From Candidatus Kuenenia stuttgartensis (lineage in GTDB: Bacteria; Planctomycetota; Planctomycetia; Planctomycetales; Planctomycetaceae), in contig CAMDRI010000001.1 in NCBI GenBank assembly GCA_945906725.1, positions 17,789 through 81,788 on the forward strand: a DNA stretch of 64,000 bases, read 5' to 3'. A program made the translations under genes and the position numbers. Below the pieces are notes generated by a model. It searched no databases. It saw only the letters and a list, made by a program, of their open reading frames with translations, and was not told the DNA's origin. Below, one piece after another: positions 1 to 64,000 of the stretch. Position 1 is the stretch's first letter, and every line of letters starts with the position of its first letter.

Positions 1-199
1 ACATTGTCGCCCAGCCATGCCGATCCAGGGTCCAATACATCGGGGCAAAAAAACGCCGTACAAAGCCGACATGCTGGATGAACGCGCGGAGAGTGGATAT
101 TCCTCTTGTTTCAGGGAGAGGTCCCCAGGCGGCGAACGAAATCATCCAGCCGAGGTCCGAAGACACCTCAATCCCAAACTTGAAACGAGGGAAGAGGTC

Positions 200-3100
200 A
201 TGACATTCCGGCTCGGACAATCGCTGCGATTCACTCTGCTCTTGGCCATCATCCTCGCTTCGACCGCAGATGGCGCGGAATATCCGGTGACATCGCCGCC
301 GCCGGACTTAAGAGTCGATCCGTTTCACAAGAAGTTCGTCAGCGCCAACGGCTATCCGATCGTCGCGTCGGGGACGGTCAACGACTACGCACTCAAGGAG
401 GCGGCGTACCTCGTCAACCTGATGTTGGCCAAGCGGCCGGACGTGCGCGATGCGATGATCAAGAGCGGCTCACGGCTGTGCATCCTCGCGCACAACGAGT
501 TCACAACCGAAGTGCCGGAGTTCGCGTGGCTGAAGCCAAAGGATTATTGGGACGCGCGGGCGCGCGGGACTGGCGGGTCGCAGAACGATCCGTATTGCTC
601 GTGTGGCGAGGAGAACTTGCTCGGCTACCCCGGCGATCCGTATTCGACCGAGAACATTTTGATTCACGAGTTCGCTCACAACATTCATCTGCGCGGCATG
701 GTCAACGTCGATTCGACGTTCGATCGTCGGTTGAAGGAATCCTACGATCGCGCGATGACCGCCGGCCTTTGGAAAGGCAAATACGCGGCGACCAATCATC
801 ACGAATACTTTGCCGAGGGAGTGCAGTCCTGGTTCGACAACAACCGCGAGAACGATCACGACCACAATCACGTTAACAATCGCGAAGAGTTGCTCGAATA
901 CGACCCCGGCCTGGCGGCGATGTGCCGTGAGGTCTTCGGCGAGACGAAACTCGCCTACACCAAGCCGACGACACGGCTGAAGGATCACCTCGCCGGCTAC
1001 GATCCGACCACTGCTCCGACATTCGTCTGGCCAGAACGGCTGAATGAGGCTCGCAAACAGATTCGCGAGAAGGCGATCAACCGCTCGAACGATGCGACGA
1101 GCGACGACAAAAAGCCGAACCCACTGCTGACGGTCGATCGGCTGTTTGAATCGAAAGACTTCGACGAGGAGGGGATCGGCACATTCGTTTGGAAGAAGAA
1201 GGGACCGGGGTACTTCACGTTGGACAAGCCGAAGAGCGGCACGCCCGGTCGCGAGTTGGTGTGGCACGACTCGGCCAGTGACGCGACGAAGGTCGTCGTA
1301 ACCGTCGAGATGCTGACGTCAACCACGACTCCGAAAGACGACAAGGGGAGCCGACCGGCGCTCAACGTCGAATCGTTCCAGTTCTCGGAAGACGAATCAA
1401 AGCTGCTGATCTTCACGAACAGCAAGCGTGTCTGGCGGCGAAACACGCGCGGCGACTATTGGGTGCTCGATATCGCGAAGAGCGAGCTGAAACAACTCGG
1501 CAGCAACGACAACGCCCGCGAAAAGCCCTCATCGATGATGTTCGCGAAGTTCTCGCCTGACGGTTCGCGCGTGGTGTTCGTGCGCGAGAACAATCTCTTC
1601 GTGCAGAACCTCGCCGACATGAGCATCATGCCACTGACGAAAGACGGTTCGGCGACGCTGATCAACGGGACGTCGGATTGGGTCTACGAAGAGGAACTTG
1701 ATCTGCGCGACGGTTATCGCTGGTCACCGGACGGGAAGTCGATCGCGTTCTGGCAAGTCGATGCGTCGATCGTCCGCGAGTTCTTCCTCATCAACAACAC
1801 GGATGACTCGTACTCAAAGCCGATCGGTATTCGGTATCCGAAGGTCGGCGAGCAGAACTCGTCCGTGCGAGTAGGCGTCGTCCCCGCGAGCGGCGGCGAG
1901 ACGAAGTGGCTCGACGTGCCTGGCAATCCGCGCGACCACTACCTCGCCCAGTTGGAGTGGACTCCCGACGGCCAGCAGCTCGCGCTGCAACAGTTCAATC
2001 GCTTACAGAACACGAACCGCGTGATGTTCGCCGATCCACAAACGGGAGCCATTCGCACGATCCTGACCGAGACCGATCCCGCGTGGCTCGAAAACGAGAA
2101 CCCGTTTCGCTGGGTGAAGCACGGCGAGCAGTTCGTCTGGATCAGCGAGCGCGACGGCTGGCGGCGACCGTACTTGGCGAGCGCTGCAGCCGATCCGCGA
2201 CGCATCGCTCAGGACCAGTTCGACATGATCGGCTTCGACGCGCTCGACGAGGCGACGAACTCGATTTATTTCTCTGCGTCACCCAACAACGCGACGCAGC
2301 GATACCTCTTCCGCGCGACGCTCGACGGCGAGAAGTCTGAGCGAGTGACTCCCGCCGACAAGCCCGGCTGGCACACCTACAATTTCTCGTCGGATGCGAA
2401 GTTCGCGGTCCACACGTTCTCGGCATTCATGCAGCGGCCGGTCAGCGAACTCGTCTCGCTGCCGGATCACAAGCACGTCCGCATGTTGGCCGCGAATGAA
2501 AAGCTGTGCGTGAAACTGGACGAGCTGAAGAAGCCGACGGCTGAATTCCTGCGGCTCAACATCGGCAACGGCGTCGAGCTGGATGCGTGGTGCTTGAAAC
2601 CTCCTGGCTTCGACGAGAAGGTCGACAAAAAATATCCGCTGCTGATCCACGTCTACGGCGAGCCTCACGGGCAGACGGTTCGCGACGCCTGGACCGGCAA
2701 GCGCGGGATGTGGCACTGGATGCTCGCTCAGCAAGGCTACGTCGTGGCGAGCGTGGACAATCGGGGTACGATGTCGCCGCGCGGCCGCGAGTTCCGCAAG
2801 GTCGTGCATCGCCAAGTCGGCATCCTGCATCCCGTCGAGCAAGCCGCCGCTACGCGCGAACTGCTCAAACGAATGCCGCAACTCGACCCAACTCGCGTCG
2901 GCATCTGGGGCTGGAGCGGCGGCGGTTCTTCCACGCTGCACGCCATGTTTCAGTTTCCTGATCTCTACCGGACAGGAATCTCGATCGCGCCGGTCCCCGA
3001 TCAAAAGCTCTACGACACGATCTACCAAGAGCGCTACATGGGCCTGCCTTCCGACAACGCCGACGGCTTCACGCGCGGCTCACCGATCACGCACGCCAAG

Positions 3101-3343
3101 AACCTGAAGGGCAATCTGCTGCTGATCCACGGAACCGGCGACGACAACTGTCACTACCAAGGAGTCGAACGGCTGATGAACGAGTTGATCGCTCACAACA
3201 AACCGTTCTCGCTGATGGCCTATCCGAACCGCAGCCATTCGATCTCCGAAGGCACCAACACAACCCGGCACCTCTTCAGCCTGATGACCGAGTACCTGCA
3301 TCAGAATCTGCCGCTGAAATCATCAACCATGACCACGAAATAG
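200..3343 (+). CDS. Secreted zincin-like (HExxH) domain fused to S9 prolyl oligopeptidase / dipeptidyl-peptidase IV
   Basis: ORF 17..3343; likely ATG at 200 (MTFRLGQSLRFTLLLAIILAST signal peptide). HEFAHNIH plus EYFAEG in N-terminal part; DPP-IV propeller and catalytic GWSGGG, GTGDDN, SHSISEG at C-terminus. Confidence 0.85.
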   Translation: MTFRLGQSLRFTLLLAIILASTADGAEYPVTSPPPDLRVDPFHKKFVSANGYPIVASGTVNDYALKEAAYLVNLMLAKRPDVRDAMIKSGSRLCILAHNEFTTEVPEFAWLKPKDYWDARARGTGGSQNDPYCSCGEENLLGYPGDPYSTENILIHEFAHNIHLRGMVNVDSTFDRRLKESYDRAMTAGLWKGKYAATNHHEYFAEGVQSWFDNNRENDHDHNHVNNREELLEYDPGLAAMCREVFGETKLAYTKPTTRLKDHLAGYDPTTAPTFVWPERLNEARKQIREKAINRSNDATSDDKKPNPLLTVDRLFESKDFDEEGIGTFVWKKKGPGYFTLDKPKSGTPGRELVWHDSASDATKVVVTVEMLTSTTTPKDDKGSRPALNVESFQFSEDESKLLIFTNSKRVWRRNTRGDYWVLDIAKSELKQLGSNDNAREKPSSMMFAKFSPDGSRVVFVRENNLFVQNLADMSIMPLTKDGSATLINGTSDWVYEEELDLRDGYRWSPDGKSIAFWQVDASIVREFFLINNTDDSYSKPIGIRYPKVGEQNSSVRVGVVPASGGETKWLDVPGNPRDHYLAQLEWTPDGQQLALQQFNRLQNTNRVMFADPQTGAIRTILTETDPAWLENENPFRWVKHGEQFVWISERDGWRRPYLASAAADPRRIAQDQFDMIGFDALDEATNSIYFSASPNNATQRYLFRATLDGEKSERVTPADKPGWHTYNFSSDAKFAVHTFSAFMQRPVSELVSLPDHKHVRMLAANEKLCVKLDELKKPTAEFLRLNIGNGVELDAWCLKPPGFDEKVDKKYPLLIHVYGEPHGQTVRDAWTGKRGMWHWMLAQQGYVVASVDNRGTMSPRGREFRKVVHRQVGILHPVEQAAATRELLKRMPQLDPTRVGIWGWSGGGSSTLHAMFQFPDLYRTGISIAPVPDQKLYDTIYQERYMGLPSDNADGFTRGSPITHAKNLKGNLLLIHGTGDDNCHYQGVERLMNELIAHNKPFSLMAYPNRSHSISEGTNTTRHLFSLMTEYLHQNLPLKSSTMTTK

Positions 3344-3409
3344 CACCATGCGCAAGCGAGTGATGAACCGCGGATTCGCGAACCACCGGACACTCGCTTG
3401 TGCGTCGTG

Positions 3410-4324
3410 CTAGTCAACGGGCCGCGTCGGCCAGAGGTAATCGAGCAACTCGACAGCGTGCCGGTAATCTGGCACGACGACATCCGCTCCGACGCCGATC
3501 AGGCGATCCCGTTTCCAGGGATCGGGCCGACCACTCTTGTCCTTCTCGTCACTGGCGACGGCGATCGCGGTGCCGCCGGCGGTTTTGATGTTGTCGACCT
3601 CGACGTAGCCGTCTCCGAAGCCGAGTAGCCGTGAGCCAGCCGCATTGTTCTCTCGCAAGATGCGTTCGATGACCATCTGCTTCGAGAAGTTTTGGAAGTC
3701 ATCGCGTGCGCCGTAAATGTGCCGGCCAAAAAACGGAGTCAGTCCAAGGAGGTCACACTCTTCGCGGACGTAAACCTCGTCGGTTCCGCTGGCGAGGTAC
3801 AGCGCGACACCACGCATTTGCAGCTCGCGCAGCAAATCGACGGAACCGGGGACGAGACATTCCTCGGCAGCGATTCGACCAGTGCGGAGTCCCTCGCGGC
3901 GATGATTGATTCGCACAAGCAGCCGATCGTGGTAGCGTTGTTTGTAAACTAGCGGGTCTTCGGGCGAGCCGCCTCGTTCCCGTACTTCCTCGGCCAAACG
4001 CATCATTTGATAGATCGTCTGCTTGCCGTTGAGCTGCATGATGAAGTCGAGTGAGAGTTTCGCCAGCTCGTCCTCCGATTCGGACGTGCCGGTTGCGCGG
4101 AGCACCTCGACCATCAGCGGCACCATGACCTCAGGCCAGCCCTCACGGACGAGACTCAGCGTTCCGTCGAAATCGAAGACGGCATGGCAAGGGGGTTCGA
4201 TAAGCGTCACTTCGCGGATGATCTCGATGGCAGTGGTGGCCAGGAACCGCGTCGGACCGATTTCTGTGACGCGGCGTTGGTAGTCAGTTTCGTGAGACAT
4301 GTCTGGAGAATAACGGCCAGTCAC
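3410..4324 (-). CDS. HAD-family hydrolase/phosphatase
   Basis: HAD motif FDFDGTLS, LASGTD motif II, GFGDGYVEV motif near C-terminus. Confidence 0.8.
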   Translation of the reverse strand: MTGRYSPDMSHETDYQRRVTEIGPTRFLATTAIEIIREVTLIEPPCHAVFDFDGTLSLVREGWPEVMVPLMVEVLRATGTSESEDELAKLSLDFIMQLNGKQTIYQMMRLAEEVRERGGSPEDPLVYKQRYHDRLLVRINHRREGLRTGRIAAEECLVPGSVDLLRELQMRGVALYLASGTDEVYVREECDLLGLTPFFGRHIYGARDDFQNFSKQMVIERILRENNAAGSRLLGFGDGYVEVDNIKTAGGTAIAVASDEKDKSGRPDPWKRDRLIGVGADVVVPDYRHAVELLDYLWPTRPVD

Positions 4325-4471
4325 CCAAGATTTCGACCGATTCGCCGAATCAGCCTGACCGTCGCTCGATGGCGAACGGCCCAGAAAATAGGTTCAATAC
4401 GAATTGCTCATGGTCGATGGCCTCGATTGCTTGTCGCGGTGGAGTCTGTGCGGCCAAATCTTTCTGTGAGG

Positions 4472-5416
4472 ATGCACGTCATGTTGTCGCACATCGTTCG
4501 AGGTTTTCGGTTGGGAAGTGTCTTGTCGTTGTCGCTGCTGGCAGCCGGATTCGCTTCACCCGCCCAGGCTCAGGTGAAGTTGGAGCACAAGTTTTCGGAC
4601 GGACGCAAGACCGTCACTCACACGATGATGAAGGTCAAGCAAACGCTGACCCTCGCCGGCATGGCTCAGGAAACGGAATCCGAACGATTCGCGATTTCCA
4701 CAGATCAAGCGGGCAAACGCGACGCGGATGGCAAAATTCGGATCGAGAAAAAGACCGACAAGCTGTCGGTGAATCTCAAGATCGCTGGGATGGAAGTGAC
4801 TTTCGATTCGGATGACCCCAGCAAGAAGGCGGCCAGTCCGATGCTCGAGCCGATCTGGAACATGATGCGAACCGCGATCAAGTTGAAGCCAGTTCTCGTC
4901 CGCGATAAGTCCGGAAAGGTGGTCGCGGTGGAAGGACTCGAGAATGCGGCCGACGGTGCCCCGGAAGAATTCCGCGGAGACTTCGAGCCGGAGAAAATTA
5001 AGAAGACCGCAAATCAAGATTTCGAGACTCTGCCCAGCGAAGCGATCAAGCCGGGCGCCACCTGGGCGAAGGAATCTGATATGCCGCTCGGCGGCGGTCA
5101 GACTATGACGTTTACGACCGACTACAAATACATCGGTGAAGTCCAAGAGGGGGGCAAGAAGCTGGACAAGATCGAAGCCAAGGTGACCGCCGTCTCGCTG
5201 ACGATTGCCAATAATCCCATGGTGAAACTCACCAAGTGCGAGTTGAAGCCGACCGAATCCACCGAGACGTTGCTGTTCGATCGCGAGGCGGGTGAGCAGT
5301 ATTCGTCGAAGAGCAAAACGCGAATTCAAGGAGTCGTCGATCTCGAGATCAACGGCATGGCGTTTCCCGGAAAGTTGGACCTGACGATCGAGATCGAAGC
5401 AGTACGACAACCTTAA
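4472..5416 (+). CDS. Secreted protein, DUF6263-like
   Basis: ATG 4472 followed by signal peptide (LSHIVRGFRLGSVLSLSLLAAGFASPAQA); body with GATW / MTFTTDYKYIG style pattern. Confidence 0.6.
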   Translation: MHVMLSHIVRGFRLGSVLSLSLLAAGFASPAQAQVKLEHKFSDGRKTVTHTMMKVKQTLTLAGMAQETESERFAISTDQAGKRDADGKIRIEKKTDKLSVNLKIAGMEVTFDSDDPSKKAASPMLEPIWNMMRTAIKLKPVLVRDKSGKVVAVEGLENAADGAPEEFRGDFEPEKIKKTANQDFETLPSEAIKPGATWAKESDMPLGGGQTMTFTTDYKYIGEVQEGGKKLDKIEAKVTAVSLTIANNPMVKLTKCELKPTESTETLLFDREAGEQYSSKSKTRIQGVVDLEINGMAFPGKLDLTIEIEAVRQP

Positions 5417-5445
5417 ACCCGGACGGATGGTTACACCCCCTCGAG

Positions 5446-5475
5446 AAGAGCGGCCACTGGGCCGCTTTTCGCTTT
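5446..5475 (+). terminator. Hairpin terminator-like sequence
   Basis: AGCGGCC-act-GGGCCGCTTTTCGCTTTT between the DUF6263-like gene and sixA. Confidence 0.55.
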
Positions 5476-5489
5476 TGAAAAAGGCCGCG

Positions 5490-5954
5490 ATGCGACTCTT
5501 GCTGATTCGACATGCCCGCGCCGTTTCCAATCACAATCTTCCGGATGCAGAACGTCCGCTGACCAAGGAAGGCCGATGCGAATTTGAACGAGTGGCTCAG
5601 GACGTGATCGGCATGGGGGCAACTCCCGAATGCATCTTTCATAGCCCGGCACGCCGCACGACCGAGACCGCGAGCATCCTGGCTGCGGCATCCCGACTTC
5701 CGGCTCACGCACTGAACATGGCAACGTGGCTGGCTCTGGGCAATTGTTGCCAGGACGTTTTGCCAATGCTCGCTCAGCTCTCGGTCGATGTGACCGCACT
5801 CGTTGGGCACGAGCCGATCATGAGTTCGCTGACGGCGATGTTGATGGGCGGCGGGCGAGTGTCATTCTCGCCGGGAACCAGTGCGTGTCTGGAGTTCGAC
5901 AAAGCCATCGAAGTCGGACAGGGCCGGCTGCTGTGGATGCTGGAACCGCGATGA
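5490..5954 (+). CDS. sixA: Phosphohistidine phosphatase SixA-like (histidine phosphatase superfamily)
   Basis: MRLLLIRHARAVSNHN RHG-type motif, SPARRTTETA, VGHEPIMS. Confidence 0.8.
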   Translation: MRLLLIRHARAVSNHNLPDAERPLTKEGRCEFERVAQDVIGMGATPECIFHSPARRTTETASILAAASRLPAHALNMATWLALGNCCQDVLPMLAQLSVDVTALVGHEPIMSSLTAMLMGGGRVSFSPGTSACLEFDKAIEVGQGRLLWMLEPR

Positions 5955-5964
5955 GCATGGACAG

Positions 5965-7068
5965 CTACGTTGGGGATGCCGCCAGCGACTCCAACAAGCT
6001 GGGCCGGCGATAGTGTTTGGGAATCTCGCCGAGATTTCGGTGAGCGATCAACTCCGCCACGATGCTGACAGCGATCTCCGGCACGGTTTGCGAACCGATG
6101 TCGAGGCCCAGCGGGGCATACACGCGAGCCAGGGCTTCGCGCGAGATGCCATCTCGCAGCAAGTCCTCGAAGATCATTTTGATCTTCCGCTGACTTCCGA
6201 TCAGGCCAACGTAGCGAGCCGGTGTTTCGGCGAGATGATACAAAGCCTCTTCGTCGTGCTGATGACCGCGAGTCACGATCAGGCAGTAGGTGTTGTGGTC
6301 GATGTCGAGCCCGCTGAGCGACGCATCGATCTCGCCAACGATCAGCCGCTTGGCCTGCGGGAATCGCTCGGCGTTGCAGTATTGCTCGCGATCATCGACG
6401 GCCCAGACGTCAAAGTCGCAGGCGGCCGCGAGTTCGCCGACTTTCTGGCCGACGTGTCCGGCTCCGACTATGACCAATCGGCAGCGACGCAGATGTGGCA
6501 AGAACGAAACACCCTCCACGACGTACGGCCGAGGCCGCTGCGACAACGGTCGCAGTTGCTGTCCAATCGAATTTGGTAGCGACTTCGTCGTGCCGTCCTG
6601 ACTGGCGGTCGCGATCACTTCGCCAGAATCGTTGAGCAGAAAACGATCGGCAGCTTGTCCGTCCGCCTTCTCCGGGTCGAGGATCACGGCCTCGGTGCAA
6701 CCTTGGTCGGTCGCGAGTTGTTCCAGCAGTCGGCGGTAGTAGCCGAACTCCGCTTCGCCGCGCACGGGATCGACCAGCATTTTCATCCGGCCGCCGCAGA
6801 TCAGACCGTCGTCCCAGCCGTAATCACTGTCGAGGTTGAATGTCAGCAACTCTGTCTGACCCGCATCGAGCAATCTCAACGCCCGCCGTTTGACCTCTGC
6901 CTCGACGCAGCCGCCGCCAAGCGTGCCGACTTGCGAGCCGTCCGGGAAGACGAGCATCGTCGCACCCGCCTTTTGCGGGGTGGACCCGCGAGTCTCGACG
7001 AGCGCGGTGTACGCGACCGGCTGATGACGTGAAACCGCTTCGCTCAGTTGTTGAAGAACGTGTTGCAT
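5965..7068 (-). CDS. XdhC/CoxI family protein
   Basis: GSTPQKAGATMLVF, GTLGGGCVEAEV, IVGAGHVGQKVGELAAACDFDVWAVDDRE, YVGLIGSQRK. Confidence 0.9.
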   Translation of the reverse strand: MQHVLQQLSEAVSRHQPVAYTALVETRGSTPQKAGATMLVFPDGSQVGTLGGGCVEAEVKRRALRLLDAGQTELLTFNLDSDYGWDDGLICGGRMKMLVDPVRGEAEFGYYRRLLEQLATDQGCTEAVILDPEKADGQAADRFLLNDSGEVIATASQDGTTKSLPNSIGQQLRPLSQRPRPYVVEGVSFLPHLRRCRLVIVGAGHVGQKVGELAAACDFDVWAVDDREQYCNAERFPQAKRLIVGEIDASLSGLDIDHNTYCLIVTRGHQHDEEALYHLAETPARYVGLIGSQRKIKMIFEDLLRDGISREALARVYAPLGLDIGSQTVPEIAVSIVAELIAHRNLGEIPKHYRRPSLLESLAASPT

Positions 7069-7134
7069 GACGAATCGGAAGCTCCAGGAAAATGACGTCG
7101 CTTCGGAACGAGGCGATCGGGTGACATTCCAAAC

Positions 7135-7176
7135 AAAAAGGCCTTCTCACGCGAGCGAGAAGACCCTTTTGTTTTT
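7135..7176. terminator. Bidirectional hairpin terminator
   Basis: AAAAAGGCCTTCTCacgcgagcGAGAAGACCCTTTTGTTTTTT between xdhC and the small ORF at 7196. Confidence 0.6.
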
Positions 7177-7195
7177 TGCGGTGGCGAAACCGTGG

Positions 7196-7411
7196 TCAAC
7201 GTTTCGCAGTGGAATTCAGAGTTTCGAGTTCCGAATTGAGCGGCAAATCGGACGCGAGGAGCGGATGACACTCGAGGTCCGTCAGGTCGAATTCGCCGCC
7301 AAGTTCGTCCACGTCGAACTCCTGGCCCAGCGAGACCAACCCCAAATCAGCAATTGGTACCGGTGTGCGATCCATCGCAGTTAACTCCTCGGAAGAAAAG
7401 ATGACAGACAT
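7196..7411 (-). CDS. Small acidic protein/peptide of unknown function
   Basis: In-frame ATG at about 7411 (MSVIFSSEELTAMDRTPVPIADLGLVSLGQEFDVDELGGEFDLTDLECHP...) or internal ATG preceded by GAGGAG; flanked by terminator at 7135-7176. Confidence 0.35.
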   Translation of the reverse strand: MSVIFSSEELTAMDRTPVPIADLGLVSLGQEFDVDELGGEFDLTDLECHPLLASDLPLNSELETLNSTAKR

Positions 7412-7572
7412 TTTGAAAACCTCAACAAGAGTCAAAAAAGAAAACGGACAAAACGAAAACGAACTGACTGCGACGATACCGGTCAAAGGTTAAGCAAAAA
7501 TGAAGCTCGGCCTCCGAACGAAGGAATAGAAGCAAAAAGAGCACGAAGGCCGAGTGACAAATCGCGGGAATG

Positions 7573-8751
7573 TCACCGGCCGGCCAGCAATTCGCGGGTG
7601 GCGGACAGTTCGCGGGCCAGGCCAGTGACCAAATCAGGCTTGTCGCCGCCGGGGAGGACGTTCCAGGTGTAAGTCTCGACCTCCAAATGCGGGGCGTAGG
7701 CCAACTTTGTGACCGCGTCCATCGCTTTTTTCAGGTCAGCGCGAGTTGTTTCGAGCGGCCCGATCCGCTCGGCATCGACTGGAACGTGAAAATGAATCCG
7801 CCAACAGTCGGCCAACGCGAAGTCCACCGGCGGAGTGCGAGCCAACTCGGTGGTCAAGTCGAGTATTCGCCGCACGTCACCAGACGGTGATCGAGCGAAC
7901 GTCTGGTGCAAATATCGCGGCTCAACGAAGTGAGCCAGTGCCTCGCGCGCGTCGGCGTTCGTTCCTGGGTTCGTCACTTGCAGAGCACAAGTGATGTGAA
8001 CCTTGTTGATGCGAATTTCCTCGCGAGCCAGCGATGCAATCGATTCTGCGACGTCTTCGAACTCCACTGACTGATGGCAGACGTCGTAGCAGACACCCAG
8101 ATGCCGTTCGACCGCTTCGAGTGCGTGTTCGCTCGCCGCGCGATCACGCAGCCGACGGAAGAAAGAAATCGTTTCGGCCGTCGTTTCGAGCACACAACAC
8201 GGCTCCGGTTCGATCGCCAGTCGAATCGTCTGACCGGATTCGGACTTCAACCGGGCCAACCGCTGCGCGAAGTCGATCAAGTTGCGAATGCAGTTCGCCT
8301 CGAAGTCCGGAGTTGTCGCTAGCGTCTTGAATCCCAGCGGCACCGTCGAGAGGCTGCCATCTGGTTCGGCCGGGAGCGTCGCGCGAATCAATTCGGCCAA
8401 CACGCAAGCACAATCCCACGAGTACTCCAACCGGCTGAGCTGCGTCCAATCGGGCAGGTAGACGTTTTCTTTGACTCGCTCGCTGTGAAAGTCGCCAAAC
8501 GGAAAGGCGTTGAGCGTGTAGGTACACAGTCCCAATTTTTCCAGACGTGCCGCGAAGCGTCTCGCTCCGTCCGCCTCGGCCAACAATTCGCGGATCACCG
8601 GCTGGGCCAGCCACAATCCAGCGGCCAACGGAGAGCCGAATCGCTGTCCGGCCGGGACCGTGAACTCGGTCAGTCCACGCTCGACCTGAGCCGCCGTCAG
8701 GCCCGGATGCACGTTGGTGCAATAACTCAGAGGCAACGAACTCAGCGACAT
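7573..8751 (-). CDS. eboE: Metabolite traffic protein EboE-like (TIM-barrel)
   Basis: SYCTNVHPG start, LGLCTYTLNAFPFGDFH, LAIEPEPCCVLETT, GVCYDVCHQSVEFED, HFHVPVD, LEVETYTWNVLPG. Confidence 0.8.
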   Translation of the reverse strand: MSLSSLPLSYCTNVHPGLTAAQVERGLTEFTVPAGQRFGSPLAAGLWLAQPVIRELLAEADGARRFAARLEKLGLCTYTLNAFPFGDFHSERVKENVYLPDWTQLSRLEYSWDCACVLAELIRATLPAEPDGSLSTVPLGFKTLATTPDFEANCIRNLIDFAQRLARLKSESGQTIRLAIEPEPCCVLETTAETISFFRRLRDRAASEHALEAVERHLGVCYDVCHQSVEFEDVAESIASLAREEIRINKVHITCALQVTNPGTNADAREALAHFVEPRYLHQTFARSPSGDVRRILDLTTELARTPPVDFALADCWRIHFHVPVDAERIGPLETTRADLKKAMDAVTKLAYAPHLEVETYTWNVLPGGDKPDLVTGLARELSATRELLAGR

Positions 8752-8764
8752 GATGTCCTCTCGA

Positions 8765-10105
8765 TCAACCTCGGCGAATCGCTTCCATCGGTGACAGACG
8801 CATAGCCCAGACGGCCGGATACAAGCCGCCGAGTAACCCGATGATGGTGCTGAACACGACGCTAAATGCCAGCAGGCCGGGACTCGCGAACAAGTTCACG
8901 CGGTCGGGCCAGCGAGCATTGACGACGATCGTTACCGTCCAACCAATCAGTCCGCCGAGCACTCCACCACCCAAGCCGAGCGTCGCACTTTCGACTGTGA
9001 TCAGTTTCAAAACGTGCCACGGCGACCAACCATTCGCTTTGAGAATTCCGAATTCGATGACCCGCTCCGTCACGCTCATCAGCATCGTATTGACGATGCT
9101 CAGCACGGCGATCGTCATGCCGATCCCCGTCAGCAGCGCCAGAATCAGATTCAAGTCCTCGCTCAACTCCTTGAAGCGATCGGAAAAATCGGAAGCGTTA
9201 CGAACCTCGACCGGCGAAGGCGGTTTCGATGTCGTGCGAGCAGGTATCGATTCCGCGGTCGCTGAATCCACCTCGGAGTTTGAGCCAGAAAATGTGTTGA
9301 CCAACCAGCCCACGACGCTCTTCGATTCCGACTTGCTCGAACCCTTCGGCTGCCCCAATCCCGCGAGCGAGAGCAACGACATCGGCGAACCGGTGGTCAA
9401 CGGCCGATCTTGCAAGAGTTCTTTGACGCGCCGTCCAACCTCTTCATTCGAAGCGCTGCCATCCGGCTCGACGTAGTACCCGCTGACCGCTTGCGGGTCG
9501 AACCAGCCGAGCTGCCGCAACGTATCACCATCGACCAGAATCGCGATGTCCAGCAGCAACGAACCAACGTGGTACAAGCCGACGATCTCGAAGTCGATGC
9601 CGTTGACGCTCATCGTGTCGCCAATCTTCTTCCGATGCTCCTCGGCGATCTGGCGGCTGATGACGACTTTCTGCTGACCGGCATCGTCCCGCGACAAGAA
9701 TCGCCCCTCAATAATCGACTCGGTGTAAACCCCTTTTCGCAATTTTAGACGCGAGGGGACGTCTACACCGAACAGAAAACGCGGCGGAGCCATCACCGGT
9801 TTGTCCTCGATGATGTTGGCTCGCATCCAAACTTCGGGAGCCACGACATGCACGCCAGGGACGCGCTCCAAGTCCGCCTTCCAATCCTTCGGCAGTCGCG
9901 AGAACAACGGGATCGGCGCGCCCGCCTGCATCACGATCAAACCCGGGATGCTCTTAAAGCTGCGATCAAACGTCTGCTCCAGCCCGCGCGCGACCGAGAA
10001 CAGTCCCACCATCCCCGCGATCGCGACCGTCAGCCCCAGCAACGACAACGCCGAGCGTGCTGGTCGGCTGAGCAAATTGCGAAGGGCGAATTTCCACATG
10101 CTCAC
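8765..10105 (-). CDS. ABC transporter permease, MacB/FtsX-type
   Basis: WKFALRNLLSRPARSALSLLGLTVAIAGMVG; FtsX domain LSIVNTMLMSVTERVIEFGILKANG. Confidence 0.85.
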   Translation of the reverse strand: MSMWKFALRNLLSRPARSALSLLGLTVAIAGMVGLFSVARGLEQTFDRSFKSIPGLIVMQAGAPIPLFSRLPKDWKADLERVPGVHVVAPEVWMRANIIEDKPVMAPPRFLFGVDVPSRLKLRKGVYTESIIEGRFLSRDDAGQQKVVISRQIAEEHRKKIGDTMSVNGIDFEIVGLYHVGSLLLDIAILVDGDTLRQLGWFDPQAVSGYYVEPDGSASNEEVGRRVKELLQDRPLTTGSPMSLLSLAGLGQPKGSSKSESKSVVGWLVNTFSGSNSEVDSATAESIPARTTSKPPSPVEVRNASDFSDRFKELSEDLNLILALLTGIGMTIAVLSIVNTMLMSVTERVIEFGILKANGWSPWHVLKLITVESATLGLGGGVLGGLIGWTVTIVVNARWPDRVNLFASPGLLAFSVVFSTIIGLLGGLYPAVWAMRLSPMEAIRRG

Positions 10106-10702
10106 TTAGCTCGCCGCGAAGTGATTCAGATACGGCAATTTCGCCGCTGTCGTCGCGATGCCCGGTTTGTTGTCGAGCAGTTGGCCGAGGAAATCCCACT
10201 GGCCGGTCGTCAGTGACTGACGAGCGCTGTCGGCCATCGTCACTTTGACACAGATCGAGCCGGCGCGAACTTCGCCAGCCATGAGATCGACGGTGACGAC
10301 GAGCTTCGGATCGGCTTGGATCACTACGCCCAGCTTGTCGAGGTCCGCGCGCGAGGCACAGACGCACGGAATTCCCAGCGACGTGCAGTTCCCGAAAAAG
10401 ATTTCCGCGAACGACTCGGCAATGATCGCCTTGACGCCCCAGCGCAGCAGCGATTGCGGAGCGTGCTCACGAGACGATCCGCAACCGAAGTTGCGTCCGG
10501 CGACCAAAACGCTTGCCCCAGTGAATCGCGAATCGTCGAAAGGATGCCGCAAATCCTGCTTGCGATCGTCCTCGAAGGCGTGCTCGCCTAATCCATCGAA
10601 CGTCACGCAACGGAGATAACGGGCGGGAATGATCCGATCCGTATCAATGTCATCCAACAACAACGGCACGGCAGTGCCGGAAACAGTCTCAATGATTTGC
10701 AT
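10106..10702 (-). CDS. leuD: 3-isopropylmalate dehydratase small subunit
   Basis: [41 protein letters not shown]. Confidence 0.9.
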
Positions 10703-10856
10703 GATTCTCGTCGCGGATTTGTGGAAACAATCTCTCGACAGACGCGACAGCTTAGGTGCTTGCCGCTGAATCGCAAGCGGATTGCCGAACAGTTGCCTGT
10801 TTCGAGACGTCGGCATTACGTTTAGAATCCGGTCTCGCTTCGCCGACCCAGTGAGC

Positions 10857-12302
10857 ATGACGATGTCCGCGACTTGGCACGATCACCAACAGTCAGTCAT
10901 CCGCCCGCCGCGAGTCTCGCGGCGCGAGTGGCTGCGTGTCGGTGGACTAAGTTGGCTGGGACTGAACGAACTTCTGCTCCGCGGACTGCGTCATGAAGCG
11001 ACGGCCTTCGGAAACGACCAGACGAAGCCAGCCGGAAAAGCCAAGCGGTGCGTTTTCATCTTCCTCTTCGGCGGGCCGAGCCACATCGATTTGTGGGACA
11101 TGAAACCGCACGCGCCGGAAAACGTCCGCGGCATCTTTCAGCCTATCGCGACCTCGGCTGCCGGGATTCAACTTTCCGAACTGCTGCCGAATCTCGCTCA
11201 ACAGGCGGACAAGCTCTGTCTGCTGCGGGCGATGACTCACGGTGACCCAGTTCACGGGACCGCCTGCAGCCAAGTCATCACCGGCCGACCGCATCGCCGA
11301 CCCGGCACGACCGACACGCTCGCGCCGGACGATTGGCCCTCTCTCTCTGCAACCGTGATGCGCTACGGCAAAGCGGTCGGCGGGATGCCCTCGTCCGTCG
11401 TGCTGCCGTGGTACTTGATGTTCCCCAGTCAAGGAGCACGCATCGCCGGTCAGTCGGGGGGCCTGATGGGGGAGATGCACAACGCCTTTTTGATCGACGG
11501 CGATCCGAGCCGCGCCGACTTCTCCGTGCCCGGCATTCGGTTGCCCAGCGACGTCCCTGCCGCGCGACTGCTGCGCCGCGAGGGACTGCTCCGCGAAGTG
11601 GACGACGTGCGGCGAGTTCTCAACGAAGGCCCTCGCAGCCAACTGATTGGCGATCAATATCGGCAAGCCTTTTCGATGATCTCCGGCGAGCAAACCGCCG
11701 CCGCGTTCGATCTCGACCGTGAGCCGCCCGCAACTCGCGAACGCTACGGCCCGCACAAATTCGGACAGAGCCTGTTGCTCGCCCGGCGGCTCGTTGAGCG
11801 GGACGTGTCGCTCGTGACCATCAATTGGGACGACGAAACCCGCGACGAAAAGCAGTCTCCCTTCTGGGACACGCATCAGGACAACTTCAACCGGCTGAAG
11901 AAACTGGCTCCCGTTTTTGACCGAGCGTTCGCCGCGTTTCTGTTCGATCTGCACGAGCGCGGATTGCTCGACGACACGCTAGTCGTCGCGCTCGGCGAGT
12001 TCGGACGCTCGCCGAAGATCGGCCAGTTCACACAGAACGCCGCGACGGAGAAGACCGGCCGCGATCACTGGCCGCACGTCTTCACCGCGTTGGTCGCTGG
12101 CGGCGGCACTCCGCGCGGGCACATCTTCGGCGCGTCCGACCGGCTGGGGGCCTATGTCGCCGACAAACCCGTTTCCCCCGCCGACCTCGCCGCCACGATG
12201 CTCACACACCTCGGCGTTGATCCGAGCCAACGGTATCACGCTCCGCTGCTTGGCGAGTCGTTCCCAATCTGCACCGGGCATCCCATCCGCGATTGGAGCT
12301 GA
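10857..12302 (+). CDS. DUF1501 domain-containing protein (sulfatase-like superfamily)
   Basis: [67 protein letters not shown]. Confidence 0.9.
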
Positions 12303-12304
12303 TT

Positions 12305-13105
12305 GTGATTCGACTGCAAGAGGTCGTCACGTTTCTGCGCGAGTTCGCGCCGCCGGAACTCGCCGAAGATTGGGACAACGTCGGCCTGCTGATCGGCGAC
12401 CAGGCCGACGAAATTCAATCGGCCCTGACCTGCCTGACGTTGTCTCCGAACGTGGCCGATGAAGCGATTTCGCGCGGCGTGCAATTGATCGTCACGCACC
12501 ATCCGGTGCTATTCCGCCCCATTCAGCGTCTGACGGCTGAGACTTCCGAAGGCCGCATGCTGCTGTCACTCATTCGTGCCGGCATCTCGGTCTACAGCCC
12601 ACACACCAGCTACGACAGCGCCGCCGACGGCATCAACGCTCAACTGGCGAGGCTCTTCGACTTGCGAGACATCCAACCTTTGCGGCCCAAGCCCGCGCTC
12701 GCGACTGAGACACAGCTCGCCGGCTCAGGACGCTTCGGAACATTGCCAAACACAACGTCGCTTTGCAAATTGATCGATCGCATCAAACCCGCTCTGCGAG
12801 TCTCGACCGTGCAATTCGTCGGCAACTTGGATCGACCGATCATGAAGCTCGGCATCGCCTGCGGCGCGGCGGCGGAGTTCCTGCGCGACGCCGCCCAGCA
12901 CGGCTGCGAGGCGCTCCTAACCGGCGAGGCCCGCTTCCATTCGTGCCTCGAAGCCCAAGCTGCGAACATCGCCCTCATCCTGCCCGGCCACTTCGCCACT
13001 GAACGCCCCGCGATGGAACAACTCGCAAACGTGCTGCGATCGCGATTCGACGAGTTGGTCGTTCAAGCCAGTCAGAACGAATACGATCCGGTGAAATTCT
13101 GCTGA
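12305..13105 (+). CDS. Nif3-like dinuclear metal-centre hexameric protein
   Basis: PPELAEDWDNVGLLIGD, VTHHPVLFRP, SVYSPHTSYDSAADGINAQL, GEARFHSCLEAQ. Confidence 0.88.
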   Translation: MIRLQEVVTFLREFAPPELAEDWDNVGLLIGDQADEIQSALTCLTLSPNVADEAISRGVQLIVTHHPVLFRPIQRLTAETSEGRMLLSLIRAGISVYSPHTSYDSAADGINAQLARLFDLRDIQPLRPKPALATETQLAGSGRFGTLPNTTSLCKLIDRIKPALRVSTVQFVGNLDRPIMKLGIACGAAAEFLRDAAQHGCEALLTGEARFHSCLEAQAANIALILPGHFATERPAMEQLANVLRSRFDELVVQASQNEYDPVKFC

Positions 13106-13141
13106 TCTGAAATCTCAAATCTGAAAATTTAAATTCACGTC

Positions 13142-13555
13142 ATGCCCGAACGCACTCCCGCCACACTCTGGACGCGAGCGATGCGTCTTCGCTGTCCGCG
13201 CTGCGGTGAAGGCAAGCTCTTCGCCGGTTGGTTCGACATGCACGAGCGTTGCTCCACGTGCCACCTCAAGTACCAACGCGCCCCTGGCTATTTTCTCGGA
13301 TCAACGTACTTCAATTACGGCCAGACGACGGCGACGATGGCAGCCGCGTACCTAATCCTGCATTTCGGCTACGACGTCCCGAAGAATTGGATCGTCCCGC
13401 CGCTGGCCACCTATTGCGTGCTCTGGACGCTGTTCTGGTTCCGCTATGCCCGAGCGCTGTGGCTGGCGTTCGACTGCTTCTTCGATCCGACCGACTTCGA
13501 ATCGGATGACGGCACCGGCGACGAGTACCACAACTCAATGTCGCCGCAAGATTGA
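13142..13555 (+). CDS. DUF983 family membrane protein with zinc ribbon
   Basis: LRCPRCGEGKLFAGWFDMHERCSTCHLKYQRAPGYFLGSTYFNYG. Confidence 0.8.
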   Translation: MPERTPATLWTRAMRLRCPRCGEGKLFAGWFDMHERCSTCHLKYQRAPGYFLGSTYFNYGQTTATMAAAYLILHFGYDVPKNWIVPPLATYCVLWTLFWFRYARALWLAFDCFFDPTDFESDDGTGDEYHNSMSPQD

Positions 13556-13559
13556 GAAT

Positions 13560-13880
13560 TCATGCAGTCGCCGGCGACGCACCATCAGGCAATAGATTCA
13601 ACGAGTTTGCGTCGGCGGTGAATCCGCCGTACTGCCCCAACGCTTCGAGGGCCGCGTTCTCCCGGCGGCTCAACGAGTACACGCAGAACGCGACACCCCC
13701 CGCCAGGCTGAAGATCATCCCCATCATGAAGAGGATCGAATACATGTAGGCCCGCGGCAGCAACGAGTCCTGTTCGTTGGCAATCTTGCACATCGGACAC
13801 GCCTGAGCCGGCTGAGCCACCGGGCCGAACATCCCGATCCCCAAAACCAACGCGGCCAGCAACAACATTTTGCGAGTCAT
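13560..13880 (-). CDS. Small exported membrane protein with CPMC motif
   Basis: Signal peptide, ACPMCKIANEQDS, one TM segment; ends the cytochrome oxidase gene run. Confidence 0.65.
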   Translation of the reverse strand: MTRKMLLLAALVLGIGMFGPVAQPAQACPMCKIANEQDSLLPRAYMYSILFMMGMIFSLAGGVAFCVYSLSRRENAALEALGQYGGFTADANSLNLLPDGASPATA

Positions 13881-13917
13881 TTGGAATTCCTCTCGTCCCC
13901 TCGGAGCAGCACGCAGT

Positions 13918-14409
13918 TTACGAACTCTGCCAGTGATACGCCAAGAAGTAAATCATCACGCCCGTCACCGACACGTACACCCAAATTGGAAACGTCACCT
14001 TCGCGATTCGCCGATGCCCCGCCCAATTCGGAGGCTGCCCATGCCGCTCGGCCTTGTCCGCCGCCAGCCCCTTCCAAATGGTCAGCGGAGCGAGCACTGC
14101 CACAAAGAACGCCAAGAACACATGGCTGATCAGGATCGAATAATAAATCGGTCGAATCAGCCCGACTCCGACGAAGGCTTTGGAGCCGCTGCCGGTGTAG
14201 CTCTTGAGCACTCCGTGGTACACGAGATAGCAGACCAGAAACACCGCCGACACGGCAAACGCCGCCAGCATCGTCCGCTTGTGAGCGTCCCGCTGTCCGC
14301 GACGAATCAATCGCCAACCGAGCAGCAACAACACCGTCGCCAACCCATTCAGCGACGCATTGAGCGGCGGCAGCCACAGCACCCAGTCAGGAACGTCAGG
14401 CTTCGTCAT
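13918..14409 (-). CDS. DUF420 family membrane protein (CtaM-like)
   Basis: LPPLNASLNGLATVLLLLGWRLIRRGQRDAHKRTMLAAFAVSAVFLVCYLVYHG. Confidence 0.85.
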   Translation of the reverse strand: MTKPDVPDWVLWLPPLNASLNGLATVLLLLGWRLIRRGQRDAHKRTMLAAFAVSAVFLVCYLVYHGVLKSYTGSGSKAFVGVGLIRPIYYSILISHVFLAFFVAVLAPLTIWKGLAADKAERHGQPPNWAGHRRIAKVTFPIWVYVSVTGVMIYFLAYHWQSS

Positions 14410-15239
14410 TCGGACTTCGACCTTCCTTCGTCATTTGGTATTTCTTTCTTCGTCATTTTCCCCAACCGCTTCTTCAACTCGCGCCGCAACTGCGAAAACT
14501 CCGCCTCATCGGTCGAGAGCCACTTGCCCTGCACGACCCCGTGCTCATCGACCAGCAGCACGTTATTCGTGTGGATGAACTCGAAACCAGGTGCCCGCTG
14601 TTCGCCCTCCGCCTCTTGCACCGGCATCAGAAAGCTGCCATTGATCAGCCGATAGATTTTGTCCTTCTGGCCTGTCGGATCGGTGAGAAACAGCCAGCGA
14701 TCCGAATCGGCTTCGTAACCAGCGGCGTATTTGGAAAGCTGCTCTGGCTGATCTCGTTCGGGATCGACGGTAATCGTCACCAGCCGCAGATCGGTGTCCG
14801 CGAGGAACTCCTTCTGCAAGCGTTGCATCGCCGCCGAGACTTTCGCGCACGGCCCCGCGCAATTCGTGAAGATGAAACTCACGACCCACGGATGCCCTTC
14901 GAGGTCCGACTTGTGAACCACACGCCCACATCGCTCGGTCAGTTCAAAATCCGAGATGCCGGCGTCGCTCCATTTCATCTCAACCTTCAAGACTTTCGGC
15001 CGGCCGTCGCCGGAGTCTTCCTCCTCGATCGTGTCCTTCCCGCGAGCGAACGGATTCAAACCGGCGTTGTCCGAGTCTCCGCGACCGCGCATCCCAAATG
15101 CGACCCAAGCTCCGATCAATACAAAGCAAAACAATCCGTTGATCACGAAAAACCATCGCAGCGCGCTGGGTGGGCCACTCGGTTGCAGCGGCGCGTCATT
15201 TGCCGGCGTTGAGTTGTCCGTCGAAGAACTATCGGACAT
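14406..15239 (-). CDS. SCO1/SenC family copper chaperone
   Basis: SFIFTNCAGPCAKVSAAMQRLQKEF, VTITVDPERDQPEQL, FEFIHTNNVLLVDEHG. Canonical CxxxC read as NCAGPC. Confidence 0.85.
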   Translation of the reverse strand: MSDSSSTDNSTPANDAPLQPSGPPSALRWFFVINGLFCFVLIGAWVAFGMRGRGDSDNAGLNPFARGKDTIEEEDSGDGRPKVLKVEMKWSDAGISDFELTERCGRVVHKSDLEGHPWVVSFIFTNCAGPCAKVSAAMQRLQKEFLADTDLRLVTITVDPERDQPEQLSKYAAGYEADSDRWLFLTDPTGQKDKIYRLINGSFLMPVQEAEGEQRAPGFEFIHTNNVLLVDEHGVVQGKWLSTDEAEFSQLRRELKKRLGKMTKKEIPNDEGRSKSE

Positions 15240-16086
15240 TGATCACGCTCCTGCGGTGAGTCAGCCAGCAGGCCAGCGTCACCGTCAACACACAGAATCC
15301 ATACGTCGCCGCGAAACAGGTCCACAGACTCGGCAACGAACTGCTCGCCGAGACGTCAGCCAATGCCGGTGACATCAGCCGTCGCAGGCCAGCCACTCCG
15401 TAGGTCAACGGATTCAACCGCATCACCCACGACAACCAGCCCGACTCCGGAACGGGAAAGAACGAACCAGACAATAACCACATCGGCATCAGAAACACGC
15501 TCATCAAAGCATGAAACCCTTGCGTCGAATCGAGCGACCAAGCCATCGAATATCCCAGTGCCGTCAGTGCGAACGCCACCAACCCCAAGAAGCCGACCAT
15601 CGCCAGCCAACCGACTGGTGACAAGTGCCAACCCAGGCTCGGCCCCAATCCCACAAAATGCAACAGCGGCCCGATCACCAAAAACAACGCCGCCTGAATC
15701 AGTGCGAGCAATGTTCCGCCCGACAGTTTCCCCAAGACCAACGCTAATCGTGGCACCGGCGCTACGAGCACCCCCTGCAAGAACCCTTCGCGACGATCCT
15801 CGATGATCGATATCGTCGAAAAGATCGCCGTGAACAACACAATCATCACCGTCACGCCGGGAAAGAAATATTCCTGATAGCTCATCTCGCTGGGTGCCCA
15901 TTCCGGAGCCTGAAATGACCCGCGCAATCCGGCTCCGAACAGCACCCAGAAAATCAACGGCTGTCCCAATGCCCCGACGACGCGCGACCGCTGCCGAAAG
16001 AACCGCAGCAGCTCACGCCACGTCAACGTCCAGACTGGCAGCCAGAAGGCCAGAGATCGTCTGAAAGTTCGGTCAACCGATTCCAC
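15229..16086 (-). CDS. ABC-2 type transporter permease
   Basis: Six hydrophobic segments, EDRREGFLQGVLVAPVPRLALVLGKLSGG, MPMWLLSGSFFPV. Confidence 0.85.
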   Translation of the reverse strand: MESVDRTFRRSLAFWLPVWTLTWRELLRFFRQRSRVVGALGQPLIFWVLFGAGLRGSFQAPEWAPSEMSYQEYFFPGVTVMIVLFTAIFSTISIIEDRREGFLQGVLVAPVPRLALVLGKLSGGTLLALIQAALFLVIGPLLHFVGLGPSLGWHLSPVGWLAMVGFLGLVAFALTALGYSMAWSLDSTQGFHALMSVFLMPMWLLSGSFFPVPESGWLSWVMRLNPLTYGVAGLRRLMSPALADVSASSSLPSLWTCFAATYGFCVLTVTLACWLTHRRSVINVR

Positions 16087-16106
16087 AATGTTCCTCGACG
16101 ATTCAA

Positions 16107-16203
16107 AACCGGGTAACCGGATAACGGAGAATGAGGAACGAGCAACGAAGTGCTTGTCTTGTCATCCCCAATTCCTCATTCTCCGTTATCCAGTTACCCG
16201 GTT
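16107..16203. repeat. Inverted repeat, 32-bp arms, 33-bp spacer, 7-bp periodicity
   Basis: AACCGGGTAACCGGATAACGGAGAATGAGGAA ... TTCCTCATTCTCCGTTATCCAGTTACCCGGTT; one mismatch between arms. Confidence 0.9.
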
Positions 16204-17133
16204 CGTGTTTTCTGTTTCTTCCCAGAATCGGTGTCCTGTCTTCGCGATGAACACATCTTCTAGCGAAGGCTTGCCCAACGACACGGAAGTAATCTCGTTC
16301 GGAAACGCTTCGACAAGCTCGCGCAACAGTTCGTGTCCCTGAGCTCTCTCGATTCGCAGCGTCTGACCGAGTAGCTTGGGTTCGATCCCAAATCGCTCGG
16401 TGATCCTCTGCGATAATCTTGTCGGCTCGTCCGCAGAAATCGTCAGGCAATCACCGCCGATCTCAGCTCGCAACTCAGCGGGAGTTCCCAGCGCAACCAA
16501 CTGGCCGCGATCCAACAGGCCCAGCCGGTCGCACTTCTCGGCCTCTTCCATCAAATGTGTCGTGACCACAATCGTCACTCCGTTCTGACTGCGAAGCTGC
16601 TGTAAGTAGCGCCACAAATCATGCCGCGCGCCGGGATCGAGTCCCGTGCTCGGCTCATCCAGCAGCAGCAATTCCGGATCGTGTAGCATCCCCTTCGCGA
16701 TTTCCGCTCGTCGCTGCAGGCCGCCGGACAACGAATTGACCGAGGCGTGCATGCGATCGGTCAAACCCAGTCGAGCCAACCGATCGTCGATCCGCGTTGC
16801 TAATTCCAGGCCACGCAGTCCGTAAAGATGCCCCTGATGGACGAGGTTCTCCCGCACCGTCAATCGCCGATCCAAGCTGGGAGCTTGAAACGAGACTCCA
16901 ATTCGTTGCCGAATCGCGGCCGAGTTCGTCGCGACGTCTCGATCCAGCACGCTCACATGCCCCGACTGAACCGGCAGCAACGTCGAGAGCACTCGAAACA
17001 GCGTCGTCTTGCCGCCACCATTGGGTCCGAGCAATCCGAAGATTTCACCACGACGAATCTCGAACGTCACTCGGTTGAGCGCCAGTCGTTCGCCATAGGC
17101 ATGAGACAAGTCATCGACACGAATGGCGATCAT
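16186..17133 (-). CDS. ABC transporter ATP-binding protein
   Basis: Walker A GPNGGGKTT, LSGGLQRRAEIAKGM, LLLDEPSTGLDP. C-terminus overlaps the 16107-16203 inverted repeat. Confidence 0.9.
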   Translation of the reverse strand: MIAIRVDDLSHAYGERLALNRVTFEIRRGEIFGLLGPNGGGKTTLFRVLSTLLPVQSGHVSVLDRDVATNSAAIRQRIGVSFQAPSLDRRLTVRENLVHQGHLYGLRGLELATRIDDRLARLGLTDRMHASVNSLSGGLQRRAEIAKGMLHDPELLLLDEPSTGLDPGARHDLWRYLQQLRSQNGVTIVVTTHLMEEAEKCDRLGLLDRGQLVALGTPAELRAEIGGDCLTISADEPTRLSQRITERFGIEPKLLGQTLRIERAQGHELLRELVEAFPNEITSVSLGKPSLEDVFIAKTGHRFWEETENTNRVTG

Positions 17134-17154
17134 GGTGTGGGACAGCAACCGATC

Positions 17155-17529
17155 TTAGTCCACGGCGGCGGCCGATCCGTGATGCGCCGCCGCGCGGGCC
17201 TGGTGCTCCGCAAAATCATCGAGTTGCGGGACTTCTTGCGTGTAGTAGTGCTCGCCGATATCGGGCGTCAGAGCCAGCGGCAAACCCAGCGCGAGAATCG
17301 TCGTCGGCGCGAGCAGCACGTACTTCCAACCCCGCTCGAACTTCAAGTGCATGAACCACGCCATCACGCACAGCGCCTTGCACGTCGCCACCGAAAGCAC
17401 GGCGACCACTTTGACGCCCCAAGGCAACTCCACCACATCCGCCATGATCGAGATCAACGTAAAGACGCACAGCGCGCCGAAGATGACCGCGTACTTGGGA
17501 TGTTCGTGCTGGGAATGCTCGTCGTGCAT
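17155..17529 (-). CDS. Cytochrome c oxidase subunit IV
   Basis: 124 aa; HPKYAVIFGALCVFTLISI, MAWFMHLKFERGWKYVLL. Confidence 0.8.
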   Translation of the reverse strand: MHDEHSQHEHPKYAVIFGALCVFTLISIMADVVELPWGVKVVAVLSVATCKALCVMAWFMHLKFERGWKYVLLAPTTILALGLPLALTPDIGEHYYTQEVPQLDDFAEHQARAAAHHGSAAAVD

Positions 17530-17586
17530 GACTCAAAATCCTTGTCCGCCAGCGAAGGTGGGATAGACCATTTCAGATGTCAGATC

Positions 17587-18555
17587 TCAAACGATGTAGA
17601 GCAGCGGAAACAGGAAGATCCACACCAAATCGACGAAGTGCCAATACAAGCCGCTGTTCTCCAAGAAGTCATGCCAGCCTTCCAGGCTGGCCTGCTTCAG
17701 CAAAATCCAAAACAGAATCATGCCGATGATCACATGCAGCGCGTGGAAGCCGGTCATCAGGAAGTAGCACGACGCAAAAATGTTGCCGTACAGAATCGGA
17801 TGCGGCTCGTGGACCGACTTGAAGACGTAGCCCCATTGCTCGTTCGACTTCAGCCCGGCGAGCTGCGTTTCGACTTCATGCAGCGACAGGTCTTCACGCA
17901 GGATGCCTTGCTTCATCAGATCAAACTGTTTGAACATCTCGCTAAAGCCACGGAACTCATCGCCCGCTTTGCCTTCCGCCTGGCTGGCCGCTTCAGCCAA
18001 CAACGCTTTCAACTTCGTGGCATCGTTTTTCGGCTCCGGCAGTTTCTCGGCGGCTTTGGAGCTGACCGCTTTTGCGGCCAAGCGTTCCAGTCGATTCGCG
18101 ACTGCCGTTTCCGATTCTCGGAGCACTTTCGCTTTCGCCTGCTGATCGTTTTCTGCAATGTGGCCCGGCAGAATGTCGTGGTCGATCTTGCCGTAGTACT
18201 CGAACCCCTTGATGCCGAGAAACACAAAGGCCAACGCAAACGTCCACTGCAAAAACTTGCGAGCTTTGCCGAAATCGTGTGCGCCCATTGCCTCGTGTGC
18301 GACCACCACGAAGTAGCTCGAAAGAATCAGGACGAACGTGTTGACGCCGCCAGCCGCGACGCGGATGTGCGTCACATCGGGATCGGTCGGCCAGCCTTTC
18401 GACCCCATCCGCAGCACGATATAGGTGCCGATGAACGCCGTGAAGAACATAATCTCGGTGCCGAGGAACAGCCACATGCACAGCTTGGAATTGGGAATCG
18501 CCAACCCCATCTTGATGGGCGGAACCGCGTGACCGGCATTTGGTGTGTGCGACAT
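17587..18555 (-). CDS. Cytochrome c oxidase subunit III
   Basis: KLCMWLFLGTEIMFFTAFIGTYIVLR, MTGFHALHVIIGM, YWHFVDLVWIFLFPLLY; contains a hydrophilic internal insertion. Confidence 0.88.
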   Translation of the reverse strand: MSHTPNAGHAVPPIKMGLAIPNSKLCMWLFLGTEIMFFTAFIGTYIVLRMGSKGWPTDPDVTHIRVAAGGVNTFVLILSSYFVVVAHEAMGAHDFGKARKFLQWTFALAFVFLGIKGFEYYGKIDHDILPGHIAENDQQAKAKVLRESETAVANRLERLAAKAVSSKAAEKLPEPKNDATKLKALLAEAASQAEGKAGDEFRGFSEMFKQFDLMKQGILREDLSLHEVETQLAGLKSNEQWGYVFKSVHEPHPILYGNIFASCYFLMTGFHALHVIIGMILFWILLKQASLEGWHDFLENSGLYWHFVDLVWIFLFPLLYIV

Positions 18556-18611
18556 ATCTCTTTCCGAATTCTTCGTGCCACAGCTCTATGAGTCGTGGGC
18601 CTCGTGTCGAA

Positions 18612-19547
18612 CTAACTCAACAATCTCCAATGATCCCAAGTCAGCGCCAGCAACAGCACCGGCAGATACACCAACGAAAACCACAACAACTGGCGAGCAG
18701 TCTGCACCGACTCAACCAGCAGAAAGCGAACGGAAAACGCGACGTAACCCAAGCCGAGCACGACCGCGATCAGAGCAAACACATCCCCCGCGAGCGCCGC
18801 GTCCTCGAGCAACAAACTGACCGGAATCAACGCCAAGGCATAACCGACACACAACCAACCGGTGATTCGCGGAGCCGGCCGCGTCTGCGGCAGCATCCGC
18901 AGTCCGGCGGCAGCGTATTGCTCGCGATAGAGCCACGCGATTGCCAGGAAGTGCGGGAACTGCCAGACAAACAACGTCGCGAACAGCGCGAACGCGCCGG
19001 CGTCCAACTCACCCCCGGCCGCCACCCAGCCGAGCACCGGCGGCATCGCCCCAGGGATCGCTCCGATCGCAGTGCAAAACGAAGTGCGACGCTTCAACGG
19101 TGTGTAGACTGCGACGTACAACAACAACGTCACCGAAGCCAACACAGCCGTCAGTGCATTTACAAAGCAAATCAGCTCGATCGCGCCGACCAGCCACAGT
19201 CCGAGGCCAAACGCCAATACTTCGTGCGGCGACATTCGACCGCTCGGCAGCGGGCGATTCGCCGTCCGAGCCATCAACAGATCCGAGTCTCGTTCCAACC
19301 ACTGATTGAGCGCGCTGCAACTAATCGCGATCAAGCCAATCCCAAGCAGCGAATGCCCCAACGTGATTGCCGACCAGTCGCCGGTTGTCGCCAGCAGAAA
19401 GCCTAGAGCTACCGTGACCAAGCCCATCACCGCGATGCGCGGTTTGGTCAGTGCGAGGTAATCGCGCCAACGCGGGATGACATGCGTCTGCGACGACAGC
19501 GTCGCGCCGAGTTCCATCGTGCCTTGGGGGTCGAGGAGGACGCTCAT
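18612..19547 (-). CDS. ctaB: Protoheme IX farnesyltransferase (heme o synthase)
   Basis: YLALTKPRIAVMGLVTVALG, NQWLERDSDLLMARTANRPLPSGRM, UbiA fold. Confidence 0.88.
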   Translation of the reverse strand: MSVLLDPQGTMELGATLSSQTHVIPRWRDYLALTKPRIAVMGLVTVALGFLLATTGDWSAITLGHSLLGIGLIAISCSALNQWLERDSDLLMARTANRPLPSGRMSPHEVLAFGLGLWLVGAIELICFVNALTAVLASVTLLLYVAVYTPLKRRTSFCTAIGAIPGAMPPVLGWVAAGGELDAGAFALFATLFVWQFPHFLAIAWLYREQYAAAGLRMLPQTRPAPRITGWLCVGYALALIPVSLLLEDAALAGDVFALIAVVLGLGYVAFSVRFLLVESVQTARQLLWFSLVYLPVLLLALTWDHWRLLS

Positions 19548-20521
19548 CGCACTGCCCCTCCCGCCAAGGTGGCCGAATGAACTGGCAGCGAATCGGCACG
19601 TTGGAAGCGTGCTCCACTGAGCCAATTCAGTCGCAACACGCGAGCCGCCAATTGCACCGACATCATCAACACGAACATCGCCGCCACTGCGTGAGCCGTC
19701 CGAAACAGAATCTGTTCTGGAGCCTGTTGCACAGCAACGTAACCCGTCGTCGGAAATCCAAATCGAGTCACCCACGCACCTGCTCCCAGCCCCAACTGCA
19801 CGAGCAAGACGATCAGTAAGCCGATTGCCGCTAAGCGGAGCCACGCTTGGCCTGATCGCCAACTCGACACGATCAGCACGACCGATAACACCGTCGCCAG
19901 AATCGCACCGCCCAAGTGTTCGTGCAGCGCGAAACCGAGATGCCGGACCAAGCCGCCGAGCAACGACTGACCAAACACCGTCAACAAATTCACGATGGCG
20001 AGAAACTTCAAGCTGTTGGAAACGGACGTGCTTATGTCTGAGACTCGCCCGCCACTCGTCCACTTTGATCCGGTCACGAGGGCGAACAGAGTGATCGTCG
20101 AAAAAATCAGAGAGGCGAACAAGCCGTGGATCAGAGCGGCGACGCGCGCATCAGCGATCACTCGAAAACCGCCGAGCAATCCCTGCAAGACCACAGCGGC
20201 CAGAATGCCGATCGCCAAAGCACGCACCCAGCCACGCGATTCGCGCCGTCGCGTCAAAGCGACAAGACCGATCGAGAACATGCCGATCAGGCTGCCGGCC
20301 AAGCGATGCCCATGTTCAACGAATTTATCCCGGTTCGCGTGGAAGTCTCGCAGCCACGGGTACAGAAACATGTTCTGTCCGTCGGAGGTCGGCCAGTCCA
20401 GGAACGCCATCCCCGCATCGAGCGTCGTCACGAGCGCTCCCATCCCAATCGGCAACAACGCGATCGCCGCCGTGAGGACGGCGTAGCGCGGGAGCCAACG
20501 ATCTGAGGATGCGGTCGTCAT
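19544..20521 (-). CDS. ctaA: Heme A synthase (COX15/CtaA)
   Basis: GALVTTLDAGMAFLDWPTSDGQNMFLYPW, EHGHRLAGSLIGM, HEHLGGAILATVL, RTAHAVAAMFVL. Confidence 0.87.
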   Translation of the reverse strand: MTTASSDRWLPRYAVLTAAIALLPIGMGALVTTLDAGMAFLDWPTSDGQNMFLYPWLRDFHANRDKFVEHGHRLAGSLIGMFSIGLVALTRRRESRGWVRALAIGILAAVVLQGLLGGFRVIADARVAALIHGLFASLIFSTITLFALVTGSKWTSGGRVSDISTSVSNSLKFLAIVNLLTVFGQSLLGGLVRHLGFALHEHLGGAILATVLSVVLIVSSWRSGQAWLRLAAIGLLIVLLVQLGLGAGAWVTRFGFPTTGYVAVQQAPEQILFRTAHAVAAMFVLMMSVQLAARVLRLNWLSGARFQRADSLPVHSATLAGGAVR

Positions 20522-20539
20522 GCGAGGCTTCTGGTCAAA

Positions 20540-22384
20540 CTAAGAATGCCCGTGTGCGGGGGCTTCAGGGGGGTTCTTCGGGTTGCGAGTGGGGTCAGTC
20601 TGCATCCAGAAATCCTGGTTGGCGCGGTTGGGATTTGAGTACTCGTACGGGCCGCGGAAGCAGACGGGAGGGACGTCGAAGTTGCCGTGACCTGGCGGAG
20701 ACGGAGCAGCCCATTCCAGACCGTTCGAATTCCACGGATTCCGTCCCGTCTTTTCACCCCTGAAGATGCTGATCAAAAAATTACCCAACAACAGAAACTG
20801 AGCGAAGCCCATGATCATGGCCGAGATGGTGATGAACTGATTCAGCGGCAGCAGGTGCTCGAGATACGGGTGGACGTACGGGTCGGCGTAGCGGCGAGGA
20901 AACCCCGCGATCCCCAACATGTGCATCGGGAAGAAGGCTCCATTGAAGCCGATGTAGGTCAGCAGGAAGTGCCACTTGCCGACCGTCTCGTTCATCTTCC
21001 GGCCGAACATCTTCGGGAACCAAAACTGAATCGCGCCGAAGACGCCGAACATCGTTGTGCCGAACACAACGTAGTGGAAGTGGGCCACAATGATGTAGGT
21101 ATCGTGGATGTAGATATCGACTGGCACGGCAGCCATGAAAATGCCGCTCAATCCACCGACGATGAACATCGAAACGAACGCGATGCAGTGCAGCGTCACC
21201 GTGTTGAACTGCAAACGCCCCCCCCAGATCGTGCCGATCCAGTTAAACACTTTCACGGCGGAGGGGAGCGCGATCATGACCGTCGAGACCATGAACGTCA
21301 TACCCAGCGCCGGATTCATGCCGCTGGTAAACATGTGGTGGCCCCACACGATGAAACCCAGTCCGGCGATTGCCGACATCGAATACACCATCGGCTTGTA
21401 GCCAAAGATCGGCTTGCGGCACATGCAGGCCAGCATGTCCGAGGTCATTCCCATGGCCGGCAGCAGCATGATGTAAACGGCCGGGTGCGAGTAAAACCAA
21501 AACAGATGCTGCCACAGCAGCGGCTGTCCGCCACCGACAGTCGGGTCGGTGTTGTTGACGACCAAGCCAGCCGGGATGAAGAAGACCGTGTGAATGCCTT
21601 CGAGCCAACCGCCGAAAGCCAACCGGTCGAAGAGCTGCATGAAACCCGCCGCCGTGAGGACTGGCAGAGCGAACGCTTGCAGGATCGCAGTGATGAGCAT
21701 GGCCCAAATCGTGAGCGGCATCCGGAACAACGTCATGCCAGGAGCGCGCATGTTGATGATCGTGGTCATGTAGTTGACCGATCCCATCATGGACGACACG
21801 CCCACGAAGGTGACACCCATCAGCCACATGGTCTGAGCCGATCCAGAGCCTGGCGCGGCGGCTCGGAGATCCGCAAGCACCGCGTAGGAAGTCCAGCCTG
21901 AAGCGGCTCCTCCGAAATAGAAGCTCATCCCAAAGCAGGCGATGGCCGGGATCATGAACCAGTAGCTCAGCATGTTGAGCACCGGAAAGGCCATGTCGTC
22001 GGCCCCAATCATCAGCGGGATCAGGAAGTTGCCGAAGGCACCCGCCAGCACCGGGATGATGACCAGGAAAATCATCACGGTGGCGTGCATGGTGAAGAGC
22101 ATCGTGTAGAACTCGGGCGAGATTTGGCCTCCGGCGTTGGCGAAGAGCGGCCCGAAGATGGGCATTGAGGTCCACGGAAACGCCAATTGCCAGCGGACAC
22201 CCAAGGCCAACGCGCCGCCGAGCATCAGCATCAGCAGCGTCGTGAACAGAAACTGCTTGCCGATCATCTTGTGGTCGGTCGAAAAGACATACTTCTGAAT
22301 GAACGACTGCTCGTGATGCCCGTGAGCACCCTGAGCGTGTTCCTGTTCGTGCCCATGTTCCTGGGCGACTCCCGCGGCACTCAT
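20540..22384 (-). CDS. Cytochrome c oxidase subunit I
   Basis: STDHKMIGKQFL, HATVMIFLVIIPVLAGAFGNFLIPLMIGADDMAFP, WQHLFWFYSHPAVYIMLLPAMG, GHHMFTSGMNP, HDTYIIVAHFHYV. Confidence 0.95.
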   Translation of the reverse strand: MSAAGVAQEHGHEQEHAQGAHGHHEQSFIQKYVFSTDHKMIGKQFLFTTLLMLMLGGALALGVRWQLAFPWTSMPIFGPLFANAGGQISPEFYTMLFTMHATVMIFLVIIPVLAGAFGNFLIPLMIGADDMAFPVLNMLSYWFMIPAIACFGMSFYFGGAASGWTSYAVLADLRAAAPGSGSAQTMWLMGVTFVGVSSMMGSVNYMTTIINMRAPGMTLFRMPLTIWAMLITAILQAFALPVLTAAGFMQLFDRLAFGGWLEGIHTVFFIPAGLVVNNTDPTVGGGQPLLWQHLFWFYSHPAVYIMLLPAMGMTSDMLACMCRKPIFGYKPMVYSMSAIAGLGFIVWGHHMFTSGMNPALGMTFMVSTVMIALPSAVKVFNWIGTIWGGRLQFNTVTLHCIAFVSMFIVGGLSGIFMAAVPVDIYIHDTYIIVAHFHYVVFGTTMFGVFGAIQFWFPKMFGRKMNETVGKWHFLLTYIGFNGAFFPMHMLGIAGFPRRYADPYVHPYLEHLLPLNQFITISAMIMGFAQFLLLGNFLISIFRGEKTGRNPWNSNGLEWAAPSPPGHGNFDVPPVCFRGPYEYSNPNRANQDFWMQTDPTRNPKNPPEAPAHGHS

Positions 22385-22385
22385 A

Positions 22386-23204
22386 TTATTCGTCCTTCTT
22401 CGCCACGGCGCTGGGGGTCGCGTGGCCGTCATAGTTCTGGTCGGCTTGCAGCTTCTTCAAATACGCCTCGTATTCGACTTCGCGTTCGGAGGTCAGTTGT
22501 GCTCGCATTTTGTAATGTCCCCAGCCGCACAGCTCGGCGCAGGTCAGTTCAAAGATCCCCTGCTTCTCGGCCTTGAACCAGATCGGAATGATTTGGCCTG
22601 GAATGGCGTCTTGTTTGACTCGCAGGTGCGGCAGGAAGAACGAGTGTTGCACGTCTCCGCTGCGAAGCTGAATCATCACCGCACGATTGATCGGCGCATG
22701 TAGATCGTTGACATCGTATAAGTCATCGGGCTGTGGCTTGAGTTGCAGCTTCTTGCCGGGAGCCGGGTATCGAATCCGCCACTCAAACTGCCGAGCGGTC
22801 ACTTCCGCGATCGGAGCATCGCGGGCTTCTTTCGGAAAGTACGCCTGCACGCGGAACAACGCCCAGACGTCCATTTGATACAGGGCGAGGAACAATAAAA
22901 TTACGGAAGGCACGACCGACCAAATCACTTCCAGACTATGACTGCCGTGACTGAACCAGGCTCGCTCGTCTTTGCTGTGCGACGCACGCCACAGGACGTA
23001 AACCAGCGCGATCTGAGTCCCGATGAAGACTGCCGTGACGATGTAGAGGATCAGATAAAACAGGTTGTCGATCCGCTGCCCCAATTCGGTCACCGACGCT
23101 CCCGGAAACCACCAACCCAACGAGGGTGTCATCGACGCGACGATCGAATAGATGATCGCCACGATCGGCCAGAAGACAAAAAACGCACACCAAAACTTAC
23201 GCAC
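22386..23204 (-). CDS. Cytochrome c oxidase subunit II
   Basis: LEVIWSVVPSVILLFLALYQ; CuA motif CAELCGWGHYKM. Confidence 0.93.
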   Translation of the reverse strand: MRKFWCAFFVFWPIVAIIYSIVASMTPSLGWWFPGASVTELGQRIDNLFYLILYIVTAVFIGTQIALVYVLWRASHSKDERAWFSHGSHSLEVIWSVVPSVILLFLALYQMDVWALFRVQAYFPKEARDAPIAEVTARQFEWRIRYPAPGKKLQLKPQPDDLYDVNDLHAPINRAVMIQLRSGDVQHSFFLPHLRVKQDAIPGQIIPIWFKAEKQGIFELTCAELCGWGHYKMRAQLTSEREVEYEAYLKKLQADQNYDGHATPSAVAKKDE

Positions 23205-23236
23205 GGTAAAACTCCCGCGTTGTGGAACCGAATTTT

Positions 23237-23345
23237 CGCCACCGGGTTTGTCCCTGTGGTTTAGTGGCCTTTACGCTCCTCAATGAATCTATGGGTCGGT
23301 AGTAGTGCAAAAGCCGCTAAACCACCGGGACAAGCCCGGCGGCGG
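23237..23345. repeat. Imperfect inverted repeat element
   Basis: CGCCACCGGGTTTGTCCCTGTGGTTTAGTGGCCTTT ... AAAAGCCGCTAAACCACCGGGACAAGCCCGGCGGCGG; arms about 36 bp with several mismatches. Confidence 0.85.
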
Positions 23346-23362
23346 AAAAGTGCTTTGGAAAT

Positions 23363-24805
23363 CTAATTCGCGTTCCCATGTTCGCTCGGTTGTCCCGCTA
23401 CGCTGTGAGCCTTCGCCGCCTTGCGAGGCACCGACTCAAACGGAACGGACAGTACATAGTTCACCAAGTCCCAGATTTGCTCCGGCTTAACGGTCGCGGC
23501 CACCGGTGGCATTGGAGTCCCTTTGATCCCTTGCGAGATGCGGCGATAGATATCGATCGGCCGCCGGCCGCCGCGATAAATGCCGCGTGTCAAATCACGC
23601 GGCTTGATCGGTTGATCCCAAGCGTCGTGTAATCCACGCTTCTCATAGAACCCACCTGCGGCATCATTCTTCTGAAAATCTTCCGTTTGAAAGCCGTTGC
23701 CTCGTCCTGTCGGACCATGACAGTTAATGCACTTGCCACCGTCCGTTTTCACGAACAGCGCCTTACCACGCTCGCGAGATGCTACCGTGTCTGGCACACG
23801 CGGCACTGGCGGCATGATGACCGTGTCCGCCGTCTCCGCCCCTTCCCAAGCCGAGACCATGTCGCCAGTCACGGTCTCGATAAACGCCGCCAAACCTTCC
23901 GTCGGGTTCGCCACGTATTCCTCAAGTTGCTTAGCAATTTGATTTTCGATTTCGCTGGTACTTGCCTTGGATTCCTTCGCTTCCTTTCGGGCACGATCGG
24001 CGGCGTAGTCGTTCTTCAAATCCTTGAGTAACTGCACTTCCAGTTCGCCGCGCATCGCCAGCCATCGGATATATTCGACGATCACCGCCAACTCGTTGTC
24101 CTTGAGCATCGGCACGAATGACGGCATGTACGTTCCCGGAATGCCGTACGAGAGAATCCGCTTCAAGTCGTCGTGCGACGCCTTCGTGTCTTTGTTGGTC
24201 GAAGTGAACTTGAAGATACCCAGGCGATAATCGCGTGGCCGCGGGTTGAGATACTTCGCGGTTGTCCCATCGCCGTCACCGTTGATGCCGTGGCAGTGCT
24301 GGCAATGCCGAGCGTACAGCTTGCGACCATGCCGCAGATTCTGTCCGGCGACGACGAATTGGTCCCCCTCGGCCGGCGCAGTCTTGAGTGGAAGCAGTGT
24401 TTCAAAAGACTTCTCGCTGGGGTCGTAGCTGGCCAGCAAGAACGATTCTCCCTGGTTGGCTCCGGACGTGAACAGCAAACCGGCGCGACTGAGTTCCGGA
24501 GACTTCAAACTTTCGAGATCGCTGGTCTCCGCATTGAAATCGACAATCACCGACCGGCCATCGACGGACTTCACTTTGCCTTCAGCCTTGCCGTAATTCA
24601 CCGGCAACTTCAACCACGCGACGCTGTCCAGCGGTGTGCCGAAGTGTTCTTCCAAAGTCTTTTCCACGACTGCTCGTGCCTTGCGATGAACCGGGTTCGC
24701 GATGGCAGCATTCTGAGCGAACCGCATCTTCGATGCGTCCTCAGCACATCCGGCCACGGCACCAGCCAGCACCACGACCAATAATTGCCACACTCGCGCG
24801 ATCAC
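23363..24805 (-). CDS. Diheme cytochrome c lipoprotein
   Basis: GTG start at 24805 with GGAGG upstream; lipobox-like VVLAGAVAGCAED; CQHCH and CINCH. Confidence 0.85.
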   Translation of the reverse strand: MIARVWQLLVVVLAGAVAGCAEDASKMRFAQNAAIANPVHRKARAVVEKTLEEHFGTPLDSVAWLKLPVNYGKAEGKVKSVDGRSVIVDFNAETSDLESLKSPELSRAGLLFTSGANQGESFLLASYDPSEKSFETLLPLKTAPAEGDQFVVAGQNLRHGRKLYARHCQHCHGINGDGDGTTAKYLNPRPRDYRLGIFKFTSTNKDTKASHDDLKRILSYGIPGTYMPSFVPMLKDNELAVIVEYIRWLAMRGELEVQLLKDLKNDYAADRARKEAKESKASTSEIENQIAKQLEEYVANPTEGLAAFIETVTGDMVSAWEGAETADTVIMPPVPRVPDTVASRERGKALFVKTDGGKCINCHGPTGRGNGFQTEDFQKNDAAGGFYEKRGLHDAWDQPIKPRDLTRGIYRGGRRPIDIYRRISQGIKGTPMPPVAATVKPEQIWDLVNYVLSVPFESVPRKAAKAHSVAGQPSEHGNAN

Positions 24806-24819
24806 GAAACGATCCTCCA

Positions 24820-24867
24820 GTAGCCGAAGTCGCCAGACTTCGGGCGCACTCTGGCGAGTGCGGCTAC
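24820..24867. repeat. Inverted repeat (18-bp arms)
   Basis: GTAGCCGAAGTCGCCAGA ... TCTGGCGAGTGCGGCTAC, 16/18 pairing. Confidence 0.8.
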
Positions 24868-24870
24868 AAA

Positions 24871-25761
24871 TCACAGTCCAAACTTCTTCGCGTCCGCCTT
24901 GATCTCGACGGCTGCGTTGTCACCACTCTTGATGATGACGCTGTATTTCGATTCCAACAGTCCCGGCTTCCCACCGTCTCCCCGCTCGTGCCAGACCTTG
25001 AACTGATATTTTCCCGCCGGCAGACCTTCAATCTTGAAGTTCCCATCCGCGTCCGACACGGCCGCGAACGGATGATCCAAAACCAAGTGATACGCGTTCA
25101 TCCAAGCGTGCAAGTCACATTTGACGGAGAACGGTTCGCGTTCCGGCCGTTTGTAAACCAGCTTGATACCCGTTCGATCGTTGGGCGAGATGGCGTTATT
25201 GACGTTGCCATTGCGATTGCCAACACAGCGAGTGTTGTGCAGCACGCCGTCATCGTTCATCAGCCGGACAGTCTGTCCGACTTGGCAGAACAGCGCGTGC
25301 GTCGTGAAGCGGCAATTCTTCTGATCGAATTGGATGTCCTGGGCGGGCAGCGCAGCTTTGAAACCAGCCGGAGCCTTGTCGAGAAACACGAACACATTCG
25401 CCACTCCTTTACCTTCACTGACGACCAAGTCCTCCTTGGGAATGTCGCCTTCTTTCGAGCAGACACTGGGGTCTTTGTCGGCGGTCCCCATTTTGTAGAT
25501 TACTCCCGGCGTGGGGCGTGACCCGTCAAAAACGATTCGACCGATCAGTGCTCCGACGCCGCCCGCACCGGGCGCGGCCGCACCATCAGCAGTCGCTGGC
25601 TTGTCGCCATCAACTTTCGCGATCGCCGATTCAGCGGGCTTCACCCGCACCGAAGGTTCGGCGTGAGCACCCGTATCGAGCTTGCCACAACCAACCGCAA
25701 GCGTCAGCAATCCTGCGCACGCCGTCATTGTCCAACAGAATTTCGAGTCGACCTTTTTCAT
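24871..25761 (-). CDS. Cupredoxin/methylamine-utilization-like lipoprotein with carboxypeptidase-regulatory-like domain
   Basis: Lipobox LLTLAVGCGK; NDDGVLHNTRC ... FSVKCDLHAWM; DADGNFKIEGLPAGKYQFKVWHE. Confidence 0.7.
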   Translation of the reverse strand: MKKVDSKFCWTMTACAGLLTLAVGCGKLDTGAHAEPSVRVKPAESAIAKVDGDKPATADGAAAPGAGGVGALIGRIVFDGSRPTPGVIYKMGTADKDPSVCSKEGDIPKEDLVVSEGKGVANVFVFLDKAPAGFKAALPAQDIQFDQKNCRFTTHALFCQVGQTVRLMNDDGVLHNTRCVGNRNGNVNNAISPNDRTGIKLVYKRPEREPFSVKCDLHAWMNAYHLVLDHPFAAVSDADGNFKIEGLPAGKYQFKVWHERGDGGKPGLLESKYSVIIKSGDNAAVEIKADAKKFGL

Positions 25762-28700
25762 CAGTTGCCTCCTTCCTTCGAGCCGCCTTTGGCTGGAGCC
25801 GCATCGGCGGGAGTGGGGGCCGCCGCGAGCGGCAGCTTGCCTTCTTTTTCCAGCAGTCGCATGTAGTTCAACAGCGCGTCGCGCACCCCAACCACTTGGT
25901 CGAGCGGGTCGGTGTCCATCAGCGGCGGGAATTGTTTCTGGTCCTTGCGGAACACTGGTGGCATCGACGTGTACGGCGTAATCCACGCCGGCTTGTGGAG
26001 CCAAAGCATCAACCAATCCGGTCGCAGGCGATCCGCCACAACTTCCAAGTTGGGGCCGCGAATATCCTTCTTCGGGTCCGAGCCTTTGTATTCCTGGCCG
26101 GCGACCGAGTGACACTTGATGCAGATCGGCGCGTTGAGGACTCGCCACGACTCCTGCAAATAATCCCCCGGCCGTTGTGGATGTCGTTCGTGATATCGTT
26201 CATTCGCGGCCGACAAGTACTCCGGGTTCCGCTGCGGCACGTTCTGATACGGATACGACACGCCGTCATACGCCGCGAAGTAGTTCGCCAGAGCTTGGGC
26301 TTCCGCATCGGTCATGTTGAACTTCGGCATTCGCAAGACCGTCACATGCCGCAGTTGTTTGGGGTTCTTCAAGAACGAATACAACCACGGCGTCTGGACC
26401 TTAATCCCTTCCTGATACAGCGGCGGCGGCGACATCTGCCAGGCATTGGCTTCCGCATCGCCTGTCTTGATGTCTCCAACCAACCATTCGGCGAATGATC
26501 CACCGCGGGCTGGCTTTTCTGAAACCAATTGTGCTTCTGGGACGATGACGCGTTGCGGTGCCCATTGCAGCTTTCCGCCGATGTCGATTGTCTCCCACAA
26601 GTCGTAGCCGTATTCGCGCTCTTCGGGATCATCATCCGGCTTCGGCCGTGACGAGGACAATCCCTTGAACATCACAACTGGCAAGGTTTCGGTGCTGTCC
26701 GTCTTTTTAACGACGTGCGTCTTCCCGGTCAGTGCCTTGCGCGGTGGCTTGAGCTTCATCAGTAGCTCGAAGCCTTCGGGATGGTCCTCGACACCCATTT
26801 CGGATGCGAGAATTTCTTCCAGCTTGGTCGCGTAGGAAATCTCCGGCAGGTCGATGATGTGGCATCCCGTGCAATTGAATTTTTGCAGCAGCCGTTCCCC
26901 TTCGACTTTCGCCAGTTCGGCCCCCTTCGGCCGATACTGATACTTCTCGGCCGGCGGTCTCGCGACGAGGCCCAGCACGAATGTCGAGATGGCTTCAATC
27001 TCTTGCTCGTTGAGCGGGAACTTCGGCATCCGCAACCGTTCGTCGTAGAACTTGGTCTCAGTCTTTTCGTAGTCATAGCTACGCGGGTCGCGGAGCTTTT
27101 GCCAGATGAAACCGGGGCGTCCGTGATGCAACAAGCTCTCGTAGAAGAACGCCGCGCCGAGTTCATTGGATTCTTGTTCGTGGTTATCAAAGTCGCCGGC
27201 CGCGGCGTTTCTGATCGCATTTTCGACGCGAGTCTTAGTCGAACTGCCGTCCGGCTCTCCGTGATGATGAAGGTATTCTTCGATATGCTCTGGCGCGAGT
27301 CGCGACGGGTCTTTCAAGCCCCAATCTTGCAACGCGGTGCCGATCGGTCGAGCAGTGTCGAATCCAGGGATATCGTGGCAGCCGTAGCAGCCGTAGCGTG
27401 AAATCGTCACTCGGCCGAGATAGTTCATCTTCCGATTTCGCCACTCATCGTCGGAGAACGCCGCGCCTTCGGTATTCGCCAGGAGTTCAATCTCGTCACC
27501 CTTTACCGTCTCGCGAGCATACGGGTACTTACGATCTTTCATCACATTTGCGGCTTGCTCCGGCGTCACGGTCTTGCGTCGCCAGAGCAGCATCTCGACG
27601 AGCTTGTCCAGCTCGGCGTCGGTGATTTCGATGGCGTCGTATTTTCCTTTTTCGCCAGTCAGCAAATACGCCGCGATGTCGGCGGCCGGGTCGATCGTCT
27701 TGCCGTCTGGCTGCTTGATCGGGTCGAGAAACAAGTCCGGCATCTTCGTGCGCGGATGATGCCGTTCCGGATCGCGAATCCAGGTGTAGAGCCAGTTGAA
27801 ACCATCCTCACCCGGTTGCAGTTTGGCTTTAATCTTCGACAGATTGGGGCCGAACTCCGCTTTCGTGCCTTTGAATCGCTCCGCGTCGTGGCTGTGGCAA
27901 GCGAGGCAACCCTTTTGGGCAAAAGCTGTTTCGCCACGATTGATTCGAGCAGCGTGATTCTCATCGGATTCATCAATCTTGCCCGACTCGTCGAACTTCA
28001 ATCCCGGCAAGTCCAGTTTCAATTTCTGTTTTTCGTCCTGTTCAATCTCTCCCGACTTGTCGAACAAGTATTGCGCCATTGCTGCAAGCTCGGCTTTCGA
28101 GAACTGCTTGCCGTGGTCATCACTGTTGTTCGTCAAGTTAAAGAACTGCGGCATGGCAGTCTTGGGCCGGAAGCGCTTCGGATCTTCGGTCCAGTGCGTC
28201 AGCCACTCGCGAGTCGTCTTTTTGGCGATGTGCTTCAGGCTCGGACCAACTTTCCGCTCGACGCCGGCCACCGCTTTCGGATCGTCGGCAATCTTTTTGG
28301 CTTCGGCGGGACTCTGCGGTTCGAGCCGTAGATCGGGGCCGACCGGTTTTCCGGCATCGAAGCCGTTGATCTCGTGGCAGCCGAAGCAGCCGTATTTCTT
28401 GATGAGCTGCCAGCCTTCGTAAGCCTTCGGAGCGGTTGCTCCGAACTTCGTGTTTTGGCCGAGTTCGATGACCGAGTGGTGACACTTCAAACAAGCGGAC
28501 TCACGCAGCCGAGCTGGCTGCATCGGATATTCCCAGAAGTGATTGTTGAACCACTTGAAGTCGTGCTCCCATTCGTGGGCCTGATGGGGATCGTTGGGCG
28601 TGTGAGACGCATTCGTAAAACTGGTCGCCGAACCTTGTCCGTCGTGGCACGACGTGCAACCAAAGTCATTGAGCGGATGGGGGCTGGCCGCCGTCAAATA

Positions 28701-29675
28701 CACGTCCGGCCGCGGGTGCGTCGAAAACGGATGCTCGTATGTTCCGTTCTTACCGTCGCCATGCGGGAAATCGAGCACATCGCCTTCGCCGACACGATCA
28801 ATCGCCAAGTGGCAGGTGCGGCAGCGGTCAAACCGCGCCGTCTTGGCCATGCCCAGCGTGATCTTCATATCCGGCAACCAATCCTGCTGGATTTTGATGT
28901 GCGAGTTGAAGCCATCGGCAATCGGCTGCTCCATGAGCCAGCGTTTGAAAGATTTTCCGAAACCCTCCGGTTCAATGCGATCCTTGGCCTTCTCTAACCG
29001 CAGGATGTCCGATTCAAACGTTTTGACCTCAGCGGCTGCGGCGTCTCGGGCTTTCGTTTTTTCTTTCAATGCGGCGATAGCCGTGCTGCGGTCGGCGTCA
29101 CGACGATCAAGTTCCGCTTCCAAGTCTGCCACGACTTTTTGCTGGTCATTGAAGTTCTTCAGCAAGGCGGCCGACTTTTCCCGAGAGGCTGGAGTGACCT
29201 GACCATCTCGAGAAACCTGATCGCGAATTCCGAGGTCAAAGTCCGCACGAGCGACGTCACGAAAGGCTCGGTTCTCACGCACCTTCCGCATCTGCATCAA
29301 ATAATCGTTGTCGAGCTTCTTGATCGTCGCTTCCCGCTCGGCCAGGTCGTGCACCGCCTGTTTCACCTGTTCCGTTTGCGTCTGCTTCGCGGCCTGCAAA
29401 TCGCTGAGCTTCGCTTCGTAGGACTTCTCTAACTTCGCGGCCGACTTCGCTCCGGTGCCGATGGTCACGCCGGTGAGTTTCGCCTTCTCGACATTTTCTT
29501 CGGCGACAATTTTGTCGGCTTCCAGTTGGAAGAACTGATGCTGATACGCTCGCCACTCATCGTGGTGGTCGAAGTACATCATCAGCAGCGTCGCCACGAA
29601 CAGCACGATCATGCTGACGGCGAACCACCGGTGCATCTTGGGAAGCGGACGTAAGTAATCTTCGGTCGCTGGCAT
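25761..29675 (-). CDS. Membrane-anchored octaheme c-type cytochrome with coiled-coil N-terminal region
   Basis: Eight CxxCH: CRTCH, CTSCH, CLKCH, CFGCH, CLACH, CYGCH, CTGCH, CIKCH; N-terminal TM helix then about 250 residues rich in charged heptads. Confidence 0.9.
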   Translation of the reverse strand: MPATEDYLRPLPKMHRWFAVSMIVLFVATLLMMYFDHHDEWRAYQHQFFQLEADKIVAEENVEKAKLTGVTIGTGAKSAAKLEKSYEAKLSDLQAAKQTQTEQVKQAVHDLAEREATIKKLDNDYLMQMRKVRENRAFRDVARADFDLGIRDQVSRDGQVTPASREKSAALLKNFNDQQKVVADLEAELDRRDADRSTAIAALKEKTKARDAAAAEVKTFESDILRLEKAKDRIEPEGFGKSFKRWLMEQPIADGFNSHIKIQQDWLPDMKITLGMAKTARFDRCRTCHLAIDRVGEGDVLDFPHGDGKNGTYEHPFSTHPRPDVYLTAASPHPLNDFGCTSCHDGQGSATSFTNASHTPNDPHQAHEWEHDFKWFNNHFWEYPMQPARLRESACLKCHHSVIELGQNTKFGATAPKAYEGWQLIKKYGCFGCHEINGFDAGKPVGPDLRLEPQSPAEAKKIADDPKAVAGVERKVGPSLKHIAKKTTREWLTHWTEDPKRFRPKTAMPQFFNLTNNSDDHGKQFSKAELAAMAQYLFDKSGEIEQDEKQKLKLDLPGLKFDESGKIDESDENHAARINRGETAFAQKGCLACHSHDAERFKGTKAEFGPNLSKIKAKLQPGEDGFNWLYTWIRDPERHHPRTKMPDLFLDPIKQPDGKTIDPAADIAAYLLTGEKGKYDAIEITDAELDKLVEMLLWRRKTVTPEQAANVMKDRKYPYARETVKGDEIELLANTEGAAFSDDEWRNRKMNYLGRVTISRYGCYGCHDIPGFDTARPIGTALQDWGLKDPSRLAPEHIEEYLHHHGEPDGSSTKTRVENAIRNAAAGDFDNHEQESNELGAAFFYESLLHHGRPGFIWQKLRDPRSYDYEKTETKFYDERLRMPKFPLNEQEIEAISTFVLGLVARPPAEKYQYRPKGAELAKVEGERLLQKFNCTGCHIIDLPEISYATKLEEILASEMGVEDHPEGFELLMKLKPPRKALTGKTHVVKKTDSTETLPVVMFKGLSSSRPKPDDDPEEREYGYDLWETIDIGGKLQWAPQRVIVPEAQLVSEKPARGGSFAEWLVGDIKTGDAEANAWQMSPPPLYQEGIKVQTPWLYSFLKNPKQLRHVTVLRMPKFNMTDAEAQALANYFAAYDGVSYPYQNVPQRNPEYLSAANERYHERHPQRPGDYLQESWRVLNAPICIKCHSVAGQEYKGSDPKKDIRGPNLEVVADRLRPDWLMLWLHKPAWITPYTSMPPVFRKDQKQFPPLMDTDPLDQVVGVRDALLNYMRLLEKEGKLPLAAAPTPADAAPAKGGSKEGGN

Positions 29676-29679
29676 GTTT

Positions 29680-29744
29680 GTGGCGCACGCGGCTCGCGTA
29701 CGTTTCATCCTCAAAAATCGGCACACGCAAACCGCGTGCGCCAC
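29680..29744. repeat. Inverted repeat (13-bp perfect arms)
   Basis: GTGGCGCACGCGG ... CCGCGTGCGCCAC. Confidence 0.8.
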
Positions 29745-29747
29745 GGA

Positions 29748-31163
29748 TCAGACGTTAAAGAACCACTCCGGTATCGCGATGAAATACTTCAAGTTGACGG
29801 CCCAGCGGAGCACCATCTTCAAGGGCAGGGCCGCCATCATCAGCACCAAGTTCGAGAACACCATAAACCGCAGGAAACCCATGCGGAGGAAAAACTTCTT
29901 GAAGACCGTCATGGCCATCACCATCGGCAGCACGCCCAGATAAACGCCGATGGCGACAAACCCGACGAGTTCACGCAAGAGGATGTACGGAGCCTGCGTC
30001 CAAAAATCTGCCCCTGCGGGGGCCATCGGTAACGGCTGGCCGATGCCGTACCAGAAGTACTCAGACAAGTTGACGTTGTTCAGAGCCTCCAACTTGTGGA
30101 CGTCCCAGAATTCGTAAATGCCGAAGACGTTCCAATTCGGACCGCGCAAGAACGTTCCCAAAATGATCATCCCGACCCACAGTGGCAGAAAGCCAAACAT
30201 GAAGGTGGTGATCGCGAACTTCCGCTCATTGAACGTGTAGTAGCCGTTGCCGAGCTTGTTGAAGTCGATGTACGGGATAGCCATCATCCCGCCAAGAATT
30301 ACGCTGGGGAATACAACGCCCGCCAGCCACGGATCGTAGTAGACCAGCATTTCCTGCAAGCCCAGGAAGTACCACGGAGCCTTCGACGGGTTCGGCGTCT
30401 TCACGGCCGATGCCGGTTCTTCCAACGGAGCCTGCAACGCAATACCCCATAGGATGAGCAGGGCCGTCACCGCGATCATGCAGATCATCTCGGTGTAAAC
30501 AAGGTCCGGCCACGTCAGCACTTTCTCGTTGTTCTCAGCTTCGATCGGCCCCTTGCCCAATGCAGACCGGCGGTCGTTCTCATTGGCTCGATAGAAGAAC
30601 AGCCAAGTGAAAAAGCCGACGATAAACAACATGGCCACGATCGGCACGTTGTCCGGCTTGCCGACGATTTGACGAAAGTCCCAGTCCGTCAGACTGACGC
30701 ACAGAAACAACAGAGACAGATTGAGCAACACCCAGCCGACGCTCGGCTTCGCCAGCCAATTCCGCAGCAGCAGCATTCCGATGAAACCGAAAGTTGTCAC
30801 CGCAAAATATCGGCGGGCATCCGCCACGACAAAGTCGATCGCCGACTTAGCAAAGTCGGGCATCACGAACCACCGCAACGCCTCAGGGACGCTCGCGCAG
30901 GTCAAGTGAGTGACCGAGACTAGCAACAGCGCGATCGAATACATCGCCCAAACGGCAGCATTCGGCATGCCCATTCCGCCCAGGAATTCGGGCAGTCGGA
31001 AATGGCAATCTCTGTGATATGACTTCCACGTCCACACCGCGTTCATGGCAAACAGAATCAGATACAGCCACCCCAAGCCATACAGGACGCTCGGCGTGAC
31101 ATTCGGATGCGGGTCCGTCGATCCCAGAGTCAAGCAGGAAGTGATCAGCGACAAAGAGTTCAT
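29748..31163 (-). CDS. Cytochrome b C-terminal / subunit IV-like protein with extra N-terminal TM helices
   Basis: TWPDLVYTEMICMIAVTALLILWGIALQAPLEEPASAVKTPNPSKAPWYFLGLQEMLVYYDPW. Confidence 0.85.
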   Translation of the reverse strand: MNSLSLITSCLTLGSTDPHPNVTPSVLYGLGWLYLILFAMNAVWTWKSYHRDCHFRLPEFLGGMGMPNAAVWAMYSIALLLVSVTHLTCASVPEALRWFVMPDFAKSAIDFVVADARRYFAVTTFGFIGMLLLRNWLAKPSVGWVLLNLSLLFLCVSLTDWDFRQIVGKPDNVPIVAMLFIVGFFTWLFFYRANENDRRSALGKGPIEAENNEKVLTWPDLVYTEMICMIAVTALLILWGIALQAPLEEPASAVKTPNPSKAPWYFLGLQEMLVYYDPWLAGVVFPSVILGGMMAIPYIDFNKLGNGYYTFNERKFAITTFMFGFLPLWVGMIILGTFLRGPNWNVFGIYEFWDVHKLEALNNVNLSEYFWYGIGQPLPMAPAGADFWTQAPYILLRELVGFVAIGVYLGVLPMVMAMTVFKKFFLRMGFLRFMVFSNLVLMMAALPLKMVLRWAVNLKYFIAIPEWFFNV

Positions 31164-31186
31164 CGAAATTTCCGTGCTCAGAATTC

Positions 31187-31960
31187 CTACAGTGGCTGAC
31201 TAATCCCACCGTCTTTACGGACTCGCCAGAAGTGAATGGCGATCAAGCCAGCCGCCGCCAACGGGATCGCGACACAGTGCAGGATGTAGAAGCGATTCAG
31301 AGTTTCTTCGCCGACGAAGCGGCTGCCCAGCAACAAAAAGCGAGCATCGCTGGCATTAGTGATGAGGTCATATCCACCGAGATTCAAAAACTGAAAACCG
31401 GGGCCTTCATGCCCCAGCACCGGCGTCGCGCGAGCCATGTTCGAGCCGACGGTGATGGCCCAAATCGCGAGCTGATCCCACGGCAGCAAGTAGCCCGTAA
31501 ACGACAGCAGCAAAGTCAGCTTGAGCAAGATCACGCCGACGACCCAATTGAATTCTCGCGGCGGCTTGTAACTACCTGTCAGAAAGACGCGGTACATGTG
31601 CAGCCAAACCGTGATGACCATCGCGTGAGCGCCCCAGCGGTGAATCTCACGCATGATCCCCAAGGTCGTCACGTCGCGAAGAGCAAGGATGTCGTTGAAT
31701 GCCCACTCCAGAGTCGGCCGGTAATAAAACATCAACAGCACGCCGGTGATCGTCTCAACCAGAAACAGGAAGAACGTAATCCCGCCCATGCACCAGGTGT
31801 AAGACAGCGCGATGCCCTGCTGCTTGATCGACACCGGATGCAGGTGCAGGAAGAAATTGGTCAGCATCACGACCACGCGGTTGCGGCGGTCATACGGAGC
31901 CGGATGCCGGAAGACACTCTTCCAGATTTGCGAATCGCGAATGTAATCACCGACCGACAT
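31187..31960 (-). CDS. Cytochrome b6-like N-terminal cytochrome b subunit
   Basis: CMGGITFFLFLVETITGVLLMFYYRPT, IHRWGAHAMVITVWLHMYRVFLTGSYKPPREFNWVVGV, GYLLPWDQ. Confidence 0.92.
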   Translation of the reverse strand: MSVGDYIRDSQIWKSVFRHPAPYDRRNRVVVMLTNFFLHLHPVSIKQQGIALSYTWCMGGITFFLFLVETITGVLLMFYYRPTLEWAFNDILALRDVTTLGIMREIHRWGAHAMVITVWLHMYRVFLTGSYKPPREFNWVVGVILLKLTLLLSFTGYLLPWDQLAIWAITVGSNMARATPVLGHEGPGFQFLNLGGYDLITNASDARFLLLGSRFVGEETLNRFYILHCVAIPLAAAGLIAIHFWRVRKDGGISQPL

Positions 31961-32037
31961 GGATGCTGACTTTCCAATGCCAGACCTCCGAAACTTCACA
32001 AGTCTCGGAAGCGCTGTTTCAAGCAGTCAATTGATCG

Positions 32038-32098
32038 TTGGTTATTGGCTATTGGCCAGTGGTGATTTGCGAACGACCAATAGCCAATGACCAATTTC
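32038..32098. repeat. Inverted repeat built of 7-bp units
   Basis: TTGGTTA-TTGGCTA-TTGGCCA ... CCAATAG-CCAATGA-CCAATTT. Confidence 0.85.
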
Positions 32099-32129
32099 AG
32101 AAAACCGAAAAAATCCTTCTCAACAACAA

Positions 32130-33239
32130 CTACGCCAATGCTCCATCCACGAACGAGTTCGAGTCTTCCCACTGCCCCATCTCTTCCTGGAACTTGACGC
32201 TCTTGTCGACCTCCAACTGTCCGTCTGACGCGAGCTTGATGCCCAGTCGTTCGAGCGGTCGCGGGGCAGGACCTTCAAAATTCACGCCATTGATGTAAAA
32301 CCCAGAACCGTGGCATGGACACTTGTATTTTTGCTCCCCTTCGAGCCAGTTGGGCGTGCAGCCAAGATGCGTACAGACCGAGGCCAGGGCGTAAATCAGA
32401 TTCCGACCTTTGTACTGATCGGTATGCACAATCCAGACACCACGAGCAGCTAGCCACTTCGTGCTGACACCACCCAACGGATAATCGCTCGCCGGTCCGA
32501 TCTTGAACTTCGTCGGCGGCTCCACCAGCACATTCGGAAACATGAACCGCGCGAGATCGAGCAGCCAGATCAGCGATGTCGCAGCCATCGATCCGAATCC
32601 AATCGCCAGCGGCGAGAGACAGGCTGCGACAAAACTGCGACGATCGGTGCCAGAATTCTTTTTGTCTTTTGCCGCCGAGGGCTTCACAGGGATTGGCGGC
32701 AGAGTTGGCTTCACGGGGATTGCCGGAACTGCGGCGATTGCTGCACCGCCGCGCACCGCTATGAGCATTTCTTCCACGGAAGGTTTTGCACTACCGCTAA
32801 CCGCGGCGACGGCCGGCTTCACACCGGCGTTCGCGACTGGAGACTCAGCAGTTGCCGTCGGAGCGGACGCGCCACCTTTGCCAGCGCGGATCGCCGCCAG
32901 AATGCCTGAAGTCGAGCCAGGCTTAGCAGCGGGAGCTGCCTTCGGCGCAGCGACAGGTTTTGGAACTGCCGCGTCGGCGGGCGCTTCAGCCGCTCCGCCT
33001 TTCGCGCCTTGAGCACGAATCGCGGCGAGAATATCGCTTGTTGATCCAGGTTTTGCCGCCGGAGCCACTTTCGGTTTCGGAGGCGCGGGTGCCGCCTCAA
33101 CCACCGCAGGTGCGGGCACGGAGGACTCTACAACGGGAGCCGTGGGCGCAGGTGCGGCAACAGCATCGCTGCTCGCGCTAGGTTTCGCCGCTCGAATCTT
33201 GGCCATAATATCGGCCGTCGAAAGTTTTGGTTCAGACAT
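32130..33239 (-). CDS. Rieske iron-sulfur protein with long Ala/Pro-rich repeat-bearing N-terminal extension
   Basis: CTHLGCTPNWLEGEQKYKCPCHGSGF; start MSEPKLSTADIMAKIRAAKPS. Confidence 0.9.
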   Translation of the reverse strand: MSEPKLSTADIMAKIRAAKPSASSDAVAAPAPTAPVVESSVPAPAVVEAAPAPPKPKVAPAAKPGSTSDILAAIRAQGAKGGAAEAPADAAVPKPVAAPKAAPAAKPGSTSGILAAIRAGKGGASAPTATAESPVANAGVKPAVAAVSGSAKPSVEEMLIAVRGGAAIAAVPAIPVKPTLPPIPVKPSAAKDKKNSGTDRRSFVAACLSPLAIGFGSMAATSLIWLLDLARFMFPNVLVEPPTKFKIGPASDYPLGGVSTKWLAARGVWIVHTDQYKGRNLIYALASVCTHLGCTPNWLEGEQKYKCPCHGSGFYINGVNFEGPAPRPLERLGIKLASDGQLEVDKSVKFQEEMGQWEDSNSFVDGALA

Positions 33240-33435
33240 GTCTCTTCGCACGCTCAAAAGGGACCGCTCGTACTGTGGCAGTCAAAGGAGGTGAGATTAA
33301 GAGTTCCCGATTCTTGCAATCGCACCGCGAGCCAGCAACCTTTCGGAATCACAGTCACGCGAGATTTCCCAAACTCAGGACGAGCCTCAAAATGAAGTTC
33401 TCAGGGCTGAGAAGATCAACAATGCCGAGCGACCC

Positions 33436-34533
33436 GTGATGAGCAACGAGTGGAAATCAGCGACTTCGATTTCGGCCGAGCACGGAGTGTTACTTGACGA
33501 ATTCGAGCGATTCATCCACCGCGACCCCGCGCGGCGCGGGTTGTGCGCCAGCGAACTCGACGCCGACGGCCGAGCTACCACATCACGACTGGGAGCCGGT
33601 CAGCTTGCCGCCGCCGCGACCGACCTGGCACAAAATGCTCGCAGAGTCGCCATTGTCACCGGCTTTTTCATTCCGCACGCTCAGCCGCCATGCGCCGAGA
33701 CCGACGGTCCGCTGGGAAGTTTGTTTCTCGCTCACTGCCTGCAAGCCCTCGGCATCGACGCAGCCGTCATCACCGACGACCCCTGTGCTGCCGCTGTCCG
33801 AGCAACCGCCAAAGGCATTGGTTTTCCCCTGGATCGCGTCTTCATCTCACCGCTCAAAGCCGAAAGTTGGTGCGATGAGTTCTTGCAATCCGAGTTCGCT
33901 CATGGCCTGACACACTTGATCGCCGTCGAACGGGTCGGGCCGAGTCACACAACGGAGTCGGTGGGACTGAGGAGCGAGCACGACAAAGTTGCCGACATGT
34001 CGTCACTCCACGCTTTCATTGCCGACGTTGCTACCGAGTATCACGGTCGCTGTCACAACATGCGTGGCGTTTGCATCGACGCTCACACTGCTCCGCTGCA
34101 TTTGCTGTTTGAGTGTTTGCCAAACATTCATCCGACGGCTCGGACGATCGGCGTCGGCGACGGCGGGAACGAGATCGGCATGGGTGCGATTCCGTGGGCC
34201 GAACTGCGTCGCCGCTTGGCCGGCGAACATGCGGGGCGTGTTCCGTGTCGCATCGCTTGTGACTTCAACATCGTCGCCGGGACTAGTAACTGGGGAGCGA
34301 TGGCGCTTGCTGCTGGAGTTTGCCTGCTGCGGAATCGACTCGATGTCTTGCAGTCGTGGACTCGCGAGCGACATCTTGAGTGGTTGGAACATCTCGTGGA
34401 GAATGGCCCGGCGGTGGACGGAGTCACGAGCCGCCGTGAAGCGACCGTGGACGGCTTGCCGTTTTTGACCTACATCCAGCCATGGGAGGGCATCCTGCGC
34501 CGTTTTTCGGAGACGCACGCGAACCGCGTCTGA
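33436..34533 (+). CDS. DUF4392 / D-glutamate cyclase-like protein
   Basis: VAIVTGFFIPHAQPPCAETDGPLGSLFLAHCLQALG, GVGDGGNEIGMG, TSNWGAMALAAGV. Confidence 0.75.
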   Translation: MMSNEWKSATSISAEHGVLLDEFERFIHRDPARRGLCASELDADGRATTSRLGAGQLAAAATDLAQNARRVAIVTGFFIPHAQPPCAETDGPLGSLFLAHCLQALGIDAAVITDDPCAAAVRATAKGIGFPLDRVFISPLKAESWCDEFLQSEFAHGLTHLIAVERVGPSHTTESVGLRSEHDKVADMSSLHAFIADVATEYHGRCHNMRGVCIDAHTAPLHLLFECLPNIHPTARTIGVGDGGNEIGMGAIPWAELRRRLAGEHAGRVPCRIACDFNIVAGTSNWGAMALAAGVCLLRNRLDVLQSWTRERHLEWLEHLVENGPAVDGVTSRREATVDGLPFLTYIQPWEGILRRFSETHANRV

Positions 34534-35595
34534 CTACAGGATTTCCAGCGACGGCATTGGTGCATCGACAATCACACGCTTCGCAATTTGCATTGCGATG
34601 TTCTCGGTAATGCGCAGCAGGTGCGGTTTTACGGGATTGTCGTCTTCGAACAGTGAGGCAATTTGACCGTCGTCGCCGCGCACGCGAATCGTCACATCGA
34701 TGGGGATTTCGCCGAGGAATGGCAGTCCGAGTTCTGCGGCTTTGGCTTGCGCGCCACCGCGTCCAAAGATGTCGCCCGACATGTTCTCGACGATGCCGAG
34801 CACGGGGATTTTGACTTGATCGAACATGCTGATCGCCTTGACGGCATCGAGCAGCGCAACCTTCTGCGGCGTGCAAACCACAACTGCTCCAGCTAAACCG
34901 AGCAGTTGCGAGAGCGTCAATGACACGTCTCCCGTTCCCGGCGGCAAGTCTATGATGAGGTAGTCGAGTTCACCCCAATCGGTTTCTTGCAGGAACTGCG
35001 TGAGTAGCTTGTGCAGCATCGGGCCGCGCCAGATGACCGCCTGGTTCTCGCGGATCAGAAAGCCGATCGAGAGGACTTTCATTCCGTCGGCGTCGATCGG
35101 TTCCAGACGCTGAACCTTCTGCCCGTTGGGAAGTTCAACCTCGCGAACGATCGGCGTCCCCTTCGCGCCGGTGAGCAACGGAATGCTCGGCCCGTAAACG
35201 TCGGCGTCGAGCAGTCCGACTTTCGCTCCGAAATGTTTCAGGCCGTAGGCCAGAGATGCCGCCGTTGTGCTCTTGCCGACACCACCTTTGCCGCTTCCGA
35301 CCGCGACGACGTTCTTGATGCGCAGCCCGATCTTCCCACCGGTTTCGCGGCCGAGCACTTGCCACGAGTACGTGACGTCGACCCTGCGACCGCCGGTTGA
35401 ACTGCCCAGCGCGCTGGCGATCAAGTTACCAATGCGTTCTCGCTTCGGGTAGGCCGGGGTTGGGAGTTGCACTTCGATCTTGATGGCATCGGCCGTCGTC
35501 TGCACGGACCGGATCAGGCCCAGTCGATCGAAAGAGATTTCAAGTTCAGGATCAGTGAGTTGCCCGAGTTTCGAGCGGATTTCAGCGTCTGTCAT
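34534..35595 (-). CDS. Mrp/NBP35-family P-loop Fe-S carrier
   Basis: GSGKGGVGKSTTAASLAYGL, DADVYGPSIPLL, LDYLIIDLPPGTGDVSLTLSQ, VENMSGDIFGRGG. Confidence 0.92.
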   Translation of the reverse strand: MTDAEIRSKLGQLTDPELEISFDRLGLIRSVQTTADAIKIEVQLPTPAYPKRERIGNLIASALGSSTGGRRVDVTYSWQVLGRETGGKIGLRIKNVVAVGSGKGGVGKSTTAASLAYGLKHFGAKVGLLDADVYGPSIPLLTGAKGTPIVREVELPNGQKVQRLEPIDADGMKVLSIGFLIRENQAVIWRGPMLHKLLTQFLQETDWGELDYLIIDLPPGTGDVSLTLSQLLGLAGAVVVCTPQKVALLDAVKAISMFDQVKIPVLGIVENMSGDIFGRGGAQAKAAELGLPFLGEIPIDVTIRVRGDDGQIASLFEDDNPVKPHLLRITENIAMQIAKRVIVDAPMPSLEIL

Positions 35596-35702
35596 GGTCT
35601 CATTACTGGCAAGTTTCGAGGAATGGTTTGGGGGCTTTGAGTTGTAGCGGCCTCACCGACGACGAACAACAAGCACCATTTTGTCACACGGGTCCAATCA
35701 CG

Positions 35703-35816
35703 CCCTTCTCCCCCCGGGAGAAGGTGGCCGAAGGCCGGATGAGGGACTCCATGAGAATGAAAGTCTCCGTGATGTTCGGATCCCTCATCCCGGCCCTCTC
35801 TCAAAGGGAGAGGGAG
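35703..35816. repeat. Two oppositely oriented copies of a CCCTCATCC...CCCTCTCCC palindromic repeat
   Basis: CCCTTCTCCCCCCGGGAGAAGG...GGCCGGATGAGGG and CCCTCATCCCGGCCCTCTCTCAAAGGGAGAGGG. Confidence 0.85.
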
Positions 35817-35837
35817 AAAGCCAAGCCAAAAGACCGG

Positions 35838-36215
35838 TCACTCCGATTTTAAAAACAGTCGTCTGCATGCCCGCGAGAGTTGCTCACCGGACACATCGCC
35901 GACCAAGACTTCGCGCACCCCGACGTCGCGCAGAGTCCATTCCAGATCACCCACGTCCGGAGGACACAGCGCGATCACCGACGGGACTTTCGGCGGCATG
36001 ACCAGTTTGCTCAGCCATTGCAGGCATTCCGCCGGGTCTTCCGGCAGGTCGAAGACCAGGACATCCGCCATCGGAGGAAACGCGAACGCCGAGAATTCGC
36101 TCAAGCTCCGGCAACCACGCACACGCACCGATTCGTTTCGGAACTGGCGTTGCAACTCAGGCTCCCAGCGAGGCCGAGACTCAAACACCACAATCGTCCG
36201 CACAGAATTGGACAC
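35838..36215 (-). CDS. Small receiver-like (CheY-fold) hypothetical protein
   Basis: VRTIVVFESRPRWEPELQRQF...MADVLVFDLPEDPAECLQWLSKLV; weak resemblance to a degenerate REC domain. Confidence 0.5.
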   Translation of the reverse strand: MSNSVRTIVVFESRPRWEPELQRQFRNESVRVRGCRSLSEFSAFAFPPMADVLVFDLPEDPAECLQWLSKLVMPPKVPSVIALCPPDVGDLEWTLRDVGVREVLVGDVSGEQLSRACRRLFLKSE

Positions 36216-36245
36216 GGCAGGCTCGTTGGCGATGAAACTCCGCCG

Positions 36246-36962
36246 CTACTTGTTGCCCTTGAACGCACCCTGCATGCGGACCAATTCGAGCGGTGACAGT
36301 TTTTTACCGTCGGCCACCGTGGGTGCCGCCGGCTTCGGCACTTCGGCTGCCGGGGCAGACTCAGCAGCAGCAGGAGCGGCCGACGCTTGAGGTGCCTCCC
36401 CCGATTTTGCGGCTTGCTGCTGGCGGATCATTTCAATCGGCGACAATTTCTTGCCTTCGCCACTGGCCGTGGGAGTTGGAGCGGCAGCCGGATTGCTCGC
36501 AGCTCCACTCGCTTTGGCCGCACTCTGCTGACGAACCAAATCCAGAGGGCTGAGCTTCGCTCCACCAGTCGCCGGTGCGGATGCCGGCTTCGCACCGGCC
36601 GCACCTTGCTTGCGGATCAAATCCAGCGGACTGGCTTTCTTTTCGGTCGCGGTCGCGGTCGCGTCGGGCTTCGCGGCCGGAGCGGACTTCGCGACTGGCG
36701 ATTCTTTCGCCGGCTTCTCTTCGGCTTTTTTCTTCGGGGTTGGAGCGTCTATCACCGTCAAATACGCAGGATCAATGTCGTACCAGGCAATGTCCGCCGG
36801 GCCGTCGAATAACACGAGTGCTCGGCAACTCATGTTGACCGTCTTGACGACGCCGGTCAGCCCATCGAAGCGGCGGAGCTCCGCCACTCCCGGTTTCACG
36901 ACGACATACTTGTCGGTGTACTGCTTCTTCAGCAACTCGGCTTGTTCAAATCGAGCAGACAT
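36246..36962 (-). CDS. Hypothetical protein: KOW/SH3-like N-terminus and four SP[LI][DE]L/M-[VI]R motifs
   Basis: QYTDKYVVVKPGVAELRRFDGLTGVVKTVNMSCRALVLFDG...; repeats SPLDLIRKQ, SPLDLVRQQ, SPIEMIRQQ, SPLELVRMQ. Confidence 0.7.
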   Translation of the reverse strand: MSARFEQAELLKKQYTDKYVVVKPGVAELRRFDGLTGVVKTVNMSCRALVLFDGPADIAWYDIDPAYLTVIDAPTPKKKAEEKPAKESPVAKSAPAAKPDATATATEKKASPLDLIRKQGAAGAKPASAPATGGAKLSPLDLVRQQSAAKASGAASNPAAAPTPTASGEGKKLSPIEMIRQQQAAKSGEAPQASAAPAAAESAPAAEVPKPAAPTVADGKKLSPLELVRMQGAFKGNK

Positions 36963-37050
36963 GGCGTGGCAGCGTTCTCTTTGAAAGCGATTGGAAAATC
37001 GAAAGAGCAGATATTACTGAGGCAATCGGCGGATGAAAACCAATCGTAAC

Positions 37051-37866
37051 TCACGGCTTTTGCTTCTCGGCCAGCCGTTCGAAGTGCAACCGGCCGACGT
37101 GCCACATGTAATTCGGGCCGTAGCTGGCGGTGCGTCCCCAACGGTTGGCGGTCGCGGCTCGAAAGTGCGGCAATGCCTCCTTCGGACGCTTGAAGGCGTC
37201 ATGCCATAAACCGAGGTACAGCTCAATGTAAAACAATCGCTGCTCACGGACGTTCTGGGGCAACTTCGCATCGACCGACTTCAGCAGATCATCCGGCGTG
37301 AGTTCTGCCTCGAACAGCCGATAAATCGTCGGCATCGGTTCGCGGTCATCCTTTTTGTATTTGAGCAGTCCAGCTCGCGCCTTTTCGGTACCCAGGGTCG
37401 GAGCTTGAGCGATGTACCTCCACAATCCCGCTTCGCGATCGACATCGTCGGTGACGAAAAACTTGTCGAACTGAGTGGCCGATTTCTGCGGCTGCTCGGC
37501 ATAAAAGTACGCGATGCCGAGTCGCCAATGAGAGGCGTCGAGCGCCTGGTCCAGCTCACTCATGCGTTCGTAGTCGCGAACCGACTTGGCGAATTCTCCT
37601 CGAAAGAAGTGCAAATCACCTCGCTTGGAAAGCAGCGACACGCTGTCGGGCATTGCATCAAGATTTTTTGACAGGTCGGCCAGATCGTCAGCCCATTGCT
37701 TGCGCAACTTGGCCTGGTCATCTGCACTGAGCGGATGCTGGCGAGCATCGCTGCTGTCAACTTTCGGCTCATCCGCAGTCACGGCCGGCGTGTGTGCGAG
37801 TTGTCCGAGAGAAGCCAACAGAATGATCGCGTCTCGTACCCAAAAAACGGTCCTGCGTGTCTTCAT
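37051..37866 (-). CDS. TPR-type exported protein
   Basis: Signal peptide; SLLSKRGDLHFFRGEFAKSVRDYERMSELDQALDASHWRLGIAYFYAEQ. Confidence 0.7.
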   Translation of the reverse strand: MKTRRTVFWVRDAIILLASLGQLAHTPAVTADEPKVDSSDARQHPLSADDQAKLRKQWADDLADLSKNLDAMPDSVSLLSKRGDLHFFRGEFAKSVRDYERMSELDQALDASHWRLGIAYFYAEQPQKSATQFDKFFVTDDVDREAGLWRYIAQAPTLGTEKARAGLLKYKKDDREPMPTIYRLFEAELTPDDLLKSVDAKLPQNVREQRLFYIELYLGLWHDAFKRPKEALPHFRAATANRWGRTASYGPNYMWHVGRLHFERLAEKQKP

Positions 37867-37892
37867 TTACTTGCTCCCTGATTGGCAACGAG

Positions 37893-38849
37893 TCAGATTT
37901 CGATCTGCATCACGGAACTCAATTGGCGATCCGGCTGGAGTTCGCGCGAGTGTCTCGGCTCAATGAAAACCAGCCCCCAAGCAATCAGCACTCCTGCCAA
38001 CAGCACGAGCGACAATTGCAAACGGTCGTGATGGTGAAATTGGATTTCCGGCAACAAGTCGCTGAGCGAGATGCAGAGAAAGACTCCTGCCGAAACAGCC
38101 AGCGCGGCTCCGAGGAAAGTGCCGTTCGCGGACAGCACGCTTTCCACCGCGAAAAACAAAATCACTCCGATGGGACACATCGCCGCGAACGCCATATTCG
38201 CCGCCATCCTGGAGCGGCGCGACCAACCCGACGAAGCCATCAACGTCGTAATCGACATCGCATCCAACGGCTTGTGCAGCGCGATTGCCATAAACGTCGC
38301 GACCCCCGCAACCCAAGTCGTCCCGCCCAGCGACATCTCGCTCTGCACGCTCGCAGCCAACGCCATGCCGTCGATTAACGTGTGAACCGTCAACCCAAAG
38401 CCGATCCCCGCCCAGCTCAGATTGTGCGCTGCGGGGGGGTCAACTCCGTGGCTCACATGACTGTGAGTTCCATCGTGATCGTGGTGATGGCCGTGATCGT
38501 GGACCAGACAGCCGGAATGTTCGCTTTCGGCGTTGCTGCCGGGTGCTTGCGCATCGTCTGGTTCGAGGGATGCGTGCTGGTGGAAATGAAACGCACGGAT
38601 CAGGAAGAACATTCCCAGCAGGCCCGCCATCAGCCAGCTCGCGGCGGCGTGAACGTCATAGTTCAGCTTCTCGGTCGCGTGCGGCCACAAGTGAAAGACA
38701 CCGACTCCCAACATCAATCCGGCCACAAAACTCATCAACAGATGCAACGCCCGATGAGTAAACCGCATCATCGCCGGAGCCAACCCGCCAGCCAGCGACG
38801 CCGCCATGATTAGCACGGAATAAAACGCCAAGTGAAATACCAGAGCCAT
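37893..38849 (-). CDS. ZIP family metal transporter
   Basis: HxHxHxH-rich loop (HDHGHHHDHDGTHSH), LTVHTLIDGMALAASV, ALHKPLDAMSI. Confidence 0.85.
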   Translation of the reverse strand: MALVFHLAFYSVLIMAASLAGGLAPAMMRFTHRALHLLMSFVAGLMLGVGVFHLWPHATEKLNYDVHAAASWLMAGLLGMFFLIRAFHFHQHASLEPDDAQAPGSNAESEHSGCLVHDHGHHHDHDGTHSHVSHGVDPPAAHNLSWAGIGFGLTVHTLIDGMALAASVQSEMSLGGTTWVAGVATFMAIALHKPLDAMSITTLMASSGWSRRSRMAANMAFAAMCPIGVILFFAVESVLSANGTFLGAALAVSAGVFLCISLSDLLPEIQFHHHDRLQLSLVLLAGVLIAWGLVFIEPRHSRELQPDRQLSSVMQIEI

Positions 38850-39165
38850 CGTCGCCTCGCACGCCCTGCAAAAGCGACGCATCTTCCGGGGCAACACGCT
38901 CGATTTCCAGCGACCTCACGAATTTACCGTAGGCAGCCTTTCCGGTTCATCGGGAACTTTGGGGGAATCGTTAATTAAGGCCTTTTTTAGGGTGGTGTCA
39001 AAACTCGTGAGGTGGATGTGTTGAGGCATGGCCCCGATGTCCAAATGGTTGATTTGCCGTCCGTTTTTCGGATCAAATGCGGTGCTGAGGGAAACGGAGG
39101 CAGGCTCTGCTGGGAAGCAACCTGCCATGGGATATCTTGGTCTCCGATTCGCCAATGGCGTGTCA

Positions 39166-39195
39166 GGCCCTTGCCGAGACGACTCGACAAGGGCC
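39166..39195. terminator. Strong hairpin, terminator-like
   Basis: GGCCCTTG-c-CGAG-acga-CTCG-a-CAAGGGCC followed by GTTTGCTTT. Confidence 0.45.
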
Positions 39196-39412
39196 GTTTG
39201 CTTTCTCGGCACATTGGACCTCGCAGCCATGCCTCACAAAATCCACGACCATTTCAGACAGAATCCACTTTCATAACACCAGCCCCAGAGGTTCCCGTTG
39301 AACCCTTTTTCGTCACGGTTTGATACGTTGTACGCAGTACGGCGCGTCGCACGGTTTGCAGGCGAGGGCCTGCGACGACCGGAATCTCGCACTGCACTTG
39401 AACCGGTACAGC

Positions 39413-39538
39413 TCAAGGACAGTGATCGACGTATGCGGAATCCTGAACGATGAAGCTGGGGAATCCGAACTCGTCTGAATAGGCAGTCGTGCCGAGGGCC
39501 AAAACGGGAATCAAGGCGAGTGCAAACAGGCGTTTCAT
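39413..39538 (-). CDS. Putative 41-aa exported peptide
   Basis: Below the ORF-track cutoff: MKRLFALALIPVLALGTTAYSDEFGFPSFIVQDSAYVDHCP; AGGGG upstream of ATG; signal-peptide-like N-terminus. Confidence 0.4.
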   Translation of the reverse strand: MKRLFALALIPVLALGTTAYSDEFGFPSFIVQDSAYVDHCP

Positions 39539-39653
39539 GACAATCCCCTGCTTTTGAAGTCAATCAAGCTGAGGGCGGCGAATCAGGGGCGGCGGCTTCT
39601 AGACATCGACGCAGTCTTCCTATTTTCGCATCAACATCAGAGTGAACAAGGCG

Positions 39654-40709
39654 ATGGAAAAAGTCCAGTATTCTCCTGAAAAACTCACGACTCTGGTTCG
39701 CGAACTTTTTCAGGCCGCAGGTGTCGAGGGGGCTGAAGCCAACGAAATCGCGACGAGTTTGGTCGAGTCCAACCTTTGCGGGCACGAATCTCATGGCGTG
39801 CTCCGCGTGGCGGATTACCTCGAAGGATTGCGAACCGGCGAGCTGTGTGGCGGGGTCGAGTGGCAGGTGCTGACTGAAACTCCGGCCGTCCTGGTGGCTG
39901 ATGGTCGACGCGGTTTCGGACAAGTATTGGCTCGCAGATTGGTCGTCTCCCTGGCGGAGAAGTGCCGACCGCTGGGGATCGCGTGTGGCACTTTGAAAAA
40001 CTGTGGCCACGTCGGTCGGCTGGCGGAATGGGTGGAGCTGGCGGCTCGACTCGGCTTAGCGGCGATGATGTCAGTGAATGACAACGGGGTGCTGAAGTGT
40101 GTCGCTCCTCCGGGAGGACTCGAGGCGCGGATCAGCACGAACCCACTCGGACTCGCGGTGCCGACCAGTGGTGAACCACTGGTGCTCGACCTTTCGACCA
40201 GCGTTGTGGCGAATGGCAAAGTCAAAGCCAAACTGCTGGCGGGTGAGCCGTGTCCCTCCGGATGGCTGCAAGACGCGAAGGGAAATCCAACGACCGACCC
40301 AGCCGACCGGTTCAGCGAGAATCCAGGCACGCTGCTGCCGTTGGGGGGTGTTGCTCACGGCTACAAAGGCTTCGGCTTGGGACTACTGTTGGATGTGCTG
40401 GTGGGCGGACTGTCGGGAGGTTGGTGCCCTCCGGCCGATCCTTCCGAGACGGGGACCAATAACGTGTTGATGATCCTGTGGGACTCCGCACGATTCGCGG
40501 GCACACCGCATTTCCTCGGCGAGGCGGACAAACTGATCGACTACGTTCGCTCGACGCCCCGCAAGCCGGGAGTCGATCAGATCACGTTGCCCGGTGATCG
40601 CAGCGCGGCGATCCGTCGCGAACGACTTGCGAATGGGATTCCGCTCGACGCCGGAACCTGGAAGATATTGTGTAGCGCGGCGAAAAAACTGAGTGTCGCG
40701 CTGCCATGA
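39654..40709 (+). CDS. Ldh family (malate/L-lactate dehydrogenase type) oxidoreductase
   Basis: GHESHGVLRVADYLEGL, NCGHVGRLAEWVELAA, NPLGLAVPT, HGYKGFGLGLLLDVL. Confidence 0.88.
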   Translation: MEKVQYSPEKLTTLVRELFQAAGVEGAEANEIATSLVESNLCGHESHGVLRVADYLEGLRTGELCGGVEWQVLTETPAVLVADGRRGFGQVLARRLVVSLAEKCRPLGIACGTLKNCGHVGRLAEWVELAARLGLAAMMSVNDNGVLKCVAPPGGLEARISTNPLGLAVPTSGEPLVLDLSTSVVANGKVKAKLLAGEPCPSGWLQDAKGNPTTDPADRFSENPGTLLPLGGVAHGYKGFGLGLLLDVLVGGLSGGWCPPADPSETGTNNVLMILWDSARFAGTPHFLGEADKLIDYVRSTPRKPGVDQITLPGDRSAAIRRERLANGIPLDAGTWKILCSAAKKLSVALP

Positions 40710-40728
40710 CTTCGTGGGAGAATTTCCA

Positions 40729-42234
40729 ATGCCGTACCACGCGACGATTCGCAATGAGTCGTTCACCTTCGCCGACCTGCGCGAGTTGCTCGCGAAGGCG
40801 AACGAAGTGAAGTCGGGCGATCAACTCACCGGTTTGGCGGCTTCGAGCGCTCGGGAACGTGTCGCGGCGAAATGGGCGCTTGCCGACGTGACACTCGGCG
40901 AGATCGTCGCCAATCCGCTGATTGATCCGGATCACGACGACGTCTCGCGGATGATCCTCGACACTCAGGATCGAACAGCGTTCGAGGAACTCCGCTCACT
41001 GACGGTCGGTGAGTTTCGTGAGTTGCTGCTGTCTGAGCGTGCCGACGAAGCGACGTTGCGGCAATTGCGTTGGGCAATCACTCCAGAAATTGCGGCCGCC
41101 GTCGCGAAGTTGATGAGCAATCAAGACCTCGTGCTCGTGGCGGCGAAGTTTCGCAATGTGACGCGCTGCCGCAACACGCTGGGTGAACGTGGCGTGTTGG
41201 CGATTCGCGTGCAGCCGAATCATCCCAGCGACGACCTGCGCGGGATCGTGCTTTCCGCTTTAGATGGCCTGTTGTTCGGCTGCGGCGACGCGGTGATCGG
41301 CGTCAATCCGGCGGCCGAATCGGTCGAGAGTGTCGCCGCCATCGAACACACGTTGCAGCGGTTGATCGAAGTGCTGGGCGTGCCGACACAATCGTGTTGT
41401 CTCGCGCACATCAGCACTCAGTTGGCAGCGTTAGATTGTGGTGCTCCGATTGATTTGCTGTTTCAGTCAATCGCGGGCACGCAAGCGGCGAATGAATCTT
41501 TCGGTGTGACGCTGGCAATGCTGCGCGAGGGACGCGAGCGAGTAATCGAGCATCATGCGGTTCGCGGGCTAAACATCGCGAGCGAACGTCAAATGAATCG
41601 AGACTCGCACCCCGGCCCTCTCCCAAAGGGAGAGGGAGTAAGTCAGCCTCGCCCCTCGCTCCCCGTCACTCGCCCCTCGTCCCACAACGTCATGTATTTC
41701 GAGACGGGGCAGGGGAGCGCGCTCTCGGCGGAGGCTCATCACGGCGTCGATCAACTCACACTGGAGGCGCGGGCCTACGGAGTCGCTCGCGTGTTCGAGC
41801 CGTTCCTGGTCAACAGCGTGGTCGGGTTCATCGGGCCGGAGTACCTCGCCAACGAGCGGCAGATCATTCGAGCAGGACTCGAAGATCACTTCATGGGCAA
41901 GCTGCTGGGACTGCCGATGGGCTGCGATGTCTGCTACACGAATCATGCGGACGCGGATCAGAATTCGGCGGACAACTTGCTGATGCTGCTGACAGCGGCG
42001 GGCTGCAACTATTTCATGGGCGTCCCCTGCTCGGACGACGTGATGCTGAATTACCAATCGACCAGCTACCACGACGCGGCGGCGATGCGCGGACTGTTCG
42101 GCCTGCGACCAGCTCCGGAGTTTGAAGCCTGGCTGCAAGCGACCGGCGTGTTCGATGGTTCGCAGTTGGCAATCACCGGCGACGAGCCGCGACAACGATT
42201 GATTGCGCAGTTGGATCGCGTGCTGCACAGGTGA
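40729..42234 (+). CDS. eutB: Ethanolamine ammonia-lyase large subunit-like, with in-frame repeat-derived insertion
   Basis: MILDTQDRTAFEELRSLTVGEFRELLL, NVMYFETGQGSALSAEAHHGVDQLTLEARAYGVAR, GCDVCYTNHADADQNSADNLLMLLTAAGCNYFMGVPCSDDVMLNYQSTSYHD. Confidence 0.92.
   Translation: MPYHATIRNESFTFADLRELLAKANEVKSGDQLTGLAASSARERVAAKWALADVTLGEIVANPLIDPDHDDVSRMILDTQDRTAFEELRSLTVGEFRELLLSERADEATLRQLRWAITPEIAAAVAKLMSNQDLVLVAAKFRNVTRCRNTLGERGVLAIRVQPNHPSDDLRGIVLSALDGLLFGCGDAVIGVNPAAESVESVAAIEHTLQRLIEVLGVPTQSCCLAHISTQLAALDCGAPIDLLFQSIAGTQAANESFGVTLAMLREGRERVIEHHAVRGLNIASERQMNRDSHPGPLPKGEGVSQPRPSLPVTRPSSHNVMYFETGQGSALSAEAHHGVDQLTLEARAYGVARVFEPFLVNSVVGFIGPEYLANERQIIRAGLEDHFMGKLLGLPMGCDVCYTNHADADQNSADNLLMLLTAAGCNYFMGVPCSDDVMLNYQSTSYHDAAAMRGLFGLRPAPEFEAWLQATGVFDGSQLAITGDEPRQRLIAQLDRVLHR
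41602..41682. repeat. Composite repeat inside eutB: palindrome plus 7-bp array
   Basis: CCCTCTCCC-AAA-GGGAGAGGG at 41616-41636, then CTCGCCC CTCGCTC CCCGTCA CTCGCCC CTCGTCC at 41648-41682; translates as RDSHPGPLPKGEGVSQPRPSLPVTRPS. Confidence 0.85.
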
Positions 42235-42292
42235 CTCAACGATCCTCGTGACGCTCGCGAGCCAACTGCCGCGCGATGTACGAGCCGGCGTT

Positions 42293-42655
42293 TTAGTCGT
42301 CGCAGACGCAGGGGGTCAGTCCTTTTTCGAGCCGCTCCTGCCACGCGCTTGATTTGTACTTTCGCTTTGCGACTGCCCTGATGGCCGCCAAGATCTTGTC
42401 GAAGTCTTTGCCGTTCTTTTCGCCGAGTTCCTCGGCGATCGCTTTGCCGTAGTGGTTCAGGTGTTTCTTGTCGTCTCCGGGAGAATGACAGATCTCGCAA
42501 CTGACTTTGTTGGTCTTCAACACGTCCTTGTACACGAAGTCAAACGCCTTCTTGTAAATTGGCCGTGCTTCGCTCGGACGTTCAGAGGCGAGAAGGAATG
42601 CGGTGGCCAGTGAACCGGCAAGACACAACGGTCGAAGCAGGAAATGAGTCACCAT
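42293..42655 (-). CDS. Small exported monoheme cytochrome-like protein
   Basis: Signal peptide and CEICHSPGDDKKHLNHYGKAIAEELG. Confidence 0.7.
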   Translation of the reverse strand: MVTHFLLRPLCLAGSLATAFLLASERPSEARPIYKKAFDFVYKDVLKTNKVSCEICHSPGDDKKHLNHYGKAIAEELGEKNGKDFDKILAAIRAVAKRKYKSSAWQERLEKGLTPCVCDD

Positions 42656-42689
42656 GACTGGCTCCCCAACTGCGAGGCAAGGAGTCTGA

Positions 42690-43973
42690 TTACCCTAGAC
42701 GTTCCGCGATCAACAACGGCGCATCCGTAGAATCATCACCGATGGTGATAGCCGTTCGCAGTCGAAGGGCAACTTCGTCGAACTTGGCTGGCGGGGCGAA
42801 GACTCGGACAAGCGGTTGGCCGTACGCGACCTCGTCACCGATGCGAACGAGATTTTCGAGGCCGACGCTGTGGTCAATTGGGTCGGTGAGCTGACGGCGG
42901 CCTCCGCCGAGGTCGATGATGATCCAGCCAAACGTCTCCGTGTCGATGGATTCGACGATCCCGGAACGCTCGCCACACAGATCGTGAGCCGGCGCGATCG
43001 GGCGTGGTGAGTCGAGTCGCCCGCCTTGGGCCGCGACCATTCGCTCGAAGCGTTCCAGCGCGCGGCCTGAGTCGAGTTCACGAAGCAATCGTGCTCTTGC
43101 TGCGGTGCGCGTGTCGGCAATCTTCGCGCTGACCAGGACATCCTCGCCGAGTTCTAACACGAGTTCGCGCAGATCACTCGGTCCTCCGCCGCGCAGGCAG
43201 TCGAGAGATTCTGCGATCTCAACGGCGTTGCCGGCCATGCGGCCGAGCGGTTGATTCATGTCGGTCAGGAAGGCGGTCGTCGCGACGCCCATCCGTTTTC
43301 CGACAGCGACCATGCCGACGGCCAGTTCGCGGGCGGTCGTTCGCGATTTCATGAACGCTCCGCGGCCGAACTTCACGTCGAGCACCAGTGCGTTCAAGCC
43401 CTCGGCCAACTTCTTGCTCATAATGCTGGCGGTGATCAGCGGCACGGACGGAACCGTCGCGGTCACATCGCGCAAAGCGTAAAGCTGCTGGTCGGCTGGG
43501 ACTAACTCCGGCGTCGTGCCGGTGATGACGCAGCCGACCTGCTCGGTCAACCGTTGAATTTCTTCCAGCGACAAATTCGTGCGAAAGCCGGCAATGGATT
43601 CCAGCTTGTCGAGTGTGCCGCCGGTCGGGCCGAGTCCTCTGCCAGAGAGCATCGGCACGCAGACATCACAGCAGGCCAGCAGCGGCGCGAGCGGCAACGA
43701 GACTTTGTCGCCGATGCCGCCGGTCGAATGTTTGTCGACGCGCGGCAAACAGGTCGTTGGCCAGGTCAGCGTCACACCGGACCGCAACATGCTGTCGGTG
43801 AGCGCGGCGGTTTCGGCATCGGTCAATCCGCGCAGGAATATCGCGATCAGCAGCGCGGCCATTTGGTAGTCAGGGATGCGACCATGCACATGTCCGTCGA
43901 TCAGAAACGCAATCTCCTCGACGGTCAGTTCGCCGGCGTCTCGTTTCTTCGCGATGAGTTGCGTGGGATTCAT
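42690..43973 (-). CDS. Thymidine/pyrimidine-nucleoside phosphorylase
   Basis: [36 protein letters not shown]-like start, [53 protein letters not shown]. Confidence 0.92.
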   Translation of the reverse strand: [427 protein letters not shown]

Positions 43974-44869
43974 GAGTGGGGCGAGGGGCGAGGGACGAGG
44001 GGTGAGTTGGAAGTCCATTCCATCAGAAGGCGAGTGACCAGTTGGCGGAGATTCGGTTCGGCGTTCAAGGCGGCGTGGATGACTTCGCCGCTGGTGGTTT
44101 GTTGGACATCGTCGGAGCGGAAGACGTTGGTGACCATCGAGAACGCGATGACCGGCAAGCCGAGTTCTCCAGCAGCGAGCACTTCGGGGACGGTGGACAT
44201 CCCCACGACGTCACCAAGCGTGCGCAGCCAATGGTACTCGGCACGGGTTTCGTAGTTCGGGCCGAGCATCGCGATGTAGATGCCACGCCGCAACGGGATG
44301 TCTTGATCGGACGCGATGCGTTCAGCAAGCGACATCAACCACGGATCGTAGAATGATCGGGATACCGTCGCTGTAGGATGGGCACTCTTGCCTGTCCCTT
44401 CCGGGCGGACGGGCAATCCGCCAATGGCGGACCATCCTCCGGCACCCATCAGGTTGATTTGGTCGTCGATCAGCAGCATGTCTCCGGAACGGAGCGACGG
44501 ATTCAACCCACCGCTGGCGTTCGACAGAATCAAGAACGACACGCCAAGTTCGGCGAAGACTCGAATCGGAAACGTGATCTGCAAAAACGAGTACCCCTCG
44601 TAGGCGTGAAAGCGGCCGTCCATCGCGAGGATCGGGACGTCGGCCAATCGTCCGGCGAGCAGTCGGCCGCGATGTCCGTCGGCGGTTGAGCGAGCGAAAT
44701 GTGGCAGGTCTCGGTAGTTCCATTCGGCTTCAATCGCGATGTGTTCGGCGAGCGATCCCAGTCCGGTGCCGAGGATAATCGCCGCTCGCGGACGCTCCGC
44801 CCAACCCGCACGGATAAGGGCAGCGGTTTCCGCAACGGCGGCAGCCAGTTGGTCGGCAGAGCGATTCAT
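43970..44869 (-). CDS. punA: Purine nucleoside phosphorylase, with repeat-derived internal segment and tail
   Basis: IILGTGLGSLAEHI, GRFHAYEGYS, NASGGLNPSLRSGDMLLIDDQINLMG, MLGPNYETRAEYHWLRTLGDVVGMSTVPEV, FSMVTNVF. Confidence 0.9.
   Translation of the reverse strand: MNRSADQLAAAVAETAALIRAGWAERPRAAIILGTGLGSLAEHIAIEAEWNYRDLPHFARSTADGHRGRLLAGRLADVPILAMDGRFHAYEGYSFLQITFPIRVFAELGVSFLILSNASGGLNPSLRSGDMLLIDDQINLMGAGGWSAIGGLPVRPEGTGKSAHPTATVSRSFYDPWLMSLAERIASDQDIPLRRGIYIAMLGPNYETRAEYHWLRTLGDVVGMSTVPEVLAAGELGLPVIAFSMVTNVFRSDDVQQTTSGEVIHAALNAEPNLRQLVTRLLMEWTSNSPLVPRPSPHS
44372..44439. repeat. Copy of TGTAGGATGGGCACTCTTGCC repeat inside punA
   Basis: Near-identical 25-bp core to 63431-63455. Confidence 0.85.
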
Positions 44870-44881
44870 CGCGAGGATTCC

Positions 44882-47344
44882 TCAGCGTCGGCCATTGCGG
44901 TCGCGCCATTGCTGTTCCATCTGGCCGAGCTGCGATTCGATTTGCCGCTGCTCGTTAAGCGAGAGCAATTCGCCGCCGAAGCGGACTCGATAAAACTGCG
45001 CAACGACGTCTGAGGGAAGGCTCGACGAGTTGTCTGCCGAGAGCCGCTGCGACCACTCCGATTGCGAAGCGATCAGGAACTCGCGCGCAGTTTGAGCGGG
45101 CAGCGGTTCGAGGCCGGCAGTTCGCAGCAACCGCAGAAACCGTTCGTAGAATTCGACTCGCAGTCGTTGATCAACTGACTCGCCGTGCAGTCGTCGCAGC
45201 AGTCCCGACCACCAGCGCGACCAACGTGACCGCCAACCATCGCCGTTGTTCGTCGAGTTCTCGCTGGGAAGCAGCCAACTCAGAAAGTTCAGCAGGCGGA
45301 CGAACCATCGTGACCGCGTCTCCGCAAGCATCCTTGAGCGGGAGGCCAACAGCAATGTTCCCACGAGGACACTGAGCACAACCACAATCGTCAAGCCGGC
45401 AATGACCTGACTACGCCGCCGCGAGAAGCCTCCGCTAGCACTTTCACCATTCCGAAAACCTTCGATGCTTTCTCGAAGACCCTCCCAAGCGGTCGTGCCC
45501 AATTCCTTGAGTGGCGTGTAGAGGTTACTGCTCTGGTCGTTGAATGACATACCGACAATTCGGTGTGACCAAATACTGGAGAACATGTCCGCCAGATTGC
45601 CGAACAGGCCTTTTTTCGGAGCGAGCGATTTGACACTGTCGGATCGACCAGCGGGAGTCGCATCGAGAACACGCCAGCGGCCGTTGAGCAAGGCTTCCAC
45701 CCAAACGTGCGCGTGCCGGCCTTGTACGACGAAGTACCCCGTACTCTTGTTCAGATCGCCACCCTTGAAACCGCTGACCAGCCGAGCAGGAATACCGACC
45801 GCTCGCAGCATCAAGCCCAACGCCGAGCCGAAGTACTCGCAATGACCTTGCTTGCGGTTGAAGAGGAAGTCCTCGACGGCGTCGATCGACGGATCGTCCA
45901 CAGACATGTCCAGCGTGTAGCCATACTCGCCAGAGTCCCGCAGGTGATCCAGGATGCGACGCGCCATCTCGGTTGGGTTTGAATTCGGAGCATCGGGCGG
46001 TTCGGCGATTTTCCGCGCCAAGGTTCTTAACCGTTCCAGGCCAGCGGGCAGGGCACGGTAGTATTCGACTTCATTGGGGAAGATCAAATTGCCGTGAGTG
46101 CCTCGTGGAAACGGCACATCGGCTTCGGGATATGGCTTCTCTGAATAAATCTTGTACTGCAATCGTTCACGGCCGGAGATGCCGTCGTCACGATACAAGA
46201 CCGCTGTCAACCTCCGTTCGGTGAGGTGCGGCAATCGATGATCCAGCACTCCAGCCAGATGTTGTGGCATCGCGAACAAGATGCCCGAATCCATCGGCTC
46301 CATCCGAAACTCTTGCCGAATGCAATCGTCGACCGGAATTGACAACACATTCCTCGGCCCGTCATTTCGTCCTGTCGTGCCGACGCGCCACTTTCCGTTT
46401 TCATATTCGCCCATCACCGAACCACGAAAGATGGGTTCATCAAACCCCTGTCGTGCGGCATGCGTGACGATGTCGATGGGTTGATTGGCGACCTGATCGA
46501 ACAACCGCACCTCGAGCACGGTGTTTGTTGCTTCCAGGATTTGGCCGATGTCGCCGAGTTGCACCTCTTCAGCGAATCCGCTCTGCAATGCTCGTAACGG
46601 CTGATCGGGAGCTTCGCCAAACGCCGACAAATTGCCGACCCAAATCCGTGGCGTGAACATGAAGAACAACATCCCCACGACAGCGGAAAGCATCACATTC
46701 GCCATCACCCCCGTAACGAACGGCCCACTCATCCAATGCAGTCGAGGATCAATTTGCATCGTGCTGATCGGCCGGCTGCGCTGATTCCAGCGGAAAACGT
46801 CTGCCGATTCCGAACGGACCAACTCGTCGCGAGCTTCGCCCTTCTGGTGCATTGCGAGCGGCACCGCATCCTCTTCGGCGTATCGCTGTCGAGCGCGGCT
46901 GACCGTGAAGATCGTCAACGTCCAAACGGAAGCGAACAGGAAGAAGACGCACATCAAACCAAAACCTCCCGCAGAGGTGAGCACAGCTCCAATCGCGACA
47001 TGCAGCACCGACAGCAAACACATGGTCCAATACGTCCGAGACGTCTTGGCCATGAACAGCACGATCCATGTCAAGTAGACCAACAGGTGCGCAAGCGACA
47101 ACAGCCGAGCTTCGATCAGGCCGCCGCTCAACTCCCAGCCGGCCAGACCAAACGACACCAGCCCCAGGACGTTGGCCCAACGGACTCGCAGATGAAACAG
47201 CTTCCAGCGATCCGTCAGAAACAACGCCAACAACGCCATCGGAATCGTGAAGGCGTCAGGGAAGGCCTCACCTTCGGCGAACGCCAGCATGCCGCTCGCC
47301 AACATCACCAAGCCGTACAAGCTGACTTGTAGAGCTTTCGTCAT
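44882..47344 (-). CDS. TgpA/DUF3488 transglutaminase-like membrane protein
   Basis: Multiple TM helices, then YTLDMSVDDPSIDAVEDFLFNRKQGHCEYFGSALGLMLRAVGIPARLVSGFKGGD, HAHVWVEALLNGRWRVLDATP. Confidence 0.88.
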   Translation of the reverse strand: MTKALQVSLYGLVMLASGMLAFAEGEAFPDAFTIPMALLALFLTDRWKLFHLRVRWANVLGLVSFGLAGWELSGGLIEARLLSLAHLLVYLTWIVLFMAKTSRTYWTMCLLSVLHVAIGAVLTSAGGFGLMCVFFLFASVWTLTIFTVSRARQRYAEEDAVPLAMHQKGEARDELVRSESADVFRWNQRSRPISTMQIDPRLHWMSGPFVTGVMANVMLSAVVGMLFFMFTPRIWVGNLSAFGEAPDQPLRALQSGFAEEVQLGDIGQILEATNTVLEVRLFDQVANQPIDIVTHAARQGFDEPIFRGSVMGEYENGKWRVGTTGRNDGPRNVLSIPVDDCIRQEFRMEPMDSGILFAMPQHLAGVLDHRLPHLTERRLTAVLYRDDGISGRERLQYKIYSEKPYPEADVPFPRGTHGNLIFPNEVEYYRALPAGLERLRTLARKIAEPPDAPNSNPTEMARRILDHLRDSGEYGYTLDMSVDDPSIDAVEDFLFNRKQGHCEYFGSALGLMLRAVGIPARLVSGFKGGDLNKSTGYFVVQGRHAHVWVEALLNGRWRVLDATPAGRSDSVKSLAPKKGLFGNLADMFSSIWSHRIVGMSFNDQSSNLYTPLKELGTTAWEGLRESIEGFRNGESASGGFSRRRSQVIAGLTIVVVLSVLVGTLLLASRSRMLAETRSRWFVRLLNFLSWLLPSENSTNNGDGWRSRWSRWWSGLLRRLHGESVDQRLRVEFYERFLRLLRTAGLEPLPAQTAREFLIASQSEWSQRLSADNSSSLPSDVVAQFYRVRFGGELLSLNEQRQIESQLGQMEQQWRDRNGRR

Positions 47345-48723
47345 GTCAGCCCCTCCAGCACAAAGTACGGCGACAAGTCGCGGACCTCGGCCGACAGACA
47401 CAACAATTCGACCGGTTCGGCAACGTCGCACGTGCGCGTCAGCAATTCACTGCGCGGCCGAGACGACACGACGACAACTCGCGAGCTTCCCGATATTCGT
47501 TGCATCGCCTCGTCGATCACCGGCCGAACATCCGCCATCGGCGAAGCGGACGCCAACGCCAATTGGTCCAGAGCTTGTTCTAAACTGGAAAGCTGATCCC
47601 AAACAAACGTCTGTAAGCCAACCACGATCATTCGCAGCCGCGCGTCGCGCGACTGCCGCAGGTTTTCGTGCAAGACCGTGGCCGCGAAACTGACCGCTAA
47701 TTCGACTCGGTCCATATCCGATGTGGAGGGATGCGCGGGCTGCCACAACTCCACCAGCAACACCAGGTCGCGGTCGCGCGTTTGCTGAAACTCGCGCACC
47801 ATCAGTTCGCCGCGCCGAGCGGTCGTGCGCCAGTGAATCGCTTTCGGATTGTCACCGAGACGATACTCACGAATGCGATGGAATTCGTCATCGAACAAAC
47901 CTGCCCGCATCCGCCGCCGCTCCACCACTTCGGTGGCATTCCACAGATCGCTCCGCCACCGCGAAGTCATGCGGCCGACACGCGGATGCACGATCAGCTT
48001 GGCGAAGTCATTGAAGAGAAATCCGCGTTCGACCAGCCCCAGCGGAAAGTGAGTGGTCAACTCGAGGGGTCCGAACGAGTACTCCCCTCGCTGGCTGAAT
48101 CGCACGAAATAGTGACCTCGCCGACTTTGCCTCGCCGGAACTCGGACAAACAATGCCGCCGCCTGAAAACGATCGCGAGCATGCGTGACTTGATCTCGCG
48201 CGGCCAACAACCAGGAGTTCAAAAACCACTTGTGATTCGCGACCTCGATTTCCACCGAAACCATTTCACCGGCCATCACGCGATGCGGCAAAACCCGCTT
48301 CGCGTGCGTACGCCGCACCATGGAAAACGCGATCCAGCCGTTGAGCACCCACGGACCAATCATCATCGCGAAGACGAACATCAGCATGTTCGTACGCCCG
48401 ATGATTGAGCCAAGAAACATCACGCTCATGATCGTAATGTAGACAATCCCTTCGCGCGTGATCGCCATCCGATTTCGATTCCAAATCGGCCGGCGTGTCG
48501 CAGTCTGACGCGAACGTGCCAATGCAAGCAGTTGCGTGATTCCCCACAGCAACAGGCCAATCGCCAACAAGATCAGCACCCAACGGCTGAATCCGGCCCA
48601 CTGCTGGGCCAGCCACGGCAAACGCTGCAGGCCAAGCAGCAAGCCTCCACCACAGATGATCGCCCCCACTCCGGCCAGAGGGGACCGGCGCTTCTCGTCG
48701 TCGTTGGGAAGCGATCCGTTCAT
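47341..48723 (-). CDS. DUF58 domain-containing protein
   Basis: FHRIREYRLGDNPKAIHWRTTARRGELMVREFQQTRDRDLVLLVELW. Confidence 0.85.
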   Translation of the reverse strand: MNGSLPNDDEKRRSPLAGVGAIICGGGLLLGLQRLPWLAQQWAGFSRWVLILLAIGLLLWGITQLLALARSRQTATRRPIWNRNRMAITREGIVYITIMSVMFLGSIIGRTNMLMFVFAMMIGPWVLNGWIAFSMVRRTHAKRVLPHRVMAGEMVSVEIEVANHKWFLNSWLLAARDQVTHARDRFQAAALFVRVPARQSRRGHYFVRFSQRGEYSFGPLELTTHFPLGLVERGFLFNDFAKLIVHPRVGRMTSRWRSDLWNATEVVERRRMRAGLFDDEFHRIREYRLGDNPKAIHWRTTARRGELMVREFQQTRDRDLVLLVELWQPAHPSTSDMDRVELAVSFAATVLHENLRQSRDARLRMIVVGLQTFVWDQLSSLEQALDQLALASASPMADVRPVIDEAMQRISGSSRVVVVSSRPRSELLTRTCDVAEPVELLCLSAEVRDLSPYFVLEGLT

Positions 48724-49172
48724 GGCGTCAATGGATTGGGTTCGTGATGGCCATCGAAGACTTGTCGCAGTCTAGGAGTTCGCGCGTCAGACACCAGCGC
48801 GGCAAGATCGTTCTCGCTTTTGTCCGATTCACGCACACTGGGGTCGTTGCAAGACCACAGCGTGGTCATTGGCAATCTCCGGCTACTTCCGACTGTAGCA
48901 ATTGCATGGAAAAAATCGCCCAGCTAGACTGCGTAGGCTGAGCAAGTACGGAGGTTCGAAGAAGAGATTGACCGGACGCCACAACCTATTTGAGCAGGAA
49001 TGGTTCAGTGTTGTTTGCACCTTCGCGACGACATCAAAACCTGCCCGATGAGTATTGGGCCGTCTGGTTAAGTCGGTACCGGTCTCGGAGAGTGAGCGCC
49101 GATAGAGAAGGGAGAACCGATCGCGACCCTTCGCCAACATGCGGTCGAACCAATTTTCATGGAGTGTTTCTT

Positions 49173-51392
49173 GTGACTGAACGACAAATTTACCGCGTGA
49201 ATGGAAAATCGAATCGCCGCTGGATGGCCTTGTGCGGCACCTCGATGTTGGCTTTGGGAACGACGCTGGTTTCTGGGACTTGGGCTTGGGATGACGCCAA
49301 GCCAGTGCAGCCCGCAGGACTGCGAGGCGTTTTGCCAATCGATGTTCCAGCGACGCTGGGCGAAGATGCGTTCGCAGTCTTGGACGGAAACTGGAAAGAG
49401 TGGGGCGAAAAGACCGCCGCCGAAGTCGCCAAACTGTACTCCGAAGAAACGCTGGGCATCGAGGCCCAGCGACAGCAGTTGGACGTCTTGAAAAAGAAGT
49501 TGCTGACGATGGAGACATCGCTCAGGGATGCTCGCTATCGCAGTATTCATGAACCGCTCGGCAGTCTTTACGCCGCTCTCAACCGGCGTGTGGCGATTAC
49601 CGAAGCCGTGCTCGACACGCTGACAATCGATCCACAGAAATACGCCAGTGAACAACTCGAAGAGGCACGGCAGCAGGTCGCAAAATCTCTGAAGGATCTC
49701 GAAACCGAATTGAGCACCGTCAAAAACGGACCCGCATGGTTGGATTACGTCCGTTCTGCCGAGATCACAAAACTGGTCAGTGACAAGAAGGGGATGGAGG
49801 CGGTGCCGGTCCTCTCGGCGGTCCACCAAAAACTGTCTCCATCGGATGCCACGTCGCCAGAGATTCGCCAGTTCCTCGACGGATCGAAACTCGTCGCCTT
49901 GAGGCAATCGCTCGATGGATTCGTGAAACTCGCGGCCGCGGTGGATCAGCCGTACAACCCCGAAAAGCTGCGAGCCGAAGTCGTGGCGCTGGTCGCCTCG
50001 ATCGAGAAATTCGAGGAGTCGCAATCGTCGACCGATGCGACTGCTGTCCGAAAGGCATTTGACGCGGTTCGCAAATCCTCACCCGACCGTGGCAATCGCG
50101 TCGCTGCGGCAATGTCCACGCATTACTTCAACTTCAACCTGCGTGTCGTGGCCAGCGAAAAGTTACTGTCAAAGCTCGCGTCTGAGTCGACCACCAAACA
50201 GGGACCAGTGAAGGATTTCATCCTCGGGGCGAACGTCACCGGAAATCAGACGACCACCGTGACGACTGGCATCGATCTGAAGCCCAGCAACGACGGCATC
50301 CGCCTGAATCTGGTGATTGATGGCGTCGCGAAGTCGAGTACTGTCGGCACCACCGATCAAGCCAATGTTTACACGTCCGGCCATCACGTTTTCAAAGCCT
50401 GGAAGCCAATTCTGTTTGATGGAAACAAGTTCACAACCGGTGCCGCGGATATTTCTGTACGGCCCCACAACCAGACGACCGGCGTGTCCACCAAGTACAG
50501 CAACATGTTTCTTTTTGGTGGCATCGCGGATTCCATCGCCAGGGGCGAAGTGGAGGACCGACGTGGTCAGACCGAAGCCATCGCGGCGCAACGAGTCTCC
50601 AGCAAAGTGCTGCCGGAGTTCAGCTCTGAGGTCGATGCCAAAGTCGGCGACCTCAACAAGGACTATGAAGCCAAGGTCAGTTCTAAACTGCGTGAAAAGG
50701 ATTTGTACCCGTCGGCGGCCAGCTACCGTTCTTCGGAGGACGACCTGCGAATCAACACGCGATTGATGGCTGAACATGAATTGGCCGGCGGCGACGGGCC
50801 GTTCGTCGCCGTGCCCGGCAGCGGATTCGTGCTGGCCCTTCACGAATCGCTGCTCAACAACAGTCTGGACCGCCTGAAGATCGCCGGCCGTACGCTGTCC
50901 GAAGATGAACTCGGCAAGGAAATCGAGAACTCCTTTTCCGACCTCCTCGGCCGCAAGCTCAACATCTCGAAAAAGGTTGACGAGGCCGGCGAGAGCGCTA
51001 AAGAGCCTGCAACTTTCGTCTTCCCGGACAAAGATCCCCTCCGTTTCCGAGTCAACAAAGGTCAACTGACGCTCGCGATTCGGGCCGGGCTTAAGCAAAA
51101 GGACGAGGACATTCCGACCCAGGAAATCATCGTGCCGTTGATGTTCCGCGTCGAAGGCACCACCTTCGTTGTCGAAAGTGGTGAAGTGCAAGTCTCGCCA
51201 GTCGAAGCGCCAGCCAACGCCGGACTCCAACTCGCTCGTGCCGGAGTCGTGCGCAGCAAAGTGAAAAACGCGTTGCCGACTCGCAAGTTCGACCGCTTCA
51301 TCAATATCGACAAGGACCGACAGACGCCAATCCAACTCGGCCTCGCGCAGGTCAAAGCAGCGGGTGGATGGTTGACGCTTTCCTTCGAGTAA
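49173..51392 (+). CDS. Large exported protein of unknown function
   Basis: GTG at 49173, signal-like MALCGTSMLALGTTLVSGTWA; long helical N-half, beta-rich C-half with ALHESLLNNSLDRL. Confidence 0.6.
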   Translation: MTERQIYRVNGKSNRRWMALCGTSMLALGTTLVSGTWAWDDAKPVQPAGLRGVLPIDVPATLGEDAFAVLDGNWKEWGEKTAAEVAKLYSEETLGIEAQRQQLDVLKKKLLTMETSLRDARYRSIHEPLGSLYAALNRRVAITEAVLDTLTIDPQKYASEQLEEARQQVAKSLKDLETELSTVKNGPAWLDYVRSAEITKLVSDKKGMEAVPVLSAVHQKLSPSDATSPEIRQFLDGSKLVALRQSLDGFVKLAAAVDQPYNPEKLRAEVVALVASIEKFEESQSSTDATAVRKAFDAVRKSSPDRGNRVAAAMSTHYFNFNLRVVASEKLLSKLASESTTKQGPVKDFILGANVTGNQTTTVTTGIDLKPSNDGIRLNLVIDGVAKSSTVGTTDQANVYTSGHHVFKAWKPILFDGNKFTTGAADISVRPHNQTTGVSTKYSNMFLFGGIADSIARGEVEDRRGQTEAIAAQRVSSKVLPEFSSEVDAKVGDLNKDYEAKVSSKLREKDLYPSAASYRSSEDDLRINTRLMAEHELAGGDGPFVAVPGSGFVLALHESLLNNSLDRLKIAGRTLSEDELGKEIENSFSDLLGRKLNISKKVDEAGESAKEPATFVFPDKDPLRFRVNKGQLTLAIRAGLKQKDEDIPTQEIIVPLMFRVEGTTFVVESGEVQVSPVEAPANAGLQLARAGVVRSKVKNALPTRKFDRFINIDKDRQTPIQLGLAQVKAAGGWLTLSFE

Positions 51393-51427
51393 CTCGACAG
51401 CGTCGCTCGGATTTGTTGACATCTTGC

Positions 51428-51466
51428 AGGACCGGAACCGCTCGGCGATTCCGGTCCTGCTGCTTT
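51428..51466 (+). terminator. Hairpin terminator
   Basis: AGGACCGGAA-ccgctcggcga-TTCCGGTCCTgctgctttt. Confidence 0.6.
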
Positions 51467-51481
51467 TGAATGAGACCCCGC

Positions 51482-52168
51482 ATGTCGCACGCCGATTCCG
51501 ATTTGATCGTCACCGGACTCTGCAAAGAGTACGTCACCGCCACCGGTTCGCTGACCGTCTTGAGCGGCGTCGATCTGTCGCTGACTCACGGTGACGCGCT
51601 GGCGGTGACCGGGCCGTCGGGGTCCGGAAAAAGTTCACTGCTGTTTGTGCTCGGCGGCTTGGAGCGACCGACGCAAGGATCAGTGCGACTGCGCGGCCGA
51701 GACGTCTTCGCTGCGACCGAAACTGAGCTGGCCGCGTGGCGGCAGGAGTCCGTCGGCTTCGTCTTTCAGGAACATCACCTGCTGCCACAATGCACGGTGT
51801 TGGAGAATGTCTTGATTCCTCGATTGGCCGGGCCCGGCACAACGGCGGATGACGTCACCCGCGCGACGAAGTTGCTCGAACGAGTTGGGTTGCAGCAGCG
51901 TCTGGAACATCGTCCCGCGCAGTTGTCCGGTGGCGAAAGGCAGCGTGTCGCCGTCTGCCGAGCGCTCATCAATCAGCCCTCGCTCTTGCTCGCCGACGAA
52001 CCGACCGGCAACCTCGATCGCGAAAACGCCGACTCGATCGGTAGCTTGTTGCTGGAACTCAGCCGCGACGTCGGCAGCGTGCTGATCTGCGTCACGCACA
52101 GTGCTGACTTGGCCGCCCGCTTTCCACGCCGCGCCGAACTCCGCGACGGACGGCTCACATCCCTTTGA
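51482..52168 (+). CDS. ABC transporter ATP-binding protein, LolD/MacB type
   Basis: GPSGSGKSSLLFVLGGLERPTQG, FVFQEHHLLPQCTVLENVL, LSGGERQRVAVCRAL, LLADEPTGNLD. Confidence 0.9.
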   Translation: MSHADSDLIVTGLCKEYVTATGSLTVLSGVDLSLTHGDALAVTGPSGSGKSSLLFVLGGLERPTQGSVRLRGRDVFAATETELAAWRQESVGFVFQEHHLLPQCTVLENVLIPRLAGPGTTADDVTRATKLLERVGLQQRLEHRPAQLSGGERQRVAVCRALINQPSLLLADEPTGNLDRENADSIGSLLLELSRDVGSVLICVTHSADLAARFPRRAELRDGRLTSL

Positions 52169-52192
52169 TTCGGGTTGACGGAGAGACCACAC

Positions 52193-53254
52193 ATGTTCGA
52201 CCCTGCTTCCGGCCGCCGTAACTTCGCCAGCGACAATTATTCGGGGGTCTGCCCCCAAGCGTGGGACGCGATGGCCCGCGCGAATCAGGGACACGTCCCC
52301 TCCTACGGTGACGACGAATGGACCGCGAAGGCCGCTGACTTGCTGCGCGACTTGTTCGAGGTCAACTGCGAAGTCTTCTTCTCGTTCAACGGCACCGCCG
52401 CGAACGCGCTGGCACTGTCGGCCATGTGCCAGTCGTATCACAGCATCCTGTGCCACGAACTCGCTCACGCCGAAACCGACGAGTGCGGCGCGCCGGAATT
52501 CTTCTCCAACGGGTCGAAAATCCTCGTCGTGTCGGGTGAGGATGGCCGCATCCGACCGGAAGCCGTGTCGCACATGGTGCAGCGCCGGTGCGACATCCAC
52601 TACCCGAAGCCGAAAGTCCTGAGCCTCACGCAAGCCACTGAACTTGGCACCGTTTACTCGGTCGATGACCTGCAAGCGTTGTTCGAGGCGGCGCGGCGGC
52701 ACGACTTGCGAGTCCACATGGACGGTGCTCGCTTTGCCAACGCGGTGGCTTCGCTCGGCGTCGCCCCGAAGGACCTCACTTGGAAAGTCGGCGTCGATGT
52801 CCTGTGCTTCGGCGGCACGAAGAATGGCATGGCCGTCGGCGAGGCAATCATCTTTTTCAAAAAGGAACTCGCCCACGAGTTCGCGTATCGCTGCAAGCAA
52901 TCGGGACAACTCGCGTCGAAGATGCGATTCCTTGCCGCGCCATGGGTCGGAATGCTGGAGTCCGGCGCGTGGCTGCGGAATGCCACGCAAGCCAATCGCA
53001 TGGCCGAGCAACTCGAAGCGGGGTTGTCGGAAGTTCCCGGTGTCGAGTTCATCTCGCGCCGCCAAGCCAATTCGGTCTTCGTTCGACTGCACCCCGAAGT
53101 CGCGACTGCGCTGCGAACTCGCGGCTGGCGGTTTTACACATTCATCGGAGCCGGAGGCGCACGCTTCATGTGCTCGTGGGACACCGCTGAGTCCGACATC
53201 ACCGCCCTCATCAACGACGTGCGAGAATTGATGGTCGCAAAGTCGTCAACGTAG
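52193..53254 (+). CDS. Threonine aldolase / beta-eliminating lyase family (PLP)
   Basis: ASDNYSGVCPQAWDAMARANQGHVPSYGDDEWT, HMDGARFANAVASLG, DVLCFGGTKNGMAVGEAIIFF. Confidence 0.87.
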   Translation: MFDPASGRRNFASDNYSGVCPQAWDAMARANQGHVPSYGDDEWTAKAADLLRDLFEVNCEVFFSFNGTAANALALSAMCQSYHSILCHELAHAETDECGAPEFFSNGSKILVVSGEDGRIRPEAVSHMVQRRCDIHYPKPKVLSLTQATELGTVYSVDDLQALFEAARRHDLRVHMDGARFANAVASLGVAPKDLTWKVGVDVLCFGGTKNGMAVGEAIIFFKKELAHEFAYRCKQSGQLASKMRFLAAPWVGMLESGAWLRNATQANRMAEQLEAGLSEVPGVEFISRRQANSVFVRLHPEVATALRTRGWRFYTFIGAGGARFMCSWDTAESDITALINDVRELMVAKSST

Positions 53255-53782
53255 CCGCTCGTGAGCCGTTGCCGAGCCATACTTCGCCGCCATTTTCCAG
53301 TGCAGCTTCGCGACTCTGGAACGATTTTCCGCTTCCGCCTTGTGGGCGAGTCGCTCGAACTTCGCGGCACGATCTGCCGTGGACTCCACGTCGCGAGTTG
53401 GCTCGCGCGGACTCCCGGCACACGAGCCGCTGATCGCCGCCGCATGACGCGAGAATCGCGAGGCTGGCTCCGGCCGATCCGGGACCGAGTTTAAGATCGC
53501 CTCGTCCATCTCGCGCAGGTCGATGACGGTCACGCCGACGGACATGGAATTCGAGGATCGCGACAAGCCCAGCGATGAACCGGGCTGATGAAACCCAAAT
53601 CGAGATCGACTCGATTGAGCCGAGGAGACGCCGCCTAAAAAAGTTCGGCCGCGATCCGGCACCGCGACGGAAGTCGCCACCGAGGTCGTCCCGACAACCG
53701 GTTGCTGCACGACGAATTGCTGAGCGTACACTGTGACACTCGGCATCGTACAAAACAGGAATGCTAACAGATTCGCACGCAT
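53246..53782 (-). CDS. Exported hypothetical protein
   Basis: Signal peptide (LLAFLFCTMPSVTVYAQQFVVQQPVVG). Confidence 0.5.
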   Translation of the reverse strand: MRANLLAFLFCTMPSVTVYAQQFVVQQPVVGTTSVATSVAVPDRGRTFLGGVSSAQSSRSRFGFHQPGSSLGLSRSSNSMSVGVTVIDLREMDEAILNSVPDRPEPASRFSRHAAAISGSCAGSPREPTRDVESTADRAAKFERLAHKAEAENRSRVAKLHWKMAAKYGSATAHERLR

Positions 53783-53839
53783 GGGGACTTCCTGTTGTCT
53801 GATAGGACTTATCGGACCTATTCGACGTATCGCGGACCA

Positions 53840-55357
53840 TTAATTCTGCGGCGGAACCGTTCCCGGCGGCGCGACGACCGGTGCGGTTCCCGGAGGGACA
53901 GTTCCCGTCGGCGGGACTCCTGTCGGCAATGTGCCAGAAGATTGGCCGCCGGGACTTGACCCATCAGGCGGCGGTGATCCCAACTTCTTGAGATTGTCGA
54001 TGACCGTGCTGGACACCGAGACCGACCCTTCGAAGTTCGTGCCGCTACCGCTCACTTTGAGCGTACTGAGCACCGAGTCGATGTCCGGAAACATCAACTT
54101 CAAAACCAACGCTTGTTGCTTGAGGTTGTCGATCCCCTTGTTCGCTTCGGCAAGAAGTTGCTGTGCGGCCAAGTCGGTTTTGCAGGTCACGGTCACTTTC
54201 AAATCCACACTAGACGGCATGTTGACGTCCATTCGGAATTTGGAAATGTCCTGAGCCAGCTTTTGGAGATTCTGGAACTGAGGCGACTGACCAAGCCCTC
54301 CCGGAAGCGTCGCTTGAGCGTCGGTTCCTTTTGGGGTCGCGACCATCGTGAAGTGTTGCTCCTTGGCGAAGTACCCCAGCAGGTCGTTGTTCTCGGCTTG
54401 GTCCTTCCGATCGATGATCTTCTCGATCTGCGATGGCTCACCCATCACGACATGGCGTTCGTCTCCGAAGAAAAAGGCTCCGCCCTTGGGGTCGGTGCTG
54501 ACGTGGTAGCTCACGTCCTTGTGAGTCTTCGGAGGAAATTGCTGGCGAATCTGATCCAACGTCTTGCCGCCATACGGCTGCTTCAGCCGCAGGATCACCA
54601 CGCCATCCTGAACCCCGCTGCGGTTACCGCCACCCATCCCCGGAATTCCCATTCCGGGCATACCCATCATGGGGTTCCCCTCTATCGGACCACCGGGCTG
54701 CGCAGCCTTGGCGGCATTGGGATCGGACTTGATCGCGGCGAAGACATGCTCCACCTCGGTGATCGGGAAGCCCAGCGACTTCTCCATCTCATCGAAGCCT
54801 TGTTTCGCCTGCGGATTCTGAAAGACCGACACCAACAGCGGCGAAGCGATGATGTCCGCTGGCCGAGCCGCGATGAACAACTCGGCATCCGACGGAGCAA
54901 ACGCGATGAACTCGCCCGACGCACTGCGAATGCCTCCTGCTCCGCCTGGCAGATTCATCAGCAAATACACGAGTCCGCCGACCAGCGCGAGCGCCGCCAC
55001 GCTGCCTCCGATGATGGCCAGCAACGGCCCCGCGGAACTCTTATTGGAGCGGCCCTTCTTTCCCTTGCCACCCTTCTTTGTCGAGCCGCCGCTCTTCGAA
55101 CGCAGCGTGCTGCGTGCCGGCCGCTCCTCTTCTTCGTCCTGCGAGTCCTCGTCCTCCGGAGCTTCGTAATCGTCTTCGGCCAGATCGTCGAACGCGTCGA
55201 GGAAGTCTTCTTCTCCCGCCTTCTTCTTCGGCGGAGCATTCACCGGGAACGGCTTCTTGCACTTCGGGCAGCCAACCTTCTTGCCGGCCGGAGGAGCCGC
55301 TTTCAATTTCAACTTCACTTTGCAATGCGGACATTGAACGCTGATGGGATCGGCCAT
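53840..55357 (-). CDS. Zinc-ribbon, acidic linker and single-TM protein of unknown function
   Basis: CPHCKVKLKLKAAPPAGKKVGCPKCKKPF; DEDSQDEEEE; TM helix LLAIIGGSVAALALVGGLVYLLM; long soluble C-domain. Confidence 0.7.
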   Translation of the reverse strand: MADPISVQCPHCKVKLKLKAAPPAGKKVGCPKCKKPFPVNAPPKKKAGEEDFLDAFDDLAEDDYEAPEDEDSQDEEEERPARSTLRSKSGGSTKKGGKGKKGRSNKSSAGPLLAIIGGSVAALALVGGLVYLLMNLPGGAGGIRSASGEFIAFAPSDAELFIAARPADIIASPLLVSVFQNPQAKQGFDEMEKSLGFPITEVEHVFAAIKSDPNAAKAAQPGGPIEGNPMMGMPGMGIPGMGGGNRSGVQDGVVILRLKQPYGGKTLDQIRQQFPPKTHKDVSYHVSTDPKGGAFFFGDERHVVMGEPSQIEKIIDRKDQAENNDLLGYFAKEQHFTMVATPKGTDAQATLPGGLGQSPQFQNLQKLAQDISKFRMDVNMPSSVDLKVTVTCKTDLAAQQLLAEANKGIDNLKQQALVLKLMFPDIDSVLSTLKVSGSGTNFEGSVSVSSTVIDNLKKLGSPPPDGSSPGGQSSGTLPTGVPPTGTVPPGTAPVVAPPGTVPPQN

Positions 55358-55625
55358 GAAAACATCCTCGGCACAAGAGTCGGAGCAGTTCGTGTCGGAT
55401 GCTACGCCGCGCGCGAGTCACTCACAAGCACCGAAGACTCGACAGCGCGAGTTCACGGCGACACGACCACGGCTTGGTACGATGGCCGCCTCCGGCCGTC
55501 CGCAATTAAAAACGAAATCCAATCAGGACGGCCGAGGGCGGCTATCCTCCGGTCCGCGCAACAACGAAGCTGTGTCCCGATGAACGTGTCGTAAATTTCA
55601 AACGATTGGATTCGTAGGAGCCATC

Positions 55626-56837
55626 ATGCCTCAGCTCACTTCAACTCTGTCCCGCCGCAATCTGTTGACCTCCGCCGCAATGGCCACTGGGCTCGCGATG
55701 CTGTCCGACGCCGTCGCGAAGGAAAACAATCCCGCTGCGAATGTCGTCGATCGCGGAGCCGACATCAAAATCAAATCGCTGCGAGGCTTTCGAGTCGGCA
55801 CGAAGGCGTACCTTAAGATTGAGACCAACCACGGCATCACCGGCTGGGGTGAAGTGACGGGTCTCGATCCGAATGTCGCGATCGCGTTGGCTCAATCGCT
55901 GTTTGAGTTGCTCGACGGCGAGAACCCGACGCGGATCGAGCATCTGTGGCAGAAGTTGTATCGTTCGCATCGCGATATGCGTGGCGGGCCGTTCATGACG
56001 CATGTGATCGCGGCGATCGACGTGGCGTTGTGGGACATCACCGGCAAGGCGTGGGGCGTGCCGGTCTATCGACTGCTCGGTGGACCGACGCGCGACAAGG
56101 TCCGCATGTATCCACACGCAAAGGCTCACAAGGCCGGCACCGGCGGGCCGCATCCGTACTCCGGCAATCCGCCCGACATTGAAAACCTCGTCAAGATGGT
56201 CAAGGACTCGCGCGAACGAGTCGGCAAGGACGGCACCGTGATGTTCGACGCGCACTGCGCGATCCCGCCCGCGATGCTGATTCAATTCGCGAACGCCATC
56301 GAACCGTATGACATCCTGTTCCTGGAAGAGGTCGCCGTCCCCGGCAATATCGAAGTCTTCAAGCGGCTGAAGCAGCACATCAAAATCCCAATGGCCACCG
56401 GCGAGCGCGACCGCACGATCTGGGAAATGCTGCCCTACCTCCACGAGCGTTGCATCGACATCCTGCAACCCGACTGTGCCCACACCGGCGGCATCACGCA
56501 GATGAAAAAGATCGCGACGCTCGCCGAGGCATACTTCGTCCCGCTGGCCCCGCACTGCACCTGCTCGGAACTCGGCCTCTCTGCCAGCCTCCACGCGGCG
56601 TTCGCGGTCCCGTTCCTCTTGATCCACGAAGGCTACCTCGACGGCCACCTGATGCCCGCCGGAGTCGCTCGCAAAAGCTGGGACCAAGACAAAGACGGCT
56701 ACGCGAGTTTGCCCCAAGGCCCCGGCCTCGGCGTGACCGTCGATGAGTCGATGTTCGAGAAGGTCAACGCCGACCCGAAACGCGTCTTCAAATGGCCGAA
56801 GCCAACGCTGCCGGACGGCGCGGTGCGGGATTACTGA
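55626..56837 (+). CDS. Mandelate racemase / muconate lactonizing enzyme family (enolase superfamily), Tat-like signal
   Basis: SRRNLLTSAAMATGLAML; TNHGITGWGEVTG, AIDVALWDITGKAWGVPVYRLLGG, MFDAHC, FLEEVAVPGN, DCAHTGGITQMKKIA. Confidence 0.9.
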   Translation: MPQLTSTLSRRNLLTSAAMATGLAMLSDAVAKENNPAANVVDRGADIKIKSLRGFRVGTKAYLKIETNHGITGWGEVTGLDPNVAIALAQSLFELLDGENPTRIEHLWQKLYRSHRDMRGGPFMTHVIAAIDVALWDITGKAWGVPVYRLLGGPTRDKVRMYPHAKAHKAGTGGPHPYSGNPPDIENLVKMVKDSRERVGKDGTVMFDAHCAIPPAMLIQFANAIEPYDILFLEEVAVPGNIEVFKRLKQHIKIPMATGERDRTIWEMLPYLHERCIDILQPDCAHTGGITQMKKIATLAEAYFVPLAPHCTCSELGLSASLHAAFAVPFLLIHEGYLDGHLMPAGVARKSWDQDKDGYASLPQGPGLGVTVDESMFEKVNADPKRVFKWPKPTLPDGAVRDY

Positions 56838-56878
56838 TTGGATCGAATGAATTCCGATCGAACGTCCATGTGAGGGAG

Positions 56879-57107
56879 CTAGGCATCCCTGTCGCTGGGC
56901 GGAATCTTACGACGCGAACCGACCAAAAAGTGTCCGACACGAAAAAGGAACCATGCGCCATAGCCACCAACAGAAGCACCGAGTCCGATTGCGATAAAGA
57001 GCGTTTTGCCACGGTCGAGAAGTGAAATCGTCATCGGCAACGCAATGATCGCTCCGATAGCGAAGAAGGCGATGATGCAAACCATGAACTTTCTAGATTC
57101 GCGTGCC
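56879..57107 (-). CDS. Small two-TM membrane protein
   Basis: MVCIIAFFAIGAIIALPMTISLLDRGKTLFIAIGLGASVGGYGAWFLFRVGHFLVGSRRK; exact start uncertain. Confidence 0.4.
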
Positions 57108-57267
57108 ACGGAATCCCTCTTGGTGCCTTTTTCGTTTAAAACATTAGAACCAAAAAGGCACGAAGGCACAAAGAGGAAAGGCAAGCCGTCACTTGCTTGC
57201 TCGGCGTCGGGTTGAAACCATGTCTGCCCGGATGGTTTCCACGATTCACCACTCGAAAGGTTTGACC

Positions 57268-58293
57268 GTGAAGATTCGATTGGCTCTGTGCTTGATGGTT
57301 GTTGGTTTCGGATTCGGTTTGAACGGCTCGTCCGCAAAGGCTGCTGATCCGTGGATTGTGTTCGAGGGAGGCGACGGGCCGGGCAAGGGGAAGCACATCG
57401 TGCTCATCAGCGGCGATGACGAGTATCGCTCGGAAGAAGCGCTGCCGCAGTTGGCGAAGATTCTCTCCAAGCATCACGGCTTCAAATGCACGGTGCTGTT
57501 CCCGATTGATCCGGCGGATGGCTCGATCAAGCCGGATCATCAGACCAACATTCCGGGGACCGAGTCGTTGAAGACGGCCGATCTGGCGATTCTGGGACTG
57601 CGGTTCCGCAATCTGCCGGATGAGCAGATGCAGCCGTTCGTCGATTACATCGAAGCGGGCAAGCCGGTGATCGGCCTGCGGACTTCGACGCACGCTTTCA
57701 ACATTCCGAAAGGCCGCAAGTTCGAGAAGTACGGCTGGACCTACGGCGGCAAAGAGTACGAGCAAGGCTTCGGTCGACAGGTGCTCGGTGAGACGTGGAT
57801 CAGCCATCACGGGCATCACGCGGTCGAGGGAACTCGCGGCATCCTGGTGAAGGACCAAACTGCGCACCCGATTCTGTGCGGACTCAAAGACGGAGACATC
57901 TTCGGCACGACGGACGTTTACGGCGTGCGGTTGCCGCTACCAGGAGACAGTCAACCGCTGGTCCTCGGTCAAGTCACCGAGACGCTCAAAGACGACAGCA
58001 AGCCGGTCGAGGGAAAGAAGAACGACCCGCTGATGCCAGTCGCCTGGACCAAGTCGTACAAAAGCGAGAGCGGCAAAGTCGCTCGCGTCTTCACGACCAC
58101 GATGGGAGCCTCCGAAGACCTGCTGTGGGAGGGAACTCGCCGATTGATCGTCAACGCCGCCTTCTGGTGTTTGTTGATGGAAGACAAGATTTTACCGAAG
58201 TCGAAGGTCGATCTGGTCGGCGACTTCAAACCGCTGCGATTCAAATTCGGTGGCTTCAGGAAAGGCGTGAAGCCGGAAGACCTGCTGAAGTGA
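57268..58293 (+). CDS. ThuA-like domain protein (exported)
   Basis: GTG 57268 after AAAGG; signal peptide; GKHIVLISGDDEYRSEEALPQLAKILSKHHGF, IGLRTSTHAF, HHAVEGTRGI. Confidence 0.8.
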   Translation: MKIRLALCLMVVGFGFGLNGSSAKAADPWIVFEGGDGPGKGKHIVLISGDDEYRSEEALPQLAKILSKHHGFKCTVLFPIDPADGSIKPDHQTNIPGTESLKTADLAILGLRFRNLPDEQMQPFVDYIEAGKPVIGLRTSTHAFNIPKGRKFEKYGWTYGGKEYEQGFGRQVLGETWISHHGHHAVEGTRGILVKDQTAHPILCGLKDGDIFGTTDVYGVRLPLPGDSQPLVLGQVTETLKDDSKPVEGKKNDPLMPVAWTKSYKSESGKVARVFTTTMGASEDLLWEGTRRLIVNAAFWCLLMEDKILPKSKVDLVGDFKPLRFKFGGFRKGVKPEDLLK

Positions 58294-58308
58294 TCGCTGC
58301 GAGAAATC

Positions 58309-58347
58309 AAAAAGCCCGGTGGTCCTCGCGGATCACCGGGCTTTTTT
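58309..58347. terminator. Bidirectional terminator
   Basis: AAAAAGCCCGGTG-gtcctcgcggat-CACCGGGCTTTTTT between convergent thuA-like gene and fusA. Confidence 0.75.
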
Positions 58348-58370
58348 GTGCTCATTGCTAAACTGGCCGG

Positions 58371-60509
58371 CTATTTCGCAGCGACGAGTTGCTTGGCCTT
58401 CTTCGGGTCTTTGTCGGCTCGGCGTCGTTCAACGACCTCGTCCTGCAGGCTACGCGGGAGCAGCTTGTACCGGCAGAACTCCATCGTGAAGCCACCCTTG
58501 CCTTGGGTCATCGAGCGAAGCTCGTTGGCGTAGTCGAACATTTCGGCCAGCGGGACTTCGGCGTTGACGACACCGATGCCCATATTGGTCGCCGTCTCGG
58601 TGATCAAGCCTCGCTTGCTGCTCAAGTGGCCGCAGACGCCTCCTTGGTATTCCTCGGGGACTTCGACTTCCAGCTTCATGATCGGCTCGAGCAGGCCGAG
58701 ATGCGCGTCCTTTAGGATTTCTCGCATCGCCGATTGACCGCAGATGCGGAACGCCATTTCGGATGAATCGACATCATGATAGCTGCCGTCTTCCAGTTCG
58801 ATTTGCACGCCGACCACTTCGCATTCACAGAGCGGACCCTTCACCAACGAGAGCTGCATTCCGTCATCAACTGGCTTGATGTATTCCTTCGGAATACGGC
58901 CCTGCGTAACTTCGTTGAGGAAGACGTATGTCTCCGCAGAGCCTTCCGGCAGCGGGGTCATCTTGCCGACGATGTGAGCGTATTGGCCCGAACCGCCGGT
59001 CTGCTTCTTGTGCTTGTAGTTGAAGGCGACCGCCTTGGTCGGCGTCTCTTTGTAGGCGACTTTCGGTTCGCCGACGATGCACTCGACTTTGTACTCGCGC
59101 TTGATCCGCTCGGTGTAGATTTCGAGATGCAATTGTCCCATGCCGGCGATGAGAGTCTCACCGGTTTCCGGATCGGACTGCACATGGAAAGTCGGGTCTT
59201 CGCGACGGAAGCGTTCCAGTGCCTTCGACAACCTGTCGGCCCCGTCGCGTTCAGCGGCTTCGATCGAGAGGCGGATGACCGGATCCGGAACAAAGATGCT
59301 TTCGAGCGCGTAGTTGACGTGTTCGCCACAGTATGTGTCACCCGATGCGCACTCGACTCCGACGGCCGCAACGATGTCGCCGGGGCCGGCGATATCGATG
59401 TCTGCGCGATTATTCGCGTGCATGCGAACGATGCGGCCGAAGCGTTGTCGTTTGCCAGTACGGGTGTTGGTGTAGCTTTCGCCTTTGACCATGCTCCCTT
59501 GGTAAATCCGCATGAAGGTCAACTGCCCGAATTGTTCGACGACGGTTTTGAATGCCATGCAAACCAGCGGATCTTTGTCGCTCTTGGTGAGCGTGATCTT
59601 GGCGGCGTCTTCGGCTTCGCCTTCGACTTTCTTGTGGTCGATGTTCGTCACAAGGACCGTACGATCCAGCGGGCTGGGCAGGTAATACGTCACTGCGTCG
59701 AGCAGCTCTTGCACGCCCTTGTTGCGATACGCTGTCCCCATCATGACCGGAGTGATCTCTTGCGAGAGGGTCGCTTCGCGGATCAACGTCCGAATTTGAT
59801 CGACGGGAATTTCACGCTCTTCGAGCAGCGATTCCATCAAACTGTCATCGAACATCGAGAGCGCTTCGAGCATCTCTTGCCGAGCGGTCGAGGCTTGTTC
59901 GGTGTAGCCTTCGGGAATCGCTTCGCGGCGAGTGGTTTCACCATCCTCGCCATCAAAGTAGATCGCCTGCATCGTGACGAGGTCGATCACACCTGCGAAG
60001 TCAGACTCGGCACCCATCGGAAGCTGAATCGGCACCGGGGTGACATGTAGTTTGTCTTTGATTTGTTGAGTGACTTTGAACGGGTTGGCTCCGACGCGAT
60101 CCATCTTGTTAATGAACGCGATCCGCGGAATGCGATACCGCTTCATCTGACGATCGACGGTCAGCGATTGGCTCTGCACGCCGCCGACGGCGCACAGCAC
60201 CAGCACGGCTCCGTCGAGTACGCGCAGCGAGCGTTCGACTTCGACGGTGAAGTCCACGTGGCCTGGCGTGTCGATCAGGTTGACGGTGTAGTCGCCCCAC
60301 TGCACCTGCGTCGCGGCGGCGGTGATAGTGATACCCTTCTCGCGTTCCAGCTCCATGTGGTCCATCGTGGCCCCACCGTCACGGCCTTTGACCTCGTGCA
60401 TCGCGTGAATGCGACCGGAGTAAAACAGGATGCGTTCAGACAAGGTGGTCTTGCCGGAGTCGATGTGGGCCGAGATGCCGATGTTGCGAACTTTCGTGAG
60501 GTCAGACAT
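58371..60509 (-). CDS. fusA: Elongation factor G, spd/mitochondrial EFG1-like subtype
   Basis: NIGISAHIDSGKTTLSERILFYSGRIHAMHEVKGRDGGATMDHMELEREKGITI, IDTPGHVDFTVEVERSLRVLDGAVLVLCAVGGVQSQ. Confidence 0.95.
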   Translation of the reverse strand: MSDLTKVRNIGISAHIDSGKTTLSERILFYSGRIHAMHEVKGRDGGATMDHMELEREKGITITAAATQVQWGDYTVNLIDTPGHVDFTVEVERSLRVLDGAVLVLCAVGGVQSQSLTVDRQMKRYRIPRIAFINKMDRVGANPFKVTQQIKDKLHVTPVPIQLPMGAESDFAGVIDLVTMQAIYFDGEDGETTRREAIPEGYTEQASTARQEMLEALSMFDDSLMESLLEEREIPVDQIRTLIREATLSQEITPVMMGTAYRNKGVQELLDAVTYYLPSPLDRTVLVTNIDHKKVEGEAEDAAKITLTKSDKDPLVCMAFKTVVEQFGQLTFMRIYQGSMVKGESYTNTRTGKRQRFGRIVRMHANNRADIDIAGPGDIVAAVGVECASGDTYCGEHVNYALESIFVPDPVIRLSIEAAERDGADRLSKALERFRREDPTFHVQSDPETGETLIAGMGQLHLEIYTERIKREYKVECIVGEPKVAYKETPTKAVAFNYKHKKQTGGSGQYAHIVGKMTPLPEGSAETYVFLNEVTQGRIPKEYIKPVDDGMQLSLVKGPLCECEVVGVQIELEDGSYHDVDSSEMAFRICGQSAMREILKDAHLGLLEPIMKLEVEVPEEYQGGVCGHLSSKRGLITETATNMGIGVVNAEVPLAEMFDYANELRSMTQGKGGFTMEFCRYKLLPRSLQDEVVERRRADKDPKKAKQLVAAK

Positions 60510-61068
60510 GGAACGTCACCCTGGGGTTGGGAGCCTTTCAAACTGAATCATTCTTGGTTCGGCCGCCGGAACGTCCAGTGGCCTTTGGTTGTAAAAACAC
60601 CATCAGTCGCGAGGCCCTTGGGCTTCTTGACTCGGAGAACAAACTGGTCGTCGTTGGGAACTTGGCAGGCACTGCGAGATCAATCTCGCGGTGTAGCCGG
60701 GAAAGGCATCTCGACTTGGCCAACTCTGTTGGCCCAGGAGACTCTGCGAAGAAACCAGGAACGGGCGAAAGAGTGGCGGGCGAGACGCTAGCTCAGGAGC
60801 ATCTCAAACTGATTGATTGGTAAGAATTTCACCGCAACCATGATCAGCTCTCGTCAATGCGCCTGAATCAATCCTGGTGAGCAACTTGGGTGGGTTTCGC
60901 GGCCAATGTCCGACGTTGAGTAACACCCCTCGACCAACAAGGTCCGCGAAAAGGGTCGGCAAAGTACCGTTCTTTTCGACATCTGAAAAGAGGAATCTTC
61001 GGTTTTCATCGAAGATTTGTGAAATTTGGCCCTCGCCAATCTTGGAGGAATCGGCCAGTTTGCCGGAC

Positions 61069-62037
61069 TCACAAAGGCATCGTCTCCAGCAACACAGTGC
61101 CAGCCGTAGGCTCAATGACGACAGGTCCGCAGGCGGCCGGGATCACCAGCGACTCGCCGGCGGCCAATGGTTCGCGCCCCGTGGAGGACACAATTTGCGC
61201 GTGGCCGTCGATCAGCGACAGGATGCGACAGCGATCTTCCTCCGGCAATCGAAAGTGAGTTGCCTGTTTGTGACAACGCCAAACAAAGTGCTCTGTTCGG
61301 ATCAACTCCTCACTGAGTCCGTTGGCCGCGGCCAGCTGTTGCGGTGCCAGCGGTGAGACCGGACCACAGGTGAAGTCGATGCACTGCAATGCAGATTCAA
61401 CATGCAGCGGGCGCAAGCGGCCGTGTGTGTCGCGGCGGTTCCAGTCGAACAGTCGAAAAGTCACGTCGCTGGGTTGCTGAATTTCGGCGAGAGCAACACC
61501 GGCTCCGATTGCGTGAACCGTGCCAGCCGGAACCGAGATCACGTCACCGACACGTGCGGGAATCGAGTGCAAACACTGCTCGACAGTGCCAGCCGCGAGA
61601 TGCTGTTCGAGTGTGGCGCGGTCGACGCCCGATCTTAGACCGACAAACAAGCGGCGATTCGGCTCAGCGGCAAGGATCAACCACGCTTCGGATTTGCCGT
61701 GCTGACCGGGAGCCAGCGTCGCGGCCTGGGCGTCGTTCGGGTGAACTTGAACAGACATCGTCTCAGCGGCATCGAGGAACTTGAACAACAGAGGAAACTG
61801 CCCACAGGCCGCGTGTCTGCCGAGCAATTCGTCGGGATGCTCGCACACCAAATCGTGAAGCGAGCGTCCGTCAAAGGGACCGCCGTGGACTCGGCTTTGA
61901 TCTTCGCCGAGATCAACGACCTCCCAACTTTCCGCCCAACCGGTAGTGCTCTGATTCTGCTTTCGCCACAAATTGGCCAATCGCTGCCCGCCCCACGGGC
62001 GCTGTTTAAACAAGGGCAGCAAGCGGAGTGGCGGCAT
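61069..62037 (-). CDS. manA: Mannose-6-phosphate isomerase, class I
   Basis: [80 protein letters not shown]. Confidence 0.92.
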
Positions 62038-62186
62038 CGTGCGAAGTACGCTCGAGAAGAAAATCAATGTTTACTCGTGAATCCGACACGGGACTATAGT
62101 CCGTCCCCTCAATTCACCGAAGACGACTCGCTGGGGATTCTCTCACGGCGAGCATCCACAAAGTCACGAACACAAGGAGGTGACTT

Positions 62187-62390
62187 ATGCCGACGAACGA
62201 TCCGCCTTCCGGTCTGCCGCCTGGTGAGCTTCCGATGGTTGAAGTTTGGCTGGAGATCGGCGATTCGCTCCGCTTGGGCGATCGCGTCTTGCGAGTGCTC
62301 GACACTGAAGGCGAAGACACGATGCTGCGGTTGGAGCCTGCGACGCCAGAAGATGACGACGAAACTCGTTGGGCGGAGTTGCCACGTTGA
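62187..62390 (+). CDS. Small hypothetical protein (67 aa)
   Basis: AAGGAGGTGA-cttATG consensus Shine-Dalgarno; [35 protein letters not shown]. Confidence 0.65.
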
Positions 62391-62502
62391 GCGCGACGGG
62401 GCGGAGTCTTTGTTTAGGCCCCTGCGAGTATCGTTGATGCTCTTCGGGAAACCACGACAGCGGCCTGAAAAAGATTCCGGCCTCCTTTACACTCCCGCGA
62501 CT

Positions 62503-63435
62503 ATGACGCACTTCATTGAACGATTGAATGCCTCCGTGCGACGCACGGGGACGGCCGCGCTGGTGGGACTCGACCCGCGATTCGATCAGCTTCCTCAGAA
62601 CGTGATTGCCGCTGCCAAACAGCGAGCGACCTCCGAACGAACGATCCAGGCGACGGCGTTTGAGGAATTCTGTTGCCGGATCATCGACGTCGTCGCCCCG
62701 CTGGTTCCGGCCGTGAAGCCGCAGGCGGCGTTCTTTGAGGAGCTTGGACCGGACGGCTGCGTCGCGCTGGCGAATGTCATGCGACATGCTCGGCGAGCTG
62801 GCTTGATCGTGATCTGCGATGCCAAGCGTGGCGACATCGGCTCGACGGCCGAGGCGTATGCTCGCGGCTATTTGGCAGGAGCCGACCCCAATGCGGCGGC
62901 TTGGGCGGCGGATGCGTTGACCGTGAATCCGTACCTCGGTCGCGACACGCTCGAACCGTTCGTGAAGGTCGCGGCGGAACGAGGAGCCGGGTTGTACGTC
63001 CTGGTCCGCACCAGCAATCCTGGAGCGGGGACGTTGCAGGATCGCGTGACCGACGGCACGCCGGTCTACCGGCACGTCGCGCGGATCGTCGAAGAGTTGT
63101 CGCTCGCGACGCTGTGCAAGTCGGGAGTCGCGGGTGATGACTTCGGCTGCGTCGGTGCGGTGGTTGGGGCGACCTATCCGCAGGAGTTGGCCGAACTGCG
63201 TGAAGTCATGCCGCATGTTCCATTGCTCGTGCCGGGCTACGGAGCTCAAGGTGGCAGCGCGGCGGATGTACTTGCCGCGTTCCGACCTGATGGGCTAGGC
63301 GGGCTCATCAACAGTTCGCGAGCGATCAACTTCGCTCACACGCGCGAACCATATCGCAGTCAGTTTGGCCCGGATCGCTGGGAAGACGCGGTCGCGGCAG
63401 CGACACGGGACATGATCGCCGAGTTGCACTTGTAG
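62503..63435 (+). CDS. pyrF: Orotidine 5'-phosphate decarboxylase
   Basis: [93 protein letters not shown]. Confidence 0.92.
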
Positions 63436-63500
63436 GATGGGCACTCTTGCCCGTCTGCTTCGTGGTGGAACACAGGACGGGCATTCGTGCCCATCCTACA
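63431..63500. repeat. Palindromic TGTAGGATGGGCA...TGCCCATCCTACA repeat, overlaps pyrF stop
   Basis: TGTAGGATGGGCACTCTTGCCCGTC ... GACGGGCATTCGTGCCCATCCTACA. Confidence 0.9.
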
Positions 63501-63870
63501 ATCGGCATCGTCGGCACGGTCTGAACAATTGGCGTGTTGCGTCCGATCAGCGTTTTGCGTTTGACCGTTGCTCCGCGAGCGACCGGTACTTCACGAAGGA
63601 CCGGCGTTTTGCGTGTGATCCGCGTGTCGCGAAGATTGAGCATGTCTGCCGCGACGTCTGTGAGAATCGTGCGGAACGATCCGCAATTCATCAGTCTGAG
63701 CATCAAGCCGGTCGATCCGAGAATGCACTCAGTTCTCGCGAACCCGGTTGGACCGCAACCCGCGTTCGTGAGGGCCGTGCTGTGAAATCGAGTTGGGGGA
63801 TCCGTTTCGCATTTCGAGCGACGGTCTCTTTCAGCCCGCCTTGTGAGTGTGCGCCCTCCAGGACCATGCC

Positions 63871-64000
63871 TTAAGTTGGGCCGGTCGTGGCGGCCCGGCG
63901 TTCAGCTCGGCGGGCGGTTCTTCGGGCGTAGCGGTCGCGGCGTTCTTCGCGGCGGTATTCGCGGATGGCTTCTGGGTGTGCGGCGGCCCATCGGTCGGGA
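63871..64000 (-). CDS. Partial CDS, basic/charged C-terminus, runs off window
   Basis: Reverse-strand open frame ends ...PDRWAAAHPEAIREYRREERRDRYARRTARRAERRAATTGPT-stop; no start in window. Confidence 0.4.
   Translation of the reverse strand, partial: PDRWAAAHPEAIREYRREERRDRYARRTARRAERRAATTGPT

Follow-up and report, generated by a model that had tools for sequence, protein, structure and literature searches.

An in-frame REP palindrome and a heptamer array in a planctomycete eutB gene occupy a loop that holds other repeats in sister species

How does interspersed repeat DNA come to lie within the reading frame of an enzyme gene, about six codons upstream of its catalytic glutamate, without breaking that frame? 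The question is raised by eutB, encoding the large subunit of ethanolamine ammonia-lyase, in a 64,000-nt stretch of DNA from an uncultured planctomycete (hereafter, the window). The assembly containing the window, G000, comprises 5.45 Mb in 268 contigs and is 92% complete, with 3.5% contamination. The eutB ORF is open from a GTG at 40693 to 42234 on the forward strand (513 codons), and the gene likely starts at the ATG at 40729 (40729–42234, +). Its product matched the Pfam EutB domain (PF06751) with 656 bits, in two separate stretches, and the solved EutB structures 2qez and 3abo with E < 1e-140; it also carries the conserved catalytic motif. Within the genus, the regions flanking the insert evolve at a dN/dS of 0.05–0.08, showing that the gene is maintained by strong purifying selection and contradicting the possibility that it is a pseudogene.

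The repeats lie in a genus-specific loop (41575–41685, +), which spans about 37 codons, is defined relative to outgroup EutB, and has a left border that, as placed by alignment with genus and outgroup proteins, is uncertain in its exact position. The palindrome described in the original prediction was confirmed in frame at 41616–41636 (+). It is a perfect 9+3+9 palindrome, CCCTCTCCC-AAA-GGGAGAGGG (whole: CCCTCTCCCAAAGGGAGAGGG), and together with a preceding tail, GACTCGCACCCCGG, it forms a repetitive extragenic palindromic (REP) unit of the short-tail type (41602–41636, +), with an approximate tail boundary set from the architecture of other copies. This single unit, which is not part of an inverted pair, reads HPGPLPKGEG in translation. 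Downstream, a heptamer array at 41647–41681 (+) was detected by Tandem Repeats Finder with a period of 14 (2 x 7), 76% matches, and a score of 42, and was corroborated by alignment and by its genomic family. The array had been predicted as a run of CTCGCCC; it is present, but it is short, degenerate, and of the type CTCGNCN, and taken alone it does not exceed chance within the window. Palindrome, tail, and array are all in frame, and NVMYFETGQG follows the insert directly. Based on alignment ranges to 3abo and 2qez, codon 41701–41703 (+) corresponds to E. coli EutB residue 287 in 3abo coordinates, a glutamate that we take to be the catalytic residue.

The adjacency of the insert to the active-site motif thus holds in the sequence, but probably not in space. 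In a TIM barrel, the active site and the loops that precede strands are on opposite faces, and the fold accordingly suggests that the insert loop lies away from the catalytic face. An AlphaFold2 model of EutB from the single sequence, with no alignment, had a mean pLDDT of 38.6 and was uninformative on this point. A search of window positions 35000–45000 against Rfam gave no match. When the insert was folded as RNA, a hairpin formed, but the folded region was no more stable than its shuffles (z -0.25).

The palindrome belongs to a dispersed family. Three members occur in the window, compared to 0.02 expected from dinucleotide shuffles. The other two, identified by the window scan and by comparison with other copies, form a BIME-like inverted pair of the same REP family (35704–35814, no strand assigned) within the intergenic gap 35596–36245. 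One member (35794–35814, one mismatch) is the relative originally reported near 35782–35815, and its partner lies at 35704–35724 (two mismatches). In the whole G000 assembly the palindrome was found at 67 places with at most two mismatches, while the reversed-pattern control yielded none. Units consist of the palindrome and a tail, which was short (CCCTCAYCCYRG) in 94 and long (CCCTCAYCCGGCCTTCGGCCA) in 90 of 200 units, and they are frequently arranged in inverted pairs of roughly 70–170 bp that join a long-tail to a short-tail unit, i.e., the BIME architecture. The stem is almost fixed, the 3-nt loop is highly varied in sequence, and compensated stem variants exist (e.g., CCTTCTCCC..GGGAGAAGG). 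The family therefore shares with REPs and BIMEs in general a dispersed multicopy palindrome and pairs of alternating orientation, but it is not predominantly extragenic (see below), and the GTAG and CGTC tags were present within 8 nt of the stem in only 2 and 21 of 200 units, respectively.

The distribution of the family in the phylum is patchy: it was found in 27 of 296 genomes, with a maximum of 186 perfect copies, and is nearly missing from the sampled remainder of the host's taxonomic family. Within the genus, perfect copies numbered 59 in G007, 47 in G006, 23 in G000, 11 in G005, 5 in G011, and 1 each in G003 and G002, and five genomes had none; since REPs break short-read assemblies, these copy numbers are probably too low. 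Five G006 contigs (C1, C112, C21, C256, and C541) start or stop in, or a few bases from, a REP palindrome. No REP copy was found near any of the 24 Y1_Tnp locus records examined in the genus, some of which overlap. Four genus RAYT loci (L047, L049, L058, and L059) are flanked by clustered palindromes of their own, CCCACCGTTTCAACGGTGGG, CCCAGCRATRAATYGCTGGG, and CCGTGGGTTTCAACCCACGG, which are distinct from the eutB-type REP.

The comparison of eutB with its close relatives, which had been proposed as a check, was performed on orthologous EutB from ten genus members. The REP is present in three of them: G000, G003 (as HLSPLPKGEG), and G006, where it spans a contig break, with two contigs terminating in the palindrome. 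In the remaining seven, that position is taken by another insert, of the TAVGxRPSAxGRH type, which is encoded by (GGCNNTC)n heptamers. The original claim that canonical EutB has no insert is accurate for 2qez, 3abo, and the outgroups, which have nothing comparable (in the outgroups, MYFETGQG is preceded by a short plain linker), but does not extend to the genus, all ten of whose EutB proteins carry some repeat. Because some repeat occupies that point in every case, the site is better described as a recurrent landing site than as the product of one event. In the eutB gene tree, G002, G004, G008, and G010 are apart from the others, and the REP carriers are not resolved as one group; the REP may have been inserted once and later replaced, may have been transferred, or may have been inserted repeatedly. 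Both clades of the genus have the heptamer-type loop. It may be older than the REP, in which case the composite nature of the insert would be historical.

The insert has diverged faster than the gene around it. Between G000 and G003, pN was 0.24 in the insert and 0.045 in its flanks, and the heptamer array makes the G000 gene longer by 21 bp, exactly three heptamers. The palindrome is nevertheless identical in the two genes, at a flank dS of 0.755, and G003 has no other perfect copy. EutC is encoded away from eutB in the genus; it was detected in 9 of 12 genomes and not found in G000, G006, and G010, absences that are likely assembly gaps.

Insertion into coding sequence is not confined to eutB. 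Many other palindrome copies were found inside long ORFs once their flanks were read. Using a best-frame codon score with a random-point control, 57 of 118 elements in four genomes were called as lying in frame within coding ORFs, representing 37 distinct insertions. The classifier is rough, and by the same score 208 of 400 random window points fell inside genes; since the two fractions are similar, there is no visible depletion of the elements within genes. For at least 11 inserts, the placement was confirmed by surrounding Pfam domains. The hosts are NadE, YgiQ, GlpD, an HrpA-type helicase, an Lhr-type helicase, an AcrB/CusA-type pump, an ABC ATPase, ApbE, a DUF7133 protein, a WD40 protein, and EutB itself, and the inserts lie inside domains or between them.

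Several of these loops differ between sister species. The inter-domain linker of NadE holds a BIME common to G000, G005, G006, and G007; it has another sequence, apparently a different repeat, in G002, G004, and G010, and is short in G011, G003, and G008. In YgiQ, G000 and G006 have the BIME, G011 has one REP whose outer borders match those of the BIME, and G005 has neither. GlpD has a REP in G000, G006, and G007, and a decayed REP that is still in frame in G005. A different insert of about 45 amino acids (REAVSLSSPKNERGQTPQD...) lies in another loop of G001 GlpD (L137). In the HrpA-type helicase (L008, approximately residues 220–255, and L188), G000 has EDEAPAEP..GSVGASPSRNE at the position of the G006 BIME, apparently another repeat family read in frame. 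G000 has two ygiQ genes, L141 on contig C79 and L117 on contig C32. The former is identical to that of G011 over 240 nt around the loop, pointing to a G011-like organism as the origin of contig C79.

The heptamers also form genuine interspersed families. CTCGNCN arrays are enriched genome-wide, with 7 in G000, 18 in G006, and 16 in G007, compared to 0–1 in the control. The GGCNNTC heptamers constitute a second interspersed family, and the eutB copies of G005, G007, G008, and G010 are among its matches. The prediction that two interspersed repeat types share one unbroken ORF was thus borne out.

Does selection act on the inserted DNA as code, as a hairpin, or both? Among REPs for which both codon phases are open, PLPxGEG was preferred to LSxxERG by 34 to 10, each insertion being counted once (p = 4e-4). 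This bias suggests selection on the encoded peptide, the selected property plausibly being that of a soluble, flexible turn. Orthologs found by protein homology, and limited to those retaining the element, differed at 7 of 180 stem positions and 7 of 30 loop positions, while divergence at 4-fold sites was 0.28–0.36. Such conservation of the stem reflects either a constraint on a nucleic acid hairpin or homogenization between copies.

We consider it probable that mobile DNA of the REP and heptamer types settled in a permissive EutB loop, where it is translated into a flexible linker, rich in proline and glycine, that the enzyme can do without. Under this scenario, REP DNA and slippage-prone heptamers would land or grow at many sites, and selection would filter these random insertions, such that only soluble, in-frame inserts in loops persist. 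The mobility of the REP is suggested by its distribution. In EutB, the insert would be retained in the mature protein, where its peptide, though preceding the strand with the catalytic glutamate, presumably has no role in catalysis, and the palindrome arms would be kept alike by a hairpin constraint or by homogenization of copies. Several observations support this explanation: a single insertion point in EutB holds different repeats in sister species; the NadE and YgiQ loops also swap repeats, and some sister species have REP-free alleles of them; the G000 and G003 inserts differ by whole heptamers; the insert diverges faster than its constrained flanks; in-frame insertions are numerous; and the PLPxGEG phase is favored. 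What weighs most heavily against a purely neutral linker is that stems are far more conserved than 4-fold sites. The same point underlies a rather unlikely alternative, in which the insert is retained for the REP hairpin as DNA or RNA (a protein-binding site, or an element of mRNA stability or pausing) and the peptide is a by-product. It is favored by the near-invariance of orthologous intragenic stems whose loops and spacers drift, by the compensated stem variants, and by the identity of the G000 and G003 eutB palindromes despite their divergence and the lack of another perfect copy in G003. However, gene conversion or palindrome self-correction might also keep stems alike, seven genus eutB genes have no REP, the decayed REP of G005 glpD stays in frame, the folded eutB region does not stand out from shuffles, and the host genes share no common expression logic.

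That EutB has co-opted the insert for a function of its own, e.g., contact with the EutC subunit or regulation, appears very improbable. An insert of some kind at that point in all ten genus proteins, a frame maintained over long divergence, and a phase preference suggesting that the peptide matters speak for this idea; yet the loops of sister species hold unrelated peptides of differing lengths, the insert pN is about five times that of the flanks, and dozens of unrelated proteins contain the same peptides. An assembly artefact, contamination, or a pseudogene can be practically dismissed: G000 is fragmented, EutC was not found in it, and the C79 ygiQ loop indicates some mixing, but the same REP occurs in the independently assembled G003 and G006 eutB, the frame is open with a flank dN/dS of 0.05–0.08, most genus genomes (9 of 12) do have EutC, and the nadE insert is common to four genomes. 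We also tentatively entertain a more far-reaching view, which may well not hold: protein loops of the genus would serve as general docking sites for several unrelated mobile or slippage repeats (REP/BIME, heptamer families, and others) that replace one another in a given loop between sister species, with REP stems conserved within genes as nucleic acid hairpins and one stretch selected both as code and as hairpin.

In-frame palindromic repeats are best known from Rickettsia. The resemblance to Rickettsia palindromic elements (RPEs) noted in the original prediction holds as an analogy, in that many unrelated genes contain translated, in-frame palindromes (37 distinct insertions here). As palindromic repeats, RPEs are likewise read in frame as parts of unrelated genes (PMC10969869). 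They are about 150 bp long with a conserved peptide, while the planctomycete unit is about 35 bp, occurs singly or in inverted pairs, and is unrelated in sequence. Since both sequence family and organism differ, the insert is not an RPE. It resembles REPs, BIMEs, and REPINs with RAYT transposases in its short palindrome, conserved tail, and frequent inverted pairs, but unlike RAYT-linked REPs, it was not found near any of the examined genus RAYT loci. REP singles and dimers in frame within unrelated conserved genes, encoding 20–30 amino acids or more, were described by Di Nocera 2013, with examples in Opitutus terrae, Thauera, and Rickettsia conorii, and a neutral position in loops or linkers was proposed for them (PMC3733652). 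Those REPs are GTAG- or CGTC-tagged; the planctomycete REP carries neither tag and therefore falls outside those super-families, although it works like them. It further differs in being about half intragenic, in sharing loops with other repeat families, and in that sister species offer REP-free, REP, BIME, and decayed alleles. Thus, in-frame REPs were already known, and what is new here is an untagged, unusually extensive REP family, about half intragenic, that shares protein loops with unrelated repeats. In the literature searched, no paper was found on the encoded peptides PLPKGEG, PLPLGEG, PLPEGEG, PLPAGEG, GEGGRRPGEG, or LSLWERAGVR.

Because these alternative versions of individual loops survive in sister species, the long-standing question of whether in-frame repeats are tolerated junk or supply new protein parts can be tested directly in ordinary enzymes such as NadE, GlpD, and EutB. 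For annotators, PLPxGEG and LSxxERG peptides in these proteins mark translated repeats, and such repeats break short-read assemblies within genes.

Heptamer satellites of bacteria, e.g., (GATAGRA)n of Chloroflexus, are interspersed arrays of 7-bp units (PMC6749651). By comparison, the units in this genus are CTCGNCN or GGCNNTC, the arrays are short, and some are in frame inside proteins. A second heptamer array in the window, GGGGCGA x 4 at 43978–44006, lies at the junction between the end of a purine nucleoside phosphorylase-like gene (43970–44869, -) and the start of a thymidine phosphorylase-like gene (42690–44018, -), both named from sequence alone. Being at the end of the former gene, this array encodes the C-terminal tail of the purine nucleoside phosphorylase-like product.
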